A stretch of DNA of 64,000 nt from Geminicoccus roseus DSM 18922. Lineage in GTDB: Bacteria; Pseudomonadota; Alphaproteobacteria; Geminicoccales; Geminicoccaceae. Each line of letters opens with the position of its first letter. Within the stretch, counting starts at the first letter, position 1. The DNA is taken from NCBI RefSeq assembly GCF_000427665.1, contig NZ_KE386572.1, forward strand, positions 3,062,196 to 3,126,195, in the 5' to 3' direction. Below the pieces are notes generated by a model. The model searched no databases, was not told the origin of the DNA, and saw only the letters and a program-made list of their open reading frames with translations. The translations under genes and the position numbers were made by a program. This document shows, piece after piece, positions 1-64,000 of this stretch.

Positions 1-2
1 CC

Positions 3-203
3 GGGGTGGAGGACTGGCGGGCTTTGTCGGCGGCCTGGCGCGAGGAGCTGGATGCCCGGATCGACCGGCTGGTCCGGCTGCGCGACCAGCTCGACGGCTG
101 CATCGGCTGCGGCTGCCTGTCGCTCGCTTCCTGTCCCTTGCGCAATCCGGGCGACGAGCTGGGCGGGCAGGGGGCAGGCCCGCGCCTGATCGACCCCGAT
201 TGA
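3..203 (+). CDS. soxR: SoxR redox-sensing MerR-family activator, 3' end only
   Basis: The reading frame is open from the first bases and stops at 201-203, so the DNA-binding N-terminus lies outside the window. What remains is the end of the dimerisation helix and the metal-binding segment. That segment carries four cysteines spaced CX2CXCX5C ([12 protein letters not shown]), the [2Fe-2S] ligand pattern of SoxR, followed by the usual PLRNPGD continuation and a short acidic tail. In the family, oxidation or nitrosylation of the cluster switches on target promoters. No SoxR operator is visible downstream, so its targets cannot be named. Identification rests on the cysteine block, which is nearly diagnostic. 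Confidence 0.9.
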
Positions 204-334
204 GGCTGCCTGGGCGTGCCGGGACATGAACCCAACCGCACCCTCCGCTACGCCTGCAGACGGCAGATTGCGCCCCCGTTGCGGCCCTGATCGGCGAACA
301 TCCCATCAGGAACCCAGCATCAGCGAAGGCCCGC

Positions 335-901
335 ATGATCCCGACCGACCGGTTCGACGACGCCCTGGTCTATGCCAGCCGCCTGCACCGGAACCAGCGC
401 CGCAAGGGCACGGGTATTCCTTATGTCGCTCATCTCCTGGCAGTCGCGGCCCTGGTGATCGAGCATGGCGGCGACGAGGACCAGGCGATCGCGGCCCTTC
501 TGCACGACGCTGCCGAGGACCAGGGGGGTGCGGCGACCCTGGCGGAGATCGAGGCGCGGTTCGGCCCGGCCGTGGCGGGAATCGTCGCGGACTGCACCGA
601 TTCCTGGTGCGAGCCCAAGCCGCCATGGCGGGCACGCAAGCAGGCCTATCTGGAGAAGCTGGCGGCCAAGCCGGAAGCGTCGCAGCTGGTCTCGCTCGCG
701 GACAAGACCCACAACGCCCGGGCGATCCTGGCCGATCGCCGGCAGGTCGGGGAAGCGATCTGGGACCGCTTCACCGGCGGGCGCGACGGGACGTTGTGGT
801 ACTACCGGTCTCTTGCCCACTGCTTCGGCACAGTGTTGCCGGGCCCGCTCACCGATGAACTCCAGCGCACGGTGGCTGCCCTGGCGTCCGAACCCGGCTA
901 G
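335..901 (+). CDS. HD-domain phosphohydrolase, possible small alarmone hydrolase
   Basis: A 188-residue single-domain protein of the HD superfamily. The metal ligands of the RelA/SpoT-type hydrolase fold are present: H33, the H57-D58 doublet followed by ED at 61-62, and D123 in LADKTHNARA. There is no synthetase, TGS or ACT domain. The size and motifs fit a stand-alone (p)ppGpp hydrolase of the MESH1 kind, but substrate specificity cannot be read from sequence and a general nucleotide phosphohydrolase is equally possible. An ATG preceded by GAAGG sets the start. The stop overlaps by 4 bp the stop of the convergent DUF815 gene. Confidence 0.8.
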   Translation: MIPTDRFDDALVYASRLHRNQRRKGTGIPYVAHLLAVAALVIEHGGDEDQAIAALLHDAAEDQGGAATLAEIEARFGPAVAGIVADCTDSWCEPKPPWRARKQAYLEKLAAKPEASQLVSLADKTHNARAILADRRQVGEAIWDRFTGGRDGTLWYYRSLAHCFGTVLPGPLTDELQRTVAALASEPG

Positions 902-1749
902 AGCCCTTCGAGCGACACGCCGGAACGACCGGCCAGGTCCTGGACGAACTGCATGGCGACGCGGCCGGACCGCGAGCCGCGCGTGGTTGCCCACTCGATC
1001 GCCTGGCGGCGCAGCTCCTCCGGCTCGATCCTGATGCCCAGGCGCTGCACGTAGCCCTGGACCATGGTCAGGTAGACGTCCTGCGAGCAGGGATGGAAGC
1101 CCAGCCACAGGCCGAACCGGTCGGACAGCGACACCTTCTCCTCGACCGCCTCGCTCGGGATCAGGGCAGTCTGTCGCTCGTTCTCGATCATCTGCCGCGA
1201 CATCAGGTGCCGGCGGTTGGAGGTCGCATAGAACAGGACGTTGTCGGGCCGCCCCTCCAGCCCCCCTTCCAGCACCGCCTTCAGCGACTTGTAGCTGGTC
1301 TCGCCCTGGTCGAACGACAGGTCGTCGCAGAAGATCAGCGCCCGGCGGCCGCTGTCGCGCAGGATCGCCAGGAGCCGGGGCAGGGTCTCGATCTCCTCGC
1401 GATGGATCTCGACCAGGAGCAGGCAGCCAGGGTCGTCCCGGTTGATCGCCGCGTGCATCGCCTTGACCAGCGAGCTCTTGCCCATGCCGCGCGCACCCCA
1501 GAGCAGGGCGTTGTTGGCAGGCATGCCCCTGGCGAAGCGGGTGGTGTTGTCCAGGAGGATGTCGCGTACCCGGTCGATGCCCTGCAGCAGTTCCAGGTCG
1601 ACCCGCGCCACCCTGGGCACCGGCCGCAGGGTCGAGTTTTCCCAGACGAACGCGTCATGGGCGGACAGGTCGGGCGTGGGCGGGGGAGGCGGGGCCAGCC
1701 GCTCCAGCGCGGCGGCGATGCGGGCCAGGACGTTCGGATCGGCTTCCAT
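898..1749 (-). CDS. DUF815 family AAA-type ATPase
   Basis: A 283-residue P-loop ATPase of the DUF815 family. The Walker A motif GARGMGKS lies at residues 85-92 and a Walker B-like LIFCDDL at 138-144, followed by DQGETSYKSLK, which is typical of this family. The proline-rich stretch near residue 20 is probably a linker. No cellular role is established for the family; it resembles the loader/helper class of AAA proteins. The gene is divergent from yajC with about 130 bp between the starts, so the two promoters share that gap. The ATG has no obvious Shine-Dalgarno, so the exact start is less certain than the identity. Confidence 0.85.
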   Translation of the reverse strand: MEADPNVLARIAAALERLAPPPPPTPDLSAHDAFVWENSTLRPVPRVARVDLELLQGIDRVRDILLDNTTRFARGMPANNALLWGARGMGKSSLVKAMHAAINRDDPGCLLLVEIHREEIETLPRLLAILRDSGRRALIFCDDLSFDQGETSYKSLKAVLEGGLEGRPDNVLFYATSNRRHLMSRQMIENERQTALIPSEAVEEKVSLSDRFGLWLGFHPCSQDVYLTMVQGYVQRLGIRIEPEELRRQAIEWATTRGSRSGRVAMQFVQDLAGRSGVSLEGL

Positions 1750-1877
1750 GATCGCGGATCATTCATGCGTGAGACGTTGGGCGTTCGGCATAGCGGGCGG
1801 CCCTGTCGATTGCCAACCGCCGGCGTTGAACCTATGGTCCGCCGCGATTCAAAACCGACCGTAGCTCCGAGGCGTGG

Positions 1878-2276
1878 ATGTTCGTTAAAGAAGCTCTGGC
1901 GCAAGCCGCCGGGGCGCCTGCCGCCGGTGGCGCCTTCGACATCGTGTCGCTGCTGCCGCTCGTTCTGATCTTCGTGGTCTTCTACTTCCTGCTGATCCGT
2001 CCGCAGCAGAAGAAGATGAAGGACCATCGCGAGATGATCGCGTCGCTCAAGCGGGGCGACAAGGTGATCACCGGGGGCGGGATCATCGGCACCATCGTCA
2101 AGAGCGACGAGGGCAAGCCGATCATGACCGTCGAGATCGCGCCGAACGTGCGGGTCGAGGTCGCCCGGTCGACCATCACCGACAAGTATGTCGACACGCC
2201 GCCGCCGCCTGCCAACCAGGACAAGGCCGCGCCGGCCAGTGGCGGCATGTTCGGCAAGCTGCTCGGCAAGAAGTGA
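1878..2276 (+). CDS. yajC: Sec translocon accessory protein YajC
   Basis: A 132-residue inner-membrane protein with one transmembrane helix at about residues 21-40, directly followed by the family hallmark RPQQKK (41-46). The cytoplasmic part continues with LKRGDKVITGGGIIGTI, the YajC core. In the family it joins SecD and SecF in a complex on SecYEG and helps couple the proton motive force to protein export. The C-terminal tail is longer than in E. coli and rich in Pro, Ala and Gly. secD starts 13 bp downstream, so yajC-secD-secF read as one operon. Confidence 0.95.
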   Translation: MFVKEALAQAAGAPAAGGAFDIVSLLPLVLIFVVFYFLLIRPQQKKMKDHREMIASLKRGDKVITGGGIIGTIVKSDEGKPIMTVEIAPNVRVEVARSTITDKYVDTPPPPANQDKAAPASGGMFGKLLGKK

Positions 2277-2289
2277 GACGGACCGGTCG

Positions 2290-3924
2290 GTGCTGAACCA
2301 GTCGCCCTGGAAGGTCACGCTCGTCCTGCTCGTCTGCCTCGCAGGGCTGATCTTCGCGTTCCCCAACCTGTTCAGCCGTGACACGGTGGAGCAGTGGCCG
2401 GGCTTCCTGCCCAAGTCCCAGATCAACCTGGGTCTCGACCTCCAAGGCGGCGCCTACCTGCTGCTCGAGGTCGATTCCGAGGCGGTGGTCCAGGAACGGA
2501 TGGAGGAGCTGACCAACGAGGTGCGCGTCGCCCTGCGCGGCGCCGGCATCGGCTACCAGGGGCTGGGCGTGGTCCGCGACGCGGTCACCTTCCGCCTGAC
2601 CGATCCCTCGCAGCGTGACGCCGCCATGGAGGCGCTGGCGCCGCTGAACGGGCCTGCCGGCAGCGGCACGAGCGGCTCGATGTTCGCGCCGGGCACGCTC
2701 GGCGGCATGGAGCTCGACATCCAGGGCCAGCCCGACGGCCGGATCTCCCTGGCCCTGAGCGAGGCCGGCAGCTCCTCGCGCATCACCGCCGCGATCACCC
2801 AGTCGCTGGAGATCGTGCGCCGGCGCATCGACGAGCTCGGCACCCGCGAGGCCTCGGTGCAGCGCCAGGGCGAGAACCGGATCGTCGTGCAGGTCCCGGG
2901 CGAGAGCAGCCCGGAATCGATCAAGCGCCTGCTCGGCCAGACCGCCAAGCTGACCTTCCACTTCCTCGACCTCGACACCCCGGTGAGCGAGGCCCGCGCC
3001 GGCCGCCTGCCGCCCGGAACCATGCTGCTCGGCAGCGACGAACTCGGCTCGGACGGGCAGCCGATCCAGTACGTGGTCCGCCGCCAGGTGGTGGTGGGCG
3101 GCGAGAGCCTGGTCGATGCCCAGCCGACCCTGCAGGACAACCAGGCAGTGGTGAGCTTCCGCTTCGACAGCGCCGGCGGCCGCAAGTTCGGTCAGGCCAC
3201 CCAGCAGAATGTCGGCCAGCTGCTCGCGATCGTGCTCGACAACAAGGTGATCTCCGCACCGCGGGTGAACGAGCCGATCCTGGGCGGGTCGGGGATCATC
3301 AGCGGCAACTTCACCTTCCAGAGCGCCACCGAGCTGGCGGTGCTGCTGCGCGCCGGCGCCCTGCCGGCGCCGCTCGACGTGATCGAGGAACGCTCGGTCG
3401 GGCCGGAACTGGGTGCGGATTCGATCCGCTCCGGCGTGCTCGCCTGCATCGTCGCGGGCATCGCCGTGTTCACGTTCATGCTGGTCTATTACGGGCCGGT
3501 GTTCGGGCTGATCGCCAACCTGGCCCTGGTGGTGAACCTGATCCTGGTGCTGGCGATCATGAGCTTCCTGGGCGCCACCCTGACCCTGCCCGGCATCGCC
3601 GGCATCGTGCTGGTGATCGGCGCCGCCGTGGACAGCAACGTGCTGATCTACGAGCGCATCCACGAGGAGGTGAAGAACGGCCGTTCGCCGATCGCCTCCC
3701 TCGACGTGGGCTTCAACGAGGCGATGCGCACGATCGTGGACAGCAACCTGACCTCGCTGATCGCCGGCATCGCCCTGTTCATCTTCGGCACCGGACCGGT
3801 GAAGGGCTTCGCGGTGACCCACTCGATCGGCATCGTGACGACCATGTTCACCGCGGTGACCTTCACCCGCATGATCGTCGCCTACTGGTATAAATGGCGC
3901 CGGCCCAAGGTCATTCCGCTATGA
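2290..3924 (+). CDS. secD: Protein translocase subunit SecD
   Basis: A 544-residue RND-like membrane protein. The N-terminal helix (about residues 7-25) is followed by the NLGLDLQGG signature (residues 46-54), a large periplasmic domain, and a block of membrane helices in the last 190 residues with AAVDSNVLIYERIHEE, as expected for SecD. The chosen start is GTG at 2290. The frame is open further upstream into yajC, but family members begin a few residues before the first membrane helix (SPWKV here). SecD with SecF pulls substrates out of the periplasmic side of the channel using the proton gradient. It lies between yajC and secF on the same strand. Confidence 0.95.
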   Translation: MLNQSPWKVTLVLLVCLAGLIFAFPNLFSRDTVEQWPGFLPKSQINLGLDLQGGAYLLLEVDSEAVVQERMEELTNEVRVALRGAGIGYQGLGVVRDAVTFRLTDPSQRDAAMEALAPLNGPAGSGTSGSMFAPGTLGGMELDIQGQPDGRISLALSEAGSSSRITAAITQSLEIVRRRIDELGTREASVQRQGENRIVVQVPGESSPESIKRLLGQTAKLTFHFLDLDTPVSEARAGRLPPGTMLLGSDELGSDGQPIQYVVRRQVVVGGESLVDAQPTLQDNQAVVSFRFDSAGGRKFGQATQQNVGQLLAIVLDNKVISAPRVNEPILGGSGIISGNFTFQSATELAVLLRAGALPAPLDVIEERSVGPELGADSIRSGVLACIVAGIAVFTFMLVYYGPVFGLIANLALVVNLILVLAIMSFLGATLTLPGIAGIVLVIGAAVDSNVLIYERIHEEVKNGRSPIASLDVGFNEAMRTIVDSNLTSLIAGIALFIFGTGPVKGFAVTHSIGIVTTMFTAVTFTRMIVAYWYKWRRPKVIPL

Positions 3925-3955
3925 TCGCGCCGACCTCCGCAAAGGGCGCCCGTTG

Positions 3956-4903
3956 ATGGCCTACCGTCTCCGCCTGGTCCCCGAGGGCCTTAACGTCCCG
4001 TTCTTCCGCTACCGCTGGCCGTTCTTCATCTGGTCGGCGGTGGTCCTGGTCGCCACCATTTTGCTGGTGGCGATCAACGGGCTGAACTTCGGCATCGACT
4101 TCAAGGGCGGCACCGTCATCGAGGTGGAGATGCCGGCGCCGGCCGATCTCGGCCGGATGCGCAGCACCATCGACCAACTCGGGCTCGGCGCCAGCGAGCT
4201 GCAGACCGCCGGCAGCAACCGCGACGTCCTGATCCGCCTGGAGGCCTCGGAGGACCAGGACGAGCAGCGCGCCCGGATCGCGCAGGTGAAGGATGCGCTG
4301 AACGCCGAGTTCGGCGAGGGCATCGTCTACAAGCGCCAGGAATTCGTCGGGCCGAAGGTCAGCGGCGAATTGCTGATGAACGGCGTCTGGGCGGTGCTGA
4401 TCTCGGTGGTGGGCGTGCTGGCCTATCTCTGGTTCCGCTTCGAGTGGCAGTACGGCATCGGCGCCCTGGCGGCGCTGATCCACGACGTCTCGGCGGGGAT
4501 CGGGATCTATGCCATCACCGGCATGGAGTTCAACCTGACCTCGATCGCGGCCCTGTTGATGATCGTCGGCTACTCGCTGAACGACACCGTGGTGATCTAC
4601 GACCGGATCCGCGAGAACCTCCGGCGCTACAAGGCGATGCCGATCGAGCAGCTCTTGGACCGCTCGGTCAACGAGACCATGGCGCGGACCCTGGCGACCG
4701 CGCTCACCACGCTGCTGGCGCTGATCTCGCTGTTCCTGCTGGGCGGCCCCGTCATCCGCGACTTCACGGTGATCATGATCGTGGGCGTGGTGGTTGGCGT
4801 CTACTCGACGATCTACATCGCCTCGCCGGTGCTCTACTACCTCAACCTGCGCTCGACGGGATCGGCGCCGTCCAAATCGGTGCCGGTGCACGCCAAGGGC
4901 TGA
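3956..4903 (+). CDS. secF: Protein translocase subunit SecF
   Basis: A 315-residue partner of SecD. It has an N-terminal membrane helix, the FGIDFKGGT signature soon after it, a periplasmic domain, and five further membrane segments including the VGYSLNDTVVIYDRIRENLR motif typical of SecF. The start is the ATG at 3956; a TTG one codon earlier is also possible. The 31-bp gap after secD and the same strand indicate co-transcription. It completes the YajC-SecD-SecF module. Confidence 0.95.
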   Translation: MAYRLRLVPEGLNVPFFRYRWPFFIWSAVVLVATILLVAINGLNFGIDFKGGTVIEVEMPAPADLGRMRSTIDQLGLGASELQTAGSNRDVLIRLEASEDQDEQRARIAQVKDALNAEFGEGIVYKRQEFVGPKVSGELLMNGVWAVLISVVGVLAYLWFRFEWQYGIGALAALIHDVSAGIGIYAITGMEFNLTSIAALLMIVGYSLNDTVVIYDRIRENLRRYKAMPIEQLLDRSVNETMARTLATALTTLLALISLFLLGGPVIRDFTVIMIVGVVVGVYSTIYIASPVLYYLNLRSTGSAPSKSVPVHAKG

Positions 4904-4913
4904 AAGGCCGACC

Positions 4914-5294
4914 ATGGAAGTGACGCCCCTGCTGCCGGAGGGCCGGCAGGTCGTCCAGTCCTACCGGGATGACGGCTTCACCATCGCCGGCGAGCGCCAC
5001 CAGGGCTCAGTCCTGGTGCTGCCCGACCGGACCATCGCCTGGCCGGTCACCCGCTTCGACGAGGTGACGGAGGAGGCGCTGGAGCCGCTCCTGAGCGCTC
5101 CCCAGCCGCCCGAGGTGCTGGTGCTGGGAAGCGGCAGCGGCTTTCGCATGATCGACCCGCGCCTGCGCCAGCGCCTGCGCGCCCGGGGCGTCGTGGTCGA
5201 GTGCATGGCAACCCCGGCGGCCTGCCGGACCTTCAACGTGCTGCTGGTGGAGGACCGCAAGGTCGCCGCCGCGCTGATCACGATCGGAAGCTGA
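4914..5294 (+). CDS. Mth938-like domain protein (DUF498 / NDUFAF3-like)
   Basis: A 126-residue protein of the Mth938-like fold, recognisable by VLVLGSGSG in the middle and the following ECMATPAACRTFNVLLVEDRKVAAAL. Its mitochondrial relative NDUFAF3 is a complex I assembly factor; the bacterial function is not settled. Alphaproteobacteria very often carry it directly behind secDF, as here (10 bp after secF). A squalene/phytoene synthase family gene, whose mitochondrial relative NDUFAF6 is also a complex I assembly factor, lies about 2 kb away. A respiratory-complex role is therefore conceivable, but this is inference only. Confidence 0.85.
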   Translation: MEVTPLLPEGRQVVQSYRDDGFTIAGERHQGSVLVLPDRTIAWPVTRFDEVTEEALEPLLSAPQPPEVLVLGSGSGFRMIDPRLRQRLRARGVVVECMATPAACRTFNVLLVEDRKVAAALITIGS

Positions 5295-5300
5295 GCGACC

Positions 5301-6482
5301 ATGGCGCTGGATCTGGAGCGGGTCCGGGCCGACACCCCCGGGGTGCAGCGCCGGGCGTTCATGCACAATGCCGGATCTGCCCTGATGCCGGCGCCGGTGG
5401 TGCGGGACATGAAGAACCACCTGGACCTGGAAGCCGAGATCGGGGGCTATGCGGCGGCGGCAGCGCGTGCGCAGGAGCTGGAGGACGTCTATCTCAAGGT
5501 TGCCCGCCTCCTGAACGCCTCCGCCGACGAGATCGCGCTGACCGAGAACGCGACCGTCGCCTGGCAGATGGCGTTCTATGCGCTGCAGTTCGGCCCGGGC
5601 GACCGGATCCTGACGGCGCAGGCCGAGTATGCCGCCAACTATGTCGCCTTCCTGCAGGTGGCGCGGCGGACGGGTGCGGTCATCGACGTGGTCCCGAGCG
5701 ACGGGGAAGGGATGCTGGACGTCGCCGCCCTGGAACGGATGATCGACCACCGGGTCAAGCTGATCGCCGTCACCTGGGTGCCCACCAATGGCGGCTTGAC
5801 CAATCCGGCCGCCGAGATCGGGCAAGTCGCGCGTGCCCACGGCATCCCCTACCTCCTCGATGCCTGCCAGGCGGTCGGGCAGATGGAGGTCGACGTCCAG
5901 GCGCTGGGCTGCGACATGCTGTCGGCCACCGGACGCAAGTTCCTGCGCGGTCCGCGCGGCACCGGGTTCCTTTATGTTCGGCGGGAGCTGATGCGGCGGC
6001 TGGAGCCGCCGATGATCGACCACTTTGCGGCGCCCTGGGTAGCCATGGACCGCTACCAGCTGCGCGAGGACGCGCGGCGCTTCGAGACCTGGGAGAACAA
6101 TTACGCCGCCAGGCTTGGCCTGGGAGCTGCCGTGGACTATGCGCTGGAGATCGGGATGGGCCCGATCCGGGAGCGTTGCCTGCATCTGGCGGGGCGGCTT
6201 CGGGCGGGCCTGCACAGCCTGGGGTCAGCCCGGGTTCATGATCTGGGCAGGTCGCCCAGCGCAATCGTCAGCTTTACGATCGATGGTGTGCCGGCGGCCG
6301 AGGTGGTGGCCGCCGCGGGCAGGGCGTCGATCACGATCGGCGTCTCCGACCCGGCCAGCACCAGGCTCGATGCCGAAGCGCGCTCGCTGCCGCCGGTCGT
6401 GCGAGCCTCGCCGCACTACTACAACAGCGAGGACGAGATCGACCAGCTGCTGGACCTCTGCACGAACCTGCCGGCGGCCTGA
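5301..6482 (+). CDS. PLP-dependent class V aminotransferase
   Basis: A 393-residue fold-type I PLP enzyme of the aminotransferase V / cysteine-desulfurase-like family. The pyridine-nitrogen aspartate sits in LLDACQAVGQ (D187, Q190), and the Schiff-base lysine is K213 in SATGRKFLRGPRGTGFLYV. The substrate is not evident; relatives include isopenicillin N epimerase-like and selenocysteine lyase-like enzymes. It begins 6 bp after the Mth938-domain gene, so it may be the last gene of the sec operon. Its 3' end, including the stop codon, is inside an 11-bp inverted repeat shared with the convergent sodB gene. Confidence 0.85.
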   Translation: MALDLERVRADTPGVQRRAFMHNAGSALMPAPVVRDMKNHLDLEAEIGGYAAAAARAQELEDVYLKVARLLNASADEIALTENATVAWQMAFYALQFGPGDRILTAQAEYAANYVAFLQVARRTGAVIDVVPSDGEGMLDVAALERMIDHRVKLIAVTWVPTNGGLTNPAAEIGQVARAHGIPYLLDACQAVGQMEVDVQALGCDMLSATGRKFLRGPRGTGFLYVRRELMRRLEPPMIDHFAAPWVAMDRYQLREDARRFETWENNYAARLGLGAAVDYALEIGMGPIRERCLHLAGRLRAGLHSLGSARVHDLGRSPSAIVSFTIDGVPAAEVVAAAGRASITIGVSDPASTRLDAEARSLPPVVRASPHYYNSEDEIDQLLDLCTNLPAA

Positions 6483-6493
6483 CCGCCGGCAGG
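6467..6493. terminator. Perfect 11-bp inverted repeat between convergent genes
   Basis: The arms 6467-6477 (cctgccggcgg) and 6483-6493 (ccgccggcagg) are exact reverse complements with a 5-base loop. The repeat spans the aminotransferase stop codon and lies 11 bp before the sodB stop on the other strand. A hairpin this GC-rich between converging genes would act as a two-way terminator or 3'-end stabiliser. There is no U-run on either side, so intrinsic termination would be weak. Confidence 0.55.
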
Positions 6494-6503
6494 ATCAACA
6501 GGG

Positions 6504-7109
6504 TCAGCTGGTGGCCTTGTTCAGTTCGGCCTCGACGGCTTCCCAGTCCACCAGGTGGTTCAGGAAGGCCGACAGGTAGTCCGGGCGACGGTTGCGGTAG
6601 TCGAGGTAGTAGGCGTGCTCCCACACGTCCACGCCCAGCAGCGGGGTGGCGCCGTCGACCAGCGGGTTGGAGCCGTTCGCCGTCTTGGACACCTTCAGCT
6701 TGTCGCCGGCCAGCGACAGCCACGCCCAGCCGGAGCCGAACTGGGTGACGCCGGCCTGCTTGAACTGCTCGGTGAAGGTCTCATAGCTGCCGAAGTCGTG
6801 CTCGATCCGCTTGAGCAGCTCGCCGCCCGGCTTGCCGCCGCCGCCCTTCTTCATGGTCCGCCAGAACAGGTTGTGGTTCCAGTGCTGGCCGGCGTTGTTG
6901 AAGATGCCGGCCTTGGCCGGGTCCTTGGATGAGGCGAGCACGATCTCCTCGAGCGACTTGTTCTCGAGGTCGGTGCCGGCGACGAGGTTGTTGAGGTTGG
7001 TGACGTAGGTCTGGTGGTGCTTGCCGTGGTGCAGCTGCAGCGTCTCTTCGCCCATGTACGGAGCGAGGGCGTCGTGCGCGTAGGGCAGCTCAGGTAGGGT
7101 AAAAGCCAT
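6504..7109 (-). CDS. sodB: Superoxide dismutase, Fe type
   Basis: A 201-residue Fe/Mn-family superoxide dismutase that converts superoxide to peroxide and oxygen in the cytoplasm. The metal ligands are H27 (LHHGKHH), H79 (QHWNHNLFW), D161 and H165 (GVDVWEHAYYLDY). Q75 just before the second ligand histidine is the residue typical of iron enzymes; manganese enzymes place their glutamine elsewhere. The start is ATG at 7109, with GAGGGA at a proper distance. An upstream in-frame start would only add a non-conserved leader. It is transcribed alone. soxR at the window edge is also an oxidative-stress gene, but no link is visible. Confidence 0.95.
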   Translation of the reverse strand: MAFTLPELPYAHDALAPYMGEETLQLHHGKHHQTYVTNLNNLVAGTDLENKSLEEIVLASSKDPAKAGIFNNAGQHWNHNLFWRTMKKGGGGKPGGELLKRIEHDFGSYETFTEQFKQAGVTQFGSGWAWLSLAGDKLKVSKTANGSNPLVDGATPLLGVDVWEHAYYLDYRNRRPDYLSAFLNHLVDWEAVEAELNKATS

Positions 7110-7162
7110 CAGAATTTCCCTCGACGTGGAGGCGTGGCTGAGCACGCCCGTCTAGCCCCCGC

Positions 7163-7191
7163 TACATAAGGGGCGACGCTCACTGTGGAAA
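7163..7191 (-). promoter_or_regulatory. Candidate sodB promoter
   Basis: On the minus strand a -35-like TTTCCA (7186-7191) and a -10-like TATGTA (7163-7168) are separated by 17 bases and lie about 55 bp upstream of the sodB start. The match is moderate, so this is a candidate only. It abuts the divergent synthase gene's start at 7193. Confidence 0.35.
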
Positions 7192-7192
7192 G

Positions 7193-8083
7193 ATGCCGTG
7201 GCCCTTGCGGGTTCCAAGTTCTGAGGTCAGTTCCAGGGCGACGGCCGCTCCGGCCGCCGGTCCGGAGACGATCTTGAACCTAGGCCTCGACCCCTCGCTG
7301 ACCCACGAACTCCATCGCGACGACCCGGACCGCTTCTGGTGCCTGGTGCCGGTTCCACCCGCGGCCCGGCCGCCGGTGGCGGCGCTCCTGGCGTTCAACC
7401 AGGAGCTGGGGCGGGTCGCCGAGCAGGTGACCCAGCCCATGGCCGGCTTCATCCGCCTGCAATGGTGGCGGGAGGCGATCGAGGAGGCCCGTGCCGGCCG
7501 TGCCAGGCGCCAGCCGGTCGCCCAGGCCCTGCCGCTGATCCAGGCGGCGGGGCTGCCCGACGAGCGGCTGGAAGGCCTGGTCGATGCCCGCGAGCGCGAA
7601 CTCGACGAGGCTCCAATCACCGATCTGGAGGAGCTGAAGGCCCATGTCCGGGCCACTGCCGGCGCCCTGCAGGCGGGGGTGGCCACCCTTACCGGCGGCG
7701 AGGCCGAACGGGCGCGGCGGATCGGAACCGCTTACGGGCTGGTCGGGATCCTGCGGGCGACCGGCCATCTGGCCGCCGGCGGGCGCTGCCTGCTGCCGGC
7801 CGACCTGCTGGAGAGCCATGGCGTCAGCCGCAGCGCGGTGCTGGCCGGCGAGACGGGGGAAGGGCTGCGGGCGGTGGCACGGCAGGTGGCCCAGGCGGCG
7901 GAAGCGGAAATGCGCGGACTGCGGCCAAGGCGCGGCGAGGCGGCCACCCCGCTCCTGCTGATCACCCGGCACCAGCTGCGCGCCCTTGGGGCCGCCGAAT
8001 ATGATCCGTTCGCCGCGGCCTCCATCGGGCGGCCGCGCCATCTCGCCCTGCGCCTGCTCCTGCTTCAGGGCCTGGGATGGTGA
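7193..8083 (+). CDS. Squalene/phytoene synthase family protein
   Basis: A 296-residue all-helical protein of the squalene/phytoene synthase superfamily. It keeps the general fold landmarks (LLAFNQELGRVAEQV, IRLQWWREAIEE, GTAYGLVGILRA) but lacks clear DXXXD metal-binding motifs of true prenyl synthases. That fits the NDUFAF6-like branch, commonly found near the Mth938-domain gene in alphaproteobacteria. I would not assign carotenoid or hopanoid synthesis. The start is uncertain: the first 25 residues are poorly conserved in character, and a later start near 7274 is possible. Confidence 0.75.
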   Translation: MPWPLRVPSSEVSSRATAAPAAGPETILNLGLDPSLTHELHRDDPDRFWCLVPVPPAARPPVAALLAFNQELGRVAEQVTQPMAGFIRLQWWREAIEEARAGRARRQPVAQALPLIQAAGLPDERLEGLVDARERELDEAPITDLEELKAHVRATAGALQAGVATLTGGEAERARRIGTAYGLVGILRATGHLAAGGRCLLPADLLESHGVSRSAVLAGETGEGLRAVARQVAQAAEAEMRGLRPRRGEAATPLLLITRHQLRALGAAEYDPFAAASIGRPRHLALRLLLLQGLGW

Positions 8084-8554
8084 TCAGGGCTTGCGGCGCA
8101 CTTCCTGGTTGAAGGTCGACACGGTGCTGATCGCGATCTTGGCCGACCCGTCGGTGACCTGCTTGGTGTAGACCACGTAGACCAGGGTCTTGTTGGCATC
8201 GTCCCAGATCCGCCGGACAGCCAGCGACTTGAAGACGAGGCTCTTGCCCTCGCTGAAGATCTCCTCGCCTTCCTCGTCGGTCTCGATGTCGCCGATCACC
8301 AGCGGCCCGGTCTGCCGGCAGGCGATCGAGGCGTTGGACGGGTCCTCGAACCAGTTGCCCTTGGTCACCCGGTCGATCAGGCTGCGCGAGAAATGCGCCA
8401 CGTGGCAGGTCACGCCCTCCACCTCGGGATCGGGGAAGGCCTCGATGACGACGCCGTTGCCGGTCCAGTCGTTGCTGAAGGAACCGACCTCCTCGGCAAG
8501 CGCTGGCGTGCCCAGCAGCGTGAGGGCCAGGGCAGCCGGCATCCAAGATCTCAT
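8084..8554 (-). CDS. creA: CreA family periplasmic protein
   Basis: A 156-residue exported protein. A signal peptide (MRSWMPAALALTLLGTPALA) ends near residue 20, followed by the CreA core: GVTCHVAHFSRSLIDRVTKGNWFEDPSNASIACRQTG in outline, then SLVFKSLAVRRIWDD and a lysine-rich end. Two cysteines in the core could form a disulfide. The function of CreA is unknown; in E. coli it lies beside the CreBC two-component system, which is absent here. It is divergent from the deacetylase gene, with 75 bp between the starts. Confidence 0.88.
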   Translation of the reverse strand: MRSWMPAALALTLLGTPALAEEVGSFSNDWTGNGVVIEAFPDPEVEGVTCHVAHFSRSLIDRVTKGNWFEDPSNASIACRQTGPLVIGDIETDEEGEEIFSEGKSLVFKSLAVRRIWDDANKTLVYVVYTKQVTDGSAKIAISTVSTFNQEVRRKP

Positions 8555-8629
8555 TTCTGCTCCGACATGACAGGCGGGTGGGACGGTCTCTATATCCGAG
8601 AACGAACAGCACGCGGGGAGGGGAGTTCC

Positions 8630-9817
8630 ATGACCGGCAGATGGCCTTCGGCCGAGGAGTGGCTGGCGCGGCTGGTGGGGTTCCCCACGATCGCCGGGGG
8701 CTCCAACCTGGATCTGGTCGAGCATGTCCGCGACGCCCTCGACCAGATCGGGATCCCTGCCTCGCTCGGCTACGACCCGACCGGAACCAAGGCCGACCTG
8801 CTGTTCACCATCGGCCGGCAGGACGAACCGGGCGTGCTGCTCTCGGCTCATTCCGACGTGGTGCCGGTGGCAGGGCAGGCCTGGACCAGCGACCCGTTCA
8901 CCCTGGCCTGCCGGGAGGACCGGCTGGTCGGGCGGGGAGCCTGCGACATGAAGGGCTTCATCGCCTGCGTCCTGGCTTCGGTGCCCATGATGCAGTCGGC
9001 GGCCCTGCACTGGCCGATCCATGTCGGCATCTCCTATGACGAGGAACTGGGCTGCAAGGGCGCGCCGGCGCTGCTGGAGCGGATCCGCGCCGAACTGCAC
9101 CACCTGCCGGCCGGCTGCGTGGTCGGGGAGCCCACCGGGATGCGGCTCGTCGACGCCCACAAGGGCAAGGGCGGCTGGCGCTGCACGATCACCGGCCGGT
9201 CCGGCCACTCGGCGCTGACCCACCAGGGCGTCAACGCAGTGATCGCCGCCGCGGAACTGATCCAGCACATCCAGGGGATGCACCAGGGCTTCCGGCGCAA
9301 CGGCCCGTTCGTGGACGGGTTCGAGCCGGACCATACCACCGCCTCGGTCGGCCGGATCGAGGGAGGCGGCCAGCTCAACATCATTCCGGAGGGCTGCGAG
9401 TTCGCGTTCGAGTTCCGCACGGTGCCGGGCGAGCGGCCGGAGCAATGGCTCGCCCGGGTCATCGAGCATGCCGAGCGCCAGATGCTGCCGGGCATGCGGG
9501 CGATCGCGGCGGAAGCGGACATCACCTTCTCGGAGCTGATCTCCTACCCCGGCCTGGCCCCGGCCCCCGGCAGTCCCTTCCGGCGCATGGTCGAGGACCT
9601 GGCCGAGCCGGGCGCCGCCGGGAAGGTCGCCTATGGCACCGATGGCGGCGTGATCGCCAGCGCCGGCATCCCCACGCTGGTCTGCGGCCCGGGCCAGATG
9701 AGCGTCGCGCACAAGCCCGACGAATATGTCAGCAAAGGCCAGCTCGACCGCTGCCTGCGCTTCCTGGAGGGACTGGCCAGCGCCAGCACACGCCAGGAGC
9801 CGCTCCTGGCGGACTGA
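8630..9817 (+). CDS. argE: Acetylornithine deacetylase (ArgE-type M20 metallohydrolase)
   Basis: A 395-residue M20-family enzyme. Metal ligands and the catalytic acid are in place: H and D in LLSAHSDVVPV, D in GRGACDMKGF, the glutamate pair in YDEELGCKGA, E in VVGEPTGM and H in VAHKPDEYV. The GEPTGMRLVDAHKGKGG block is characteristic of acetylornithine deacetylases, which remove acetate from N2-acetylornithine in arginine synthesis. Other M20 amidohydrolases are close, so the substrate is probable rather than certain. The start is ATG at 8630, behind a GAGGGGAG ribosome site. No other arginine genes are nearby. Confidence 0.85.
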   Translation: MTGRWPSAEEWLARLVGFPTIAGGSNLDLVEHVRDALDQIGIPASLGYDPTGTKADLLFTIGRQDEPGVLLSAHSDVVPVAGQAWTSDPFTLACREDRLVGRGACDMKGFIACVLASVPMMQSAALHWPIHVGISYDEELGCKGAPALLERIRAELHHLPAGCVVGEPTGMRLVDAHKGKGGWRCTITGRSGHSALTHQGVNAVIAAAELIQHIQGMHQGFRRNGPFVDGFEPDHTTASVGRIEGGGQLNIIPEGCEFAFEFRTVPGERPEQWLARVIEHAERQMLPGMRAIAAEADITFSELISYPGLAPAPGSPFRRMVEDLAEPGAAGKVAYGTDGGVIASAGIPTLVCGPGQMSVAHKPDEYVSKGQLDRCLRFLEGLASASTRQEPLLAD

Positions 9818-9886
9818 CGTGCAAGGAGAACGGTGCGGCCGCGGTGGCCCGCCGGCCGTGCCCGGGGGATCCGGAGACCGGCCGGT

Positions 9887-10177
9887 TCAGGCCGGGCTCA
9901 GGCTCGCGGTCTTGGGGGGCTGGCCGCCCTGGGGAAGCTCCACTTCCAGCTCCAGCACGGAAACGCCCTGCTGACGCTGCATGTGGACCTTCACCTGGTC
10001 CTTGTCGATCGCGATGTATTTCCGGATCACCTCAAGGATTTCCTGCTTCATCATCGGCAGGAAATCCGGCGCGCCGGTATTGACCCGCTCGTGGGCGAGC
10101 AGGATCTTCAGCCTGTCCTTGGCCTCGACAGCCGTATTCTTCGGCGGCCGGCCGAAGATCCGGTCGAGCAGATTCAT
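9887..10177 (-). CDS. minE: Cell division topological specificity factor MinE
   Basis: A 96-residue protein that ends the minCDE operon. The N-terminus has a membrane-targeting start (MNLLDRIFGR) and the anti-MinCD segment AKDRLKILLAHER. The C-terminal part has the dimerising beta domain (EVIRKYIAIDKDQVKVHMQ). MinE stimulates MinD ATPase activity and drives the oscillation that keeps the MinC inhibitor away from mid-cell. Its ATG overlaps the minD stop by 4 bp (ATGA), which indicates translational coupling. Confidence 0.96.
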   Translation of the reverse strand: MNLLDRIFGRPPKNTAVEAKDRLKILLAHERVNTGAPDFLPMMKQEILEVIRKYIAIDKDQVKVHMQRQQGVSVLELEVELPQGGQPPKTASLSPA

Positions 10178-10989
10178 GCCGACCTCCTGAACAGACGCTC
10201 GAAGAAGCTCTTCTTCTCGGGCTGCAGGAAGCGCAGCTCCGCCTCCTCACCCATCAGCCTCGATACCGCATCCTTGTAGGCCTCGGAAGCCTTGGACTTC
10301 TCGTCCAGGATCACCGGCATGCCGACATTGCTGGCGGAGAGCACCGACGGGCACTGCGGGATGACGCCCAGCACCGGGATCGCCAGGATCTCGATGATGT
10401 CGTCCATCTTCAGCATCTCGCCCTTGACCACGCGCTCCGGGTCGTAGCGGGTGACCAGCAGGTGCTGCTTGACCGGGTCCAGGCCGAGCTCGGCGCGCCG
10501 GCTCTTCGAGTTCAGGATGCCCAGGATCCGGTCGCTGTCGCGGACCGAGCTGACTTCCGGGTTGGTGACGATGATCGCCTCGTCGGCGAAGTAGAGCGCC
10601 ATCATGGCGCCCCGCTCGATGCCGGCCGGGCTGTCGCAGATGATGTAGTCGAACTCGCCCTTGAGCTCGTCCAGGACCTTCTGGACGCCCTCCTGCTTCA
10701 GGGCCTCCTTGTCCTTGGTCTGCGAGGTCGGCAGGATGCTGAGATTCTCGACCCGCTTGTCCTTGATGAGGGCCTGGTTGAGGCGCACGCCATCGTTGAT
10801 GACGTTGATGAAGTCGAACACGACCCGGCGCTCGCAACCCATGATCAGATCGAGATTGCGCAGGCCCACGTCGAAATCGATCACGACGGTCTTCATGCCG
10901 CGCATGGCGAGACCGGTCGCGATCGCGGCGGCCGACGTGGTCTTACCGACCCCGCCTTTGCCCGAGGTGACGACGATGACCTTGGACAA
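10174..10989 (-). CDS. minD: Septum site-determining ATPase MinD
   Basis: A 271-residue ParA/MinD ATPase. The deviant Walker A KGGVGKTT is at residues 11-18, with VVIDFDVGLRNLDLIMG after it. The C-terminal amphipathic helix (EKKSFFERLFRR) is the membrane anchor. MinD recruits MinC to the membrane and is released by MinE. The start is a TTG at 10989: it puts the residue after it at SKVIVVTSGKGG, as in the family, and has a GGGAGGG ribosome site 5 bases upstream. The in-frame GTG further up would be followed by the ribosome site itself. Confidence 0.96.
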   Translation of the reverse strand: MSKVIVVTSGKGGVGKTTSAAAIATGLAMRGMKTVVIDFDVGLRNLDLIMGCERRVVFDFINVINDGVRLNQALIKDKRVENLSILPTSQTKDKEALKQEGVQKVLDELKGEFDYIICDSPAGIERGAMMALYFADEAIIVTNPEVSSVRDSDRILGILNSKSRRAELGLDPVKQHLLVTRYDPERVVKGEMLKMDDIIEILAIPVLGVIPQCPSVLSASNVGMPVILDEKSKASEAYKDAVSRLMGEEAELRFLQPEKKSFFERLFRRSA

Positions 10990-10994
10990 GGTGA

Positions 10995-11001
10995 CCCTCC
11001 C
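10995..11001 (-). promoter_or_regulatory. Ribosome binding site that fixes the minD TTG start
   Basis: Minus-strand GGGAGGG lies 5 bases before the TTG at 10989. It is the best Shine-Dalgarno in the neighbourhood and decides the rare start codon over the in-frame GTG at 11010. Confidence 0.7.
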
Positions 11002-11046
11002 TGGAGGCACGATCGAAAATGTTGCAGTCGAACGGAAAGTCGAAGG

Positions 11047-11766
11047 TCAGGGCAGGGGAGCCACGACCAGCTTCTCGCCGTCGCACGCCACCTTGGCGCG
11101 CTTTTTCAGAAGACGCTCGTCGAATTCTTCGTTGACCATGTGGATGCCGGCAATCGAAAGCAGCTCCGCATCCAGCTGGTCACAGAAGATCATGGCATTC
11201 TCGTCGCCGTCGATTCCGGCGAACGCCCGGCCGCGCAGCGAGCCGTAGACATGGATGTGGCCGCCGGCGATCAGCTCGGCGCCGTGGCCGACCTGCCCCA
11301 CCACGATGATGTCGCCATCCGGCGCATAGATCTGCTGGCCGCCGCGCACCGGCTCCCGGATCAGGAGCGCCGGGGAAGCGGCCCGGTGGGCCGGGCCGGA
11401 GGGGAGCACCGCTTCCGGCGCCGCTTCCTTGGGCTTGGTCGGTTCCGCGTTGCGGCCTTCGGGCAGGATCGCCAGGCCGGCCTGCACCGCCGCCTCGTTC
11501 CACTCCGCGGAGCCGTTCTGCAGGCCCACCGGGATGATCCGGTGCTCGCGCAGCTTGGCCACGAAGGCGACGAAGTCGATCGGAGCCAGGCTGGCCACCG
11601 GCGAGGCGTCGAGCACGATCGGCGCGTTCCGGAAGAAGTCCGGGCTGTGCGCGATCTTGTCGAGGAACTTGCCGAAGAACTCCGGGTCGTGCGGCTCGAC
11701 GAGCCGCAACGACAGGAGCGTCTGCAAGCTGCCGCGGATCTGGAACGGCTGGGTGCGCGACGACAT
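11047..11766 (-). CDS. minC: Septum formation inhibitor MinC
   Basis: A 239-residue MinC. The N-terminal domain (FQIRGSLQTLLSLRL at the start) inhibits FtsZ polymerisation. After a proline/alanine-rich linker at about 130-150 comes the right-handed beta-helix domain that dimerises and binds MinD (REPVRGGQQIYAPDGDIIVVG, HIHVYGSLRGRAFAG). The start is ATG at 11766; longer in-frame extensions upstream are not conserved in type. It is the first gene of minCDE, with 57 bp before minD. The upstream boundary with trmFO is about 120 bp and should hold the operon promoter. Confidence 0.95.
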   Translation of the reverse strand: MSSRTQPFQIRGSLQTLLSLRLVEPHDPEFFGKFLDKIAHSPDFFRNAPIVLDASPVASLAPIDFVAFVAKLREHRIIPVGLQNGSAEWNEAAVQAGLAILPEGRNAEPTKPKEAAPEAVLPSGPAHRAASPALLIREPVRGGQQIYAPDGDIIVVGQVGHGAELIAGGHIHVYGSLRGRAFAGIDGDENAMIFCDQLDAELLSIAGIHMVNEEFDERLLKKRAKVACDGEKLVVAPLP

Positions 11767-11884
11767 CAGGCTATCGGTTCGAATTTCGCGACATGGGACG
11801 GGATCGCGGCGGGGGCGAGCCGCCCTACCGCGCATGAGCGGCAACGTACCCGCTTTTCGACGCGGCACAAGCGCTGCGCGTTCC

Positions 11885-13219
11885 TCACCTAGCGGTTGGG
11901 TTCCACGCATCCAAAGCGGCCAAGGCCCGCATCGCCAGGGCGGCCTTGCGGCCGTCCTTGCGGACCTTCTCCCCGAGCGGGGGGAACAGGCCGAAATTGA
12001 CGTTCATCGGCTGATACGTTTCGGCCACACCCCCGCCGGTCACGTGGGCGAGCAGGGCCCCGTGCGCGGTTTCGGCGGGCAGGGGCGGGGGGCTCACGCC
12101 ACGCATCTCCGCGCCGGCGTAGAAGCCTGCCAGCCAGCCGATCGAGGCGCTTTCCACATAGCCCTCGCAGCCGGTGATCTGCCCGGCGAAGCGGACATGC
12201 GGCGCCGCCTTCAGCCGGAGCTGCGGGTCGAGCAGCTTCGGGCCGTTGATGAAGGTGTTGCGGTGCAGGCCGCCCAGCCGGGCGAACTCGGCCTTCTGCA
12301 GGCCCGGGATCATCCGGAACACCCGGACCTGCTCGCCATGGCGCAGCTTGGTCTGGAAGCCGACCATGTTGAACAGCGTGCCCAGCGCGTTGTCCTGGCG
12401 AAGCTGGACGACCGCGGCCGGGCGCCGGCCGGTGCGCGGGTCGGTCAGGCCCACCGGCTTCATCGGCCCGAACGACAGGGTCCTGCGGCCCCGCTCGGCC
12501 ATCACCTCGATCGGCAGGCAGCCCTCGAAATAGGGCGTCGAGGTCTCCCAGTCGCGAAAGTCGACCTTCTCGGCGGCCAGCAGCGCATCGATGAATGCGT
12601 CGTACTGCTCCTGGTCCAGCGGGCAGTTGATGTAGTCGGCGCCGGTGCCGCCGGGCCCGGGCTTGTCGTAGCGCGACTGGAACCAGGCGATGTCGAAGTC
12701 GATGGAATCCTTGTGCACGATCGGGGCGATCGCGTCGAAGAACGCCAGCTGGTCCTCTCCGGTGTGCCGGCGGATGTCCAGGGCCAGGGCGGTCGAGGTC
12801 AGCGGCCCGGTGGCGACGATCACCAGGCCGGCTTCCGGCCCGGGCAGGGCGGTCACCTCCTCGCGGCGGATCTCGATCAGCGGCTCGGCCTCGACCCGCG
12901 CGGTCACCGCCGCGGCGAAGGCATCCCGGTCGACCGCCAGCGCGCCGCCGGCCGGCAGCTTGTTGCGGTCGCCCTCGCTCATCACCAGGGAGCCCAGCCG
13001 GCGCATCTCCTCGTGCAGGAGGCCGACCGCGTTGCCCATGGGATCGTCGGAGCGGAACGAATTGGAGCAGACCAGCTCGGCCAGCCGGTCGCTCTTGTGC
13101 GCGGCGGTCGCCTGGACCGGACGCATCTCATGGAGCACCACCGGCACGCCCTGGCGGGCGAGCTGGAAGGCTGCCTCCGAGCCCGCGAGCCCACCACCGA
13201 TCACCTGCACTGGCTGCAA
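11885..13219 (-). CDS. trmFO: tRNA m5U54 methyltransferase TrmFO (folate/FAD dependent)
   Basis: A 444-residue flavoenzyme that methylates U54 in the tRNA T-loop using methylenetetrahydrofolate. The FAD-binding [11 protein letters not shown] is at the N-terminus. The two functional cysteines of the family are visible at C51 ([12 protein letters not shown]) and C234 ([14 protein letters not shown]), and the [17 protein letters not shown] block lies near the end. The start is a TTG at 13219 with GAGGA upstream; a GTG three codons later is the alternative. It sits upstream of minC on the same strand but with a separate gap. Confidence 0.95.
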
Positions 13220-13541
13220 CGTCTCATCCTCGCAAAGTCGCCGCAGCGTTTAGCGCCTGCGGGCGCCGGGGGCAAACGACGGCGACCGGACCAGGGTCAA
13301 GGAGCAACCCCGGACTCCTGGCAGGCATTCGTGCCGGCAGCCGTCTCGCGCGATGAGACCGAACCACTGGTCGCTAGCCGCCGCTGCCCGACCTGCCGGA
13401 GGATGGCCTTTGAGCTGGCCGCCAGCCGGATAACCATCGCTCGTACCGGGCGAACCGTGAGCCGGATGTCGGCGACGGGCTGCGCATACTCCAGGTGGGG
13501 GCGGGATCCCGGGGCCGGAGCCGCGGTCTCCCCCAGCTCGG
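13220..13541. other. 322-bp gap without a supported gene
   Basis: Between trmFO and the cupin gene no frame shows a recognisable protein, and I see no RNA gene, strong terminator or repeat. The first bases must hold the trmFO promoter. Frames that run through are the GC-rich shadows expected at this base composition. Confidence 0.5.
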
Positions 13542-13958
13542 TCAGGTAGCGGCCGGCGCGCCCGGCGACGGCGTCCAGCGGTCGGGCACCGGCTCCGCCT
13601 CGTCCATGCTGGGCCAGGGCGGCATCGTGACGATCACGATGTCGAGTGGGACGGTCCCGGTGTTGCGGAACTGGAAATGGACGTGCAGCGGAATGGTCAC
13701 CGCCGTGCCGGCGACCAGCGGGTCGATCTTCTCCTCGCCGTCCATCCTGCGCCAGATCTCGCCGACCCCGTCCAGCACGTACCAGAGCTCCTCGACGGTC
13801 TTGTGCCGGACCGCCTTGGTGGTCGTCCCGACCGGGACCCGGCAATGCACCATGCTGCCGCCCCGAAGCTGCGGCAGGAAGCGGATCTCCGATCCGTCCG
13901 GGGCCAGCGTGTCCGGCGCCGCCGCGATCATTGAGGTGGCGAGGGGGGATCCGCTCAT
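13542..13958 (-). CDS. Cupin-domain protein
   Basis: A 138-residue single-cupin protein. The two cupin motifs are visible as HKTVEELWYVLDGVGEIWRR and IPLHVHFQFRNTG, which supply His and Glu residues for a metal site inside the beta barrel. Proteins of this size can be small dioxygenases, isomerases or effector-binding proteins; nothing here separates these. It overlaps by 4 bp the end of the LysR gene upstream on the same strand, so the regulator and cupin are co-transcribed. Confidence 0.8.
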   Translation of the reverse strand: MSGSPLATSMIAAAPDTLAPDGSEIRFLPQLRGGSMVHCRVPVGTTTKAVRHKTVEELWYVLDGVGEIWRRMDGEEKIDPLVAGTAVTIPLHVHFQFRNTGTVPLDIVIVTMPPWPSMDEAEPVPDRWTPSPGAPAAT

Positions 13959-14866
13959 GCGCCTGCTCCTGTTCCATCACGCCCGCCGAGGATGGCCTTC
14001 TCGGCGGCGATCTCCTCTTCCAGCCAGTCGCGGAAGGCCGCGAGCGGCCGGGCCTGGCCTCGCCGCTGCGGCCAGACCAGCCAGTAGGCGGCCGGCAGCG
14101 GCACGACCGGCCCGAACGGAATGACGAGGTGGCCCTGGCGGATCTCGTCCGCGACCAGCCAGGGGTCGATCACCATGGCGCCCAGCCGGCCGATCGCGGC
14201 CTGGACGACCTGGGCGCGGGTCTCGAACACCGGACCATGGCTGGTGTCGATGCCGGCGACCCCGGCCTGTTCCAGCCATGCCGCCCAGTCCCCGCGCCGC
14301 GCCCGGGCATGCAGAAGGCGCAGCCTGCCGAGATCGGCCGGCACGTGCAGCCCGGTCTCGGCGATGAGCTGGGGGCTGGCCACCGGGACGAGGCTGTCGT
14401 CGTAGAGCTTCTTCACCTCGACATTGGCCCAGTCGCCCTGGCCGTAGCGGATCGCGCAGTCGAAGGATTCGCGCTCGAAATCGACGTTGCGGGTCGAGGT
14501 GGCGACCAGGAGCTCGATGTCGGGATGACGCGCCTGGAAGCGGACGAGGCGCGGGATCAGCCAGGCGCTGGCGAAGGTCGACAGCGTGCTGATCCGCAGC
14601 TCGATCCGCCGCCGGCTGAAATCCGCCAGGGCCTGGTCGATCCGGGCAAAGGCCGGCACCACCGCATCCGCCAGGCGCCGGCCATCCTCGGTGAGGACGA
14701 GTCCGCGGCCGACCCGGTCGAACAGCGGCACGCCCAGCCGCCCCTCCAGGTCGCGCAGCAGGTGCGACAGGGCCGAGCCGGTCACCCCCAGCTCGGTGGC
14801 CGCCTGGGCGACGCTGCCGTGCCGGACGATCGCGGCGAAGGCCTGGACGGCTTTCAGCGAAATCAT
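13955..14866 (-). CDS. LysR-family transcriptional regulator (GcvA-like)
   Basis: A 303-residue LysR regulator with an N-terminal winged helix-turn-helix (residues about 3-60; VAQAATELGVTGSALSHLLRDLE) and a C-terminal periplasmic-binding-like effector domain. The ending DWLEEEI is common in the GcvA-like branch. It starts about 95 bp from the divergent PEBP gene, the classic arrangement in which a LysR protein controls the divergent neighbour and itself. It is translationally coupled to the cupin gene downstream. The effector is unknown. Confidence 0.88.
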   Translation of the reverse strand: MISLKAVQAFAAIVRHGSVAQAATELGVTGSALSHLLRDLEGRLGVPLFDRVGRGLVLTEDGRRLADAVVPAFARIDQALADFSRRRIELRISTLSTFASAWLIPRLVRFQARHPDIELLVATSTRNVDFERESFDCAIRYGQGDWANVEVKKLYDDSLVPVASPQLIAETGLHVPADLGRLRLLHARARRGDWAAWLEQAGVAGIDTSHGPVFETRAQVVQAAIGRLGAMVIDPWLVADEIRQGHLVIPFGPVVPLPAAYWLVWPQRRGQARPLAAFRDWLEEEIAAEKAILGGRDGTGAGA

Positions 14867-14959
14867 CGGGGCGATCCGGGAATCATGAAGTCATCTCAGC
14901 AGTAAGGCCTCATGATCCCCTGTAGAACTGCTCCAGACAAGCAGTTTCGGAGCAGGCCA

Positions 14960-15511
14960 ATGACCCTGTCACGCTCCCTTTTTGCCGCTGCCCTGCTGGT
15001 GGCGGGGGTTCTTCCCGCGCAGGCCTTCGAGCTGCGCGGCGTTGGCATGGCGGGGGAAGGACAGCTGCCGGAAACCGCGGTCTTGGACGGATTCGGTTGC
15101 ACCGGCCCCAACCACTCGCCGGCCCTGGAATGGACGGCACCCCCGCCCGGCACCCGCAGCCTGGCCCTGACCATGTACGACCTGGATGCCCCCACCGGCT
15201 CCGGCTTCTGGCACTGGATCGTCCTGGGCCTGCCCCCGCAGGCACGCGGATTGGCCGAGGATGCCGGCAACCCTGCGGCGCCCTCGCTGCCCGAGGGGGC
15301 GGTGATGGCGCGCACCGATTATGGAAACCGGGGCTTTGGCGGGGTCTGCCCTCCAGCAGGCGCCGCGCCCCACCGCTACCTCCTCTCGCTGCACGCCCTG
15401 GACGTGGCGGACCTGGGCGCGCCCCTGGATGTATCGGGAGCGGTAGCCGGATTCTTCATCAACGCGCACACGCTCGCGGTCGCCCGCACGACCGTGTCCT
15501 TCGGCAGGTGA
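14960..15511 (+). CDS. Periplasmic YbhB/YbcL-type PEBP (Raf kinase inhibitor-like) protein
   Basis: A 183-residue protein with a signal peptide ending near residue 23 (VLPAQAFEL). The phosphatidylethanolamine-binding protein fold follows, marked by NHSPALEWTAPPPGTRSLAL, DLDAPTGSGFWHWIV and GGVCPPAGAAPHRY. The bacterial members bind small anionic ligands in a pocket, but their role is not settled. It is divergent from the LysR gene and is a candidate target. The methyltransferase gene follows after 4 bp. The ATG at 14960 was chosen because it begins a good signal peptide. Confidence 0.88.
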   Translation: MTLSRSLFAAALLVAGVLPAQAFELRGVGMAGEGQLPETAVLDGFGCTGPNHSPALEWTAPPPGTRSLALTMYDLDAPTGSGFWHWIVLGLPPQARGLAEDAGNPAAPSLPEGAVMARTDYGNRGFGGVCPPAGAAPHRYLLSLHALDVADLGAPLDVSGAVAGFFINAHTLAVARTTVSFGR

Positions 15512-15515
15512 CCTC

Positions 15516-16265
15516 ATGACCAGTCAGTCCTGGAATCCGGAACTCTACCAGCATCATGCCGGCTTCGTCGCGCGGCTCGGGGGGGCGGTCCTCGACCTGC
15601 TGGGGCCGGTCGCCGGCCAGGAGGTCCTGGACCTCGGATGCGGGGACGGCGTGCTGACCGAGCGGCTGCAGTCGATGGGCGCCCGGGTGCTGGGGGTGGA
15701 CGGATCGCCCGCCATGGTGGCGGCGACCCGGGCGCGCGGCATTCCGGCGGAGGTGGCCGACGGCCATGCGCTGCCCTACGCAGACCGGTTCGACGCGGTG
15801 TTCAGCAACGCCGCCCTGCACTGGATGACCCGCCCGGACGAGGTGCTCGGCTCCGTCCATCGCGCGCTCCGTCCGGGTGGCCGGTTCGTGGCCGAGATGG
15901 GTGGGCATGGCAATGTCGCGGCCGAGGTCGTGGCGCTGCATGTGGCGGCGGCGGAGTTCGGCCTGGAGCCTGGGCAGATCCATCCCTGGTACTTCCCGAG
16001 CCCGGCCGAGCAGGCGGGCCGCCTGCAACGCGTAGGCTTCACGGTGCAGCAGATGAAGCTGATCCCGCGGCCGACCCCGCTGCCGACCGGCATGCTCGGC
16101 TGGCTGCACACCTTCGCCGGGCCGTATCTCCGGCACCTGTCGCAGGATCAGGCCCTGCCCTTCCTGCGCCGGGTCGAGGCCCTGCTGGCGCCGGCCCTGC
16201 GCGACGGGCAGGGGAACTGGAGCGCGGACTATGTCCGGCTGCGCTTCGTGGCGCTCAAGGGGTAG
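15516..16265 (+). CDS. Class I SAM-dependent methyltransferase
   Basis: A 249-residue Rossmann-fold methyltransferase. Motif I is VLDLGCGDGVLTERL (about residues 37-51), motif II ends with VDGSP, and post-motif elements FDAVFSNAALHWM and ALRPGGRFV are present. The ALHWM segment and overall length resemble trans-aconitate methyltransferase-like and biotin-pathway BioC-like enzymes, but the substrate cannot be assigned. It is 4 bp behind the PEBP gene, probably one transcript. Confidence 0.85.
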   Translation: MTSQSWNPELYQHHAGFVARLGGAVLDLLGPVAGQEVLDLGCGDGVLTERLQSMGARVLGVDGSPAMVAATRARGIPAEVADGHALPYADRFDAVFSNAALHWMTRPDEVLGSVHRALRPGGRFVAEMGGHGNVAAEVVALHVAAAEFGLEPGQIHPWYFPSPAEQAGRLQRVGFTVQQMKLIPRPTPLPTGMLGWLHTFAGPYLRHLSQDQALPFLRRVEALLAPALRDGQGNWSADYVRLRFVALKG

Positions 16266-16480
16266 GCCGCCGAGGAAGGCGCAGGAGCCATTCCGGTGGC
16301 CAGGCTTCCATGCGATTACTGCCGGAGGAACTCGCAGATCGTCGGCACCGGCTGGCTTGTCGGTCTGCATCCCTTCGGGCACCGGCCTCGTTATTGGACC
16401 ATCAGGACAGATACCAAGGTCAGCCGGCCGGCGCTGAAGATGTCCCAGACACCGGATCCGGCTGACGTCGATCGACTACC

Positions 16481-16819
16481 TCAATCGGTTCTATGCCGCT
16501 GAAAGCCCGACAGATTCTCCAGACCAGCCGGAGTGATCTCCACCCCTTCGACCCTCGCCAGGGGCGGGCCCTGCCGGCACTGCCCGGCCAGGCGCTCCAG
16601 CGCCGCTGCAGGGCCCTGGACGTGAGCCTCGACCGAACCGTCCCGCCGGTTGCGGACCCAGCCGGTCAGCTTCAGGAATTGCGCCGCCTGGACCAGCCAG
16701 TCCCGGTAACCAACTCCCTGGACGCGACCGGTGATCCGCAGGCGCGAAGCCGTGACCTCGACAGGCTCTGTTCCTGCGGTGACATGGGGATCGGCGGCAT
16801 CATCTTGCGGTCTGGACAC
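16481..16819 (-). CDS. acyP: Acylphosphatase
   Basis: A 112-residue acylphosphatase, which hydrolyses carboxyl-phosphate bonds. The catalytic residues are R39 in GRVQGVGYRDW and N57 in GWVRNRRDGSVEAHVQG. The family is usually about 90 residues; the extra N-terminal 25 residues are acidic and may not all be translated. The GTG at 16819 is used because no better start is seen before the conserved RLRITGRVQG. It is transcribed alone, convergent with the methyltransferase gene. Confidence 0.9.
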   Translation of the reverse strand: MSRPQDDAADPHVTAGTEPVEVTASRLRITGRVQGVGYRDWLVQAAQFLKLTGWVRNRRDGSVEAHVQGPAAALERLAGQCRQGPPLARVEGVEITPAGLENLSGFQRHRTD

Positions 16820-17102
16820 CGAAAACTCCGTGGCGCATCACGTGGCGTTCGTGTATAGGGACAAGCGGAATGTGTCGCTACGCGAGAAGACGCCCTGTTC
16901 GTGACAGTCGGTTCATCTTTGGCTCTCTCATCGTTCTGCAGCGGTAAGGCGGTCGCGCCTCGCTTCTCCAGGCGTGTCGGGGCGGTCGGAGCAGGGCCCG
17001 TTGCATCAGACGGGTCACGCGATCTGCCTCAGACGACGCGCGCATCCCTTTCGCTCTTGACCGTACTCCCCACCCGCTTCCGCGGTTTTGCCGGACTCGC
17101 CG
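16820..17102. other. 283-bp divergent control region of acyP and the RRM gene
   Basis: No gene is seen here. On the plus side it becomes the leader of the RRM-protein gene. A TTGACC (17056-17061) is the best -35-like match but has no convincing -10, and the bases just before the RRM start lack a Shine-Dalgarno. On the minus side a TATAC-like element about 35 bp above acyP could be its -10. Confidence 0.4.
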
Positions 17103-17735
17103 ATGACTCGTAAGCTCTTCGTAGCCAATTTTCCCTATTCGACCACGCCTGAGGAACTCGAACAGCTCTTCGCCCCGCACGGCCCCGTCGTGGCCGTGAA
17201 GATCGCCACCGACCGCGAGACGGGTCGGAGCCGTGGTTTCGGCTTCATCGAGATGGAGACCGAAGAGGCTTGCGAGAACGCGATCCGTAAGATGGACGGC
17301 TTCCAGATGGCCGGTCGTGCCCTCGCGGTGCGCCAGGCCGAGGATCGTCGTCCCGCCGGTGGCCCCGGTGGTGACCGCGGTCCGCGTGGCGGCGGCTTCG
17401 GTGGCCCGCGCGGCGGCGGTGGCGGCTTCGGCGGCGACCGTGGCGGCTTCGGCGGCGACCGCGGCGGCTTCGGCGGCCCGCGTGGCGGCGGCGGTGGCGG
17501 CTTCGGCGGCCCCCGTGGCGGCTTCGGTGCCGAGCGTAGCGGTGGCGGCGGCTTCGGCGGCGACCGTGGCGGCTTCGCCGATCGTGCCCCGACCGGCGGT
17601 TTCGCTGACCGCGCGCCGGGCGGCTTCGACGACCGCGGCGGATTCGGCGAGCGTCCGTCCCGTGCCCCGGGCGGTGGTGCGCCGCGCGGCCGTGGCCGTG
17701 GCGACCGTGGTGGCTTCGACGACAACTGGAACTGA
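17103..17735 (+). CDS. RRM RNA-binding protein with a long glycine/arginine-rich tail
   Basis: A 210-residue protein with one RNA recognition motif (residues 1-80): RNP2 is LFVANF (5-10) and RNP1 is RGFGFIEM (44-51), both with the aromatic residues that stack on RNA. From about residue 85 to the end the protein is low-complexity, built of repeats such as [12 protein letters not shown] and GGPRGGGGG, ending in ADRAPTGG and [16 protein letters not shown]-like segments. Single-RRM glycine-rich proteins are known in cyanobacteria and some proteobacteria, often cold-induced, and bind single-stranded RNA. The RGG/FGG tail resembles those of eukaryotic RNA proteins that condense. It is monocistronic, closed by a strong terminator. 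The ATG at 17103 has no Shine-Dalgarno but fits the RRM fold exactly. Confidence 0.92.
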
Positions 17736-17766
17736 CCCCGGACGGGTTCAGTCGACCAGCAGGAAG

Positions 17767-17792
17767 GGGAGGGCTCGCGCCCTCCCTTTTTT
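17767..17792 (+). terminator. Rho-independent terminator of the RRM gene
   Basis: An 8-bp perfect stem, gggagggc (17767-17774) pairing with gccctccc (17779-17786), with a 4-base loop and six T residues after it (17787-17792). It lies 31 bp past the stop codon. This is the best intrinsic terminator in the window. Confidence 0.92.
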
Positions 17793-18292
17793 GTTGGTGA
17801 GCCGATGCACTGATGTGGTGCGCCGGGACGGACACATGGGCGCTGCTCCGCCTCGGAGATCAGCGCTTCCTGTCGACGAAACGCCGCATGTGGCGGGCGA
17901 CCGTCCAGAGTTGCCTGCGTTACTCTGTCGAGGACGCCTGCGAGCGTGTGTCCACCGGCGCTCAAGCTGGAAGACGGCCACGCATGTGATAGCCGTGACC
18001 GTTGCATAGGAACTTGCCGGCCTGGCCAGATCGAGGACGCGCTCGCACGCAGCAGGGAGCCACCGACGAGGCAGGTCAGGCTTTTCCTTGGCCGCTGCTC
18101 TTGCAAGCCATCCAGGGTACTGCCCTGCCCAGCCTGTCGCCTTGGCTCGAAAGCCAACGGCGGCGAACTTGGTCACGTGACAACACTGCGCGCTGCCGGG
18201 ACGTGAGCAGTACCCAGAGCAGGGCCTTTGCTCGCATCCCTGCTCGACAAAGACGGTCCTGGCGATGCGCCAGGACCCGGTACAAGCCTCGC
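17793..18292. other. 500-bp gap without a supported gene
   Basis: The stretch between the RRM terminator and the end of dppF shows no credible protein on either strand and no tRNA or known RNA motif. Only the hairpin near 18256-18276 is explained. Base composition is somewhat less GC-biased at third positions of any frame than in neighbouring genes, as expected for non-coding DNA or an old gene remnant. Confidence 0.5.
18256..18276 (-). terminator. Hairpin at the end of the dpp operon
   Basis: A 9-bp perfect stem (gtcctggcg / cgccaggac) with a 3-base loop lies 17 bp past the dppF stop. On the minus strand it is followed by CGTCTTTG, a weak U-tract. It is likely the operon's 3' end, or an RNA-stabilising hairpin. 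Confidence 0.55.
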
Positions 18293-19252
18293 TCAGTCGC
18301 GGCCTTCCTCCACGGCGTGGCAGGCCACCAGCTGGCGGTCGGCCGGGAGCAGCTTCGGAACCTCGATCCGGCAGCGCTCGTTGGCGAGCGGGCAGCGCGG
18401 ATGGAAGGTGCAGCCGGGTGGCGGTGCCAGAGGCGAGGGCAGTTCGCCGGTAACCTTGAGGCGCTCGCGCTTGCGCCGCGGATCGGCGACCGGCGTCGCG
18501 CCCAGGAGGGCGCGGGTATAGGGGTGGCGCGGGCGGGCGAAGATGGCTTCCTTCGGCCCCTTCTCCACGGCCTTGCCCAGATACATCACCATCACGTCCT
18601 GGGCGATGTGGCGCACCACCGAGAGGTCGTGGCTGATGAACAGGTAGGCCAGCTGGAACTCGTCCTGCAGGTCCATCAGCAGGTTCAGGACCTGCGCCTG
18701 AATCGACAGGTCGAGCGCTGAGACCGGCTCGTCCAGGACCATGATCTCCGGGTTGAGCATGAGCGCCCGGGCGATCGCGATGCGCTGCCGCTGGCCGCCG
18801 GAGAACATGTGCGGATAGCGGGCCGCCTGCTCCCGGCGCAGCCCGACCTTCTCCATCATCGCCAGGACCCGCTCGCGCCGCTCGCCGCTGTTCGTGCCGC
18901 CGGCGATCACCAGGGGCTCCGCCAGCGCATCCTCGATCTTGCGGCGCGGATTGAGGGAGCCGTAGGGATTCTGGAACACGATCTGCACCTTGCGGCGCAG
19001 TTCCGGCGTGACCTTGTCGGCGGGCTGGCCGTCCAGGCGCAGCTCGCCCGAACTCGGTGCCTCGATCAGGGTCACGATCCGGCCGAGCGTGGACTTGCCG
19101 CAGCCGGATTCGCCGACCACGGCCAGCGTCCGCCCGCGGTCCAGGGCGAAGCTCACCCCGTCCAGGGCCTTCACGGTGGCCGAGCCCGCAAACAGCCCGC
19201 GGCGCACGGTGTAGTGGCGCGTGAGGTCGGCCGCCTCGATCACGCGGCTCAT
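18293..19252 (-). CDS. dppF: Dipeptide ABC transporter ATPase (DppF-type)
   Basis: A 319-residue ABC ATPase, last gene of the operon. It has Walker [10 protein letters not shown] (residues 47-55), signature [14 protein letters not shown], Walker B IMVLDEP with SALDLS, and the Opp/Dpp C-terminal extension with cysteines ([14 protein letters not shown]). In some family members that cysteine motif holds an iron-sulfur cluster. It pairs with DppD to energise peptide uptake. The ATG at 19252 overlaps the dppD stop by 4 bp. Confidence 0.93.
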
Positions 19253-20217
19253 CGCTCGCCACCCAGTGGATAGTGGCACAATGCCTGGCCGAACTGCGGC
19301 CCGGCCGGCACCGGCTCGACCTTGACGCAGCGCTCGTCGGCATAAGGGCAGCGCGGGTGGAACAGGCAGCCGGACGGCTTGTCGAACTGGCCGGGCACCA
19401 CGCCCGGGATGGAGGCGAGGCGCGTGCCCTCCGCCGCGCGCTCCGGCAGCGCCGCCAGGAGGGCCGCGGTGTAGGGGTGGTGCGGGTGGTCGAACAGGCC
19501 GAGCACGTCCTGGCGCTCCACCTGCCGGCCGGCATACTGCACCACCACCCGCTGCGCAGTCTCGGCGACCACGCCCATGGCATGGGTGATCAGCACCAGC
19601 GCCATGCCGCGCTTTTCCTGGAGGTCGACCAGGAGGTCCAGGATCTGCGCCTGGATGGTCACGTCCAGCGCGGTTGTCGGTTCGTCGGCGATCAGGAGGC
19701 GCGGGTCGCAGGCGATCGCCATGGCGATCATCACGCGCTGGCTCATGCCGCCGGAGAGCTGGTGCGGGAACGAGGACAGGCGCTGCGCCGGGGAGGGGAT
19801 ACCCACCAGGGTCAGCAGCTCCACCGCCCGGTCGCGGGCCTGCCGGCGGTTCAGCCCCAGGTGCTGCCGGATGGATTCCTCGATCTGGAAGCCCACGGTG
19901 AAGCAGGGGTTCAGGGAGGTCATCGGCTCCTGGAAGATCATCGCCATGTCGGCGCCGGTGAGCGCACGGCGCTCGGCGCCGGACAGGCTGGCGAGGTCGC
20001 GGCCGTCGAAGGTGAGCCGGTCGGCGGTGATCCGGGCGGTGGGCGGCAGCAGCCCCATCACCGCCAGCATGGACACCGACTTGCCCGAGCCGCTCTCGCC
20101 CACCACGGCGACGATCTCGCCCTTGTCGACCGACAGGTCGACACCTTCCACGGCAGTGAACCAACCCGCGGCGGTCGCGAAGCGGACGGTCAGGTTGCGG
20201 ATCTCAAGGAGGCTCAT
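19249..20217 (-). CDS. dppD: Dipeptide ABC transporter ATPase (DppD-type)
   Basis: A 322-residue ABC ATPase: Walker A GESGSGKS near residue 40, Q-loop [11 protein letters not shown], signature [16 protein letters not shown], Walker [15 protein letters not shown], and the C-terminal oligopeptide-transporter motif with cysteines ([15 protein letters not shown]). The GGMSQR signature separates it from DppF. The ATG at 20217 overlaps the dppC stop by 4 bp; upstream extensions in frame overlap dppC and are not conserved. Confidence 0.93.
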
Positions 20218-21101
20218 GAACGCTTCAGTTTCGGGTCGAGAACGTCGCGCAGGCCGTCGCCCATCAGGTTGATGGCCAGCACGGACACGAGGATGGCGAG
20301 GCCGGGAAAGGTGACCACCCACCAGGCGCGCAGGATGAACTCGCGCGCGTCGGCGAGCATGGTGCCCCATTCCGGCGTGGGCGGCTGCGCGCCCATACCG
20401 AGGAAGCCCAGGGCCGCCATGTCCAGGATCGCGGTGGAGAAGCCGAGCGTCGCCTGGACGATCAGGGGCGGCGCGCAGTTCGGAAGCACCGTCACGAACA
20501 TCATGCGCGGCAGGGACGCCCCGGCCACCCGCGATGCGGTGACGTAGTCCTTCTGCAACTCGCTCAAGGCCGAGCCGCGGGTGAGGCGGGCATAGTGCGG
20601 CATGTAGACCAGGGCCACCGCGAACATCGCGTTGAACAGGCCAGGTCCCAGGATCGCCACCACCACCAGGGCAAGCAGCAGGGACGGGATTGCCAGCAGC
20701 ACATCCAGGACGCGCATGATCAGCGTTTCGACGGCGCCGCGGGCGAACGCTGCGGCCAGGCCCAGGACAACGCCCCCGCTGATCGAGATGACGATCACCA
20801 CAAGGCCCACGAACAGGGACCAGCGGCCGCCATAGATGATCCGGGAGAGCAGGTCGCGGCCGACCGCGTCGGTGCCGAGGATGTGCGCCAGCGAGCCGCC
20901 GGCCTGCCAGACGGGCGGCACCAGCACGGCGTCGCGGTCCTGCGCGTCGGGCGTGTAGGGCGCGATCACCGGCGCCAGGGCGGCGATCACCACGAAGGTG
21001 ACGAACACGATCAGGCCGGCAAGCGCGCCCTTGTTCTGCCGGAAATAGTGCCAGCCCTCGACGAAAGGGTGCGGCGGGCGGGCGGCGATCTCAGCGGCCA
21101 T
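20214..21101 (-). CDS. dppC: Dipeptide ABC transporter permease (DppC-type)
   Basis: A 295-residue inner-membrane permease. An N-terminal OppC-like helix ([22 protein letters not shown]) is followed by a periplasmic loop with [18 protein letters not shown], then the permease domain with the ATPase-coupling EAA-type loop around [20 protein letters not shown]. It forms the membrane channel together with DppB. It overlaps the dppB stop by 11 bp and the dppD start by 4 bp. Confidence 0.93.
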
Positions 21102-22101
21102 GGCGGATCCTCGGGTCGATCAGGCCGTAGGTCAGGTCGACCAGCAGGTTCACGATCATCACCACGCTGGCGATCAGCAGCAGGCCGCCCTGCACCGCCG
21201 GATAGTCGCGGCGGAAGATCGAATCGATCAGCCACTTGCCCACGCCCGGCCAGGAAAAGATGGTCTCGGTCAGGATGGCGCCGGCGAGCAGCACACCGGT
21301 CTGCAGGCCGATCGTGGTGATCACCGGGATCAGCGCGTTGCGGAAGGCGTGCAGGCCGATGATCCGCCAGGTCGGCAGGCCCTTGGCCCGGGCAGTGCGG
21401 ACATAATCCTCGCTCAGGACCTCCAGCATGGCCGAGCGCGTCTGCCGAGCGATCACGGCGAGCGGGATGGTGCCGAGCACGATCGCAGGCAGCACCAGGT
21501 GCGAGAAGGCCGAGGCGAAGGCGCCGTCCTGGCCGGACAGCAGCGAATCGATCAGCATGAAGCCGGTCACCGGTTCGAAGAAGTACAGCAGGTCAATGCG
21601 GCCCGACACCGGCGTCCATTGCAGGATGCCGGAGAACAGGATGATCAGCAGCAGGCCCCACCAGAAGATCGGCATCGAGTAGCCGGTCAGCGTGACTGCC
21701 ATGACGCCGTGGTCGAGGAAGGTGCCGCGCCGGGTGGCGGCGAGGATGCCGGCGGGCAGGCCGAGCAGCACCGCGAAGATCATCGCGCAGATCGACAGCT
21801 CCAGCGTCGCCGGGAACAGCGTCAGGAACTCGTCGAGCACGGGCGCGCGGGTGACGATGGAGTTGCCGAGGTCGCCCTGCAGCACGTCGCCCAGGAAGGC
21901 GAAGTACTGCCGCCACCAGGGCTGGTCGAAGCCGAAGCGCTGCATCAGCTCGGCATGCCGCTCGGGGCTGGTGCCGCGCTCGCCGGCCATCAGCTCGACC
22001 GGGTCGCCGGGCAGCAGGCGGATGAACAGGAAGGCGACCAGCGCCACGCCCAGAAAGGTCGGGATCAGGACCGCGATGCGGGACAGGAAGAATCGGACCA
22101 A
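21091..22101 (-). CDS. dppB: Dipeptide ABC transporter permease (DppB-type)
   Basis: A 336-residue permease. It starts with the family-typical amphipathic opening (VRFFLSRIAVLIPTFLGV), has RLLPGDPVELM in the first periplasmic loop, and the coupling loop ARAKGLPTWRIIGLHAFRNALIPVI in outline. The start is a TTG at 22101, because the only in-frame starts upstream lie within the hairpin and would add a non-family leader. It lies 58 bp behind dppA, with a strong hairpin in between. Confidence 0.92.
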   Translation of the reverse strand: MVRFFLSRIAVLIPTFLGVALVAFLFIRLLPGDPVELMAGERGTSPERHAELMQRFGFDQPWWRQYFAFLGDVLQGDLGNSIVTRAPVLDEFLTLFPATLELSICAMIFAVLLGLPAGILAATRRGTFLDHGVMAVTLTGYSMPIFWWGLLLIILFSGILQWTPVSGRIDLLYFFEPVTGFMLIDSLLSGQDGAFASAFSHLVLPAIVLGTIPLAVIARQTRSAMLEVLSEDYVRTARAKGLPTWRIIGLHAFRNALIPVITTIGLQTGVLLAGAILTETIFSWPGVGKWLIDSIFRRDYPAVQGGLLLIASVVMIVNLLVDLTYGLIDPRIRHGR

Positions 22102-22116
22102 GGTTCTCTCGATGAA

Positions 22117-22143
22117 AAGCGGGGGCGGGCTGGCCCGCCCCCG
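22117..22143 (-). terminator. Intercistronic hairpin between dppA and dppB
   Basis: A 10-bp GC-only stem with a 4-base loop: cgggggcggg (22120-22129) pairs with cccgcccccg (22134-22143). On the minus strand it is followed by CTTTT. It lies 17 bp after the dppA stop. In binding-protein operons such hairpins protect the upstream mRNA and partly end transcription, so that much more binding protein than membrane components is made. Confidence 0.75.
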
Positions 22144-22159
22144 TCGATGACGCGGAGGA

Positions 22160-23752
22160 TCACTCCTCGATGTCGACCTCGTAGAACTGATGGCCACCGA
22201 AGGGGTCGATCTTGAAGCCCTTCACGTTCTGGCGCATCGGCTTGAACACCACCGAGTGGGCGATGGTCGCCCAGGGGTTCTGGTCCTTGAAGATGACCTG
22301 CGCCTCCTCGTAGAGCTCGGTGCGCTGCTCCTGGTCGGTGACGCGCTTGGCCTCGGTGACCAGCTTGTCGTAGGGCTCGTAACACCAGCGCGCCCGGTTG
22401 GCGCTGCCGACCGCGTCGCAGCCGAGCAGGGTGTGCAGGAAGTTGTCCGGGTCGCCGTTGTCGCCGGTCCAGCCCAGCAGCAGGGTCTGGTGCTCGCCGG
22501 CAGACGAGCGCTTCAGGTACTCGCCCCACTCGAAGCTGACGATCTCGGCCTTCACCCCGATCTTGTCCCAGTCGGCCTGGATCATCTCGGCCATGCGCCG
22601 GGCGTTCGGGTTGTAGGGACGCTGCACCGGCATCGCCCAGATGTCGGTCGTGAAGCCGCCCTCATGGCCGGCCTCCGCCAGCAGCTGCTTGGCGCCCTCG
22701 ACGTCGTAAGGAACGTCCTCGACATTGTCGTTGTAGGACCAGATGGTCGGCGGGATCGGGTTCTTCGCCTTGGTGCCGGCGCCCTGATAGACCGCGTCGA
22801 TGATGGCGTCCTTGTCGATCGCCATGGTGAGCGCGCGGCGCACCTTCGGGTCGGTGAACGGCTCCTTCTCGGTGTTGTAGCCGAGATAGCCGATGTTGAG
22901 ACCTTCCTGGGACATCAGGTTGATGTCCGGGTCCGACTTCATCGCCTCGAGGTCGGCCGGGTTCGGATAGGTCATCAGGTGGCATTCGCCGGCCTTCAGC
23001 TTCTGGTAGCGCACCGAAGCGTCCGGCGTGATGGCGAAGATCAGGTTGTCGATGTTCGCCTTGCCTTCCCAGTAGTCCGGATGGGCCTGGTAGCGGATCA
23101 CCGCGTCCTTCTGGTAGGCGACGAGCTGGAACGGCCCGGTGCCGACCGGGTCGGTGTCGACCTTCTCCGGCGTGCCCGCCTCCATCATCTGGTCGGCATA
23201 CTCGGCCGAGAGCACCGACGCGAAGTCCATGGCCAGGTCGGCCAGGAACGGCGCTTCCGGCTGCTTCAGCGTGAACTTCACCGTGAGGTCGTCGACCTTC
23301 TCGACCTTGGTGATCAGGTCCGGCAGGCCCATCGAGTCGAAGTACTCGTAGCTGGCCCCGCTCACCTGATGGTACGGGTGGTTCTTGTCGAGCTGCCGCA
23401 TGAACGTGAACACCACGTCGTCGGCGTTGAAGTCACGCGACGGGGTGAACCCGTCGGTGGTGTGCCACTTCACGTTCGGCCGGAGGTGGAAGGTGTACTC
23501 GGTGCCGTCCTCGGAGATGTCCCAGGACTCGGCGAGGCCGGCCTCGATGTTGGTGGTGCCGTAGGTGAACTCGACCAGCCGGTTGAAGATCGTTTCCGAC
23601 GTGGCATCGAACGTGGTGCCTGCGGTGTAGAATTGGGGATTGAAGCCTTCCGGGCTGCCTTCGGAGCAGAACACGAAGGTCTTCGCCTCGGCCGCGCCGC
23701 TCCCCGCAGCCAGTCCGACCGCAGCCGCGGTCGCCATCAGGATTTTTCGCAT
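22160..23752 (-). CDS. dppA: Periplasmic dipeptide-binding protein (DppA-type)
   Basis: A 530-residue cluster-C solute-binding protein. A signal peptide of about 23 residues ends at AAEAK, followed by the DppA-like start TFVFCSEGSPEGFNPQFYTAG. Later landmarks are HLRPNVKWHTTDGF, DPVGTGPFQLV, GYNTEKEPFTDPKVRRALTMAIDKDAI and LLGWTGDNGDPDNF; this last is typical of dipeptide binders. The two cysteines (LGCDAVGS and RWCYEPYD) match the conserved disulfide near the C-terminus. AAAAGAGAAG precedes the ATG. Confidence 0.94.
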   Translation of the reverse strand: MRKILMATAAAVGLAAGSGAAEAKTFVFCSEGSPEGFNPQFYTAGTTFDATSETIFNRLVEFTYGTTNIEAGLAESWDISEDGTEYTFHLRPNVKWHTTDGFTPSRDFNADDVVFTFMRQLDKNHPYHQVSGASYEYFDSMGLPDLITKVEKVDDLTVKFTLKQPEAPFLADLAMDFASVLSAEYADQMMEAGTPEKVDTDPVGTGPFQLVAYQKDAVIRYQAHPDYWEGKANIDNLIFAITPDASVRYQKLKAGECHLMTYPNPADLEAMKSDPDINLMSQEGLNIGYLGYNTEKEPFTDPKVRRALTMAIDKDAIIDAVYQGAGTKAKNPIPPTIWSYNDNVEDVPYDVEGAKQLLAEAGHEGGFTTDIWAMPVQRPYNPNARRMAEMIQADWDKIGVKAEIVSFEWGEYLKRSSAGEHQTLLLGWTGDNGDPDNFLHTLLGCDAVGSANRARWCYEPYDKLVTEAKRVTDQEQRTELYEEAQVIFKDQNPWATIAHSVVFKPMRQNVKGFKIDPFGGHQFYEVDIEE

Positions 23753-23847
23753 CTTCTCTTTTCCGCCTGCACGAATGGACGGCGGCGCCCCGCGGATGCC
23801 GGACGCCGCTCACCTGGATTTGAGGAAGGCACTCCGGATGTTGCGAG

Positions 23848-25926
23848 TCAATCGGCTCCTTGGAGCCGGTCCAGAATGAAGGCCGCCACCAGAGCCCGCT
23901 CGTCGAGCGCGTCGTAGCGCCCGGACTTGCCGAAATGGCCGGCCCCCATGTTGATCTTGAACAAGAGCGGGGCGTCGTCATTCCGCGTGGCGCGGATCCG
24001 GGCCACCCACTTGGCCGGCTCCCAGTAGCCGACCCGCGGGTCGGTCAGCCCGGCGGTGATCAGCATGGGCGGCCAGGCCTGCGGGCGGACATTGTCGTAG
24101 GGGCTGTAGGCCAGGATGGTGCGGAAGGCCGCCTCGTCGGTAAGCGGGTTGCCCCATTCCGGCCATTCGATCGGGGTGAGGGGCAGGCTCGGATCGGACA
24201 TGGTGTTCAGTACGTCCACGAACGGCACGTCGGCCACCGCCGCCGCCCAAAGGTCCGGCCGCATGGTCACCACGGCGCCGACCAGCAGGCCGCCGGCAGA
24301 GCCGCCCTGCAGGGCGATCCGGCCGCTGGAGGTCCAGCCGCCCGCGATCAGCGCCTCGGCCGCGGCCACCGTATCGGTGAAGCTGTTGGCCTTGTGCTGG
24401 AGCTTGCCGCCGAAATACCAGGGCCGACCCAGATCGTCGCCGCCCCGGACATGGGCGATCGCCACCGCGATGCCGCGCTCCAGGTAGGTCAGGCGCTGCA
24501 GCCCGAACGAAGGGGATATGCCCATGCCGTAGGCCCCATAGGCGCTCAGCAGCACCCGGCCGCTGCCATCCTTAGGAAAATCGGCCGGGTAGACGATGCT
24601 GACCGGCACTTCCACGCCATCGGCCGCTGGCGCCAGCAGCCGCTCGGTACGCCAGGCCTCCCGCCGGTAGCCGGACGGGATCTTCTGGACCTTGCGGGTT
24701 TCCAGCCGCCCGTCGGACAGGTGATAGTCGAACACGCTGGGCGGGGTGACCATCGAGGAGAACGACACCCGCAGCCGGTCGGTCCGGAACATCGGGTTGT
24801 CGCCGAGATTAGGATCCCCGACATCTTCGGGAAATTCGATCTGCCGCTCTTTGCCGTTGTTGAAGGCCAGCACCAGCCGGTCCAGCCCGTCCAGCCGCTC
24901 GCTGCGGACCAGGAACCCGTCGAAGCAGTCGACCCCCAGCAGGTAGAGCTCGTCGGAGCCGGCCTGGACCTCCTGCCAGCTGGCCGGATGCGGGTCGGAC
25001 AGCGGCGCCTTGCACAGGCGGAAATTGACATGGGTGTCGTCGGTGCGGATCCACAAGGTGCCGTGCGACTCGTCCACCTCGTACCAGCGGCCTTCCTTGC
25101 GCGGGTCGACCAGGCGAAGCTCGCCTTCCAGCGAGGGATCGAGCAGGTGGATCTCGCTGGTGACGTGGGTGGCGGCGGTGATGGTCACCAGCGCCCGGGA
25201 GCGGGTCTTGCCGATCGAGACGAAATAGGCGGAATCGGCCTCCTCGTAGACGACCGCATCCGGCCCCTCCGTGCCGATCCGGTGGCGGCGCACCCGGAAG
25301 GGCCGCAGCGACGGGTCGAGCTCCACGTAGAGGAAGGACCCGGCATCGGCCGCCCAGACCACGCCGCCCGAGCTGTTGGTGGCAAGGCTGCGGGTAGTGG
25401 TGCCGGTGGCGGTGTCGATCAGTTGGATCGCACAGCGTTCCGAGCCGTCCTCGTCGGTGGCATAGGCAACCAGCCGGTGGTCGGGTGCGGGCATCGGGCC
25501 GGTGGTGCGGAAGAACTCCAGCCCCTCGGCCAGGGCCGGCTCGTCCAGGATCACGACAGCCTCGGATGCCTCCTCGGCGCGGCGGTACCAGGTCCGGTAC
25601 TGCGCGCCCTCGCGAAACGCCCAATGGTACCAGAACCCGTCGCGGCGCACCGGGACCGATGCGTCGTCGGGCGCGATCCTGGCCTTCATCTCCGCCTTGA
25701 TCTGCACGGCAAGCGGCCGGAGGTGGGCGGTGGCCGCTTCCAGGTAGGCGTTCTCCGCCTGGAGATGGGCCAGGATCTCGGGGTCCGTGACCTCGGGAAA
25801 GCCCGGATCGCGCATCCAGGCATACGGATCGTCCCAGCGGATGCCGAAGCGCTCGTGGACGAGGTCGACCGTCCGCGCAACAGGCGGTCTGGCGGCGGCG
25901 GAGGTCGGGGCGTGCAGCGTGCTCAT
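23848..25926 (-). CDS. ptrB: Oligopeptidase B (S9A prolyl oligopeptidase family)
   Basis: A 692-residue cytoplasmic serine peptidase. The N-terminal beta-propeller admits only short peptides. The C-terminal hydrolase domain has S543 (QGGSAGGLL), D629 (GLTDPRVGYWEP) and H664 (GAGHFGKSGR), spaced as in the E. coli enzyme. It cleaves after Arg and Lys in short peptides. The ATG at 25926 is used; a TTG six codons upstream is the alternative. It lies 95 bp upstream of dppA on the same strand, which suggests joint expression of peptide import and breakdown. Confidence 0.94.
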   Translation of the reverse strand: MSTLHAPTSAAARPPVARTVDLVHERFGIRWDDPYAWMRDPGFPEVTDPEILAHLQAENAYLEAATAHLRPLAVQIKAEMKARIAPDDASVPVRRDGFWYHWAFREGAQYRTWYRRAEEASEAVVILDEPALAEGLEFFRTTGPMPAPDHRLVAYATDEDGSERCAIQLIDTATGTTTRSLATNSSGGVVWAADAGSFLYVELDPSLRPFRVRRHRIGTEGPDAVVYEEADSAYFVSIGKTRSRALVTITAATHVTSEIHLLDPSLEGELRLVDPRKEGRWYEVDESHGTLWIRTDDTHVNFRLCKAPLSDPHPASWQEVQAGSDELYLLGVDCFDGFLVRSERLDGLDRLVLAFNNGKERQIEFPEDVGDPNLGDNPMFRTDRLRVSFSSMVTPPSVFDYHLSDGRLETRKVQKIPSGYRREAWRTERLLAPAADGVEVPVSIVYPADFPKDGSGRVLLSAYGAYGMGISPSFGLQRLTYLERGIAVAIAHVRGGDDLGRPWYFGGKLQHKANSFTDTVAAAEALIAGGWTSSGRIALQGGSAGGLLVGAVVTMRPDLWAAAVADVPFVDVLNTMSDPSLPLTPIEWPEWGNPLTDEAAFRTILAYSPYDNVRPQAWPPMLITAGLTDPRVGYWEPAKWVARIRATRNDDAPLLFKINMGAGHFGKSGRYDALDERALVAAFILDRLQGAD

Positions 25927-26050
25927 GGCGGCTGATCTAGCCAAACCGTGGCCGCGCGTCGCGGATGAACTCGCGGGCCGGCTCCGCTATGAATCGGGCC
26001 ACGCGGGGTGCCACACCCCTTGGTCGAGATTTCCTGACGGGAAGCGGAGC

Positions 26051-27727
26051 ATGAAGCCTTCAGGTCTGGTGGTCTCCCGCGCGCTGCTCTTGGGCGTGCT
26101 GCTGGGCACGGCCGCCGCGTGCGCTCCGACCTGGACCCCGGAGAGCGGCACGGCCGCCACCTCCTTCAACGTGCCGCCGGCCGCCCAGCGTGCCTTCGAG
26201 CGGGCAAGGCTGTCGGAGAAGTCTGGGGACCGGTACGGCGCCGAGTTGAACTATGACGAGGCGGCCCGGAGCGGCCACCCGATGATCCTGTTGTTCGAGG
26301 CGCGCTACTATCTGCGCGGCCCGGACAACCGCAATCCGGCCAAGGCCAAGGCGGCGCTGGAACAGGCGGTCCTGGTGCCCTCCGAATGGCAGGGCGATGC
26401 CCAGTTCCTGCTCGGCAAGATGCTGGTGCGCGGCGACGACGGCGTGCCGACCGAACCGGAGCGCGGCGAGGAACTACTCCAGGCGGCAGCCGACGCCGGC
26501 GTAGCGCCGGCCGCGGCGGAACTGGCGCGCACGCTGGAACGCCGGGGCAGCAACGATTCCGCCCGGATCGACGCCTTGTGGGCGGCGGCGGCCGAGGCGG
26601 GCGACGAGCAGGCGGTGGTACGCACCGCGGAGCGCCAGATCGCGGCCGGCAAGACCCGGGCCGAGATCCCCGACGTGGTCAGCCGGGCGATGGCGTCCCT
26701 GAATGCCCGGGCCGAGGCGGGCGACGTCAACGCGATGCGCTCCTTGTCGAAGATCTACGCTCAAGGCACCCTGGCGCCACAGGACAAGGCGCTGTCGATC
26801 CTCTGGCTGGAGCGGGCGGTCGAGGCCGGCGACGCGGGGGCGGCGACCGCCCTGGCCCGGGCGATGCGCGGCACCGGGCGGATCGAGGAGCGGGTCGATC
26901 TGCTGACCGCGGCCGCCGAGGCCGGGGACGCGGTGGCTGCCGGACGCCTGGCCAAGATCTACCTGGAAGGCGACGGCGTCCCCGCCAACGCCCGCGAGGC
27001 GGAACGGTGGGCGGCTCCGGCGATCGAGGGCGGCGACACGGTGACCATGGCCCGGTTCGGGCGCGCCTATGTCGAGGGGCGCGGCCTGGACCAGGACGTG
27101 CCGCGCGGCCTGCAGATGCTGGAGGAAGCGCAGGCGCAGGGCGACACGCTCGCCTCGGCCTATCTGGCCCGCATCTACCTGCGGGCCGAGGACGTGCCGC
27201 CGGACCCGAAGAAGGCGACGCGCTATGCCGAGGAAGCGGTCGCGGCGGACTATGTCTTCATCAAGACAGCCTATGGACGGGCCCTGCTCGACGGCAAGAA
27301 CGTCCCGCAGGATCGCGCGCGCGCCATCACGCTGCTGCGGGAGGCCGCCGAGGCCGGCGACGGGCTGGCGAACGCCGAACTTGGAGCGGCCTATCTGGAG
27401 GGCAAGGGCGTGCCGAAGGACGTCAATGCCGCCGTCCCGCTGCTCGAGGCGGGGGCTGCTGCGGGCAACGCCAGCGCCATGAATGCGCTGGCGCGGGTGC
27501 TGCTCGACGGCGAGTCGCCCTACCATGACGAGGCGGCGGGCATCACGCTGCTGCGTCAGGCGGCCGAGGCCGGCCATTCCAGCGCCATGCTGGCGCTGGG
27601 CCGGGCCTACATGGATGGCCAGGGGGTCGCCAAGGACCCGGCCCAGGCGCGGGCCTGGCTCGAAAAGGCCAAGGCGGCCGGACGCGGCGATGCCGATCGG
27701 CTGATCGCCCAGCTGCCCGCGAGCTGA
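26051..27727 (+). CDS. Exported Sel1-repeat protein, probable lipoprotein
   Basis: A 558-residue protein. The first 25 residues are a signal sequence ending LLGTAAAC; the cysteine could be lipidated, although the residue at -3 is Ala rather than Leu, so the lipobox is weak. The rest is a long solenoid of helical repeats about 36 residues long. The C-terminal half has textbook Sel1 repeats of the kind AxxxLGxxYxxGxGVxxDxxxAxxWLxxAAEAG (for example around YLEGKGVPKDVNAA and YMDGQGVAKDPAQA). Such proteins scaffold protein complexes; AlgK-type exopolysaccharide proteins are one relative, but no polysaccharide genes are present. It is divergent from ptrB. Confidence 0.88.
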   Translation: MKPSGLVVSRALLLGVLLGTAAACAPTWTPESGTAATSFNVPPAAQRAFERARLSEKSGDRYGAELNYDEAARSGHPMILLFEARYYLRGPDNRNPAKAKAALEQAVLVPSEWQGDAQFLLGKMLVRGDDGVPTEPERGEELLQAAADAGVAPAAAELARTLERRGSNDSARIDALWAAAAEAGDEQAVVRTAERQIAAGKTRAEIPDVVSRAMASLNARAEAGDVNAMRSLSKIYAQGTLAPQDKALSILWLERAVEAGDAGAATALARAMRGTGRIEERVDLLTAAAEAGDAVAAGRLAKIYLEGDGVPANAREAERWAAPAIEGGDTVTMARFGRAYVEGRGLDQDVPRGLQMLEEAQAQGDTLASAYLARIYLRAEDVPPDPKKATRYAEEAVAADYVFIKTAYGRALLDGKNVPQDRARAITLLREAAEAGDGLANAELGAAYLEGKGVPKDVNAAVPLLEAGAAAGNASAMNALARVLLDGESPYHDEAAGITLLRQAAEAGHSSAMLALGRAYMDGQGVAKDPAQARAWLEKAKAAGRGDADRLIAQLPAS

Positions 27728-27740
27728 GGCCGGACCGCCT

Positions 27741-28490
27741 TCATCCGGCGCGCCGGCGCATGACCAGGCGCTCGACGAGGGCGACGATGCCGAAGAACGC
27801 CAGGCCCAGGAAGGACGAGGTGAACACGGCGGCGTAGAGCCGGTCGGTCTGGTAGTTGAAGGTCGACTGGATGATCAGGGCGCCCAGCCCCTGGTTGGCA
27901 CCGATCCATTCGCCGACGATCGCGCCGATCACGCAGGTGGTCGACGCGATCTTCAGGGAGGTGAACAGCAGAGGCAGCGAGCGGGGCACCCGCAGCCGCC
28001 AGAAGGTCTCGGAAGGGCTGGCGGAGAGGATGCGGAACAGCTCGAACTCGCTGCGGGTCGGCATCTCCAGGCCGCGGATCATGTTCACCAGGGTTGGAAA
28101 GAAGCAGACCACCGCGGCGATCACGATCTTGGGCAGCATGCCCAGGCCGAAGATCAGGACGATGATCGGGGCGAGCGCCAGGATCGGGATGGTGTTGAAG
28201 AACAGCACCACCGGGAAATAGGCGGCCCGGATCGCCCGGCTGTAGACGAACACCACCGCGAGCAGGATCGCCACCAGGTTGCCGATGGCGAAGCCGGCCA
28301 GGCTCTCGATCGCCGTGGGCACGGCGTTGGCCGCCAAGAGGCCGGCATCGGCGCCCAGCTTGACCAGGACCTTGGCCGGGGTCGGCACGATGAAGGGCGG
28401 CACGCCCAGGAGCGGGATCAGGAACTGCCAGACCAGCAGGATCGAGGCGGCGCCCAGGAGCGGCAGGGCAAGGGAGGCGGAGCGGTTCAT
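27741..28490 (-). CDS. ABC transporter permease, SsuC/ThiX type
   Basis: A 249-residue permease with six predicted membrane helices and the cytoplasmic coupling loop (FRILSASPSETFWRLRVPRSLP), the BPD_transp_1 fold used for taurine, sulfonate, nitrate and hydroxymethylpyrimidine importers. The segment FFNTIPILALAPIIVLIFGLG is characteristic of the group. It is the last gene of a four-gene minus-strand unit and overlaps the ATPase stop by 4 bp. Confidence 0.9.
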   Translation of the reverse strand: MNRSASLALPLLGAASILLVWQFLIPLLGVPPFIVPTPAKVLVKLGADAGLLAANAVPTAIESLAGFAIGNLVAILLAVVFVYSRAIRAAYFPVVLFFNTIPILALAPIIVLIFGLGMLPKIVIAAVVCFFPTLVNMIRGLEMPTRSEFELFRILSASPSETFWRLRVPRSLPLLFTSLKIASTTCVIGAIVGEWIGANQGLGALIIQSTFNYQTDRLYAAVFTSSFLGLAFFGIVALVERLVMRRRAG

Positions 28491-29263
28491 GCGGCGTCGG
28501 CCAGGACCGCGCGAAGATGGGCCATGACCTCGACCAGGGCCGGTGCTTCCCGCGGCAGGCGCCCTTCCGGTCCCTTGAGCGGCCGCAGGTCGACGATCTC
28601 GCGGATCCGGCCAGGATGGGCGGCCAGCACCATCACGCGCTGTCCCAGGTAGGCCGCTTCCATCACGCTGTGGGTGACGAACAGGATGGTCACCCCGGTG
28701 CGTCGCCAGATCGCTGCCAGCTCGTCGTTCAGCCGGTCGCGGGTGATCTCGTCCAGCGCGCCGAAGGGTTCGTCCATCAGCAGGATGCGCGGGTTGCAGA
28801 TCAGGGCACGGGCGATGGCGACCCGCTGGCGCTGCCCGCCGGACAGCTCGCGGGGCAGGCGCTCCGCCTGCTGCTCCAGGCCGACCAGCGCCAGGAGTTC
28901 GTCCACTGTGGCGGCACCCCGAGGATCGCCGGCCGGGCCGATCCGCAGCGGCAGCTCGATGTTCTGCCGCACCGTCCGCCAGGGCAGGAGGGTCGCGTCC
29001 TGGAAGACGAACGCCACCTCGCGGCGGCGGCGCGCGGCTTCCGGGCTGCCGCCCAGGACCGAGATCGTGCCGTCCAGCGGCGGCAGGAGATCGGCCACCA
29101 CCCGCAGCAGCGTGGACTTGCCGCAGCCCGAAGGCCCCAGGATCGCCAGGAACTCGCCGGAGGGAACGGCGAGATCCACCTGGTCCAGCACCCGGACCGG
29201 CCCCTCGTCGCCAGGGTAGCCCAGCGCCAGGCCGCCCGCCTCGATGGCGTTGCCGTCTGCCAA
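28487..29263 (-). CDS. ABC transporter ATPase, SsuB/ThiZ type
   Basis: A 258-residue ATPase: Walker A GPSGCGKST (43-51), Q-loop FVFQDATLLPWRTV, signature LSGGQRQRVAIARAL, Walker B ILLMDEPFGALDE, switch FVTHSVMEAAYLG. The DATLLPW segment is typical of ATPases serving taurine, nitrate and thiamine-precursor importers. The start appears to be TTG at 29263, 3 bp after the binding-protein stop. It energises the permease encoded next to it. Confidence 0.9.
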   Translation of the reverse strand: MADGNAIEAGGLALGYPGDEGPVRVLDQVDLAVPSGEFLAILGPSGCGKSTLLRVVADLLPPLDGTISVLGGSPEAARRRREVAFVFQDATLLPWRTVRQNIELPLRIGPAGDPRGAATVDELLALVGLEQQAERLPRELSGGQRQRVAIARALICNPRILLMDEPFGALDEITRDRLNDELAAIWRRTGVTILFVTHSVMEAAYLGQRVMVLAAHPGRIREIVDLRPLKGPEGRLPREAPALVEVMAHLRAVLADAA

Positions 29264-29266
29264 GGG

Positions 29267-30295
29267 TCAGCCGATGTTCGGGCGGGCGTCGGCGGTGGCC
29301 TCCAGGATCGCCGTCGAGACCGAATCCTCCATGCTGGGCGGGTTGCCCTGGAACTGGCCGATCGCGTCGTAGATCGAGATCTGCTCCTGGATCGAGGCGG
29401 GATCGAACCAGCCCCAGCCGTTCTCCCTGGTCGTGGAATCGAAGCTCAGCGCCATGATCCGCTCCATCGTGGCGTGCTCGGTCTCGCGGTCGAGCTGCGG
29501 GTAGGCGTCGACCATGATGTCCACCGCCTCGGCCTGATGGGCGTGGCTCCAGCCCCAGCCCCGGGCGGCTGCCCGAATGAACCGGGCGAGGATGTCGGCA
29601 TGCTCGGCCAGCGCGTCGTCGGTGGCGAAGTAGACGTTGGCGTAGGACGGCATCCCGGCGTCCTGCATCGTCAGGTCGATGCGGTCCGGGCCGATGATCG
29701 ACAGGGCCTGGGTGTTGGTGATCCAGCCGGTCACCGCATCGACCTCGCCCGCAACCAGGGGTGTCATGTCGAAGCCGATATTGGTGATCTGCAGCGAGGA
29801 CGGGTCGATCCCGTGCTTCGCCAGGATCGCGTCCAGGACGAAACGGGCGGTCGGCTGGATGCCGATGCGCTTGCCAACCATGTCCTGCACGGTGCGGATC
29901 GGTGCTGCCGGCAGCGAGTAGAAGGCGAACGGCGCCTGGCGGAAGCCGCAGGCGATGATCCGTACCGGCACCCCGGAGGAACGCGCCAGCAGGAGCTGGG
30001 CGCTGTCGGAGAACTGGCCCAGCGCGGCCTGGCCGGTGAGCACCGGCGGCACGGTCGCCGAGTTCGGGCCGCCGGGAGAGAACGACACCTCCAGGCCCTC
30101 GGCCTCGTAGAAGCCCTTCTGGAGCGCCACGATGTCGCCGACCTGGCCGTTGCTCATCAGCCAGTCATACTGCACCACGACCTGGGCCGTGTCGGCCTTG
30201 CCGCTGCGCGGCAGGAACAGGGCGGTGCCGCCCGAGACGGCAGCCAGGGCAAAGCCGGCCGACGTCAGGGCCGCGCGGCGCGATAGCTCGATCAT
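29267..30295 (-). CDS. THI5/NMT1-type substrate-binding protein
   Basis: A 342-residue periplasmic binding protein. The N-terminus has paired arginines (LSRRAALTSAGFALAAVSGG), which suggests Tat or Sec export. The mature part has the NMT1/THI5 pattern (ALQKGFYEAEGLEVSFSPGG, VGKRIGIQPTARFVLDAIL, GWFDPASIQEQISIYDAIGQF). The family binds hydroxymethylpyrimidine-like thiamine precursors, but also alkanesulfonates and other small ligands, so the ligand is open. No TPP riboswitch is seen upstream. The ATG at 30295 overlaps the VOC gene stop by 4 bp. Confidence 0.85.
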   Translation of the reverse strand: MIELSRRAALTSAGFALAAVSGGTALFLPRSGKADTAQVVVQYDWLMSNGQVGDIVALQKGFYEAEGLEVSFSPGGPNSATVPPVLTGQAALGQFSDSAQLLLARSSGVPVRIIACGFRQAPFAFYSLPAAPIRTVQDMVGKRIGIQPTARFVLDAILAKHGIDPSSLQITNIGFDMTPLVAGEVDAVTGWITNTQALSIIGPDRIDLTMQDAGMPSYANVYFATDDALAEHADILARFIRAAARGWGWSHAHQAEAVDIMVDAYPQLDRETEHATMERIMALSFDSTTRENGWGWFDPASIQEQISIYDAIGQFQGNPPSMEDSVSTAILEATADARPNIG

Positions 30296-30741
30296 CGTGA
30301 CTGCTCCACCTTGTCCAGGTCGCCGACGGGACCGCCCTCCAGCCAGGCATAGAGTTCCCACAGATTGTCGTCGGGATCCGCGAAATAGCAGCAGCGGGCG
30401 TTCCAGGCATGGTCGGCGGGCGGGCCGACGAACCGGACGCCGGCCTGGCCGAGCTCGGCATGCAGCCGGTCGACCTCGGCCGGGGAGGGCAGTTCGACCG
30501 CGACGCAGGCCTTGTGGATGCCGGGCGGCGCCGGCGTGGGCGAAACCCCGGTATGGGCCGCCATGTGGCCGATCTCCCAGAGCGCCAGCGTGATGCCGGC
30601 ACCCTTGAAGTCGGCAAAGCTCTCGGCGCGGCGACGCAGAACGAAACCCAGCCGGCCGACATAGAAGTCGATCGACCGCTCCACGTCGGCGACCAGCATG
30701 CAGATGTCGGTGATCTTGCAGTTCTGCGCGAAGCCGGTCAC
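30292..30741 (-). CDS. VOC-family (glyoxalase/dioxygenase fold) protein
   Basis: A 149-residue vicinal-oxygen-chelate protein with two beta-alpha-beta-beta-beta halves. The first begins ITDICMLVADVERSIDFYVGRLGFVL; the second has HKACVAVEL, then RCCYFADPDDNLWELYAW, whose terminal Glu is the usual metal ligand. The enzymatic activity is unknown; the fold serves isomerases, dioxygenases and lyases. It starts at a GTG and is the first gene of the operon with the THI5-type ABC importer, coupled by an ATGA overlap, so it probably acts on the imported compound. Confidence 0.83.
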   Translation of the reverse strand: MTGFAQNCKITDICMLVADVERSIDFYVGRLGFVLRRRAESFADFKGAGITLALWEIGHMAAHTGVSPTPAPPGIHKACVAVELPSPAEVDRLHAELGQAGVRFVGPPADHAWNARCCYFADPDDNLWELYAWLEGGPVGDLDKVEQSR

Positions 30742-30839
30742 GGAAGCCTACCTGCGAGGATGAAACGACCGCCGGAGCTTGAGGCCAGATGGCCTGCGCA
30801 GGATTGCGGATGCTTGCCCGGCCTATCGAATTCTTGCGG

Positions 30840-31709
30840 TCACCGCACAGCGCGGAAGCGTCCGGGCGTCATGCCGGTCGCGCGGCGAAAAGCGGAAGAG
30901 AAGTGAGCCTGATCGGCAAAGCCGGTGGCCTGGGCGATCTCCGCCAGGCCCAGGCCGCCCTTGCGGATCAGCTCCTTGGCGCGCTCGATGCGGCGCTCGA
31001 CCACGAAGCGGTGGGGAGGACAGCCGGTCGCCGCCTTGAAGGCGCGGGAGAAATGGAATGGGCTGAGCCCGGCGATGGCAGCCAGCTCGTTCAGGGTGAG
31101 CGGATGCTGGTCCATCTGCTCCTCGACATGGGCGAGCACAGCGCGGACCTGGCGTGAGGAGAGGCCGGGAGAGCCGGCTCCGCTGGTCCGGGCGGGACGC
31201 TCGGCCATGCGCAGGACGCACAGGACCAGCGACAGGCCGAGCTGCTCGGCCAGCATCGGTTCGGGCGCGACGTCTGGCGCGGTCAGACTGGCAAGCGCCT
31301 CGACCACCCGCAGCGTGGTTGCATCCGGCGCTGCCAGGAAGCCATGATCGGCCAGGCTGGATGGGCGCTGCGTCTGTTCCTGGATCGTCCGGTAGAGACC
31401 CGGCTCCTGGAAGATCGACACATAGTCGGCATCGTCGCCATCCACCCAGAGCATCGTGCCGGCCGGCTCGAACCCAAGCGTCTGGCAGGGCCTCGCGATG
31501 CGGGCGGTCGGCCCAAGGTCGCCGAAGCGGTGGGCGTAGCGGCGATGGGTGGTCCGGTTGAGCGTGATGCGGTGGCGGGAGCTGCGGGCCCGCAGCTCGC
31601 CGGCGTCGCTCCGATAGGTTTCGATGGTCAGCTCGGGAAAGGAGCAGGTCCGATAGCCGTGCAGCGCCGGCCGCTGCATGATGAACTTGCTGGTCGTCGC
31701 CGTATGCAT
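30840..31709 (-). CDS. AraC-family transcriptional regulator
   Basis: A 289-residue regulator. The last 100 residues hold two helix-turn-helix motifs (LTLNELAAIAGLSPFHFSRAFK, and LAEIAQATGFADQAHFSSAFRRATG in outline). The N-terminal 180 residues are an unclassified sensing domain. The ATG at 31709 was chosen; a TTG 13 codons upstream also exists. It lies 98 bp upstream of the VOC-ABC operon on the same strand and may control it, but a site cannot be pointed to. Confidence 0.88.
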   Translation of the reverse strand: MHTATTSKFIMQRPALHGYRTCSFPELTIETYRSDAGELRARSSRHRITLNRTTHRRYAHRFGDLGPTARIARPCQTLGFEPAGTMLWVDGDDADYVSIFQEPGLYRTIQEQTQRPSSLADHGFLAAPDATTLRVVEALASLTAPDVAPEPMLAEQLGLSLVLCVLRMAERPARTSGAGSPGLSSRQVRAVLAHVEEQMDQHPLTLNELAAIAGLSPFHFSRAFKAATGCPPHRFVVERRIERAKELIRKGGLGLAEIAQATGFADQAHFSSAFRRATGMTPGRFRAVR

Positions 31710-32126
31710 GACGCCCCTCGTCCCGGGTGTTCCGTCATGAAACGGCAACGGCGCCCGGTGGTAAAGCGGCGGGGAGCGGCGACGCTCAGGCCATTACGGT
31801 CGGGCGCTGTCCATCGCCTCGGACATGTTGCGCGGGATGCCCCGGCCGGCCCGGACGGGGATCCGGCCAAGTTGCGACGTCGGGAACGTCCTGAGCGGTC
31901 CAGCGGGTCGGCAGCATGTCGACATGGGCGTGGACGAGCAGGTCTCGCTTGGCGAGCGGCAGTTCACGCGGCCGCCCCCGAAGCCATCCCGTCATCCATC
32001 GCCACATGACCGCATCCCCAGGCTATCGGCCGCGCGCCGCCATCGGCGCCTGGGCACAGTCCTGAACGGTGAGGTCCCGGCACGTCAACCTGCACGACTG
32101 CCGCGCCGGGGCCTGGGAAGGCCCGG
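31710..32126. other. 417-bp gap without a supported gene
   Basis: No frame gives a protein I recognise. A 73-codon minus-strand frame at 31786-32007 begins MWRWMTGWLRGRPRELPLAK and could be a remnant or small gene, but nothing supports it. The region must hold the AraC gene promoter. Confidence 0.4.
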
Positions 32127-32453
32127 TTACTTCACCGAGGAGAACGAAGTCGGCACCAGTATCTGATTGGACACACGTTCGAGGATCGGAGCGTCCTTCT
32201 CGCTTTCGGCCCGCTTCGCCAGCCATTCCGGATCGGCCATGAACGCGTTCCACTTCTGCTCCCGCTCGGCGAGCGATTCCCACTCCAGCAGATAGTAGAG
32301 GGCCTGGTTGGACTCGCCGACGGCGACCGTCCAAAAGCCGGCCTGACGGATGCCAAAGCGCTTCCAGATCTCCAGGGTGGTGTTCTCGAAGCGCTTGAGC
32401 AGGGCCGGCAGCCTGCCGGGCAGGCAATGGTAGACGCGCAACTCGTGGATCAT
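32127..32453 (-). CDS. NIPSNAP-family protein
   Basis: A 108-residue ferredoxin-like alpha-beta protein of the NIPSNAP family, beginning MIHELRVYHCLPGRLPALLKRF and containing GFWTVAVGESNQALYYLLEWES, both typical. Members are small dimeric proteins of unknown bacterial function that resemble antibiotic-synthesis monooxygenases in fold. The start at 32453 gives the normal family length; the frame is open further upstream without conservation. The NIPSNAP gene stands alone between the AraC gene and the esterase gene. Confidence 0.88.
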   Translation of the reverse strand: MIHELRVYHCLPGRLPALLKRFENTTLEIWKRFGIRQAGFWTVAVGESNQALYYLLEWESLAEREQKWNAFMADPEWLAKRAESEKDAPILERVSNQILVPTSFSSVK

Positions 32454-32540
32454 CTCGTGTTCCTCCCGCGGGCCGCCCGGCCCGGCATGATCTTCCGGGC
32501 GAAGCCGTGACACGGCGGGCTGCATCAAGGCAAGCCGCCC

Positions 32541-33512
32541 TCATTCGGTCATGGGCTGCCAGTGCGCGTCGATGAACTTCAGCGCGTCGACGATGCTGGT
32601 CGACCAGACCGACCAGGCATGGTCGCCGTCGGTGATCCGCAGCTGCATGTCCTCCAGGCCGTCGGCCCGCCCGGTCTCGAACAAAGCGAGGGCGCCCCGC
32701 CAGAGGTCGAACCGGTCGTCGTCGCCGCAGGTCAGGTAGATCGCCGGAAGGCCGGCCTTCGTCTCCAGCTGCCGTTCCAGAAGCGTGAAGACATTCATGC
32801 GGTTGAACCGCCTTGGATCGAACGGCACCCCGAACGCGCCACCGAAATGGCTGGCCACCGAGGGAAGGACCCGGCCCGCGGTGACGGTTTCCGGATCGAT
32901 GCGGTGGAAATAGGCAGTCTTCTGGATGATGTCGATTCCCTCGACCGTTGCGTTGAAATCCTCCGGAGGAATGTTCTGCCAGATCGCTCCCGACAGGCTG
33001 GCAGCGGCGACGTATTGTTCCGGATGCTCCAGCGCCAGGCGGAGCGCGCCATAGCCGCCCATCGACAGGCCGGCGATCGCCCGGCCGCCACGGTCGCTGC
33101 GCACCGGGTACGCGGCTTCGACGGCCAGCCGCAGGTCGTGGGCGATCGCGGTGGCGAAGTCGCCAGGGCCAGCGACATCGGCCGAATCGACATACCAGCT
33201 GTTGCCGCCCCCCGGCATCACCACCAGCGCCGGCTCGATGCTGCCGGTACTGGTGAGCTGGTCCAGGGTGGCCTGGATGTCGCCGAGATCCGCCCAGGAA
33301 CGCTCGCTGCCGTCATGGCCGTGCAGCAGATAGAGGACCGGCCATCCCTCCTCTGGAGGCTGGCCGTCCGGCGTGTAGATGATGGCTGGGATCTGTTCCC
33401 CCAGCGCCGTGCTCGCGAAGGACCGGGGTGCGAGCTCTCCGGCCTGAGCCAGGTCGGCCAGCAGGCAGAGCGTGGCCGCCGCCGTCGCCGATCGCATCAC
33501 CGTCCCAGCCAT
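32541..33512 (-). CDS. Secreted esterase of the esterase D family
   Basis: A 323-residue alpha/beta hydrolase with a signal peptide (cleavage near AQAGELAP, about residue 24-27). The oxyanion/entry segment is WPVLYLLHGHDGSERSW, the nucleophile is the Ser of IAGLSMGGYGALRLA, and acid and His candidates are in CGDDDRFD and ITDGDHAWSVW. The family includes feruloyl, tributyrin and mycolyl esterases. The substrate cannot be told. Two ATGs five codons apart (33512 and 33497) both give a signal peptide. Confidence 0.87.
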   Translation of the reverse strand: MAGTVMRSATAAATLCLLADLAQAGELAPRSFASTALGEQIPAIIYTPDGQPPEEGWPVLYLLHGHDGSERSWADLGDIQATLDQLTSTGSIEPALVVMPGGGNSWYVDSADVAGPGDFATAIAHDLRLAVEAAYPVRSDRGGRAIAGLSMGGYGALRLALEHPEQYVAAASLSGAIWQNIPPEDFNATVEGIDIIQKTAYFHRIDPETVTAGRVLPSVASHFGGAFGVPFDPRRFNRMNVFTLLERQLETKAGLPAIYLTCGDDDRFDLWRGALALFETGRADGLEDMQLRITDGDHAWSVWSTSIVDALKFIDAHWQPMTE

Positions 33513-33617
33513 TCCCCGAACCGCCCTTCCTGCTCCGGGCAGCCAGCGCCGCCTGCCGCTGCCGGACATGCATCTGCACGATCCCCTCCGCATTTCTACG
33601 CGGGCCATGGATCGAGG

Positions 33618-33645
33618 TTGTAGTACTTCTTGGGCAAGTTAAGAT
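33618..33645 (+). promoter_or_regulatory. Candidate promoter of the riboswitch-hupE transcript
   Basis: TTGTAG (33618-33623) and TAAGAT (33640-33645) are separated by 16 bases. Transcription would start near 33652, right at the 5' base of the riboswitch, which supports the call. Confidence 0.5.
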
Positions 33646-33647
33646 CG

Positions 33648-33830
33648 AGCCGTCGACGGTTCCCGTTCAGGGACGCAAAAGGGAAAGCGGTGCGGGTCCG
33701 ACCCAAAGCCGCTGCTGCCCCCGCAACTGTCAGCGGTGAGTCCGTTCCCACCATGCCACTGGAAGCATGTCTTCCGGGAAGGCCGGGCCGGATCGTCCTC
33801 CGCGAGCCAGGAGACCTGCCATCGACGATC
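33648..33830 (+). promoter_or_regulatory. Cobalamin (B12) riboswitch
   Basis: The conserved elements occur in the right order. The closing stem pairs cgtcga (33651-33656) with tcgacg (33822-33827). An early ggttcccgttcaggg-like segment is followed by aaaagggaa, then a CCCCCGCAACTGT core (33717-33730), GCCACTGG (33755-33762), GGGAAGG (33776-33782) and the B12 box gccaggagacctgcc (33806-33820). B12 or adenosylcobalamin binding would repress the downstream gene. A 6-bp hairpin at 33841-33857 just before the hupE ribosome site is a likely switch for translation control. Confidence 0.95.
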
Positions 33831-33871
33831 GTTACGCCATGCCCTCGGGTGGAGGGCGGAAGGAATCCGCA

Positions 33872-34495
33872 ATGTCACGATTGGCTCTCCGGCTTGCCGC
33901 AGCAGGTACGCTTTTCCTCCTGGCCGCGCGCTCGGCGCAGGCTCACCACGCGATGGACGGCGAACTGCCGGCCAGCCTCGGCCAGGGCCTTCTGTCGGGT
34001 CTCGCCCACCCCGTGATCGGCCTGGACCACCTTGCCTTCATCGTCGCGGCGGGTCTGATCGCCGGAGCCGCCGGGGTCGGCCTAGCCATGCCCCTGGTGT
34101 TCGTCGTTGCATCCATGCTGGGCGTGTTCCTGCACCTGCTGGCGCTCGACCTGCCTGCGGCTGAACTCGTCATCGCCGCGAGCGTGCTCGCCGCTGGCGT
34201 CCTGCTGGCGTGGGGGCGGGCAACCGGTGGGCGCGGCCTCTGGCTCGCCCTGTTCGTGATCGCCGGCTTGTTCCACGGCTATGCCTATGGCGAGTCGATC
34301 GTCGGCGCCGAGGCCACCCCGCTCCTGTCCTATCTTGCCGGGCTGTTCGTGGTGCAGGCCGCCATTGGCCTGGGCGCGGCCGCCCTTGCATCCAACCGCT
34401 CCTGGACCACCGTCAGCCTGGCTCCGCGGCTGGCCGGCGCCGTCGTGATGGGGATCGGCGTGAGCGCGCTCGCGGGTCAGCTCATCCCAGGCTGA
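33872..34495 (+). CDS. hupE: HupE/UreJ-family metal transporter, B12-regulated (probable cobalt uptake)
   Basis: A 207-residue membrane protein with a cleavable signal (ending near ARSAQAHH) and six or so membrane helices. The family signature SGLAHPVIGLDHLAFIVAAG and the later LFHGYAYGE supply the metal-coordinating histidines. HupE/UreJ proteins move nickel or cobalt. Placement directly under a cobalamin riboswitch points to cobalt, as used for B12 synthesis; no B12-synthesis genes are in the window. The ATG has a GCGGAAGGA ribosome site next to the regulatory hairpin. Confidence 0.92.
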   Translation: MSRLALRLAAAGTLFLLAARSAQAHHAMDGELPASLGQGLLSGLAHPVIGLDHLAFIVAAGLIAGAAGVGLAMPLVFVVASMLGVFLHLLALDLPAAELVIAASVLAAGVLLAWGRATGGRGLWLALFVIAGLFHGYAYGESIVGAEATPLLSYLAGLFVVQAAIGLGAAALASNRSWTTVSLAPRLAGAVVMGIGVSALAGQLIPG

Positions 34496-34864
34496 CGGAA
34501 CGCCATTGCCCGAGCCGGTCGGGGAGTGGGCATCCTCCGGCCGGCTGCCATGCCGTGGTCCTCTTCGCCTTGATGGCAAGTGGGCTGAGCTTGAGCCAAC
34601 GGCCCCCCGGCCCGGCCAGTCCCATTCAGATCAAGGTCATGACCCTCAGGGCGGGTGACAACGTGCAGGCTGGCGTCCTGGTCTGGGTCGATCGAGCCCA
34701 GCTCGCCCCTTTCGCCCGGCTTGGCGATCAGCCATCCGTGGCACCGCATGCCCGATATGGATCCTGAACTTGAGACGTACGGCTTGGGGAGAGCGGGGTA
34801 CGCATGGCATAATGCGCGGTCGATATGCCGAACGACGCACGGAACCATCCGAGGAGTGCGTTCC
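34496..34864. other. 369-bp gap; promoter region of the flavin oxidase gene
   Basis: No gene is recognisable. Near the right end is a promoter-like pair (34784-34813). There is no clear terminator for hupE. Confidence 0.45.
34784..34813 (+). promoter_or_regulatory. Candidate promoter of the flavin oxidase gene
   Basis: TTGGGG (34784-34789) and CATAAT (34808-34813) are 18 bases apart, about 50 bp before the ATG. The -10 is good, the -35 only fair. Confidence 0.4.
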
Positions 34865-36322
34865 ATGGATCACGCAGCGAGCGACCTGACCGTCCGGAGC
34901 CTGGCCGGGGAGGGCGTGCCTCTGGGGGCCGCCCTCCTTGATGAACTGCAAAGCCGGCTCCATGGCAGTCTGTCACTCCCGGGAACTCCCGGCTTCGACG
35001 AGGCGCGGCAGGTCTGGAACGCGATGATCGACCGCCGGCCCGCGCTGATCGTCCGCTGCGCCGATGCGGCCGACGTCGCCGCCGCCGTCGCCTTCGCCGG
35101 ACGCCACCAGCTCCTGCTCTCGGTGCGGGGTGGTGGGCACAACATCGCCGGCAGTGCGGTCTGCGACGGTGGGATGATGATCGACCTGAGCCTGATGCGT
35201 ACGGTCGAGGTCGATGCCGCGAACCGCGTGGCGCGGGTCCAGCCGGGCGCGACGCTGGCCGAGTTCGACCGGGAGGCGCAGGCGTCCGGCCTCGCGACGC
35301 CGCTCGGGATCAACTCGACCACCGGGGTTGCCGGCCTGACACTGGGCGGCGGCTTCGGCTGGCTCACCCGGACGCTCGGGATGACCGTCGACAACCTGAT
35401 CGGCGCCGATCTCGTCACCGCGGCGGGCGAGACCGTCCGCGCCAGCGCACGGGAGAACCCGGATCTGTTCTGGGCGATCCGCGGCGGGAGCGGCAATTTC
35501 GGGATCGTGACCTCGTTCGAGTTCCAGCTGCATCCGGTCGGGCCGGAGGTGTTCGCCGGCCTGATCGTCCATCCGTTCGAGCACGCCCGCGCGTTGCTGC
35601 GCCGCTACCGCCTGTTCGCACAACAGAGCCCGGACGAACTGGCCTGCTGGGTGGTGCTGCGCAAGGCGCCGCCGCTGCCGTTCCTTTCCCCGGAAATCCA
35701 CGGCAAGGAGGTCGTGGTGTTCGCGCTGTGCCACTCGGGCGACGCGGCGGCAGCCGCCCAGGCCACCGAGCCTCTGCTGGCGTTTGGCGAGCCGGCCGGC
35801 AGCCATGTCGGCCAGATGCCCTATGTGGCCTGGCAGGCGGCTTTCGACCCGCTGCTGACGGCAGGAATGCGCAACTACTGGAAGTCGCACAACTTTGCCG
35901 ATCTGTCGGACGAGGTCATCGACCTGCTGGTGGACCATGCCGGGCAGCTGCCGACGGCGCATTGCGAGATCATCGTCGCCCAGCTGGGCGGCGCAGCGTC
36001 GAGGGTGGCGGCGACGGAGATGGCCTATCCCCACCGGGACGTCCGCTACGTCCTGAACGTCCACACCCGCTGGGAGGATCCCGCCGACGACCAGGCCTGC
36101 GTCGGCTGGGCGCGCCGGTTCTTCGACGCCACTGCCCCCCACGCCACCGGCGGTGTCTACGTCAACTTCATTACCGAGGACGAGGAGCGGGTCGCAGCCG
36201 CCTATGGCGGCAACTATGAACGCCTGATGGCAGCCAAGCGTCGCTACGACCCGGGCAACCTGTTCCGCATGAACCAGAACATCCCGCCAGGGCGGGATGC
36301 GGTGGGGCAGGCTGCCGAATAG
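34865..36322 (+). CDS. FAD-binding oxidase of the berberine-bridge-like family
   Basis: A 485-residue flavoenzyme with the PCMH-type FAD domain. H92 in VRGGGHNIAGS is the site of covalent flavin attachment. The second, cysteine attachment found in bicovalent members is missing: the equivalent region reads GINSTTGVAGLTLGGGFGWL, with no Cys. The C-terminal BBE motif (YGGNYERLMAAKRRYDPGNLFRMNQNI) is intact. Such enzymes oxidise sugars, alcohols or alkaloid-like compounds; the substrate is unknown. GAGGAG lies 6 bases before the ATG. Confidence 0.9.
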   Translation: MDHAASDLTVRSLAGEGVPLGAALLDELQSRLHGSLSLPGTPGFDEARQVWNAMIDRRPALIVRCADAADVAAAVAFAGRHQLLLSVRGGGHNIAGSAVCDGGMMIDLSLMRTVEVDAANRVARVQPGATLAEFDREAQASGLATPLGINSTTGVAGLTLGGGFGWLTRTLGMTVDNLIGADLVTAAGETVRASARENPDLFWAIRGGSGNFGIVTSFEFQLHPVGPEVFAGLIVHPFEHARALLRRYRLFAQQSPDELACWVVLRKAPPLPFLSPEIHGKEVVVFALCHSGDAAAAAQATEPLLAFGEPAGSHVGQMPYVAWQAAFDPLLTAGMRNYWKSHNFADLSDEVIDLLVDHAGQLPTAHCEIIVAQLGGAASRVAATEMAYPHRDVRYVLNVHTRWEDPADDQACVGWARRFFDATAPHATGGVYVNFITEDEERVAAAYGGNYERLMAAKRRYDPGNLFRMNQNIPPGRDAVGQAAE

Positions 36323-36436
36323 CGCCACGTGGGATCTCCGCATGGCCTGGCCGGCGTGCTACCTGGGGCGACAGCAACAGGGAGCATCCGGCCGGCCGGC
36401 AACGTGGCCGACGCCACGGGTTAGCGGGGAGACATC

Positions 36437-37954
36437 GTGCAACGTCCTCTGGATCTCCACCCCGAGCGGGCGCTGCGGCGCGACAGCGACCTCTATGCGA
36501 TCGTCGACATCGGTTCGAACTCGGTGCGGCTGGTGGTCTACGACGAGCTGGGACGCGCGCCCTTGCCGCGCTTCAACGAGAAGTCCCTGTGCCGGCTGGG
36601 CTCCGGCCTGGATGCGACCGGGGAGCTGGCGCCGGAGGGCTTCCGGCGCACGGTCGAGGCCACTCGACGGTTCCGCGCCATTGCCGATGCCATGGGCGTG
36701 GTCCGGATCGACGTCCTCGCGACCGAGGCGGTGCGACGGGCCTCCAACGGCCCGGCCCTGGTCGACGCGATCAAGGAAGAGGCGCAGTTCGAGGTCCGGA
36801 TCCTGAGCGGGGCCGAGGAAGCCCATTACGCGGCGCTCGGCGTGATCTCCGGGTTCTACCGGCCGACCGGCCTGGTCGGCGACATGGGCGGCGGCAGCCT
36901 GGAGGTCGCCGAGGTCCTGGATGACCGGGTCGGCGAGCGCATGGTGAGCCTGCCGCTGGGCGCGCTGCCGGTGCAGGAGATGCTGGCCGAGGTCGGCACC
37001 GGCGCCAAGGACCGCATCGACGCCTTGCTGAAGGAGAAGCTGGTGCCGGCGATGGTCGACCCGGTGCTTTATGCGGTGGGCGGCGGCTGGCGCGCCCTGG
37101 CCCGTGTCCACATGATGTCCGTCGAGGCGCCGATCCACGTGGCGCACGGCTATGCCGTCGATGCCGACGAGTTGCGCAAGTTCGCCAAGAAACTGTGGCG
37201 GCTGGCGCCTGCCAAGATCGCGGAACTGCCGGGAGTGCCGGCCCGGCGGGTGCCGACCATCGCGGCGGCGGCGCTGGTGATGGACCGCCTGCTCAAGCGC
37301 CTGGCGCCCGAGCGGGTGGTGTTCTCCGCCTTGGGCGTCCGGGAAGGCTGGCTGTTCGAGCAGCTGGACAAGAAGCAGCGCTATCTCGACCCTCTGCTGG
37401 AAGGAGCACAGGCCTTCGGCCTGCCGCAGGCAAGGGTGCCGGAGTTCGGTCCGGCACTCGCCCGCTGGACCACGACCCTCTTTCCCGGCGAGACGCCTGC
37501 CGACAAGCGCCTGCGGGTTGCCGCCTGCGCGCTGTCGGACATCGGCTGGCGCGACCATTCCGACTTTAGGGCAGTCGACAGCTTTCACCGGGTCGTGCAG
37601 TTCCCCTTCATCGGCCTGGACCATGCCGAGCGAGTATTTCTCGCCGCCGCGGTCCATGCCCGCTACGCCGGCAGCATGGACGATCCGCGCCTAGCGCCGG
37701 CGATCGGCCTGCTGTCCGCCAATGCTCGGCGCCGTGCGCTGATCCTGGGAAGGACGATGCTTCTGGCGCATCGCCTTTCCGGCTGCGTGCCCGAGATCCT
37801 GGAGCAGGCGAGGCTGCATATCGATGCGGACCAGCTGCGCCTGGAGGTCGGCGCCCACGCGCGCGGGCCAGACAGCGAGGTGGTGGGCGACCGCCTGAAG
37901 CTGCTGGCGCAGGCGATCGGAATCCGCCGCTTCGAGGTGGTCGAGGGCGAGTGA
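36437..37954 (+). CDS. ppx: Exopolyphosphatase / pppGpp phosphohydrolase (Ppx/GppA)
   Basis: A 505-residue member of the ASKHA superfamily. The phosphate-binding loops AIVDIGSNSVRLVVY (residues about 21-35) and VGDMGGGSLEVAEV are intact, and a C-terminal helical domain follows, as in full-length Ppx. The family removes terminal phosphates from polyphosphate or converts pppGpp to ppGpp; the two cannot be separated by eye. The GTG start has GGGGAGA upstream. It is monocistronic, with a tRNA gene on the other strand after it. Confidence 0.92.
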   Translation: MQRPLDLHPERALRRDSDLYAIVDIGSNSVRLVVYDELGRAPLPRFNEKSLCRLGSGLDATGELAPEGFRRTVEATRRFRAIADAMGVVRIDVLATEAVRRASNGPALVDAIKEEAQFEVRILSGAEEAHYAALGVISGFYRPTGLVGDMGGGSLEVAEVLDDRVGERMVSLPLGALPVQEMLAEVGTGAKDRIDALLKEKLVPAMVDPVLYAVGGGWRALARVHMMSVEAPIHVAHGYAVDADELRKFAKKLWRLAPAKIAELPGVPARRVPTIAAAALVMDRLLKRLAPERVVFSALGVREGWLFEQLDKKQRYLDPLLEGAQAFGLPQARVPEFGPALARWTTTLFPGETPADKRLRVAACALSDIGWRDHSDFRAVDSFHRVVQFPFIGLDHAERVFLAAAVHARYAGSMDDPRLAPAIGLLSANARRRALILGRTMLLAHRLSGCVPEILEQARLHIDADQLRLEVGAHARGPDSEVVGDRLKLLAQAIGIRRFEVVEGE

Positions 37955-38074
37955 TCCGAGGAGGCGGGGAAGCTGCCGCACGGCCGTTCCGCCGCCTTTG
38001 GACAAGCAGGATCGTCCGGCCGTCAACGCGATGCCGTCCAACCGGACCAGAAGAGTCGGGGGAGGAGAGGAGAA

Positions 38075-38150
<76 letters not shown>

Positions 38151-38238
38151 GTACCGGCGTGCGTTTCGGGGTGGCCCCCTTGCTGCGCCGGCCGCTTGAT
38201 GCCACGGGTGTCGCCGCGTTTCAAGAGGGGCAAGCGCA

Positions 38239-38439
38239 ATGGGTGAACAGAAGGATCGCGGAGAGGCCGCTCGTGCGGAGCGGGCCAGGAAGGTCGCGGC
38301 GGTGATGCGGGAGAACCTGAAGAAGCGGAAGGCCCAGGAACGTGCCCGCCAGGGTGGAGATGCCGCATCGTCCGCAGAGGTCCCGCCGCCCGCGGACACC
38401 GGGTCGCCGAGCGAGCCGGTTGACCGGATTCGCACCTAA
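38239..38439 (+). CDS. Small basic protein of unknown function
   Basis: A 66-residue protein. The first 40 residues are strongly charged and helical ([20 protein letters not shown], then [14 protein letters not shown]), the rest is proline-rich and probably unstructured. The [10 protein letters not shown] pattern resembles a small conserved protein I have seen in alphaproteobacteria, without known role. AGAGGGG precedes the ATG at a good distance, which supports translation. It lies 85 bp before dcd on the same strand and may share its transcript. Confidence 0.6.
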
Positions 38440-38524
38440 GGTAGAAGCGCCGGCTATGTCCGATCGCGACGACAGAGCCGGCACCCGCCGGTTGCCCACG
38501 CCCTATTTCCTGGACGATGCCGAC

Positions 38525-39091
38525 ATGTCGATCATGCCCGACCATTGGATCCGGCAGCAATGCCAGGAACACGGCATGATCGAGCCGTTCGTGGAACGGC
38601 AGACCCGAGAGGAGGGCAAGGAGAAGCTGATCTCCTACGGCCTGTCCTCCTACGGCTACGACGCCAGGCTGGCGCGCGAGTTCCGGATCTTCACCAATGT
38701 CGACAATGCCCTGGTCGATCCGAAGGACTTCTCCGCGCAGAGCTTCGTCGAGCGGGACGGACCCAGCTGCGTGGTGCCGCCGAACAGCTTCGCGCTGGCG
38801 CGCACCGTCGAGTATTTCCGGATCCCCCGCGACGTGCTGGTGATCTGCCTGGGCAAGAGCACCTATGCCCGCTGCGGGATCATCGTGAACGTCACGCCGC
38901 TCGAGCCGGAATGGGAGGGGCATGTCACGCTGGAGATCTCCAACACCACGCCCCTGCCGGCACGGGTCTATGCCGACGAGGGCATCTGCCAGTTCCTGTT
39001 CCTAAAGGGGACCAGCGCGCCGGAGATCAGCTACCGGGACCGGGCCGGCAAATATATGGGGCAGCGGGGCGTGACCCTGCCGAAGATGTGA
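38525..39091 (+). CDS. dcd: dCTP deaminase
   Basis: A 188-residue enzyme that deaminates dCTP to dUTP for thymidylate synthesis. The family signature [28 protein letters not shown], in part, contains the catalytic Glu, and the C-terminal loop [13 protein letters not shown] closes on the triphosphate. The start at 38525 ([10 protein letters not shown]) matches the usual family start and length. The frame is open 23 codons further to an ATG at 38456 with a possible AAGG site, so a longer form is not excluded. The stop overlaps the murA ATG by one base. Confidence 0.93.
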
Positions 39092-40356
39092 TGGACCGGA
39101 TCATTATCGAGGGCGGGATACCGCTCCAGGGGCGCATCCAGGTCAGCGGCGCCAAGAACGCGGCGCTGCCGCTGATGGCGGCGACGCTCCTGACCGACCA
39201 GCCGGTCGAACTCTCCAACGTGCCGGACGTGGCCGACGTCAACACCATGCAGCGGCTCCTGCAGCGCCTGGGCACGGCGTCGACCATGCAGGCCGGGGCG
39301 CCGGGCACGCTGCGGCTGCAGACCTCGTCGCTGATGTCGACCACCGCGCCCTACGACCTGGTCCGCAAGATGCGCGCCTCGGTCCTGGTGCTGGGCCCGA
39401 TGCTGGCGCGGCAGGGCGAGGCGATCGTCTCCCTGCCGGGCGGCTGCGCCATCGGTACCCGGCCGATCGACCTGCACCTGATGGGCCTGGAGCGCATGGG
39501 GGCGGTGATCGAGCTGGAGCAGGGCTATGTGAAGGCGACGGCCCCCAAGGGCCTGAAGGGCGCCGAGATCAAGCTGCCGCAGCCTTCGGTGGGCGCCACC
39601 GAGAACATCCTGATGGCCGCCTGCCTGGCCGATGGCGATACGACCATCCTCGACGCCGCCCAGGAGCCGGAGATCGTCGACCTCGCGGCCCTGCTGAACG
39701 CCATGGGCGCCGAGATCGACGGCGCCGGGACGGCCATCCTCCGGATCCGCGGCAGGACCAGCCTGAGTGGGGCGTCGCACCGGATCATCGCCGACCGGAT
39801 CGAGGCCGGCACCTATGCGATGGCGGCCGGGATCACCTCGGGCCAACTGGTGCTGCAGGATGTGCGTGCCCTGCATCTGGGCGTGGCGGCCGAGCGGCTG
39901 GAGGAAGCCGGCCTCCTGCTGGAGGACACGGCGGACGGGCTGTCGGTGCGGACCGCGAATGGCGGGCTGAAGGGTGTCGACGTGATGACCCGGCCGTTCC
40001 CGGGCTTCGCCACCGACCTGCAGGCGCAGTTCATGGCGCTGATGTGCCTGGCCAGCGGCGCCTCGATGATCACCGAGACGATCTTCGAGAACCGCTTCAT
40101 GCACGTGCCGGAGCTGGCGCGGATGGGCGCACGGATCACCGTGCATGGCGGCTCCGCCCTGGTGCGCGGCCAGGCCCGGCTGACCGGCGCCCCGGTCATG
40201 GCGACCGATTTGCGGGCGTCGGTGTCGCTGGTTCTGGCCGGTCTGGCGGCGCAGGGGCCTACAACTGTCAATCGCGTGTACCATCTGGATAGAGGATACG
40301 AGCGGCTGGAAGAGAAGCTGCGTGGCGTGGGCGCCCGGATCGAACGGTCCGGCTGA
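39091..40356 (+). CDS. murA: UDP-N-acetylglucosamine 1-carboxyvinyltransferase MurA
   Basis: A 421-residue enzyme for the first committed step of peptidoglycan synthesis. K22 (SGAKNAALP) and the catalytic C119 ([17 protein letters not shown]) are both present, so this is the cysteine form that fosfomycin alkylates, not the Asp variant. The domain order is the normal inside-out alpha/beta barrel pair, at normal length. It is coupled to dcd by TGATG and followed after 14 bp by the DUF2948 gene. Confidence 0.97.
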
Positions 40357-40370
40357 CGAAGGAGACGACC

Positions 40371-40823
40371 TTGGCGGAGAAACGCGTGCGCCTGCAGGCT
40401 ACGGATGTCGAGGACCTGGCGGTGATCGCGGCTTTCCTCCAGGACGCCCGTACCTGCGTCGCGGAGATGGCCTATGATCCGGAGGCCAAGCGCTTCATGG
40501 CCGCGTTCATCCGCTACCGGCGCGAATGCTATCATGATGCCACCCGCTGCGAGGACCTGACGGAATGCTCGTCGGCCCTGGTGATCGACGATGTCACCAA
40601 GGTGCGGTACCGGGGGATCGATCAGACGGCGCGGCTGGCGGAACTGAACCTCCTGACGATCGCGACCGAGCCGACGCCGGGGACCGACCTCTTTATCGAC
40701 CTGGTGTTCGCCGGGCAGGGGACGATCCGGCTGCAGACTCCGGCGACCCGCGCCAAGCTCGACGATTTCACCGATCCGGTTCCGTGCCAGATCAGTCCGT
40801 GCGATCATTTCACCTCGGCATAG
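40371..40823 (+). CDS. DUF2948 family protein
   Basis: A 150-residue protein of the DUF2948 family, marked by LQATDVEDLAVIAAFLQDA near the start and FRYRRE-like and DLVFAGQGTIRL segments later. It is found almost only in alphaproteobacteria, nearly always between murA and hisD as here. The function is unknown. The start is a TTG with GAAGGAGA upstream, one of the best ribosome sites in the window. It is part of the dcd-to-yacG run. Confidence 0.9.
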   Translation: MAEKRVRLQATDVEDLAVIAAFLQDARTCVAEMAYDPEAKRFMAAFIRYRRECYHDATRCEDLTECSSALVIDDVTKVRYRGIDQTARLAELNLLTIATEPTPGTDLFIDLVFAGQGTIRLQTPATRAKLDDFTDPVPCQISPCDHFTSA

Positions 40824-40874
40824 CCGCCAATCCCGTTCTCCGGCGGGGCGTCGCGGCTGATACGGAGAACGGGT

Positions 40875-42164
40875 TTGCGGTTCCTCGACGCGCGCGCAGC
40901 ATCATTCGACCAGGAATTCGCGGCCCTGGCGGCCGGGCGTCGCGATGACGAAACCGATGTCGGCGCCGCTGTCCGGGCGATCATCCAGCAGGTCTGCCGT
41001 GACGGCGAGGCGGCGCTCGTCGAGCTGACCGCGCGTTTCGACCGGTTCGACCCGGCCAAAACCGGCCTCAGGATCGGCGCCGACGAGATCGAGGCGGCCT
41101 GGGCTGCCTGTCCCGCGGAGCAACTGCGGGCCCTGGAACTGGCGGCGGAGCGGATCGAGGCGTTTCATCGCCGGCAGATGCCCGAGCCGCTCGCCTGGAC
41201 CGACCAGGCCGGGATCCGGCTCGGGCAGCGCTGGAGCCCGATCGATGCGGTCGGCCTGTATGTCCCTGGCGGCACCGCCGCCTATCCGTCCTCAGTGCTG
41301 ATGAACGCGATCCCGGCGCGGGTGGCGGGATGCCGTCGCCTGGTGGTGGCGGCGCCGACGCCGGCCGGGCGGAGCAATCCCCTGGTGCTGGCCGCCTGCC
41401 GGCTGGCCGGGGTCGACGAGGTCTACCGGATCGGCGGCGCCCAGGCGATCGCGGCCCTGGCCTACGGCACCGCCTCGATCCGGCCGGTCGACAAGATCAC
41501 CGGGCCCGGCAACGCCTATGTGGCAGAAGCGAAGCGGCAGGTGTTCGGCGTGGTCGGCATCGACATGATCGCCGGGCCGAGCGAGGTCGTCGTGGTGGCC
41601 GACCGGACGGCACGGGCCGACCTGGTCGCAGCCGACCTGATCGCCCAGGCGGAGCATGACGTCCTCGCCCAGAGCATCCTGATCACCGATGATCCGCAGC
41701 TGGCCGGGGATGTCCCGCACGAGGTGGAGCGGCAGCTGGCCCGGGCGCCGCGGCAGGCCATCGCGCGGGAAAGCCTGGACCGGCTGGGGGTCGTGATCCT
41801 GGTGGAGACGCTGGACATGGCGCCGCCGCTGGTGGACCGCCTGGCGCCCGAGCATCTGGAGCTGATGGTCCAGGATCCCGAGGCGCTGGCCGCGACCATC
41901 CGCCATGCCGGTGCGATCTTCCTGGGCAGCTGGACCCCGGAAGTGGTGGGCGATTATGTCGGCGGCCCGAACCACGTGCTGCCGACCTCGCGCAGCGCCC
42001 GGTTCTCCTCGGGCCTCTCGGTCTATGACTTCATGAAGCGCACGACCCTGCTGGGATGCGATGAAGCCGGCTTCCGGCAGGTTGCGACGGCAGCCAGGGT
42101 CCTGGCCGAGGCCGAGGGGCTGGATGGGCACGCCCAGGCGATCCGGCTCCGGGGGACGAGGTGA
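40875..42164 (+). CDS. hisD: Histidinol dehydrogenase
   Basis: A 429-residue zinc enzyme that performs the last two oxidations of histidine synthesis. Visible landmarks are the NAD region (GLYVPGGTAAYPSSVLM), the zinc site (QAEHDVLAQS and GPNHVLPTSRSARFSSGLSVYDF) and the catalytic APEHLEL. The start is TTG at 40875 with GGAGAACG ahead. No other his genes are nearby; hisD beside murA and UPF0262 is the usual alphaproteobacterial split arrangement. The stop overlaps the UPF0262 start by 4 bp. Confidence 0.96.
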   Translation: MRFLDARAASFDQEFAALAAGRRDDETDVGAAVRAIIQQVCRDGEAALVELTARFDRFDPAKTGLRIGADEIEAAWAACPAEQLRALELAAERIEAFHRRQMPEPLAWTDQAGIRLGQRWSPIDAVGLYVPGGTAAYPSSVLMNAIPARVAGCRRLVVAAPTPAGRSNPLVLAACRLAGVDEVYRIGGAQAIAALAYGTASIRPVDKITGPGNAYVAEAKRQVFGVVGIDMIAGPSEVVVVADRTARADLVAADLIAQAEHDVLAQSILITDDPQLAGDVPHEVERQLARAPRQAIARESLDRLGVVILVETLDMAPPLVDRLAPEHLELMVQDPEALAATIRHAGAIFLGSWTPEVVGDYVGGPNHVLPTSRSARFSSGLSVYDFMKRTTLLGCDEAGFRQVATAARVLAEAEGLDGHAQAIRLRGTR

Positions 42165-42646
42165 ACAGGCGGTCCGACGGCCCTGACCGGATCGTCGCGA
42201 TCGAACTCGACCAGGGCAGCGTCGTGCGCTGGACGCCCGAGGTGCAGCATGAGCGGAGCGTCGCGATCTTCGACCTGCTCGAGGACAATCGCTTCCGTCT
42301 GAAGGATGGCTTCGACGGGCCGTACAAGGTCGCGCTGTCGCTGCGGGACAATAATCTCGTGCTGGACGTGTCCCATGCGGAGAACGCCGAGCAGCGCGAG
42401 CTGATCCTGGCGGTGCGGCCGCTGCGCCGGGTCATCAAGGACTATTTCATCATCTGCGACAGCTACTTCCAGGCCATCCGGGGGGCCCCGCCCTCCAAGA
42501 TCGAATCGATCGACATGGCCAGGCGTGGCTTGCACAACGAGGGAGCCGAGCTGCTTCGGGAAGCGCTGGTGGAGAAGGTCGACGTCGATGCGCAGACGGC
42601 GCGGCGGCTGTTCACGCTGGTCTGCGTGCTTTCGCTGCGGCGCTGA
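42161..42646 (+). CDS. UPF0262 family protein
   Basis: A 161-residue protein of family UPF0262, specific to alphaproteobacteria, with RIVAIELDQGSVVRWTPEVQ-type opening, then LRDNNLVLDV and LRRVIKDYFIICDSYFQAI, all hallmarks. Its function is unknown. It begins with GTG inside the hisD stop and ends inside the phosphatase start, so its translation is coupled to both. Confidence 0.9.
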   Translation: MNRRSDGPDRIVAIELDQGSVVRWTPEVQHERSVAIFDLLEDNRFRLKDGFDGPYKVALSLRDNNLVLDVSHAENAEQRELILAVRPLRRVIKDYFIICDSYFQAIRGAPPSKIESIDMARRGLHNEGAELLREALVEKVDVDAQTARRLFTLVCVLSLRR

Positions 42647-43107
42647 TGGGCGGACCTGCGCAGGCGGCCGAACTGCCGGGCAGTGTTCTGTTCGCCTGCA
42701 CCCACAACGCGCTGCGCTCGCCGATGGCCGAAGGCATACTCAAGTACCTAATGGGCCGCCGGATCTACATCGACAGCTGCGGGGTGCGGCCGGACGATCT
42801 GGACCCGTTCGCCGTCGCCGTGATGGACGAGATCGGCATCGACATCACCAGGCACAGGCCGAAGAGCTTCGCCGATCTGGAGGACGGCTTCTTCGACCTG
42901 GTCATTTCCCTGTCGCCCGAGGCCCAGCACAGCGCCGTGGAGCTCACCCGGACCTCGAACGTCGACATCGAGTTCTGGCACATGCCCGATCCCTCGATCA
43001 TCGAGGCCAACCGGGAGACCAAGCTCGACGCCTATCGCGACCTGCGCGACGAGCTGATGCGGCGGATCCGCAGGCGGTTTCCGGGCGAAGGCGCGCCGCA
43101 GCTATGA
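42646..43107 (+). CDS. Low-molecular-weight protein phosphatase / arsenate reductase-like
   Basis: A 153-residue LMW phosphatase. The P-loop CX5R is C18-THNAL-R24 followed by S, in [17 protein letters not shown]. The general-acid Asp is D115 in WHMPDPSI. The tyrosines that follow the DP motif in eukaryotic-type enzymes are replaced, so it could dephosphorylate Tyr/Ser proteins or act as an arsenate reductase. Sits between UPF0262 and infA with one-base coupling upstream, a position widely kept in alphaproteobacteria. Confidence 0.87.
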
Positions 43108-43288
43108 TGGAACATCCGGTCGGAGGGGATGCGGAACGTCCTGCTCGATGCTTGACCCGTGGAAAAGCAGCGCGCAGAAGCCTTGGCACCATGGCGGTTC
43201 GGCAAGAATGCGCCATATATCGGCTTGGACGATGACCTACTGGGTCGTGCCGCGAACCAATGGGTCGCGGACAACCAACGGAGTTTCG

Positions 43289-43507
43289 ATGGCGAAGGAA
43301 GATCTGATCGAGTTCGGCGGCGTGATCGCCGAAGTGCTGCCCAACGCGATGTTCCGGGTCAAGCTCGAGAACGATCACGAAGTGCTGGCGCATACCTCGG
43401 GTCGGATGCGCAAGAACCGCATCCGCGTGCTCACCGGTGACAAGGTGACCGTGGAGATGACCCCTTACGATCTCAGCCGCGGACGCATCACCTACCGCTT
43501 CAAGTGA
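43289..43507 (+). CDS. infA: Translation initiation factor IF-1
   Basis: A 72-residue OB-fold protein that occupies the ribosomal A site during initiation. It is recognisable from [20 protein letters not shown] and [20 protein letters not shown], at exact family length. A 181-bp gap before it may hold its own promoter. CGGAG precedes the ATG. Its stop overlaps the maf GTG by 4 bp. Confidence 0.97.
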
Positions 43508-44106
43508 TCGCTTCTCCTGCGGTGGAGAATCCGCTGGTCCTGGCGTCGGCCTCGCCGCGTCGCCTGGACCTCTTGCGGCGCTGCGGCATCGAGCCCGCCC
43601 GTGTGATCGAGACCGACGTGGACGAGACCGTCCAGGCGCGGGAACTGCCGCGGGCCTATGCCCGACGGGTCGCTCGGGCCAAAGCGGAGGCGGGTGCGGC
43701 GCATCCCGATGCCTCGGCGGCCTATGTCCTGGCCGCGGACACGGTTGTGTCCTGCGGACGACGCATTCTGCCCAAGGCCCTGGACGAACCGACGGCTGCC
43801 GATTGCCTGGACCTGCTCTCGGGCCGGCGCCATCGCGTGCTGACGGCTGTCGTGATCGCGACTCCCGATCGCCGCTTCGCCGAGCGGCTGGTCGAGACCT
43901 CCGTGCGCTTCAAGCGCCTGGCGGAGCATGAGCGGGCCACCTATCTCGCCTCGGGTGAGTGGCATGGCAAGGCCGGCGGCTACGCGATCCAGGGAGCCGC
44001 CGAGGCATTCATCCCGGCGATCCAGGGAAGCTTTTCCAACGTGGTGGGCCTGCCATTGTGCGAGACGCTGATGCTGCTCGAAGGCCTGGGCTGGAGACAG
44101 ACGTGA
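43504..44106 (+). CDS. maf: Maf-family nucleoside triphosphate pyrophosphatase
   Basis: A 200-residue Maf protein with the [17 protein letters not shown] opening (S-x-S-P-R-R phosphate site), [15 protein letters not shown] with the metal-binding Asp, and [26 protein letters not shown] near the end. Maf proteins hydrolyse dTTP/UTP or modified nucleotides and affect septation when over-made. The GTG start lies inside the infA stop and the stop inside the RNase gene start. Confidence 0.94.
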
Positions 44107-45476
44107 CCCATGGGCTGGTGATCGAGGATACCGGCTTCGGCTTGCGCGCGGCGCGGCTGGAGGATGGCGAACTGGTCGAGGTCGTGGACCTGGACCACGA
44201 TCAGGCGCGGGTGACGGACCGGCTGTTCGCGGCACGGGTCGTCCGGGTCGAACCCAAGATGGGGGCAGCCTTTCTCGACATCGGCTTGGAGCAGAACGCG
44301 TTCCTGAACGTGAAGGACGCGCGTCACCTGCCGGGCGCTGACCCGCGGATGCCGATCGAGCGGATCGTGGCCGAGGGCCAGCGGATCGTGGTGATGGGCC
44401 TGCGCGAGGCTGTCGACGAGAAGGGGCCGCGGGTCACCTGCGACATCCGCCTGATCGGGCTGCACCTGGTGCTGCGGCCGTCTTCGGAGGCGGCCGAGGT
44501 CTCGGGCAATCTGAGCAAGCGCCAGCAGTTCGAGCTCAAGGAGCGGGCCCGGGATCTGTTTCCCAAAGGCGGCGTGCTGCTGCGCCGCGGCGCCCAGGAG
44601 CAGCCGGATGCGGTGCTGCTGGCCGAGCAGGAGGAACTGCGCAACCGCTGGCACGGCTATCTCGACCTCGCCAAGAAGAAGGCGGGGCCCCTGGATGCGG
44701 ACGATACCGTCGAACGGCTCCTGCGCACCCTGCTGGGCCATCCCGTCGATGTCATCACCGTCGACGACGCGGCGCTGGCGGCACGGATCAAGGCCTTCCG
44801 CGACAGCCACATGGCGAGCGGCGGACCGCTGGTGGAACTGGTGCGGGGAGATGCCTTCGAGGTCACCGGGGTGGCCGAGCGGATCGACGCGGCGCTGCAG
44901 AGCGAGGTCCGGCTGGAGGATGGCGGGCGCCTCTGGATCGAGCGGACCAGGGCGCTGACCGCCATCGACGTCGATGGCGGCGGGCTGCCCTCCCTGCGGG
45001 TCAATGTCGCTGCGGCGCGCGAGATCGCCCGCCAGCTGCGGCTGCGCAATATTGGCGGCATCATCGTGGTCGATTTCGTCGACATGGTGACCAAGAACGA
45101 ACGCTTCCGGGTGATCGAGGTCCTCAAGAAGGCGCTGGGGGCCGATCCGGTGCCCGGCCATGTTCATGATGTCTCGCCCCAGGGCCTGGTCGAGATCGGG
45201 CGGCCCCGCCGCGGCATCTCCCTGGCCGAACTGATGCAGCGGGCGTGCCCGACCTGCCAGGGCGAGGGGACCGCCCCTTCGCTTCGGGCCAGGACCGAGC
45301 GGCTGGTCAAGGATCTGCGGCGGAGCAGCCCGATGCCGGCGACGGTGACGACCGCCAAGGACCTTGCCCGCTTCCTTTCCAGCGGAGCGGGCGCGGCGGC
45401 CCTGGCGTCCACCGGCTTCAACGGCCGGGTCACGGCGGATGGAGAACTTCGCTCGGGAATGTACCGGCTGCCATGA
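44103..45476 (+). CDS. rng: Ribonuclease E/G family endonuclease
   Basis: A 457-residue RNase E/G catalytic unit without the long RNase E tail. An S1 RNA-binding part (AARVVRVEPKMGAAFLDIGL) precedes the DNase I-like catalytic domain with its two metal-binding aspartates (TAIDVDGGG and VVDFVDM), and the zinc-link cysteines are in ACPTCQGEG. It processes rRNA precursors and mRNA. Its size matches RNase G; a full-length RNase E is expected elsewhere. The GTG start is coupled to maf. Confidence 0.93.
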   Translation: MTHGLVIEDTGFGLRAARLEDGELVEVVDLDHDQARVTDRLFAARVVRVEPKMGAAFLDIGLEQNAFLNVKDARHLPGADPRMPIERIVAEGQRIVVMGLREAVDEKGPRVTCDIRLIGLHLVLRPSSEAAEVSGNLSKRQQFELKERARDLFPKGGVLLRRGAQEQPDAVLLAEQEELRNRWHGYLDLAKKKAGPLDADDTVERLLRTLLGHPVDVITVDDAALAARIKAFRDSHMASGGPLVELVRGDAFEVTGVAERIDAALQSEVRLEDGGRLWIERTRALTAIDVDGGGLPSLRVNVAAAREIARQLRLRNIGGIIVVDFVDMVTKNERFRVIEVLKKALGADPVPGHVHDVSPQGLVEIGRPRRGISLAELMQRACPTCQGEGTAPSLRARTERLVKDLRRSSPMPATVTTAKDLARFLSSGAGAAALASTGFNGRVTADGELRSGMYRLP

Positions 45477-45679
45477 CCACCGAACCTGCCACCGGGCCAC
45501 GTTGTCCGATCTGCGGCAAGCCACGGGTCCAGGAGTTCCGGCCGTTCTGCTCGCGCGGCTGCCGCGACCGCGACTTCCTGGCCTGGGCGGACGGCCGCTA
45601 TGCCATCCCGGCGGTGGAGGTCGATGACGACCCCGAGAATGCGGAGCAGAACCGCGCGCAGCCGCCGCGCGACGAATGA
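45473..45679 (+). CDS. yacG: DNA gyrase inhibitor / zinc-binding protein YacG
   Basis: A 68-residue protein with a four-cysteine zinc site (CPICGK and FCSRGC) and the conserved RDRDFLAWADGRYAIP. E. coli YacG binds GyrB and inhibits gyrase. The tail is acidic. It is coupled by ATGA overlap to the RNase gene and ends the long plus-strand run. Confidence 0.93.
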   Translation: MTTEPATGPRCPICGKPRVQEFRPFCSRGCRDRDFLAWADGRYAIPAVEVDDDPENAEQNRAQPPRDE

Positions 45680-45796
45680 GCCTGGCTGCGGCATCGACGA
45701 GCGCTTCCGGGTCCGCGAGAATATGCCCGTGCCCTTCCTGGCTGCCGGTGGGCCGCGATCCGTGGCTCCCCGCATCCGGACAGCGAGAAGACTTCA

Positions 45797-46930
45797 ATGA
45801 GTGATCCTGAATCGACGGCCGACGAGGTTCACCGGCTGGAGGCGCTGCGGGCCTTGCGGATCCTCGACACCGCTCCGGAAGCTGCCTTCGACGATCTCAC
45901 GCGGGTCGCGTCGCGCATCTGCGGCATGCCGATCGCCCTGGTGACGCTGGTGGACGAACGCCGGCAGTGGTTCAAGTCCGAGATCGGACTCGGCATGTCG
46001 GAGACGGGGCTGGACAGGTCGGTATGCGTGCACGCGATCCGCGAGCCCGACATCCTGGTCGTTCCGGACCTAACGGCCGATCCCCGCTTCCGTGACAACC
46101 CGCTGGTGACCGGCATGCCGCACCTGCGGTTCTATGCCGGAGTTCCGCTGCGGACCGGGACGGGCCTCACCCTCGGCACGCTGTGCGTTCTCGATACACG
46201 ACCGAACAGCCTGGACGAGCACCAGCTCGACACGCTGCGGGTCCTGGGCCGTCAGGTCATGAACCTCCTGGATCTGCGCCGGGCCAATGCCGCCCTCGAC
46301 CAGGCCGTGGCGGAGCGTGACCAGGCCGACAAGGACAACACGGCCCTGCTCCATGAACTGCAGCACCGGTTCAAGAACAGCCTGCAGACCATCGACAGCC
46401 TGATCAGCCTGCAGAGCCGGCGGGAGGCCACGCCTGAGGGCAGGAACGCGATCACCCGGATGCGCGACCGCCTGCGGCCGCTCTACCTGATCCAGGACCG
46501 GCAGCAGCCGGTGAGGATGGGCTCGGTGGACGTGCGCGCCTACCTCCACGACATCGTACGCTGCGTGGGAGACCTCCATCGCAGCAGGGGGGTGCAGGCG
46601 GACGTCGTCGAGCACCTGGTCGATCTTGAAGTGCCCAGGGAGAAGGCCCTTCCGCTCGGGCTGGTGGTGAGCGAGTTTGTCGACAACAGCTTCCGCCATG
46701 CCATTCCTTCTGGCGGAAAGAAGGTGGCAATCGAGCTTGAGCGCCACGATGCCGGCAAGGTGCGCCTGACGCTTGCTGATGATGGACCAGGGTTCGCTAG
46801 CGCCCCGCAACTGCCCAACACCGGACTTGGCCTGCAGTTGATCACTGCGCTGAGCGGGCAGATTGGTGCAGCACCGGTCTGGGACAATGAGAACGGCGCG
46901 AAGCTGATCTTGGAGTTTGCCGTGGTCTGA
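45797..46930 (+). CDS. GAF-domain sensor histidine kinase (HisKA_2 type)
   Basis: A 377-residue soluble kinase. A GAF domain spans about residues 25-165 (ICGMPIALVTLVDERRQWFKS, then FYAGVPLRT). A coiled segment leads into the HisKA_2 box with the phosphoacceptor H190 (HELQHRFKNSLQTI). The ATPase has an N-box FVDNSFRHA and a G-box DDGPGF. No membrane helix and no response regulator are nearby, so partner and signal are unknown. Alphaproteobacterial kinases of this type often act in the general stress pathway. Confidence 0.9.
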   Translation: MSDPESTADEVHRLEALRALRILDTAPEAAFDDLTRVASRICGMPIALVTLVDERRQWFKSEIGLGMSETGLDRSVCVHAIREPDILVVPDLTADPRFRDNPLVTGMPHLRFYAGVPLRTGTGLTLGTLCVLDTRPNSLDEHQLDTLRVLGRQVMNLLDLRRANAALDQAVAERDQADKDNTALLHELQHRFKNSLQTIDSLISLQSRREATPEGRNAITRMRDRLRPLYLIQDRQQPVRMGSVDVRAYLHDIVRCVGDLHRSRGVQADVVEHLVDLEVPREKALPLGLVVSEFVDNSFRHAIPSGGKKVAIELERHDAGKVRLTLADDGPGFASAPQLPNTGLGLQLITALSGQIGAAPVWDNENGAKLILEFAVV

Positions 46931-46940
46931 TCGCTGACCC

Positions 46941-46967
46941 CCGGCAGGCTCAGTTCAGCCTGGCCGG
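46941..46967. terminator. Imperfect inverted repeat between convergent genes
   Basis: ccggcaggct (46941-46950) pairs with agcctggccgg (46957-46967), with one bulged base and a 6-base loop. It lies between the kinase stop and the stop of the exported-protein gene, overlapping the last codons of the latter. There is no U-run. Possible two-way terminator. Confidence 0.4.
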
Positions 46968-47555
46968 ATCAAACCCGTTCGCCAGGGCCTGGAGTTGCCG
47001 GAAGCGCCGGTCGTTCATGCTCCAGGCGCGCAGAGCGTAGCGGTCGGTACCGGTGTCGACCAGGCGCACCTGCATGTCCAGGCCGAGGCCGCTGGTATCC
47101 CAGTGGCAGACCAAGTCCGACTGACTGGAGCCGAGTTCCGGCTCGCCGCAGCCGCTGAGCGGCAGGTCGCCCAGCGAGCTGATCATCGCCCCAGTATCCT
47201 CCAGGCTCTGCGCGAGCCCATCGTTCTGCACGGGCAGGTCGGGATCGTCGGCAAGGCCGCTGAAGAAGCTGCCGAGACCGCTGAGATCGACCGTCACCTG
47301 CTGCCGAAGCCAGGCTGGGACATCGTCGATCTGCTCATCCTTGCCGAGCTTGCGGATCGTCAGGCCGGTGAACGCGCTGAACAGCGACCCTTCCGGCGAG
47401 ATCGTCGCCGAAGGGGGCGTGAACGCATCGCCCGGCTTCTCGGTGCATGTCAGCCCGAGTTCCGGCGGAAGCGGGATCGCCGGGCAGATCGCTGCCTGGG
47501 CTGGCAGGGGCGCCAGGGCGACGGCGAGGAGGACCAAGGCCAGGGAACGTTTCAT
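46950..47555 (-). CDS. Exported protein of unknown function
   Basis: A 201-residue protein with a clear signal peptide (MKRSLALVLLAVALAPLPAQ, cleaved near A-A-I). The mature part has four cysteines (in AICPAI, GLTCTE, SGCGEP and LVCHW), which could form two disulfides, and no domain I recognise. The last 60 residues (MQVRLVDTGTDRYALRAWSM) look like a beta-rich domain. It lies 33 bp after the winged-helix-like gene on the same strand, possibly one transcript. Confidence 0.7.
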   Translation of the reverse strand: MKRSLALVLLAVALAPLPAQAAICPAIPLPPELGLTCTEKPGDAFTPPSATISPEGSLFSAFTGLTIRKLGKDEQIDDVPAWLRQQVTVDLSGLGSFFSGLADDPDLPVQNDGLAQSLEDTGAMISSLGDLPLSGCGEPELGSSQSDLVCHWDTSGLGLDMQVRLVDTGTDRYALRAWSMNDRRFRQLQALANGFDPARLN

Positions 47556-47588
47556 CGGCTCTGCTCTCCCATGGCGTGGAACGTCCGT

Positions 47589-48077
47589 TCAGTCCGGGAT
47601 CAGCGAGCCCAGCATCTGGCGCAGGTGGGTCCGGCCGTGCTGCGAGACCCGGAAGCGACCGCGCGCGACCAGGAAGACCCGCTTGGCCACCAGTGACTGG
47701 CGAACGCACTGCGACGGGTTGCCGAGCTTGATGCCCTGTTCCAGCAAACGCTTGTTGGCCTCGGCGGTTGCAAAGGTATCGTCGGCCGACGTGGCCTGGG
47801 CGAAGTAGCCGGCGGCCAGCATGGTGTCGACCTCGGTGGCGGTGCTGGGCAGGCGCTGGATGAACGAGCCGAACTCGCCGAGCGGCTCCGCGTCCTGATG
47901 GTCCCGGTCGCGCGGGACCGGATCGGCTGCTGCCATGGCAACGGCCGGACCGTCCGCCAGGCGCTCCAGCAGGGCTTCGATCCGCTCGGCATACTCGCGC
48001 ACGAAGGCCTCGCTGCCGGCGACCTCGAATTCGCGCTGGACGAGATTGACCCTGAGCTTCGTTTGGATCGTGTCCAC
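47589..48077 (-). CDS. Uncharacterised protein, probable C-terminal winged helix
   Basis: A 162-residue protein. The first 45 residues (TKLRVNLVQREFEVAGSEAF) look like a small beta domain followed by a helix. After a Pro/Asp-rich linker, the last 65 residues have the helix pattern of a winged helix-turn-helix (TFATAEANKRLLEQGIKLGN, then a helix and KRVFLVARGRFRVSQHGR as the wing). I know of proteins with this N-beta plus winged-helix build but no assigned role. The GTG at 48077 is preferred because GGAG precedes it; an ATG at 48113 has none. Confidence 0.6.
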   Translation of the reverse strand: MDTIQTKLRVNLVQREFEVAGSEAFVREYAERIEALLERLADGPAVAMAAADPVPRDRDHQDAEPLGEFGSFIQRLPSTATEVDTMLAAGYFAQATSADDTFATAEANKRLLEQGIKLGNPSQCVRQSLVAKRVFLVARGRFRVSQHGRTHLRQMLGSLIPD

Positions 48078-48134
48078 CCCGTACTCCGCAGCATGGAACG
48101 GCCCGGTTCGCATGGATCGCGAGCCGCGTAAAGT

Positions 48135-48581
48135 TCAGATGGAGCGGGGGGCCAGGCGCCGCATGGCTTCGCGCAACCTCTCCGGGATCGCGGTAGGGCG
48201 CTGGTCGGAGCGGCCGACGAACACATGGACAAAGAAGCCGTCCGCGCTCGCCTGCTGCTCGCCCTTGCGGAAGATCGCGCATTCCCAGCGCACGGAGCTG
48301 TTGCCGAGATGTCCGACCCGCACCCCCACCTCCAGTGCATCGGGAAACCCGACGCCCTCGTGGTAGCGGCAGCCGCTCTCGACCACGAAGTCCATGACCG
48401 GGCCATGCATCGGGTCGAGGCCGCCTTCCTCCATCATCAGCGTGTTCACCGCCAGATCGAACCACTCGTAGTAGAGAGCATTGTTGGCGTGGCCGTACAT
48501 GTCGTTGTCGGTCCAGCGGGTCTGCACCGGGAAGAACCGCCGATAGTCGCCGCGGCCGGGCCGCTCCGCTCGCTTGCTCAT
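48135..48581 (-). CDS. Acyl-CoA thioesterase, 4HBT hotdog family
   Basis: A 148-residue hotdog-fold protein. The catalytic Asp is in TRWTDNDMYGHANNALYYEWFD, in the usual 4-hydroxybenzoyl-CoA thioesterase arrangement, followed by a long central helix. It hydrolyses acyl-CoA thioesters; the chain type is unknown. The ATG overlaps the aminopeptidase stop by 4 bp, so the two are co-translated. Confidence 0.88.
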   Translation of the reverse strand: MSKRAERPGRGDYRRFFPVQTRWTDNDMYGHANNALYYEWFDLAVNTLMMEEGGLDPMHGPVMDFVVESGCRYHEGVGFPDALEVGVRVGHLGNSSVRWECAIFRKGEQQASADGFFVHVFVGRSDQRPTAIPERLREAMRRLAPRSI

Positions 48582-49957
48582 GCCGGATAACGCTGCTCGA
48601 GCGCGGTATAGAGGGCCCGCAGCCCGGTGGCCTCGCCGCCCTTGGGACGGCCCGGCCGGCTTTCCGGGTTCCACGCGAACAGGTCCAGATGGGCGTAAGG
48701 CCGGGTGTTGGTCACGAAGGCCTGCAGGAACAGCGCCGCGGTGATGGCCCCGCCGAACGGGCTCTGCCCAGCATTGTTCAGGTCGGCGACTCCGCTCTCG
48801 ATCATGCGCTTGTAGGGGGCGTGCAGCGGCAGGCGCCACATCGGCTCGCCGGCATCCAGGCCACCCTGGAGCAGCGCGCTCGACAGGTGCTCGTCGTCGG
48901 TGAACATGGCAGGCAGGTCCGGGCCGACCGCGACGCGGGCGGCACCGGTGAGCGTCGCCGCGTCCAGCAGGAAGTCCGGGGTCTCCTCGTCGGCCAGCGC
49001 CAGCGCATCGGCCAGGATCAGCCGGCCCTCGGCGTCGGTGTTGCCGATCTCGACGGTCAGGCCCTTACGGGAGCGCAGCACGTCGCCCGGCCGAAACGCG
49101 CTCCCGGCGATGCTGTTCTCCACCGCCGGCACGATCAGGCGCAGCCGCACCGGCATGCCTGCGTCCATGATGGCGTCGGCCAGCGCCGTAAGGATCGCGG
49201 CGCCGCCCATGTCCTTCTTCATGAGCAGCATGTTGGAGGACGGCTTGATGTCGAGCCCGCCGGTGTCGAAGCAGACGCCCTTGCCGACCAGCGTCACCTT
49301 GGGATGCGCAGGATCTCCCCAGGTGATGTCGGCCAAGCCCGGGGCACGCTCGGCGGCGCGGCCGACGGCATGGACCATGGGAAATCCCTGGTTCAGCAGG
49401 TCGTCGCCATGGATCATCCGGACCGCGGCGCCATGCCTGGCACCGGTCGCGGCGACGACGTCCAGCAGGTCGCCTGGACCGAGGTCGTTGGCCGGCAGGT
49501 TCACGAGGTCGCGCGCCTGCCAGACCGCGGCCGCCAGCCTGGTCCCGCGTGCCGCCGCGGCCGCATCATCGATCACCAGCCGTGGCAGCCGGGTATCGGC
49601 CTTCTTGTAGCGGTCGAACCGGTAGGCCGCGAGCGCCCAGCCGAGCGCTGCCCGATCGATGGGCAAAAGGGCGTGCGGATCGTCCAGGCGCCAGTCGGAG
49701 GCAGGCAGGGCGGCCGCGGCCTGGGCTGCGTCCAGAGCATCCCCCGGCTCGGAGACGATCAGGACCGCCGCATCGAGTTCGCCCTGCTCGCCCGGGACGA
49801 GCAGGACGGCGCCGGGCTTCGGCTTGAAGCCGATGGCATCGGCCCAGGCCGCGAGGCCGGGGCTCAGTTCATGCTGCCGGGCAGGCCACGTGCTGGCGGT
49901 GACGACGACAAGGCGCCGGGCGACCGTCCCGGCCGGGGCGAAGCAGGCGAGGTTCAT
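48578..49957 (-). CDS. M17-family leucyl aminopeptidase
   Basis: A 459-residue dinuclear-zinc aminopeptidase. The metal and catalytic residues are in VGKGVCFDTGGLDIKPSSNM, KKDMGGAA and IGNTDAEGRLILADAL, all intact. The DLVNLPANDLGPGDL block and the shorter N-terminal domain fit the PepB-like branch. It removes N-terminal residues from peptides in the cytoplasm. It lies 30 bp after phaR on the same strand, with a 12-bp palindrome (cccttgcaaggg, 49964-49975) between them. Confidence 0.92.
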   Translation of the reverse strand: MNLACFAPAGTVARRLVVVTASTWPARQHELSPGLAAWADAIGFKPKPGAVLLVPGEQGELDAAVLIVSEPGDALDAAQAAAALPASDWRLDDPHALLPIDRAALGWALAAYRFDRYKKADTRLPRLVIDDAAAAARGTRLAAAVWQARDLVNLPANDLGPGDLLDVVAATGARHGAAVRMIHGDDLLNQGFPMVHAVGRAAERAPGLADITWGDPAHPKVTLVGKGVCFDTGGLDIKPSSNMLLMKKDMGGAAILTALADAIMDAGMPVRLRLIVPAVENSIAGSAFRPGDVLRSRKGLTVEIGNTDAEGRLILADALALADEETPDFLLDAATLTGAARVAVGPDLPAMFTDDEHLSSALLQGGLDAGEPMWRLPLHAPYKRMIESGVADLNNAGQSPFGGAITAALFLQAFVTNTRPYAHLDLFAWNPESRPGRPKGGEATGLRALYTALEQRYPA

Positions 49958-49987
49958 CGGAAACCCTTGCAAGGGGAGACGGTGCGG

Positions 49988-50608
49988 TCAGCCGCGCTTC
50001 TTGCCGATCTCTTCGATCTGGCGCTGCATGGCAGCCAGCTGGCTCTTCAGCTCGCTGACGTCGTCCCGCGGCGGGCTGCCCGCAGCATGCTCGACGGACT
50101 GGTCGCGGCTGGCGGCGGCTGCCGCCGCGGCGGCGAACGGGTTGAACATGCGGGCGGCGTTCTCGAACAGCGCCATGTTCTGCTTGGTCATGTCGTCGAA
50201 GCGCTCGGCCGGAAAGAACGGGCCGAACGCGCCCTGCAGATAGGACCGCATCTGGTCCTGCTGGCGGGTGAAGCTCTCCATGCTCATCTCGAGATAGCGG
50301 GGGAGCACCTGCTGCAGGCTGTCGTCGTAATAGCTGATGAGCTGGCGGAGAAAGCCGATCGGCAGAAGGTTGCGGCCCTTGCCGTCCTCTTCCAGGATGA
50401 TCTGGGTCAGCACGGAGCGGGTGATGTCCTCGCCGCTCTTGGCGTCATAGACCAGGAAGTTCTCGCCTTCGCGCACCATGCGGCTGAGCTCGTCCAGCGT
50501 CACATAGCTCGAGGTCGCAGTGTTGTAGAGCCGCCTGTTGGCGTACTTCTTGACGATCGCGACCTTGTCGCTGCGCTTTTCCGTCTCTTCAGCCGAACGT
50601 GTGCTCAT
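49988..50608 (-). CDS. phaR: Polyhydroxyalkanoate synthesis repressor PhaR
   Basis: A 206-residue regulator. The N-terminal PHB/PHA accumulation domain is clear (VAIVKKYANRRLYNTATSSY, VTLDELSRMVREG), followed by the second conserved region (LTQIILEEDGKGRNLLPIGFLRQLI), an alanine-rich linker and a C-terminal coiled coil. PhaR represses phasin genes and itself, and is titrated away by polyhydroxyalkanoate granules. No pha synthesis genes are in the window. Its start is only about 35 bp behind a strong terminator. Confidence 0.94.
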   Translation of the reverse strand: MSTRSAEETEKRSDKVAIVKKYANRRLYNTATSSYVTLDELSRMVREGENFLVYDAKSGEDITRSVLTQIILEEDGKGRNLLPIGFLRQLISYYDDSLQQVLPRYLEMSMESFTRQQDQMRSYLQGAFGPFFPAERFDDMTKQNMALFENAARMFNPFAAAAAAAASRDQSVEHAAGSPPRDDVSELKSQLAAMQRQIEEIGKKRG

Positions 50609-50641
50609 CTGGCGCTCCCCGAACGGGCTTCGCCCGCCATG

Positions 50642-50674
50642 ACGAAAAACGAAAAGGGGCCCCGGAGGGGCCCC
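50642..50674 (-). terminator. Rho-independent terminator after rplI, just upstream of phaR
   Basis: An 8-bp stem ggggcccc / ggggcccc (50656-50663 with 50667-50674, 3-base loop). On the minus strand it is followed by TTTTCGTTTTT. It ends the rpsF-rpsR-rplI transcript about 100 bp past the rplI stop. Confidence 0.88.
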
Positions 50675-50700
50675 TGATCTTGTGTGTTTGCCGGCCCAAC

Positions 50701-50767
50701 CGGGCCAGTTGTGCACACGCACACATGCTTTGCAACGACGTTGCGCAGTGCAGCGAACGCTGGCCCG
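50701..50767 (-). promoter_or_regulatory. Inverted repeats and TGC-rich block between rplI and phaR
   Basis: cgggccag (50701-50708) and ctggcccg (50760-50767) are exact inverted repeats around a block containing gcaacgacgttgc (a 6-bp palindrome with one central base, 50732-50744) and several TGC/GCA units. PhaR proteins are known to bind TGC-rich sites and to repress their own gene, so this could be the operator; the assignment is inference. Confidence 0.35.
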
Positions 50768-50772
50768 AAGGC

Positions 50773-51333
50773 TCAGCGGATCGCCATGATCTGCGCTTCG
50801 AGATCGTCGTCGTCCTCGGCCTCGGCGGCTTCCGCCTCCTCGTCCTCGGCAGCCGGAGCGGCCTTGCCGGCCTGGATCTCGGCTTCCTCGACCGTGCGGG
50901 CGACGTTGACCGTCACCGTGACCTCGACCTCGGGATGCAGGGCCACGATGACCTCATGCAGGCCGGACGTCTTGATCGGCTGCTCCAGACGGATCTGGTG
51001 GTAGTCGATCGAGACGCCGTCCTCGGTCAGCGCCGCGGCGATGTCGCGGGCCGAGACCGAACCGAACAGGTTGCCGGCCTCGCCGGCCTGGCGGATCTGC
51101 ATGACCGAGCGGCCCTCGACCGTCTCGGCCAGCTTCTGCGCCTCGGCCTTGAGCTCGAGGTTGCGGGCCTCGAGCTGGACGCGACGCTTCTCGAAGTCGG
51201 CCAGGGCCGCCTTGCTCGCGTTCAGCGCCTTGCCCTGCGGGATCAGGTAATTGCGGCCGTAGCCGCTACGGACCTTCACCACCTCGCCCATCTGGCCGAG
51301 CTTGTGGACGCGCTCCAGGAGAATGACTTCCAT
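50773..51333 (-). CDS. rplI: 50S ribosomal protein L9
   Basis: A 186-residue L9: N-terminal RNA-binding domain ([33 protein letters not shown]), a long central helix, a C-terminal domain ([21 protein letters not shown]) and an extra acidic tail of about 35 residues, rich in Glu, Asp and Ala. Last gene of the rpsF-rpsR-rplI operon, 13 bp after rpsR. Confidence 0.97.
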
Positions 51334-51346
51334 GGTGTCGCTCCTC

Positions 51347-51628
51347 TCAGCCGGCCACGTAGGGCAGCAGAGCCAGCTCACGGGCGCGCTTGATCGCCTG
51401 GGCCAGCGCACGCTGCTCCTTGGCGGTCACGGCCGTGATGCGGCGCGGGACGATCTTGCCGCGCTCGCTGATGAAGCGCTGCAAGAGCTTGATGTCCTTG
51501 TAGTTGATCGCCGGCGCATCGGCATGGGCGAACGGGCTCGCCTTCTTGCGCCGGAAGAACGGCCTGCGGATGGTGATCGCAGGCGGCTCGGCAGGACGGC
51601 GGCGTTCGCCGGCATCATTGTCCATCAT
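51347..51628 (-). CDS. rpsR: 30S ribosomal protein S18
   Basis: A 93-residue S18 with the core [31 protein letters not shown] and [20 protein letters not shown]. The ATG overlaps the rpsF stop (ATGA), as expected for the S6-S18 pair, which bind each other on the platform of the small subunit. Confidence 0.97.
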
Positions 51629-52095
51629 GCCACTTCCTCCTCACGGCGTTCACGGCGCGGCTCGTCGCGGTCGCCGCCCCGGGGGCCGCGGTCGTCGCGG
51701 TCGCCGCGCGGGCCACGATCGTCGCGCTCGCGCCGGTAGCCGTCGTCACGACGGCCGCGATCCTCGCGGCTGCTCTTGGCGATCATGACCTGGGACGGAT
51801 TGGGATCCAGCTCCTCGACGCGGACCGTCAGGTAGCGCAGGACGTCCTCGTGGATGCGCTCCTGGCGCTCCAGCTCGTCCACCGTCGCTGCCGGCGATTC
51901 CATGTTGAAGTGCAGGTAGTGGCCCTTCCGGTTCTTCTTGATCCGGTAGGTGAGATTGCGCAGTCCCCAGTATTCGACCTTGCTGACCGTGCCACCGTTG
52001 TCGGTGATGATCTGCGAGATGCTCTCGGAGAGCGTCTGCGCCTGCTGGGCCGAAAGATCGGGACGCGCAATCAAGGTGTGCTCGTAAAAGGGCAT
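51625..52095 (-). CDS. rpsF: 30S ribosomal protein S6 with a long charged tail
   Basis: A 156-residue S6. The first 105 residues are the normal ferredoxin-like fold ([38 protein letters not shown]). The last 50 are low-complexity with repeated DDRGPRG units and end in Arg/Glu, probably unstructured. AAGGAG precedes the ATG. First gene of the operon, divergent from fabD. Confidence 0.97.
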
Positions 52096-52406
52096 GACGC
52101 TCCTTTTGGCCTTCCTCGATATGGACAACGCAGAACCTCCGGCGCCGACCATCGGCGGGAGTTGTGATCTGCGCAGCACGCGACCCTCGGGTCCGGGACA
52201 CCCGGACCACGAAGCGGGCGGACCATAGCAGCGAAGTCCGGGCATGCAAGCGCAACCATGCTCCGGACCGGATGCGGCCCCCGAAAGGACCTGCCGGAGC
52301 GGTCGGAGCATCATCGGATCGGCCATGCCGGGGGATCTGGCGCTTGACATCATCCCCAGGCTCGCATCCTCCACAGCCCCTACGGGCAAGCCATGAGGAA
52401 TGAAGA
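52096..52406. other. 311-bp divergent control region of rpsF and fabD
   Basis: No gene is seen. It contains the rpsF promoter candidate. For fabD, a perfect -35 TTGACA lies at 52344-52349 but the -10 is not convincing. Confidence 0.5.
52222..52249 (-). promoter_or_regulatory. Candidate rpsF operon promoter
   Basis: On the minus strand TTGCAT (52244-52249) and TATGGT (52222-52227) are 16 bases apart, about 130 bp before rpsF. Both hexamers resemble strong housekeeping promoters, and a long leader is usual for ribosomal operons. Confidence 0.5.
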
Positions 52407-53354
52407 ATGTCGGTGGTCGCGGTGTTTCCGGGGCAGGGGTCGCAGGCGGTCGGAATGGGCGCCGGGCTGGCGCAGGCATCGGCAGCGGCGCGCGCCGTGT
52501 TCGCCGAGGTCGACGAGGCGCTGGGGGAGAGCCTCTCCAAGCTGATCTTTGAAGGGCCTGCGGAGACGCTGACGCTCACCGCCAACGCGCAGCCGGCGCT
52601 GATGGCGACGTCGCTCGCGGCGGTGCGCGCGCTGGAAGAGCGATTGGGCGGCAGGCTTGCCGACAGGATAGCGTTCGCGGCCGGGCACTCCCTGGGCGAG
52701 TACTCGGCGCTGGCCGCGACCGGGTCGATCGGCATCATGGATGCGGCGCGTATCCTGCGGCTGCGCGGGCAGGCGATGCAGGACGCGGTGCCGGCCGGCG
52801 AGGGCGCGATGGCGGCCGTGCTGGGGTTGGATCCGGACGCGGCGGCGGCGGTGGCCGTCGAGGCCGCGGCCGAGGGCGGCGTGTGCGAGCTCGCCAACGA
52901 CAATGCCGAGGGCCAGGCCGTCCTGTCGGGGAGCAAGGACGCGGTCGAGCGCGCCATGGCGATCGCCAAGGCCAAGGGTGCCAAGCGGGTCCTGCTCCTG
53001 CAGGTGAGCGCCCCGTTCCACTGCGCGTTGATGGCCCCCGCCGCCGAGCATCTCGGCAAGGCGTTCATCGACACGCGGTTCCTGGCGCCGGCCGTGCCGC
53101 TGATCGCGAACGTCACCGCACAGCCGGTCTCCGATCCGGACCTGCTACCGGATCTGCTGGTCCGCCAGGCCACCAGCCGGGTGCGCTGGCGCGAAAGCAT
53201 GGCGACCATGGCGCGCGAGGGAGCGACCACGGTCCTGGAACTCGGTGCCGGCAAGGTGCTGACCGGCCTGGCCAAGCGCGGGGTGCCGGGTGCCACCCTA
53301 CTGAACGTGGCCGAACCGGCCGATCTCGATGCGGCGGCGGCCGCGCTGTCCTGA
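52407..53354 (+). CDS. fabD: Malonyl-CoA:ACP transacylase FabD
   Basis: A 315-residue acyltransferase that loads malonyl groups on acyl carrier protein. The nucleophile is S95 in AAGHSLGEYSAL. The early motif VFPGQGSQ and the catalytic His in SAPFHCALM are present, and the QPALMATS region is intact. First gene of the fabD-fabG-acpP-fabF-mltG run, with fabG 11 bp downstream. Confidence 0.97.
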   Translation: MSVVAVFPGQGSQAVGMGAGLAQASAAARAVFAEVDEALGESLSKLIFEGPAETLTLTANAQPALMATSLAAVRALEERLGGRLADRIAFAAGHSLGEYSALAATGSIGIMDAARILRLRGQAMQDAVPAGEGAMAAVLGLDPDAAAAVAVEAAAEGGVCELANDNAEGQAVLSGSKDAVERAMAIAKAKGAKRVLLLQVSAPFHCALMAPAAEHLGKAFIDTRFLAPAVPLIANVTAQPVSDPDLLPDLLVRQATSRVRWRESMATMAREGATTVLELGAGKVLTGLAKRGVPGATLLNVAEPADLDAAAAALS

Positions 53355-53358
53355 GGAG
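53353..53358 (+). promoter_or_regulatory. Ribosome binding site that decides the fabG start
   Basis: GAGGAG lies 7 bases before the ATG at 53366, but only one base before the in-frame ATG at 53360. The second ATG is therefore the likely start. The site overlaps the fabD stop codon. Confidence 0.65.
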
Positions 53359-53365
53359 TATGCAG

Positions 53366-54100
53366 ATGTTCGATCTTTCGGGCCGGCGCGCCCTGGTGAC
53401 CGGCGCCACGGGCGGCATCGGCGAGGCGATCGCCCGGGCGCTGCACGCCCAGGGGGCGTCGCTGGTGGTCACCGGCCGCCGCGGCGAGGTGCTGGACAAG
53501 CTGGCCGCCGATCTGGGCGAGCGGGTGACCTGCGTGGTCGCCGACCTGGGCGAGGCTGGCGCCACCGACGCGCTGATGAAGGCGGCCGAGGCGGACGGCG
53601 CGGTCGACATCCTGGTCAACAATGCCGGCATCACCCGCGACACGCTGGCGATGCGCATGAAGGACGATGACTGGTCGTCGGTCCTGGAGACCAATCTTTC
53701 GGCGGTGTTCCGGCTGTCGCGCGCCGGGATCAAGGGCATGATGAAGCGGCGCCATGGGCGGATCATCAACATCGGCTCGATCGTCGGCACCACCGGCAAT
53801 CCCGGCCAGGCCAATTATGCGGCGGCGAAGGCCGGCCTGGTCGGCATGACCAAGGCGCTGGCCGCGGAACTGGGCAGCCGCGGGATCACGGTGAACTGCG
53901 TGGCGCCTGGCTTCATCGACACGGCCATGACCCAGAAGCTGGACGAGAAGCAGAAGGAGGCGCTGCTCGGCAACATTCCCTCCGGCCGCCTGGGCGTCGG
54001 CGCCGATATCGCGGCGGCCGTGGTGTATCTCGCCAGCGACGAGGCGGCCTATGTGACGGGGCAGACGCTGCACGTGAACGGCGGGATGGCGATGATCTGA
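53366..54100 (+). CDS. fabG: 3-oxoacyl-ACP reductase FabG
   Basis: A 244-residue short-chain reductase for the NADPH-dependent step of fatty-acid elongation. The cofactor loop is TGATGGIGEAIA, NNAG is at ILVNNAGITRD, and the catalytic Ser-Tyr-Lys are in INIGSIVGTTGNPGQANYAAAKAG, read as separate segments. Length and C-terminus (GGMAMI) are typical. acpP follows after 195 bp. Confidence 0.97.
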   Translation: MFDLSGRRALVTGATGGIGEAIARALHAQGASLVVTGRRGEVLDKLAADLGERVTCVVADLGEAGATDALMKAAEADGAVDILVNNAGITRDTLAMRMKDDDWSSVLETNLSAVFRLSRAGIKGMMKRRHGRIINIGSIVGTTGNPGQANYAAAKAGLVGMTKALAAELGSRGITVNCVAPGFIDTAMTQKLDEKQKEALLGNIPSGRLGVGADIAAAVVYLASDEAAYVTGQTLHVNGGMAMI

Positions 54101-54295
54101 GCAACTGTGCTCTTGCCACCACCAAAGTCCGGTACGATCTCGCACCAGAGCGGGATCGTCGACCGGCCGAACGCTGGTCAACGATCAAGCCTTCGTGTAG
54201 GAAGCCCGCCACGCCCGGGGGTAGGTCGGTAGTGTCGCATGCAGCGTGCGCCGGTTTCGGGTGTTCCATCAGTCCAGGGTCGAGGACAGTTTCCG

Positions 54296-54529
54296 ATGAG
54301 CGATATCGCTGAGCGCGTTAAGAAGATCGTCGTCGAGCATCTCGGTGTCGACGAAGCGAAGGTGCAGGAGAATGCGAGCTTCGTGGACGATCTGGGCGCC
54401 GACAGCCTCGATACCGTCGAGCTGGTGATGGCCTTCGAGGAGGAGTTCGGGGTCGAGATCCCGGATGACGCCGCGGAGAAGATCCTCACCGTCAAGGACG
54501 CCATTGATTTCATCAAGGCCAACAGCTGA
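54296..54529 (+). CDS. acpP: Acyl carrier protein
   Basis: A 77-residue acidic four-helix protein. The phosphopantetheine attachment site is S37 in [15 protein letters not shown]. It carries growing acyl chains for FabD, FabG and FabF made by the same cluster. GAGGA lies about 10 bases before the ATG. The 195-bp gap upstream may hold an extra promoter, as ACP is needed in excess. Confidence 0.98.
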
Positions 54530-54577
54530 GCCTGTGCAGGCCCAAGCTTCTATCTCGGTAACGTTGGAACGGTCGTC

Positions 54578-55840
54578 ATGAGGCGAGTTGTCGTAACCGG
54601 CTTGGGGATGGTCACCCCGCTGGGTACGGGTGTCGAGACCACCTGGAACAGACTCGTCGCCGGGGAATCCGGGCTTCGTCGGATCGATCGCTTCGACGTA
54701 TCCGATCTTCCGGCGAAGGTCGCGGGCCTGGTTCCGCCGGACGGCGAGCCGGGCGGCTTCCGGGCGACCGACTTCATCGAGGCCAAGGAACTTCGGCGGA
54801 ACGATCACTTCATCGTCCTGGGGATGGCTGCTGCTGCCGAGGCGATCCTCGACAGCGGGTTTCCGCGCGAGACCGACGAGCAGAAGAACCGGGCCGGCGT
54901 CCTGATCGGCTCGGGCATCGGGGGGCTGAACGCCATCGCCGAGAGCGCCCTGATCCTGGAGAAGCAGGGTCCGCGGCGCATCAGCCCGTTCTTCATCCCG
55001 AGCGCCCTGATCAACCTTGCCGGCGGCCAGGTCTCGATCAAGTTCGGGCTGCGCGGGCCCAACCATTCGGTGGTCACCGCCTGCTCGACCGGCGCCCATG
55101 CCATCGGTGATGCGTCCCGGTTCATCCGGGCCGGCGATGCCGACGTCATGGTGGCCGGTGGAACCGAGGCGGCGGTCAGCCGGCTGGGGATCGCCGGGTT
55201 CGCGGCGGCGCGCGCCCTCTCGACTGCCTACAACGACTCGCCGGAGAAGGCCTCGCGTCCATGGGACAAGGGGCGCGACGGGTTCGTGATGGCCGAAGGG
55301 GCGGGCGTGGTCGTGCTCGAGGAATACGAGCATGCGAAGGCGCGCGGCGCCAAGATCTATGCCGAGATCAAGGGCTATGGCCTGTCCGGTGACGCCTACC
55401 ATGTGACGGCGCCGATGCCGGATGGTGACGGCGGCTTCCGGTCGATGTCGGCGGCCCTGCGCAATGCCGGCCTCACGCCGGACGACATCGACTACGTGAA
55501 CGCGCACGGCACCAGCACCCCACTGGGCGACGAGATCGAGCTCGGCGCGGTCAAGCGCCTGTTCGGCGACGCGGCCGGTAGGATCTCGATGTCGTCGACC
55601 AAGTCGGCGGTCGGTCACCTGCTGGGTGCGGCGGGGTCGGTCGAGGCGATCTTCTCGATCCTGGCGCTTCGCCACGGCATCGCCCCGCCGACGCTCAACC
55701 TGGAGAACCCGGAGGAAGCCGCCCAGGGCGTCGACCTGGTGCCGCTGAAGGCCCGGGAGAGGCGCATCCGCAACGCGCTTTCCAACAGCTTCGGGTTTGG
55801 CGGCACCAACGCCTCGCTGATCATCGGCACGCCGGACTGA
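54578..55840 (+). CDS. fabF: 3-oxoacyl-ACP synthase II FabF
   Basis: A 420-residue condensing enzyme with the Cys-His-His triad: C169 (VTACSTGAHAIG), a His in NAHGTSTPLGD, and a His in KSAVGHLLGAAG. The C-terminal SNSFGFGGTNASL loop is present. It elongates acyl-ACP with malonyl-ACP. It lies 48 bp after acpP and one base before mltG. Confidence 0.97.
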   Translation: MRRVVVTGLGMVTPLGTGVETTWNRLVAGESGLRRIDRFDVSDLPAKVAGLVPPDGEPGGFRATDFIEAKELRRNDHFIVLGMAAAAEAILDSGFPRETDEQKNRAGVLIGSGIGGLNAIAESALILEKQGPRRISPFFIPSALINLAGGQVSIKFGLRGPNHSVVTACSTGAHAIGDASRFIRAGDADVMVAGGTEAAVSRLGIAGFAAARALSTAYNDSPEKASRPWDKGRDGFVMAEGAGVVVLEEYEHAKARGAKIYAEIKGYGLSGDAYHVTAPMPDGDGGFRSMSAALRNAGLTPDDIDYVNAHGTSTPLGDEIELGAVKRLFGDAAGRISMSSTKSAVGHLLGAAGSVEAIFSILALRHGIAPPTLNLENPEEAAQGVDLVPLKARERRIRNALSNSFGFGGTNASLIIGTPD

Positions 55841-55841
55841 C

Positions 55842-56843
55842 GTGGCGATCTTGAGCCGAGGACGTGTCGTCCTGCTGAGCTTGGGACTGGCCCTGGCCAC
55901 TATCCTGGTGGTCGGGGCCTTTCTCGTTCATCGGCACCTCGAGACCTGGCTGGTCACGCCCGGTCCCCTGGCCCAGGATACCGAGCTGGTGATCCCTCGC
56001 GGCGCGGGACTGGCCGGTATCGCGGGCCGCCTGCAGGACGCGGGCGTGATCGACGATGCCCTGCGCCTTCGCGTGGCGACCCGCTTGTCGGGGCAGGACC
56101 GTGTCCTGCAGGCCGGCGAGTACCGGTTCCCGGCGCAGGTGACCCCGGCGGCGGCGCTGGCGATGATCGAGGCGGGCGACCGGATCCTCCACCGGATCAC
56201 CGTGCCCGAGGGCCACACCATCCGCGAGGTGTGGGCGCTGCTCGAGCAGGACAACCGGCTGGACGGCGACATGCCGCCGATGCCGCCGGAGGGCGGCGTC
56301 CTGCCGGAAACCTATTTCTTCGAGCGGGGCGAGCAGCGCGCGGCGGTGGCGAAGCGGATGGAAGCCGCCATGCGGCAGGCACTGGAGGAGATCTGGGCCG
56401 AGCGCCAGGAGGACCTGCCCTTCGACACGCTGGAAGAGGCGGTGACGCTGGCATCGATCGTGGAGAAGGAGACCGCGGTCGCGTCGGAGTATACGACGGT
56501 GGCCGGGGTCTATGTGAACCGGCTGCGCCTGGGCATGCCGCTGCAGGCCGACCCGACGGTGATCTATGCGCTCACCAAGGGCCAGTCGGAACTCGGGCGG
56601 GCGCTGACCCGCAAGGACCTGCAGGTCGACGACGACTACAACACCTACCAGCGCAAGGGTCTGCCGCCCGGGCCGATCGCACTGCCCGGCCGGGGTGCGC
56701 TGGAGGCGGCGGTCCGCCCGGCGGAAACGGACTACATTTACTTTGTGGCCGACGGCAGCGGCGGCCATGCGTTCGCCCGCACCCTGACGGAGCACAACGC
56801 CAACGTGCGCAACTGGCGGCGAGTGCAGCGGGCGGCGGACTAG
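55842..56843 (+). CDS. mltG: Endolytic murein transglycosylase MltG
   Basis: A 333-residue inner-membrane protein with an N-terminal helix (about residues 9-30), a LysM-like region and the YceG catalytic domain. The active-site glutamates are in LASIVEKET (208/210), with GVYVNRLRLGMPLQADPTVIYAL and YNTYQRKGLPPGPIA as family signatures. It cuts nascent peptidoglycan and sets strand length. The GTG start abuts fabF; fabF-mltG is a common pairing. Confidence 0.95.
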   Translation: MAILSRGRVVLLSLGLALATILVVGAFLVHRHLETWLVTPGPLAQDTELVIPRGAGLAGIAGRLQDAGVIDDALRLRVATRLSGQDRVLQAGEYRFPAQVTPAAALAMIEAGDRILHRITVPEGHTIREVWALLEQDNRLDGDMPPMPPEGGVLPETYFFERGEQRAAVAKRMEAAMRQALEEIWAERQEDLPFDTLEEAVTLASIVEKETAVASEYTTVAGVYVNRLRLGMPLQADPTVIYALTKGQSELGRALTRKDLQVDDDYNTYQRKGLPPGPIALPGRGALEAAVRPAETDYIYFVADGSGGHAFARTLTEHNANVRNWRRVQRAAD

Positions 56844-56844
56844 C

Positions 56845-57576
56845 TCACTCCTTGGGCGTCTGCCGCATCAGGATCGCATTGCGCAGCGCCGCCGGCAGGC
56901 TGCCGGTCAGCCGTGCCAGCAAGTAGGTCGGCAGCGGGAACGCGATCCGCGCCCGCCTCGCCTCCAGCCCGGCATCGATGATCCGGGCGGCCCGCTCCGC
57001 ATCCATCAGGAACGGCATCTTGAATCGGTTCACCCGGGTGAGCGGCGTGTCCACGAAGCCTGGGCAGACGACGCTCAGGGCAACTCCATCCAAAGCCAGC
57101 CGGGGCCGCAGGCCCTCGCCGTAGCGGCGCACCGCCACCTTGCTGGCCGCATAGGCTGGCCCGGTGGGCGAGGCCATGAACGAGGCCAGCGACGACACCA
57201 GCACCACATGGCCTTTCCGGCGGGCCCGCATGCGCGGCAGCAGCGGCTCGACCGTCGCGATCTTGCCGACGGCGTTCACCGCCATGATGTCGGAGGCCCG
57301 CACGCCCGGATTGCCGGCGATGCCGGCATTCGCCACCACCATGTCCACGGCCAGCCAGTCGTCCCGCTCCTCGACCCAGCGGCGGACCGCCTCCGTGTCG
57401 CGGATGTCCAGCTGGATGAGGTCGACCTCGGCACCCTTGGCGCGCGCCTGCCCGGCGACCTGGGAAAGCCGATCCTGGTCACGCCCCTGCAGGGAGAGAA
57501 GCGTGCCGGGACGTGCCCATCTCGACACGAGGGCGCTACCGATGCCGCTGGAGGCGCCGGTGATCAGGCGATGCAT
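56845..57576 (-). CDS. Short-chain dehydrogenase/reductase
   Basis: A 243-residue SDR: cofactor loop TGASSGIGSAL at the N-terminus, NAG motif VVANAGIAG, and catalytic Ser, Tyr and Lys in LVSSLASFMASPTGPAYAASK, read in two parts. The C-terminal 30 residues (FPLPTYLLARLTGSLPAALR) are amphipathic and could touch the membrane. The substrate is unknown. It is convergent with mltG (one base apart) and divergent from gmk. Confidence 0.88.
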   Translation of the reverse strand: MHRLITGASSGIGSALVSRWARPGTLLSLQGRDQDRLSQVAGQARAKGAEVDLIQLDIRDTEAVRRWVEERDDWLAVDMVVANAGIAGNPGVRASDIMAVNAVGKIATVEPLLPRMRARRKGHVVLVSSLASFMASPTGPAYAASKVAVRRYGEGLRPRLALDGVALSVVCPGFVDTPLTRVNRFKMPFLMDAERAARIIDAGLEARRARIAFPLPTYLLARLTGSLPAALRNAILMRQTPKE

Positions 57577-57649
57577 GGTCGCTTTTCCTTGGATGAGCCC
57601 GGACCTGCCGGTAGACCTCGCGGCGCTGAACTACCGAAGAGCAAGCTTC

Positions 57650-58309
57650 ATGACCACGACTGCCGCACCCGTGATCCGTCGTCGCGGCGTCATGCTGGTC
57701 GTTTCCTCCCCATCGGGTGCCGGCAAGACCACCCTGACTCGCACCTTGCTGGAGCGCGACCCCGACGTCTCCCTGTCGATCTCGGTGACGACCCGCCCGG
57801 CCCGTCCCGGCGAGATCGACGGGGTGCACTATCATTTCGTGAGCAAGGAGCAGTTCCAGAAGATGGCGGAGCAGGGTGAACTGCTCGAGCACGCTCATGT
57901 CTACGGCTACAGCTACGGGACGCCCCGTCCGGCCGTGGAGGCCGCGCTGGCATCCGGCAAGGACGTCCTGTTCGACATCGACTGGCAGGGCGCCCAGCAG
58001 CTGCGGCTGGCCGCCGAGCAGGACCTGGTCGGCATCTTCATCCTACCACCGACCATGGAGGAGCTGGAGCGGCGGCTGCGCTCGCGGGCGCAGGACCCCG
58101 AGGAGGTGGTGCGGCACCGCCTGGCGCAGGTCACCAACGACGTCACCCACTGGGCCGAATACGACTACGTGCTGGTGAACCACGACCTGGAGACCAGCAT
58201 GCGGGCGCTGACCGGGATCCTGATCGCCGAGCGGCTCAAGCGCCGGCGCAACCTGGGCCTGGCCGAGTTCGTGGAGCGCTTCCGCCACCACCCGGACGAC
58301 CTGGCCTAG
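57650..58309 (+). CDS. gmk: Guanylate kinase
   Basis: A 219-residue kinase (GMP to GDP). The P-loop is SSPSGAGKTTL, and the GMP-binding segments are SVTTRPARPGEIDGVHYHFV and EHAHVYGYSYGTPR, all intact. The ATG at 57650 gives the usual length; the frame is open far upstream but enters the SDR gene on the other strand. Its end overlaps the rsmA end by 4 bp. Confidence 0.96.
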   Translation: MTTTAAPVIRRRGVMLVVSSPSGAGKTTLTRTLLERDPDVSLSISVTTRPARPGEIDGVHYHFVSKEQFQKMAEQGELLEHAHVYGYSYGTPRPAVEAALASGKDVLFDIDWQGAQQLRLAAEQDLVGIFILPPTMEELERRLRSRAQDPEEVVRHRLAQVTNDVTHWAEYDYVLVNHDLETSMRALTGILIAERLKRRRNLGLAEFVERFRHHPDDLA

Positions 58310-59130
58310 GCGCCGTCCAGAGCGTTCGAGATCCGGGCGAAGTCGGCAAGGCCGAGGGTCTCGGCCCGCCGGGTCGGGTCGATGCCGATGCCGTCCAGCA
58401 GCGCCACCGGATCCGGTGTGATCGGCTTCAGGCTCTGGCGCAGCATCTTGCGCCGCTGGCCGAACGCTGCCGCCAGGACCGTGGACAGGCGCCGCTCGCT
58501 GCACGGGTGCTCCGGCGCGCTGCGCGGCGTCAGGCGGACCACGGCCGATTCCACTTCAGGCGGCGGACTGAACGCGCCCTTCGGCAGCTTGAACAGATAC
58601 TCGACCCGGCAACTCCACTGGGTCATCGCCGCCAGCCGGCCCCAGCCGTCGCTTCCGGGCGGGGCTGCCAGCCGTTCCGCGACCTCCTTCTGGAACATCA
58701 GGACCAGCCGGTCGAACCGGTGGCGCTGCGCCAGGAGGTGGAAGAGCAGCGGCGTGGAAATGTTGTAGGGCAGGTTGGCGATCACGCTGATCGGGCCGTC
58801 GGTCTCCAGGGACGCGGCATCGAAGCCGAGCGCATCGCCCGGCACCACCGTCAGCCGGCCCTCCGCCGCCTCCACCAGCGGCGCCAGCGCCTCGATCCAG
58901 CGCGGGTCGCGCTCCACCGCGTACAGATGCGCGGCACCGGCCTGCAGGATCGCCCCGGTCAGCCCGCCGGGACCCGGCCCGATCTCCAGGACCGTTCGGC
59001 CGTCCAGCCCGCCGGCTGACGCGACGATCCGGTCCAGGATCGACGGATCCAGGAGGAAATGCTGCCCCAGGCGCTTGTCGGCCCGGTGGCCGGACCGCCG
59101 GAGGATCTCGGCCGGACCGGGAAGCTTCAT
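58306..59130 (-). CDS. rsmA: 16S rRNA dimethyladenosine transferase RsmA (KsgA)
   Basis: A 274-residue methyltransferase that dimethylates the two adenines in the 3' hairpin of 16S rRNA. Motif I is VLEIGPGPGGLTGAIL, the catalytic motif IV is NLPYNIST, and the N-terminus KRLGQHFLLD is typical. Its start overlaps the surA stop by 4 bp. In many proteobacteria pdxA lies between these genes; it is missing here. Confidence 0.96.
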   Translation of the reverse strand: MKLPGPAEILRRSGHRADKRLGQHFLLDPSILDRIVASAGGLDGRTVLEIGPGPGGLTGAILQAGAAHLYAVERDPRWIEALAPLVEAAEGRLTVVPGDALGFDAASLETDGPISVIANLPYNISTPLLFHLLAQRHRFDRLVLMFQKEVAERLAAPPGSDGWGRLAAMTQWSCRVEYLFKLPKGAFSPPPEVESAVVRLTPRSAPEHPCSERRLSTVLAAAFGQRRKMLRQSLKPITPDPVALLDGIGIDPTRRAETLGLADFARISNALDGA

Positions 59131-60506
59131 ACCCGCAGGTCGATATAGGCTTCCCGGCGCAGGTCACGCAGGTAGCGTTCGGCCAGACGGTCGAGCTGCT
59201 GCGCCTCCAGGCGGCTCTGGACCGCGTCCCGCTCCATCGAGGGCAAAGGCGGCGGCGGTGGGGTTGGCTGGGTCTGGCGCGGCGGCTCCGCGGCACGGGC
59301 AGGCCGGCCGCCGACCCGCTGGCACACCATGATCAGCTGGATGCCGGCAGGACCCGTCAGGGGCGGGCTCAGCCGGTTGTCGGGCAGGTTGGTGACCAGC
59401 TGGCGCAGCACTTCGGGCAGGTCCGCGACGTCCAGCCAGCCGAGATCCCCGCCGAAATCGCCGCCCGACCTGGCCGCCTCGCGCTGCAGCGCGTCGCAGG
59501 AGCCGAAGCGACCGCGATAGTCCTCGGCCTGGGCCAGCAGCTCCTGCCTCTCGGCCTCGGAGGTGCCCTCCGGGACCGGGATGACGAACTGGGCAAGGCG
59601 TACCTGCTTGGGCGGCACGGCCGGCTGGGCGGGGGCGGGAGGCGGGGGCGGCGGCGGCGCTTCGACCTCGGCGTTCTCGCCGGCGGCGCGGCGGGCGCGC
59701 AGCATGAACAGCTGCCAGCCGGCATTGGTGCGCACCGGCCCGGCCATCTGGCCGACATCCGTGGTCGCCAGCACGGTACGGGTCTCCTCGGGCAGGGACG
59801 AAGGCTGGACCCAGCCCAGATCCCCGCCGAGCTGGGCGCTGGACGATCCGGAGAATTCCCGCGCCAGGGCAGGGAAGGATGCGCCCCGGCGGATCGCCTG
59901 GGCCAGTTCCTCGGCGTCCTGGCTCACCTGGTCGTCCTGCTCAGGGGTCGATACCGGCAGGGTGATCTCGGCCAGGAGCCATTGCGGCTCGGTGCGGGCG
60001 CGCTCGGCCTCGCGGATCGCGAGGTCGACCTGGTCCGGGCCCACCCGGATGCGGGGGCGGAGCTGGCGGTTGACCACCTTGGCCCACATGATCTGGATCT
60101 CGACCTGGCGCTTGAGCGCCAGGAGGTCGGATCCCTGCTGGCGCAGGAACTCGTCGAGCTGATCCATGCTCATGCTGTTGCGCTCGGCAATGTTGCCCAG
60201 CGTCTGCTGCACCTCCTCCACCGAAGCAGTCAGGCCCAGCCGCTGCGCCTCCATACGCTGCAGGATCTCGTCGATATAGAGGCGAAGCACCTGCGGCGTG
60301 AGCCGGGCGCGGTTGTCCTGAGTGTTGGGGAGGCCGGACGACGCCAGAGCCAGGGAGACCCGGTCCTCCAGGTCGCCCGTGGAAATCACCTGGTCCTCGA
60401 CCACCGCCACGATCCGGCCGGCGGCGGCCGCATGTTCCGGCGCCGCGACCACCGAGAACGCGAGGGTGAGGGAGAGGAGGGCAGCGCGGGTGTAGTTTGC
60501 GATCAT
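59127..60506 (-). CDS. surA: Periplasmic chaperone / peptidyl-prolyl isomerase SurA
   Basis: A 459-residue exported protein with a signal peptide ending near HAAAAG. A SurA N-terminal chaperone domain (IVAVVEDQVISTGDLEDRV) is followed by a parvulin-like domain (LAREFSGSSSAQLGGDLGWV), a proline-rich insert, and a second parvulin-like domain (GGDFGGDLGWLDVADLP). The C-terminal 60 residues are Pro-rich and then helical. SurA escorts outer-membrane proteins such as LptD, encoded just upstream. Confidence 0.92.
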   Translation of the reverse strand: MIANYTRAALLSLTLAFSVVAAPEHAAAAGRIVAVVEDQVISTGDLEDRVSLALASSGLPNTQDNRARLTPQVLRLYIDEILQRMEAQRLGLTASVEEVQQTLGNIAERNSMSMDQLDEFLRQQGSDLLALKRQVEIQIMWAKVVNRQLRPRIRVGPDQVDLAIREAERARTEPQWLLAEITLPVSTPEQDDQVSQDAEELAQAIRRGASFPALAREFSGSSSAQLGGDLGWVQPSSLPEETRTVLATTDVGQMAGPVRTNAGWQLFMLRARRAAGENAEVEAPPPPPPPAPAQPAVPPKQVRLAQFVIPVPEGTSEAERQELLAQAEDYRGRFGSCDALQREAARSGGDFGGDLGWLDVADLPEVLRQLVTNLPDNRLSPPLTGPAGIQLIMVCQRVGGRPARAAEPPRQTQPTPPPPPLPSMERDAVQSRLEAQQLDRLAERYLRDLRREAYIDLRV

Positions 60507-60542
60507 GCCGTTTCGGTCACCGCCGGTTGCTCGGTTGCGGCA

Positions 60543-62735
60543 TCAACTGCTGCCGGAACCACTCAGGCTGGTCCGGCCACCAATCTCGCCGAGATTCTTC
60601 AGCGTCACGCGGAAAAGCAGCGTCGTCGCTGGCCCGGCGTCGCGGTCCTCCGTGTAGTCCCGTTCGAGCCCGGCGACCAGTACGAGGCAGGGATGGTTGT
60701 AGACCATGCCGAACGCGTACGTCACCGGCTCGTCGGCGACCAGGTCCTGGCGGACACCGGCGGTGATCGACAGGCTGTCGGTGACTCCGGCGCGGACCGT
60801 GGCGGTCAGTTCCTTGCGCTCCTGGACGTCGTCCAGGTCCGGGTCGTCGGCGAGGCTCAGATAGCCCAGCCCGAAGCCGAAGCGCTGCCAGCCGAACGAG
60901 GCGAGCAGGTCGTTCTTGGTGATCTCCTCCAGCTCATCGTCGATCCGGAAGCGGTAGGACAGGTCCAGCCATTGCGCCGGGTGCATCTCGATCCGGCCGA
61001 CATAGTCGGAGAAATTGCTGTCCAGGCCGCTGCCCGGCTGGAAGGTGTCGTCGTCCTTCAGCCGCCAGGACTGGCCGACCATGCCGGAGATCCGGAACGT
61101 GTCCGGCGAGAACGAGCCGAACCGGACCCCGTAGGCGCCGCGGGGACCGCCCTCGACCCGGTCCAGCCCCGGGAAGCGGTTGGCCTGGAAGATGTTGGTG
61201 TCGTCGAAGTCGAGCGACTGGCTGTCCTCGTTGGGGATATCGTCGGGATTGCCGCCATAGGGCGACAGATGCCCCACCAGCACCGGCTCGATCAGGTGCT
61301 GCCAGCCGCCCTCGGTCATCTTGACCAGGGGCAGGCTCCACTCGGCCGACGCCAGCGGGTAGAGGCGGCCGGTGGCGTTGCTGCCGCCGTCGGGCCCGAA
61401 CGTCTCGGGATCGCCGTCGGTCTGGTAGCCGTCGGCCCGCATCGACAGGGAGAAGCGCAGCACGTCGCCGTAGCGGCCGACCATCGGCCGGCTCCAGCCG
61501 ACCGTGCTGGACAGGCGCCGCGTGTCCAGGCCGTCGCTGCGGGTCAGCGCCAGCATCGAGGCATCGACGTTGTAGAAGCCGCCGAACGAGCTGTTGGTCG
61601 GCGTGCGCCAGCGGACCGAGCCGCGCGGCAGGACGAACGGGGTTTCGCCGGGGTCGTCGGATTGCCGCAGGCCCTGGAAGTAGAAGGCGTCGAGGACGCC
61701 GTAATTGGTGCCCCAGGCCCGGTCGACCCAGGGGCGGTTCACCAGCAGGTTCTCGTCGTCGATATCGTAGCGGCGCAGATAGGTATCGTCGGAAGAAAGG
61801 AAGGCGTCGAAGCCGCCGCCATAGCCCTGGTCGAACACATAGCGGCCAGTTCCCTTGAAATGCCCGCGGAAGTCCTTCTCCGTCTTGGTGCCGTTGCTGC
61901 CGGCATAGCGATCCGCGTAGGTGGCGCTGCCCTGGAGCTCGGTCGGGCCGAACCGGTCGGCGCGCCGGTACTCGCCGAACAGGGCCACGCCCTGCTCGGC
62001 AGTGAACAGCGGCGCCAGGGTGACGTCCTCGTTGGGCGAGAGCACGTAGTAGTACGGGACCTGGATGAATGCGCCCAGCGCCGTGCGCGAACCGAACTTC
62101 GGGCGCAGGAAGCCGGACTTTCGCTTCACCGACGGATCGGGGTGACTGAACTTCGGCATGTACATGACCGGGATGCCGAACAGGTCGAAGGTCGCATCCT
62201 CGTAGACCACCTCCTTGGCGGTCTGATCATGGGTCACCTTGCGGCTCTTGATCTGCCAGAGCGGCGAGCTTTCCGGGTCCTCGCACAAGGGGCAGGGGCT
62301 GTAGACGGCGCGGTCGAGGACGGTCTGGTTGCCGCTCGAGCGCAGGGCGCGGCGCGCCGCCAGGCGGCTGTCGTCGGCGAGCAGCACGCCGACATCCTCG
62401 ATGAAACCGGCGCGCAGGCTGTCGGAGAGCTCGACCTTGTCGCCGAACAGGGTCTCGCCGTCCTCGCCGACGATGACGACGTTGCCCTCCGCGATGACGA
62501 TGTTGGTGTCGCGGTTCCAGGTGATCTTCTGGGCCAGCAGGGTGCGGCCCTCGCGGGTCAGCTCGACGTCCCCCTCGGCGATGATGAGGTTCTCCCGCTG
62601 CTGGTAGTCCAGCCGGTCGGCGGTCAGCAGGACCTCGGGCTCCGGCTCCCCTTCCTGGGCCAGGGCGGGCATGGCGAGCGGGCAGAGAATGGTCGCGGCG
62701 AGCACCATTCGCCGAAGACAACGGGCAAGACTCAT
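60543..62735 (-). CDS. lptD: LPS assembly protein LptD
   Basis: A 730-residue outer-membrane protein: signal peptide (ending MPALAQE, about residue 27), LptA/OstA-like jelly-roll domain (LTADRLDYQQRENLIIAEGD), then the large beta-barrel with the conserved YYYVLSPNEDVTLAP. There are cysteines in CPLCED and in NHPCLVLV near the end, where E. coli has its disulfide partners, though one of the E. coli pair is missing. It inserts LPS into the outer leaflet with LptE. It ends 36 bp before surA and starts 7 bp after lptG. Confidence 0.94.
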   Translation of the reverse strand: MSLARCLRRMVLAATILCPLAMPALAQEGEPEPEVLLTADRLDYQQRENLIIAEGDVELTREGRTLLAQKITWNRDTNIVIAEGNVVIVGEDGETLFGDKVELSDSLRAGFIEDVGVLLADDSRLAARRALRSSGNQTVLDRAVYSPCPLCEDPESSPLWQIKSRKVTHDQTAKEVVYEDATFDLFGIPVMYMPKFSHPDPSVKRKSGFLRPKFGSRTALGAFIQVPYYYVLSPNEDVTLAPLFTAEQGVALFGEYRRADRFGPTELQGSATYADRYAGSNGTKTEKDFRGHFKGTGRYVFDQGYGGGFDAFLSSDDTYLRRYDIDDENLLVNRPWVDRAWGTNYGVLDAFYFQGLRQSDDPGETPFVLPRGSVRWRTPTNSSFGGFYNVDASMLALTRSDGLDTRRLSSTVGWSRPMVGRYGDVLRFSLSMRADGYQTDGDPETFGPDGGSNATGRLYPLASAEWSLPLVKMTEGGWQHLIEPVLVGHLSPYGGNPDDIPNEDSQSLDFDDTNIFQANRFPGLDRVEGGPRGAYGVRFGSFSPDTFRISGMVGQSWRLKDDDTFQPGSGLDSNFSDYVGRIEMHPAQWLDLSYRFRIDDELEEITKNDLLASFGWQRFGFGLGYLSLADDPDLDDVQERKELTATVRAGVTDSLSITAGVRQDLVADEPVTYAFGMVYNHPCLVLVAGLERDYTEDRDAGPATTLLFRVTLKNLGEIGGRTSLSGSGSS

Positions 62736-62742
62736 TCGACGC

Positions 62743-63897
62743 TCAACCGTCCTCGGTGTGGAACAGGAGGGCAAGTCCCAGGAGGATCGCCACGACCGCC
62801 GGTGTCCAAGCGGCCAATTCCGCTGGTAGCCGACCGGACAGCCCCACCGCCAGCACGACATTGGCGAACACGAAGAAAACGAAGCCGGACGCGATGCCCA
62901 TCCCGACGAACACCAGCGTGCCGCCGCGCCGGCCGAAGCGCAGCGAGAACACCGTGCCGATCAGCAGCATCGCCGCGAACATCAGCGGCGTGGCCAGGAG
63001 GTTCTGGTAGTGGACGACATGGCCACGGGTCGGCAGGCCGATCGAGCGCAGCGTGGCGATGTAGTCCGGCAGGGCCCAGAACGAGATGGTCTCGGGCAGA
63101 GCCAGGCCGCGATGGATTCGCTCAGGTGACAGGTTTGTCGGGATCCGCAGGACCTCATCCCGCCTCATCTGGCCCGACGGCTCGGCGGTGGCGGCATCCC
63201 TCAGGAGCCAGTAGCCCTTGGTCAGCTCGGCGCCCGGGGCGTCGATGCGGCCGGCATAGCCCCCGTTGGCGTCCAGCAGAAAGATCGTCACCTCGGAAAG
63301 GCCCATGGCCTGCTCGTCGGCGACCCCGCGCGCATGCACCACGATCGGAAGGTCGTTCCAGTTCTGGCGCAGCCACAGGCCGCCGCTGGCGACGTCCATC
63401 CGGTCGAGATCCCCGTCCTCCAGCATGTCGACCCGGGCCTCGTAGCGTGCGTACAGCGCGGCATTGACCGGGTTCAGCACGGTGACGGCGACGGTGCCCA
63501 GCACCAGGGCGATGCCCCAGACCGGCAGCAGGAGCTGCCAGATCGAGATGCCCGCCGCGCGCGCCGCCACCAGCTCGTTCGAGCGCGACAGCCGCCGGAA
63601 GGTCAGCATCGCCGCGAACAGCATGGTGAAGGGCAGAAGCTGCAGGGCCGTGGACGGCGCGTGCAGGAGCGCGAGCTCCACGACATCGCCCAGACCGCCG
63701 CTCTCCCGGGTGCCGGAGCGCCGCAGCTGCTCGATCGCATCGAACATCACGACCAGGAGAACCAGGCCGAGCGTGACCGCCAGGACCGACTGGATCAGGG
63801 CGCGGGCCTGGTAGCGCGCAAAGGTCCAGGAGAAGCCCCAGCGACGGCGGTCCCGCTGGCCCGCCCTGGGGCTGCCCGCAAACTCAAGCTCCCGCAC
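62743..63897 (-). CDS. lptG: LPS export ABC transporter permease LptG
   Basis: A 384-residue inner-membrane protein of the LptF/LptG family. The first three helices include TFRRLSRSNELVAARAAGIS, the coupling-helix region that contacts LptB, then a periplasmic beta-jelly-roll, then three more helices at the C-terminus. The GTG at 63897 has GGGAG upstream and overlaps the end of the preceding gene by 14 bp. The first 20 residues are charged and longer than usual. Confidence 0.93.
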   Translation of the reverse strand: MRELEFAGSPRAGQRDRRRWGFSWTFARYQARALIQSVLAVTLGLVLLVVMFDAIEQLRRSGTRESGGLGDVVELALLHAPSTALQLLPFTMLFAAMLTFRRLSRSNELVAARAAGISIWQLLLPVWGIALVLGTVAVTVLNPVNAALYARYEARVDMLEDGDLDRMDVASGGLWLRQNWNDLPIVVHARGVADEQAMGLSEVTIFLLDANGGYAGRIDAPGAELTKGYWLLRDAATAEPSGQMRRDEVLRIPTNLSPERIHRGLALPETISFWALPDYIATLRSIGLPTRGHVVHYQNLLATPLMFAAMLLIGTVFSLRFGRRGGTLVFVGMGIASGFVFFVFANVVLAVGLSGRLPAELAAWTPAVVAILLGLALLFHTEDG

Positions 63898-64000
63898 GTG
63901 CCACTCCCTGAGGTCCGCCAGGCAGGCTAGGCCTGCGACTGCGGCGCCGGCCGATCTGGCCGGTCAGCACCAGGATGGCAAGGACGGCGGGCACGATCTG
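63884..64000 (-). CDS. lptF: 3' end of the gene upstream of lptG, probably lptF
   Basis: A frame open from the window edge encodes 38 residues: a hydrophobic helix (QIVPAVLAILVLTGQIG) and a basic tail (RRRSRR, then GGPQGVARAGA), with the stop at 63884-63886 inside lptG. A final membrane helix with a basic end just upstream of lptG is what the C-terminus of LptF looks like. Called mainly from position. Confidence 0.65.
   Translation of the reverse strand, partial: QIVPAVLAILVLTGQIGRRRSRRPSLPGGPQGVARAGA

Follow-up and report, generated by a model that had tools for sequence, protein, structure and literature searches.

A single-RRM protein with a long RGG-rich tail in Geminicoccus roseus, at the long end of a kind already known in bacteria

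Introduction

Bacterial proteins that join one RRM to a C-terminal region of variable length have been described in cyanobacteria, where the C-terminal regions of the single-RRM Rbps span 0 to ~130 residues according to the portion of the source available to us (PMC9333190). The same portion describes a Prochlorococcus Rbp with 66 Gly in a tail of 116 residues, as well as Gly-rich Prochlorococcus tails that reach ~130 residues. It further reports that deletion of the 21-residue Gly-rich tail of Synechocystis Rbp1 left growth at 15 °C intact and that this tail left the RNA preference of Rbp1 unchanged relative to Rbp2, which has no such tail, whereas the function of Rbp3 is directed by its non-Gly tail (PMC9333190). 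In other bacteria, going by the accessible parts of each source, RbpPg1 of P. gingivalis binds RNA (PMC12119571), RbpB of B. thetaiotaomicron is a global RNA binder (PMC11697453), and further bacterial RRM proteins have been reported as RNA-binding (PMC9313427).

One RRM with a Gly-rich or RG/RGG tail is also the plan of the plant GR-RBPs and animal CIRBP. The likeness of the cyanobacterial proteins to eukaryotic ones is reportedly, from the title of Maruyama et al. 1999, probably convergent. On such proteins in Alphaproteobacteria or Proteobacteria we found nothing in the open-licence literature.

Here we describe an RRM gene within a 64,000-nucleotide stretch of the genome of Geminicoccus roseus, the whole of which is called the window below. 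Its product lies at the long end of a common kind of protein, one already known in bacteria, and carries the most RGG motifs among the proteins compared. We consider it probable that it is a stand-alone, single-copy RNA chaperone or mRNA-binding protein with one RRM, to which the tail contributes weak multivalent contacts with RNA.

Results and Discussion

The gene stands alone and is followed by an intrinsic terminator

The features of the locus are as follows.

16481..16819, minus strand: acylphosphatase gene (PF00708, Pfam match), divergent neighbour, outside the feature
16835..17102, no strand assigned: upstream intergenic region, 84.5% identical to that of G. flavidas
17103..17735, plus strand: coding sequence of the RRM / Gly-Arg-rich protein, ATG at 17103, TGA at 17733-17735, 210 residues; PF00076 match; ortholog in G. 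flavidas (L002)
17103..17342, plus strand: RRM domain, residues 1-80; PF00076 at 80.4 bits, confident model, RRM matches in the PDB
17343..17732, plus strand: low-complexity tail, residues 81-210; composition count, repeats, low-pLDDT model
17757..17796, plus strand: intrinsic terminator, 18-pair hairpin running into a T tract, z -5.6 (L002 counterpart, z -5.9)
18293..19279, minus strand: oligopeptide-type ABC transporter gene, convergent, downstream of the RRM gene

The first-pass annotation of this DNA had placed the gene at 17103-17735, standing alone before a strong terminator, and all three points hold. The reading frame runs from ATG to TGA at these coordinates, an operon partner is absent between the divergent acylphosphatase gene and the convergent transporter gene, and the terminator hairpin has a counterpart in Geminicoccus flavidas. 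This terminator is absent from the list that a simple terminator scan returned for the window, probably because its stem enters the T tract. A minus-strand ORF at 17135-18157 and other overlapping ORFs were set aside by inspection as mirrors of the GC-rich coding strand. An Rfam scan of the window gave no match near the RRM gene, its sole matches being a cobalamin riboswitch (33640-33837, plus strand) and a tRNA gene (38078-38150, minus strand), both distant from it.

The RRM is intact and folds like eukaryotic and bacterial RRMs in prediction

A profile search placed RRM_1 (PF00076) at residues 5-74 with 80.4 bits against a cut-off of 20.7. Both RNP2 (LFVANF, residues 5-10) and RNP1 (RGFGFIEM, residues 44-51) are present, as annotated for a single RRM, and F6, F46 and F48 are invariant across 18 aligned family proteins. 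The RNP1 consensus ends in Phe or Tyr, whereas the last RNP1 residue of the window protein is Met. An AlphaFold2 model built with 18 family sequences gave residues 1-80 the order strand-helix-strand-strand-helix-strand, with a mean pLDDT of 75-94 per ten-residue block, so that the modelled topology and the aromatic RNP motifs together are those of RRM_1. The best NCBIfam model, NF058537 (RNA-binding regulator), scored 88.7 bits, below its cut-off of 100.

Comparison with solved structures gave other eukaryotic RRMs as the best matches, namely poly(A)-binding protein by sequence and Rna15 by fold. Rna15 came first in Foldseek, whose top 50 also include plant GR-RBPs, CstF-64, hnRNP A18/CIRBP and the bacterial RRM structures 7jly and 7qzp. 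Among the solved structures recovered by sequence or fold are the GR-RBPs 2mpu and 4c7q, hnRNP A18/CIRBP (5tbx) and P. gingivalis RbpPg1 (7jly), while the A. baumannii RRM protein 7qzp was matched by fold. The likeness to the plant and animal proteins thus extends to the fold (2mpu, 4c7q, 5tbx); those proteins are eukaryotic, however, and the similarity of the tails is one of composition.

The tail is RGG-rich, predicted to be disordered and conserved in a second species

The tail comprises 130 residues (81-210), of which 45% are Gly (G 59, R 20, D 12, F 12, P 11, A 8), and contains nine RGG and six FGG motifs, 13 aromatic residues (12 Phe and one Trp, no Tyr) and 14 acidic residues, for a net charge of about +6. 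Its DNA carries imperfect tandem repeats of 21 and 51 bases. The first-pass annotation had described about 125 residues of repeated sequence rich in Gly, Arg, Phe and Asp, with a composition like that of eukaryotic proteins, and both descriptions are borne out. The tail blocks of the AlphaFold2 model have mean pLDDT values of 39-50, most residues falling below 50, and the tail is predicted to be disordered; with its nine RGG motifs it resembles the disordered RGG-rich tails of RG/RGG condensate-forming, CIRBP-like proteins. A single RRM preceding a Gly-rich C-terminus is also the arrangement by which the available text of PMC9333190 defines bacterial Gly-rich single-RRM proteins.

Comparison with close relatives, which the annotation had proposed as a check, showed that the tail is kept in G. 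flavidas and that other genera of the family have a tail as well, mostly a shorter one. The G. flavidas ortholog, whose RRM is 98% identical over the best segment (residues 1-85), has a tail of 125 residues with a like make-up, and the frames of both species stay open to an identical C-terminal GGFDDNWN. Loss of the tail in relatives, which would have spoken against the annotation, is therefore not what we see. An assembly error in the repeat was ruled out, as the tail is also present in the assembly of this other species; a further record (L021, genome G004) encodes a protein identical to that of L002 and is probably the same record, so that the outside support comes from one assembly, not two.

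Over 114 aligned codons, the tails of the two species differ by five amino-acid changes (dN/dS 0.048, dS 0.43), as compared to two changes over 80 codons of the RRM (dN/dS 0.029, dS 0.57). Since alignment gaps within a repeat fall wherever identity comes out highest, and repeat units may become homogenised, the tail dN is a lower bound and the ratio is biased downward; we therefore read the tail value as a sign that composition is constrained rather than as a precise ratio. Read in this way, the alignable codons of the tail appear nearly as constrained as those of the RRM, and the low ratio at a dS of 0.43, together with the common GGFDDNWN end, argues that the amino-acid make-up is selected.

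Long Gly-rich tails recur among bacterial RRM proteins

An ortholog was found in 25 of the 31 Geminicoccaceae genomes (19 of 22 of good quality), with a single match in each. More widely, 40 of 387 genomes sampled from the class and 108 of 397 from the phylum contain RRM_1, both samples being restricted to a completeness of at least 90% and the phylum sample including some class genomes. Among the matches listed, we read 89 phylum stretches (29 loci and 60 fetched), to which were added 40 new class stretches (26 and 14 loci), the family loci and 18 loci from further contigs, one of them archaeal by its title. This gave 177 readings, one being a weak second stretch in L088, and a stop codon was in view in 164; over these, among the matches listed, tail length has a median of 33, a 95th percentile of 109 and a maximum of 181 residues. 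For the tree 112 proteins were kept and 65 dropped, for overlapping reasons: no stop in view (13), a match starting after profile position 3 (40), a start codon out of range (20), a match too weak (8) or an end cut short (7). Because the search profile came from the window's own family, the 112-protein set leans towards its relatives.

Within this set 70 of 112 proteins have a Gly-rich tail, defined as at least 15 residues with 40% Gly, and 20 have at least three RGG motifs. Tail length ranges from 0 to 181 residues; 11 tails reach at least 100 and five at least 130, the window protein included. Its nine RGG motifs are the top count among the 112, equalled by the G. flavidas ortholog. The view that bacterial RRM proteins are usually short-tailed was thus only half right, Gly-rich tails being the rule in this set and 11 of them reaching at least 100 residues. 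Given these numbers, and the published cyanobacterial tails of up to ~130 residues (PMC9333190, as far as the available text goes), the protein is not unusual in kind.

The nearest described proteins differ from it in detail. Cyanobacterial type I Rbps (PMC9333190, available text) are likewise small bacterial gene products with a single N-terminal RRM and a C-terminal Gly-rich tail, but the window tail is rich in RGG, FGG and Asp, the tail of Rbp1 has 21 residues, the link to cold belongs to Rbp1, and the two are likened here by architecture, not by tree. The Pseudomonadota single-RRM families f174, f56, f13 and f110 share the architecture, with tails of up to 181 residues that contain more GGGY and fewer RGG motifs than the window protein; f174 often has two to five RRM matches per genome, against one in the window's genome. 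P. gingivalis RbpPg1 and B. thetaiotaomicron RbpB are similar as bacterial RRM-1 proteins reported, in what we could consult, to be RNA-binding, but RbpPg1 has 97 residues, and so a short tail, versus 210 in the window protein. Bacteroidota are, moreover, said in the accessible part of PMC12119571 to be without Hfq, which is present in the window's family.

Two loci met in this survey stand apart. In L143 (G760) the RRM protein has an Arg/Trp-rich tail in place of a Gly-rich one, as though frameshifted in the repeat. In L088 (1489-2355; genome G304, contig C59) one open frame combines an RRM (PF00076) with a Gly-rich stretch and a pair of cold-shock domains (two PF00313 matches). Of the three genomes of that genus, one has this fusion, the stretch stops short of the usual flank and the stretch of the sister species ends in a Gly tract, so the fusion may be an assembly join.

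What the tail may do

For the window protein we infer RNA binding, a function of the tail, high expression and any role in stress from comparison and prediction. In the reading that we prefer, the RRM would bind single-stranded RNA through the aromatics of RNP1 and RNP2, while the disordered RGG/FGG tail would provide weak, sequence-nonspecific contacts to RNA through Arg and self-contacts through Phe and Arg, which would raise avidity for long or misfolded mRNA. The protein would then be an abundant RNA chaperone or mRNA-binding factor beside Hfq and the cold-shock-domain protein. Hfq was found in 29 of 31 family genomes (all 22 of good quality) and the window's own genome has one cold-shock-domain match, so that the RRM protein adds to the usual chaperones and is no substitute for Hfq. 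Tail length would drift through in-frame gain and loss of repeats while selection holds the composition, the Geminicoccus version being an expanded one. The lack of effect of the Rbp1 tail on RNA preference or on growth at 15 °C nonetheless indicates that such tails need not matter.

The length of the tail itself is open to a different explanation, namely neutral expansion of a slippage-prone, GC-rich repeat that yields a soluble, harmless and tolerated appendage to a functional RRM. Tails in Geminicoccaceae measure between 21 and 130 residues (median 37, n=23), the spread is wider still across the 112 proteins, the 21- and 51-base repeats are imperfect, and the tail of Synechocystis Rbp1 is dispensable in the accessible account (PMC9333190). 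On a tree of 82 columns, with many unresolved forks and without cyanobacterial sequences, the 18 rows with tails of at least 85 residues force at least five gains or losses on well-supported branches and require nine at the fewest on the best tree, so that changes in length have been frequent. Neutrality sits poorly with the low tail dN/dS at a dS of 0.43 and with the GGFDDNWN end common to the two species, and we regard it as unlikely.

At the other extreme, the tail could make the protein a condensate scaffold that drives RNA-dependent phase separation, like the RG/RGG region of human CIRBP, and forms or joins RNA bodies under stress. The 20 Arg, 13 aromatics and nine RGG motifs, the latter a count that only its G. 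flavidas ortholog equals in the 112-protein set, speak for such a scaffold; according to the consulted part of PMC8197425, phase separation of CIRBP requires its RG/RGG region, which also binds RNA, and RNA condensates (BR-bodies) have been described in alphaproteobacteria, again from a source available in part. Set against this are the absence of Tyr, the 14 acidic residues and the net charge of about +6. A search of the window's own genome for PRMT5-family proteins, using PF05185 alone, gave no match, so that one eukaryotic route of tuning RGG tails was not found there. Most family tails are, furthermore, shorter, and this speaks against an ancestral role in condensation. On balance we think scaffolding somewhat unlikely, and continue to favour an RNA-binding protein with weak additional tail contacts.

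If the tail matters, these orthologs, with closely related RRMs and tails of 21-130 residues in one family, offer a ready test of the effect of RGG-tail length on RNA binding and condensation, starting from a genome in which a PRMT5-family enzyme was not found. If it does not, the same series shows that near-neutral tails are possible, and counsels caution in deducing condensates from composition.

The gene sits close to hrcA in most placeable genomes of the family

Five of the 25 genomes with the RRM gene could not be judged for linkage to hrcA (G005 and G029, where no hrcA was found; G006, G014 and G020, where the RRM gene is at a contig end). In 16 of the 20 placeable Geminicoccaceae genomes the RRM gene is followed, on its own strand and no more than 4 kb away, by hrcA, the gene of the heat-shock repressor, 13 of these linkages being found also by tblastn and three (G003, G021 and G023) by coordinates alone. 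The gap is below 400 nt in ten loci (L022, L033, L035, L037-L039 and L041-L044) and 1268 nt in L023, L025 and L027, and the HrcA of L033 was confirmed by Pfam. In genus g12, tblastn placed an Hsp20 gene ~1.3-1.5 kb upstream in all six loci, and one of these Hsp20 proteins, a 60-residue piece in L026, was confirmed as PF00011.

This neighbourhood is suggestive of a role in temperature stress, but it may be plain conservation of gene order. One explanation is that the protein is a heat-shock-linked RNA protein working with the HrcA regulon, such that a cold reading would be wrong or incomplete; the short same-strand distances to hrcA and the Hsp20 genes of g12 speak for this. The linkage is, however, absent in four of the 20 genomes, including both of the window's own genus (G000 and G004) as well as G008 and G009, the gene order may reflect merely a stable chromosomal neighbourhood, and the window holds no CIRCE-like site at up to three mismatches from the consensus. 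We doubt this explanation. On an RRM gene with hrcA we found nothing in the open-licence literature. A broader proposal strikes us as improbable, namely that RGG/FGG tails on one conserved RRM protein were lengthened in bacteria on several independent occasions to make RNA condensates, and that the Geminicoccaceae protein, descended from an hrcA neighbourhood, is a convergent counterpart of temperature-induced GRP/CIRBP, adjusting RNA condensation during temperature stress through a tail length set by evolution.

The upstream region is conserved between two Geminicoccus species

The 268 bases upstream of the gene (16835-17102) are 84.5% identical between the two Geminicoccus species, with longest identical runs of 45 and 41 bases, as compared to 51.6% for the 165 bases downstream, 86.3% for the RRM coding sequence and 75.9% and 83.1% for two neighbouring coding sequences. 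Upstream conservation is thus about equal to that of coding DNA. The region probably contains promoter(s) and a leader, in common with the divergent gene, which part of it may serve; no sigma-70-type site was found in it. A BLAST search across the family gave a long match in the congener only, and an 81-base query from the upstream part of the region matched a single site in each Geminicoccus genome and no site in the other 29 family genomes, so that a recurring regulon element can be set aside for these genomes.

A conserved upstream region recalls, without comparison of sequence, the 5' UTR boxes of the cyanobacterial rbp genes, and Rbp1, which has the same architecture, is needed for growth at 15 °C (both from the accessible portion of PMC9333190), as would fit a cold-response protein like Rbp1. 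Against this, much of the family has heat-shock genes as neighbours of the RRM gene, and Rbp2, a class I Rbp, is described in the same portion as having little cold role despite 5' UTR boxes in its gene. A cold response, which the annotation had raised as possible, is no better supported than the heat-shock link, and we hold it to be quite unlikely.

The codon usage of the gene hints at high expression, which the preferred reading of an abundant RNA-binding protein would imply. In this GC-rich genome CGT accounts for 18 of its 27 Arg codons (14 of 20 within the tail), versus 89 of 1305 in 44 other predicted genes of the window, which were chosen by length and by GC content at each codon position and may include spurious ones. 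In 22 ORFs of a ribosomal-protein region, chosen in like manner and two of them on the minus strand, the figure is 64 of 398. The excess is greater than in the ribosomal-protein region and less marked in G. flavidas, whose ortholog has 11 of 26, and is therefore no clean sign of expression; it could be explained by high expression or by avoided self-pairing in a GC-rich repeat.

Folding of 25 leaders gave no sign of a Shine-Dalgarno-sequestering hairpin for the window gene, and this candidate was ruled out: the window leader is less structured than its shuffles (z +2.0) and that of L002 is near them (z -0.4). A 201-nt version of the window leader gave z -0.32, and when the leaders of both Geminicoccus species were folded to a consensus, two of 76 pairs had changes on both sides. 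In five relatives (L026, L030, L031, L034 and L040) the leader, taken as the ~110 bases ahead of the start codon, is far more stably folded than its shuffles, with z from -3.4 to -5.3. In most of these, CAGGG pairs with CCCTG beside a Shine-Dalgarno-like GGAG, and the hairpin, absent in the window, is a possible means of translation control in these five relatives.
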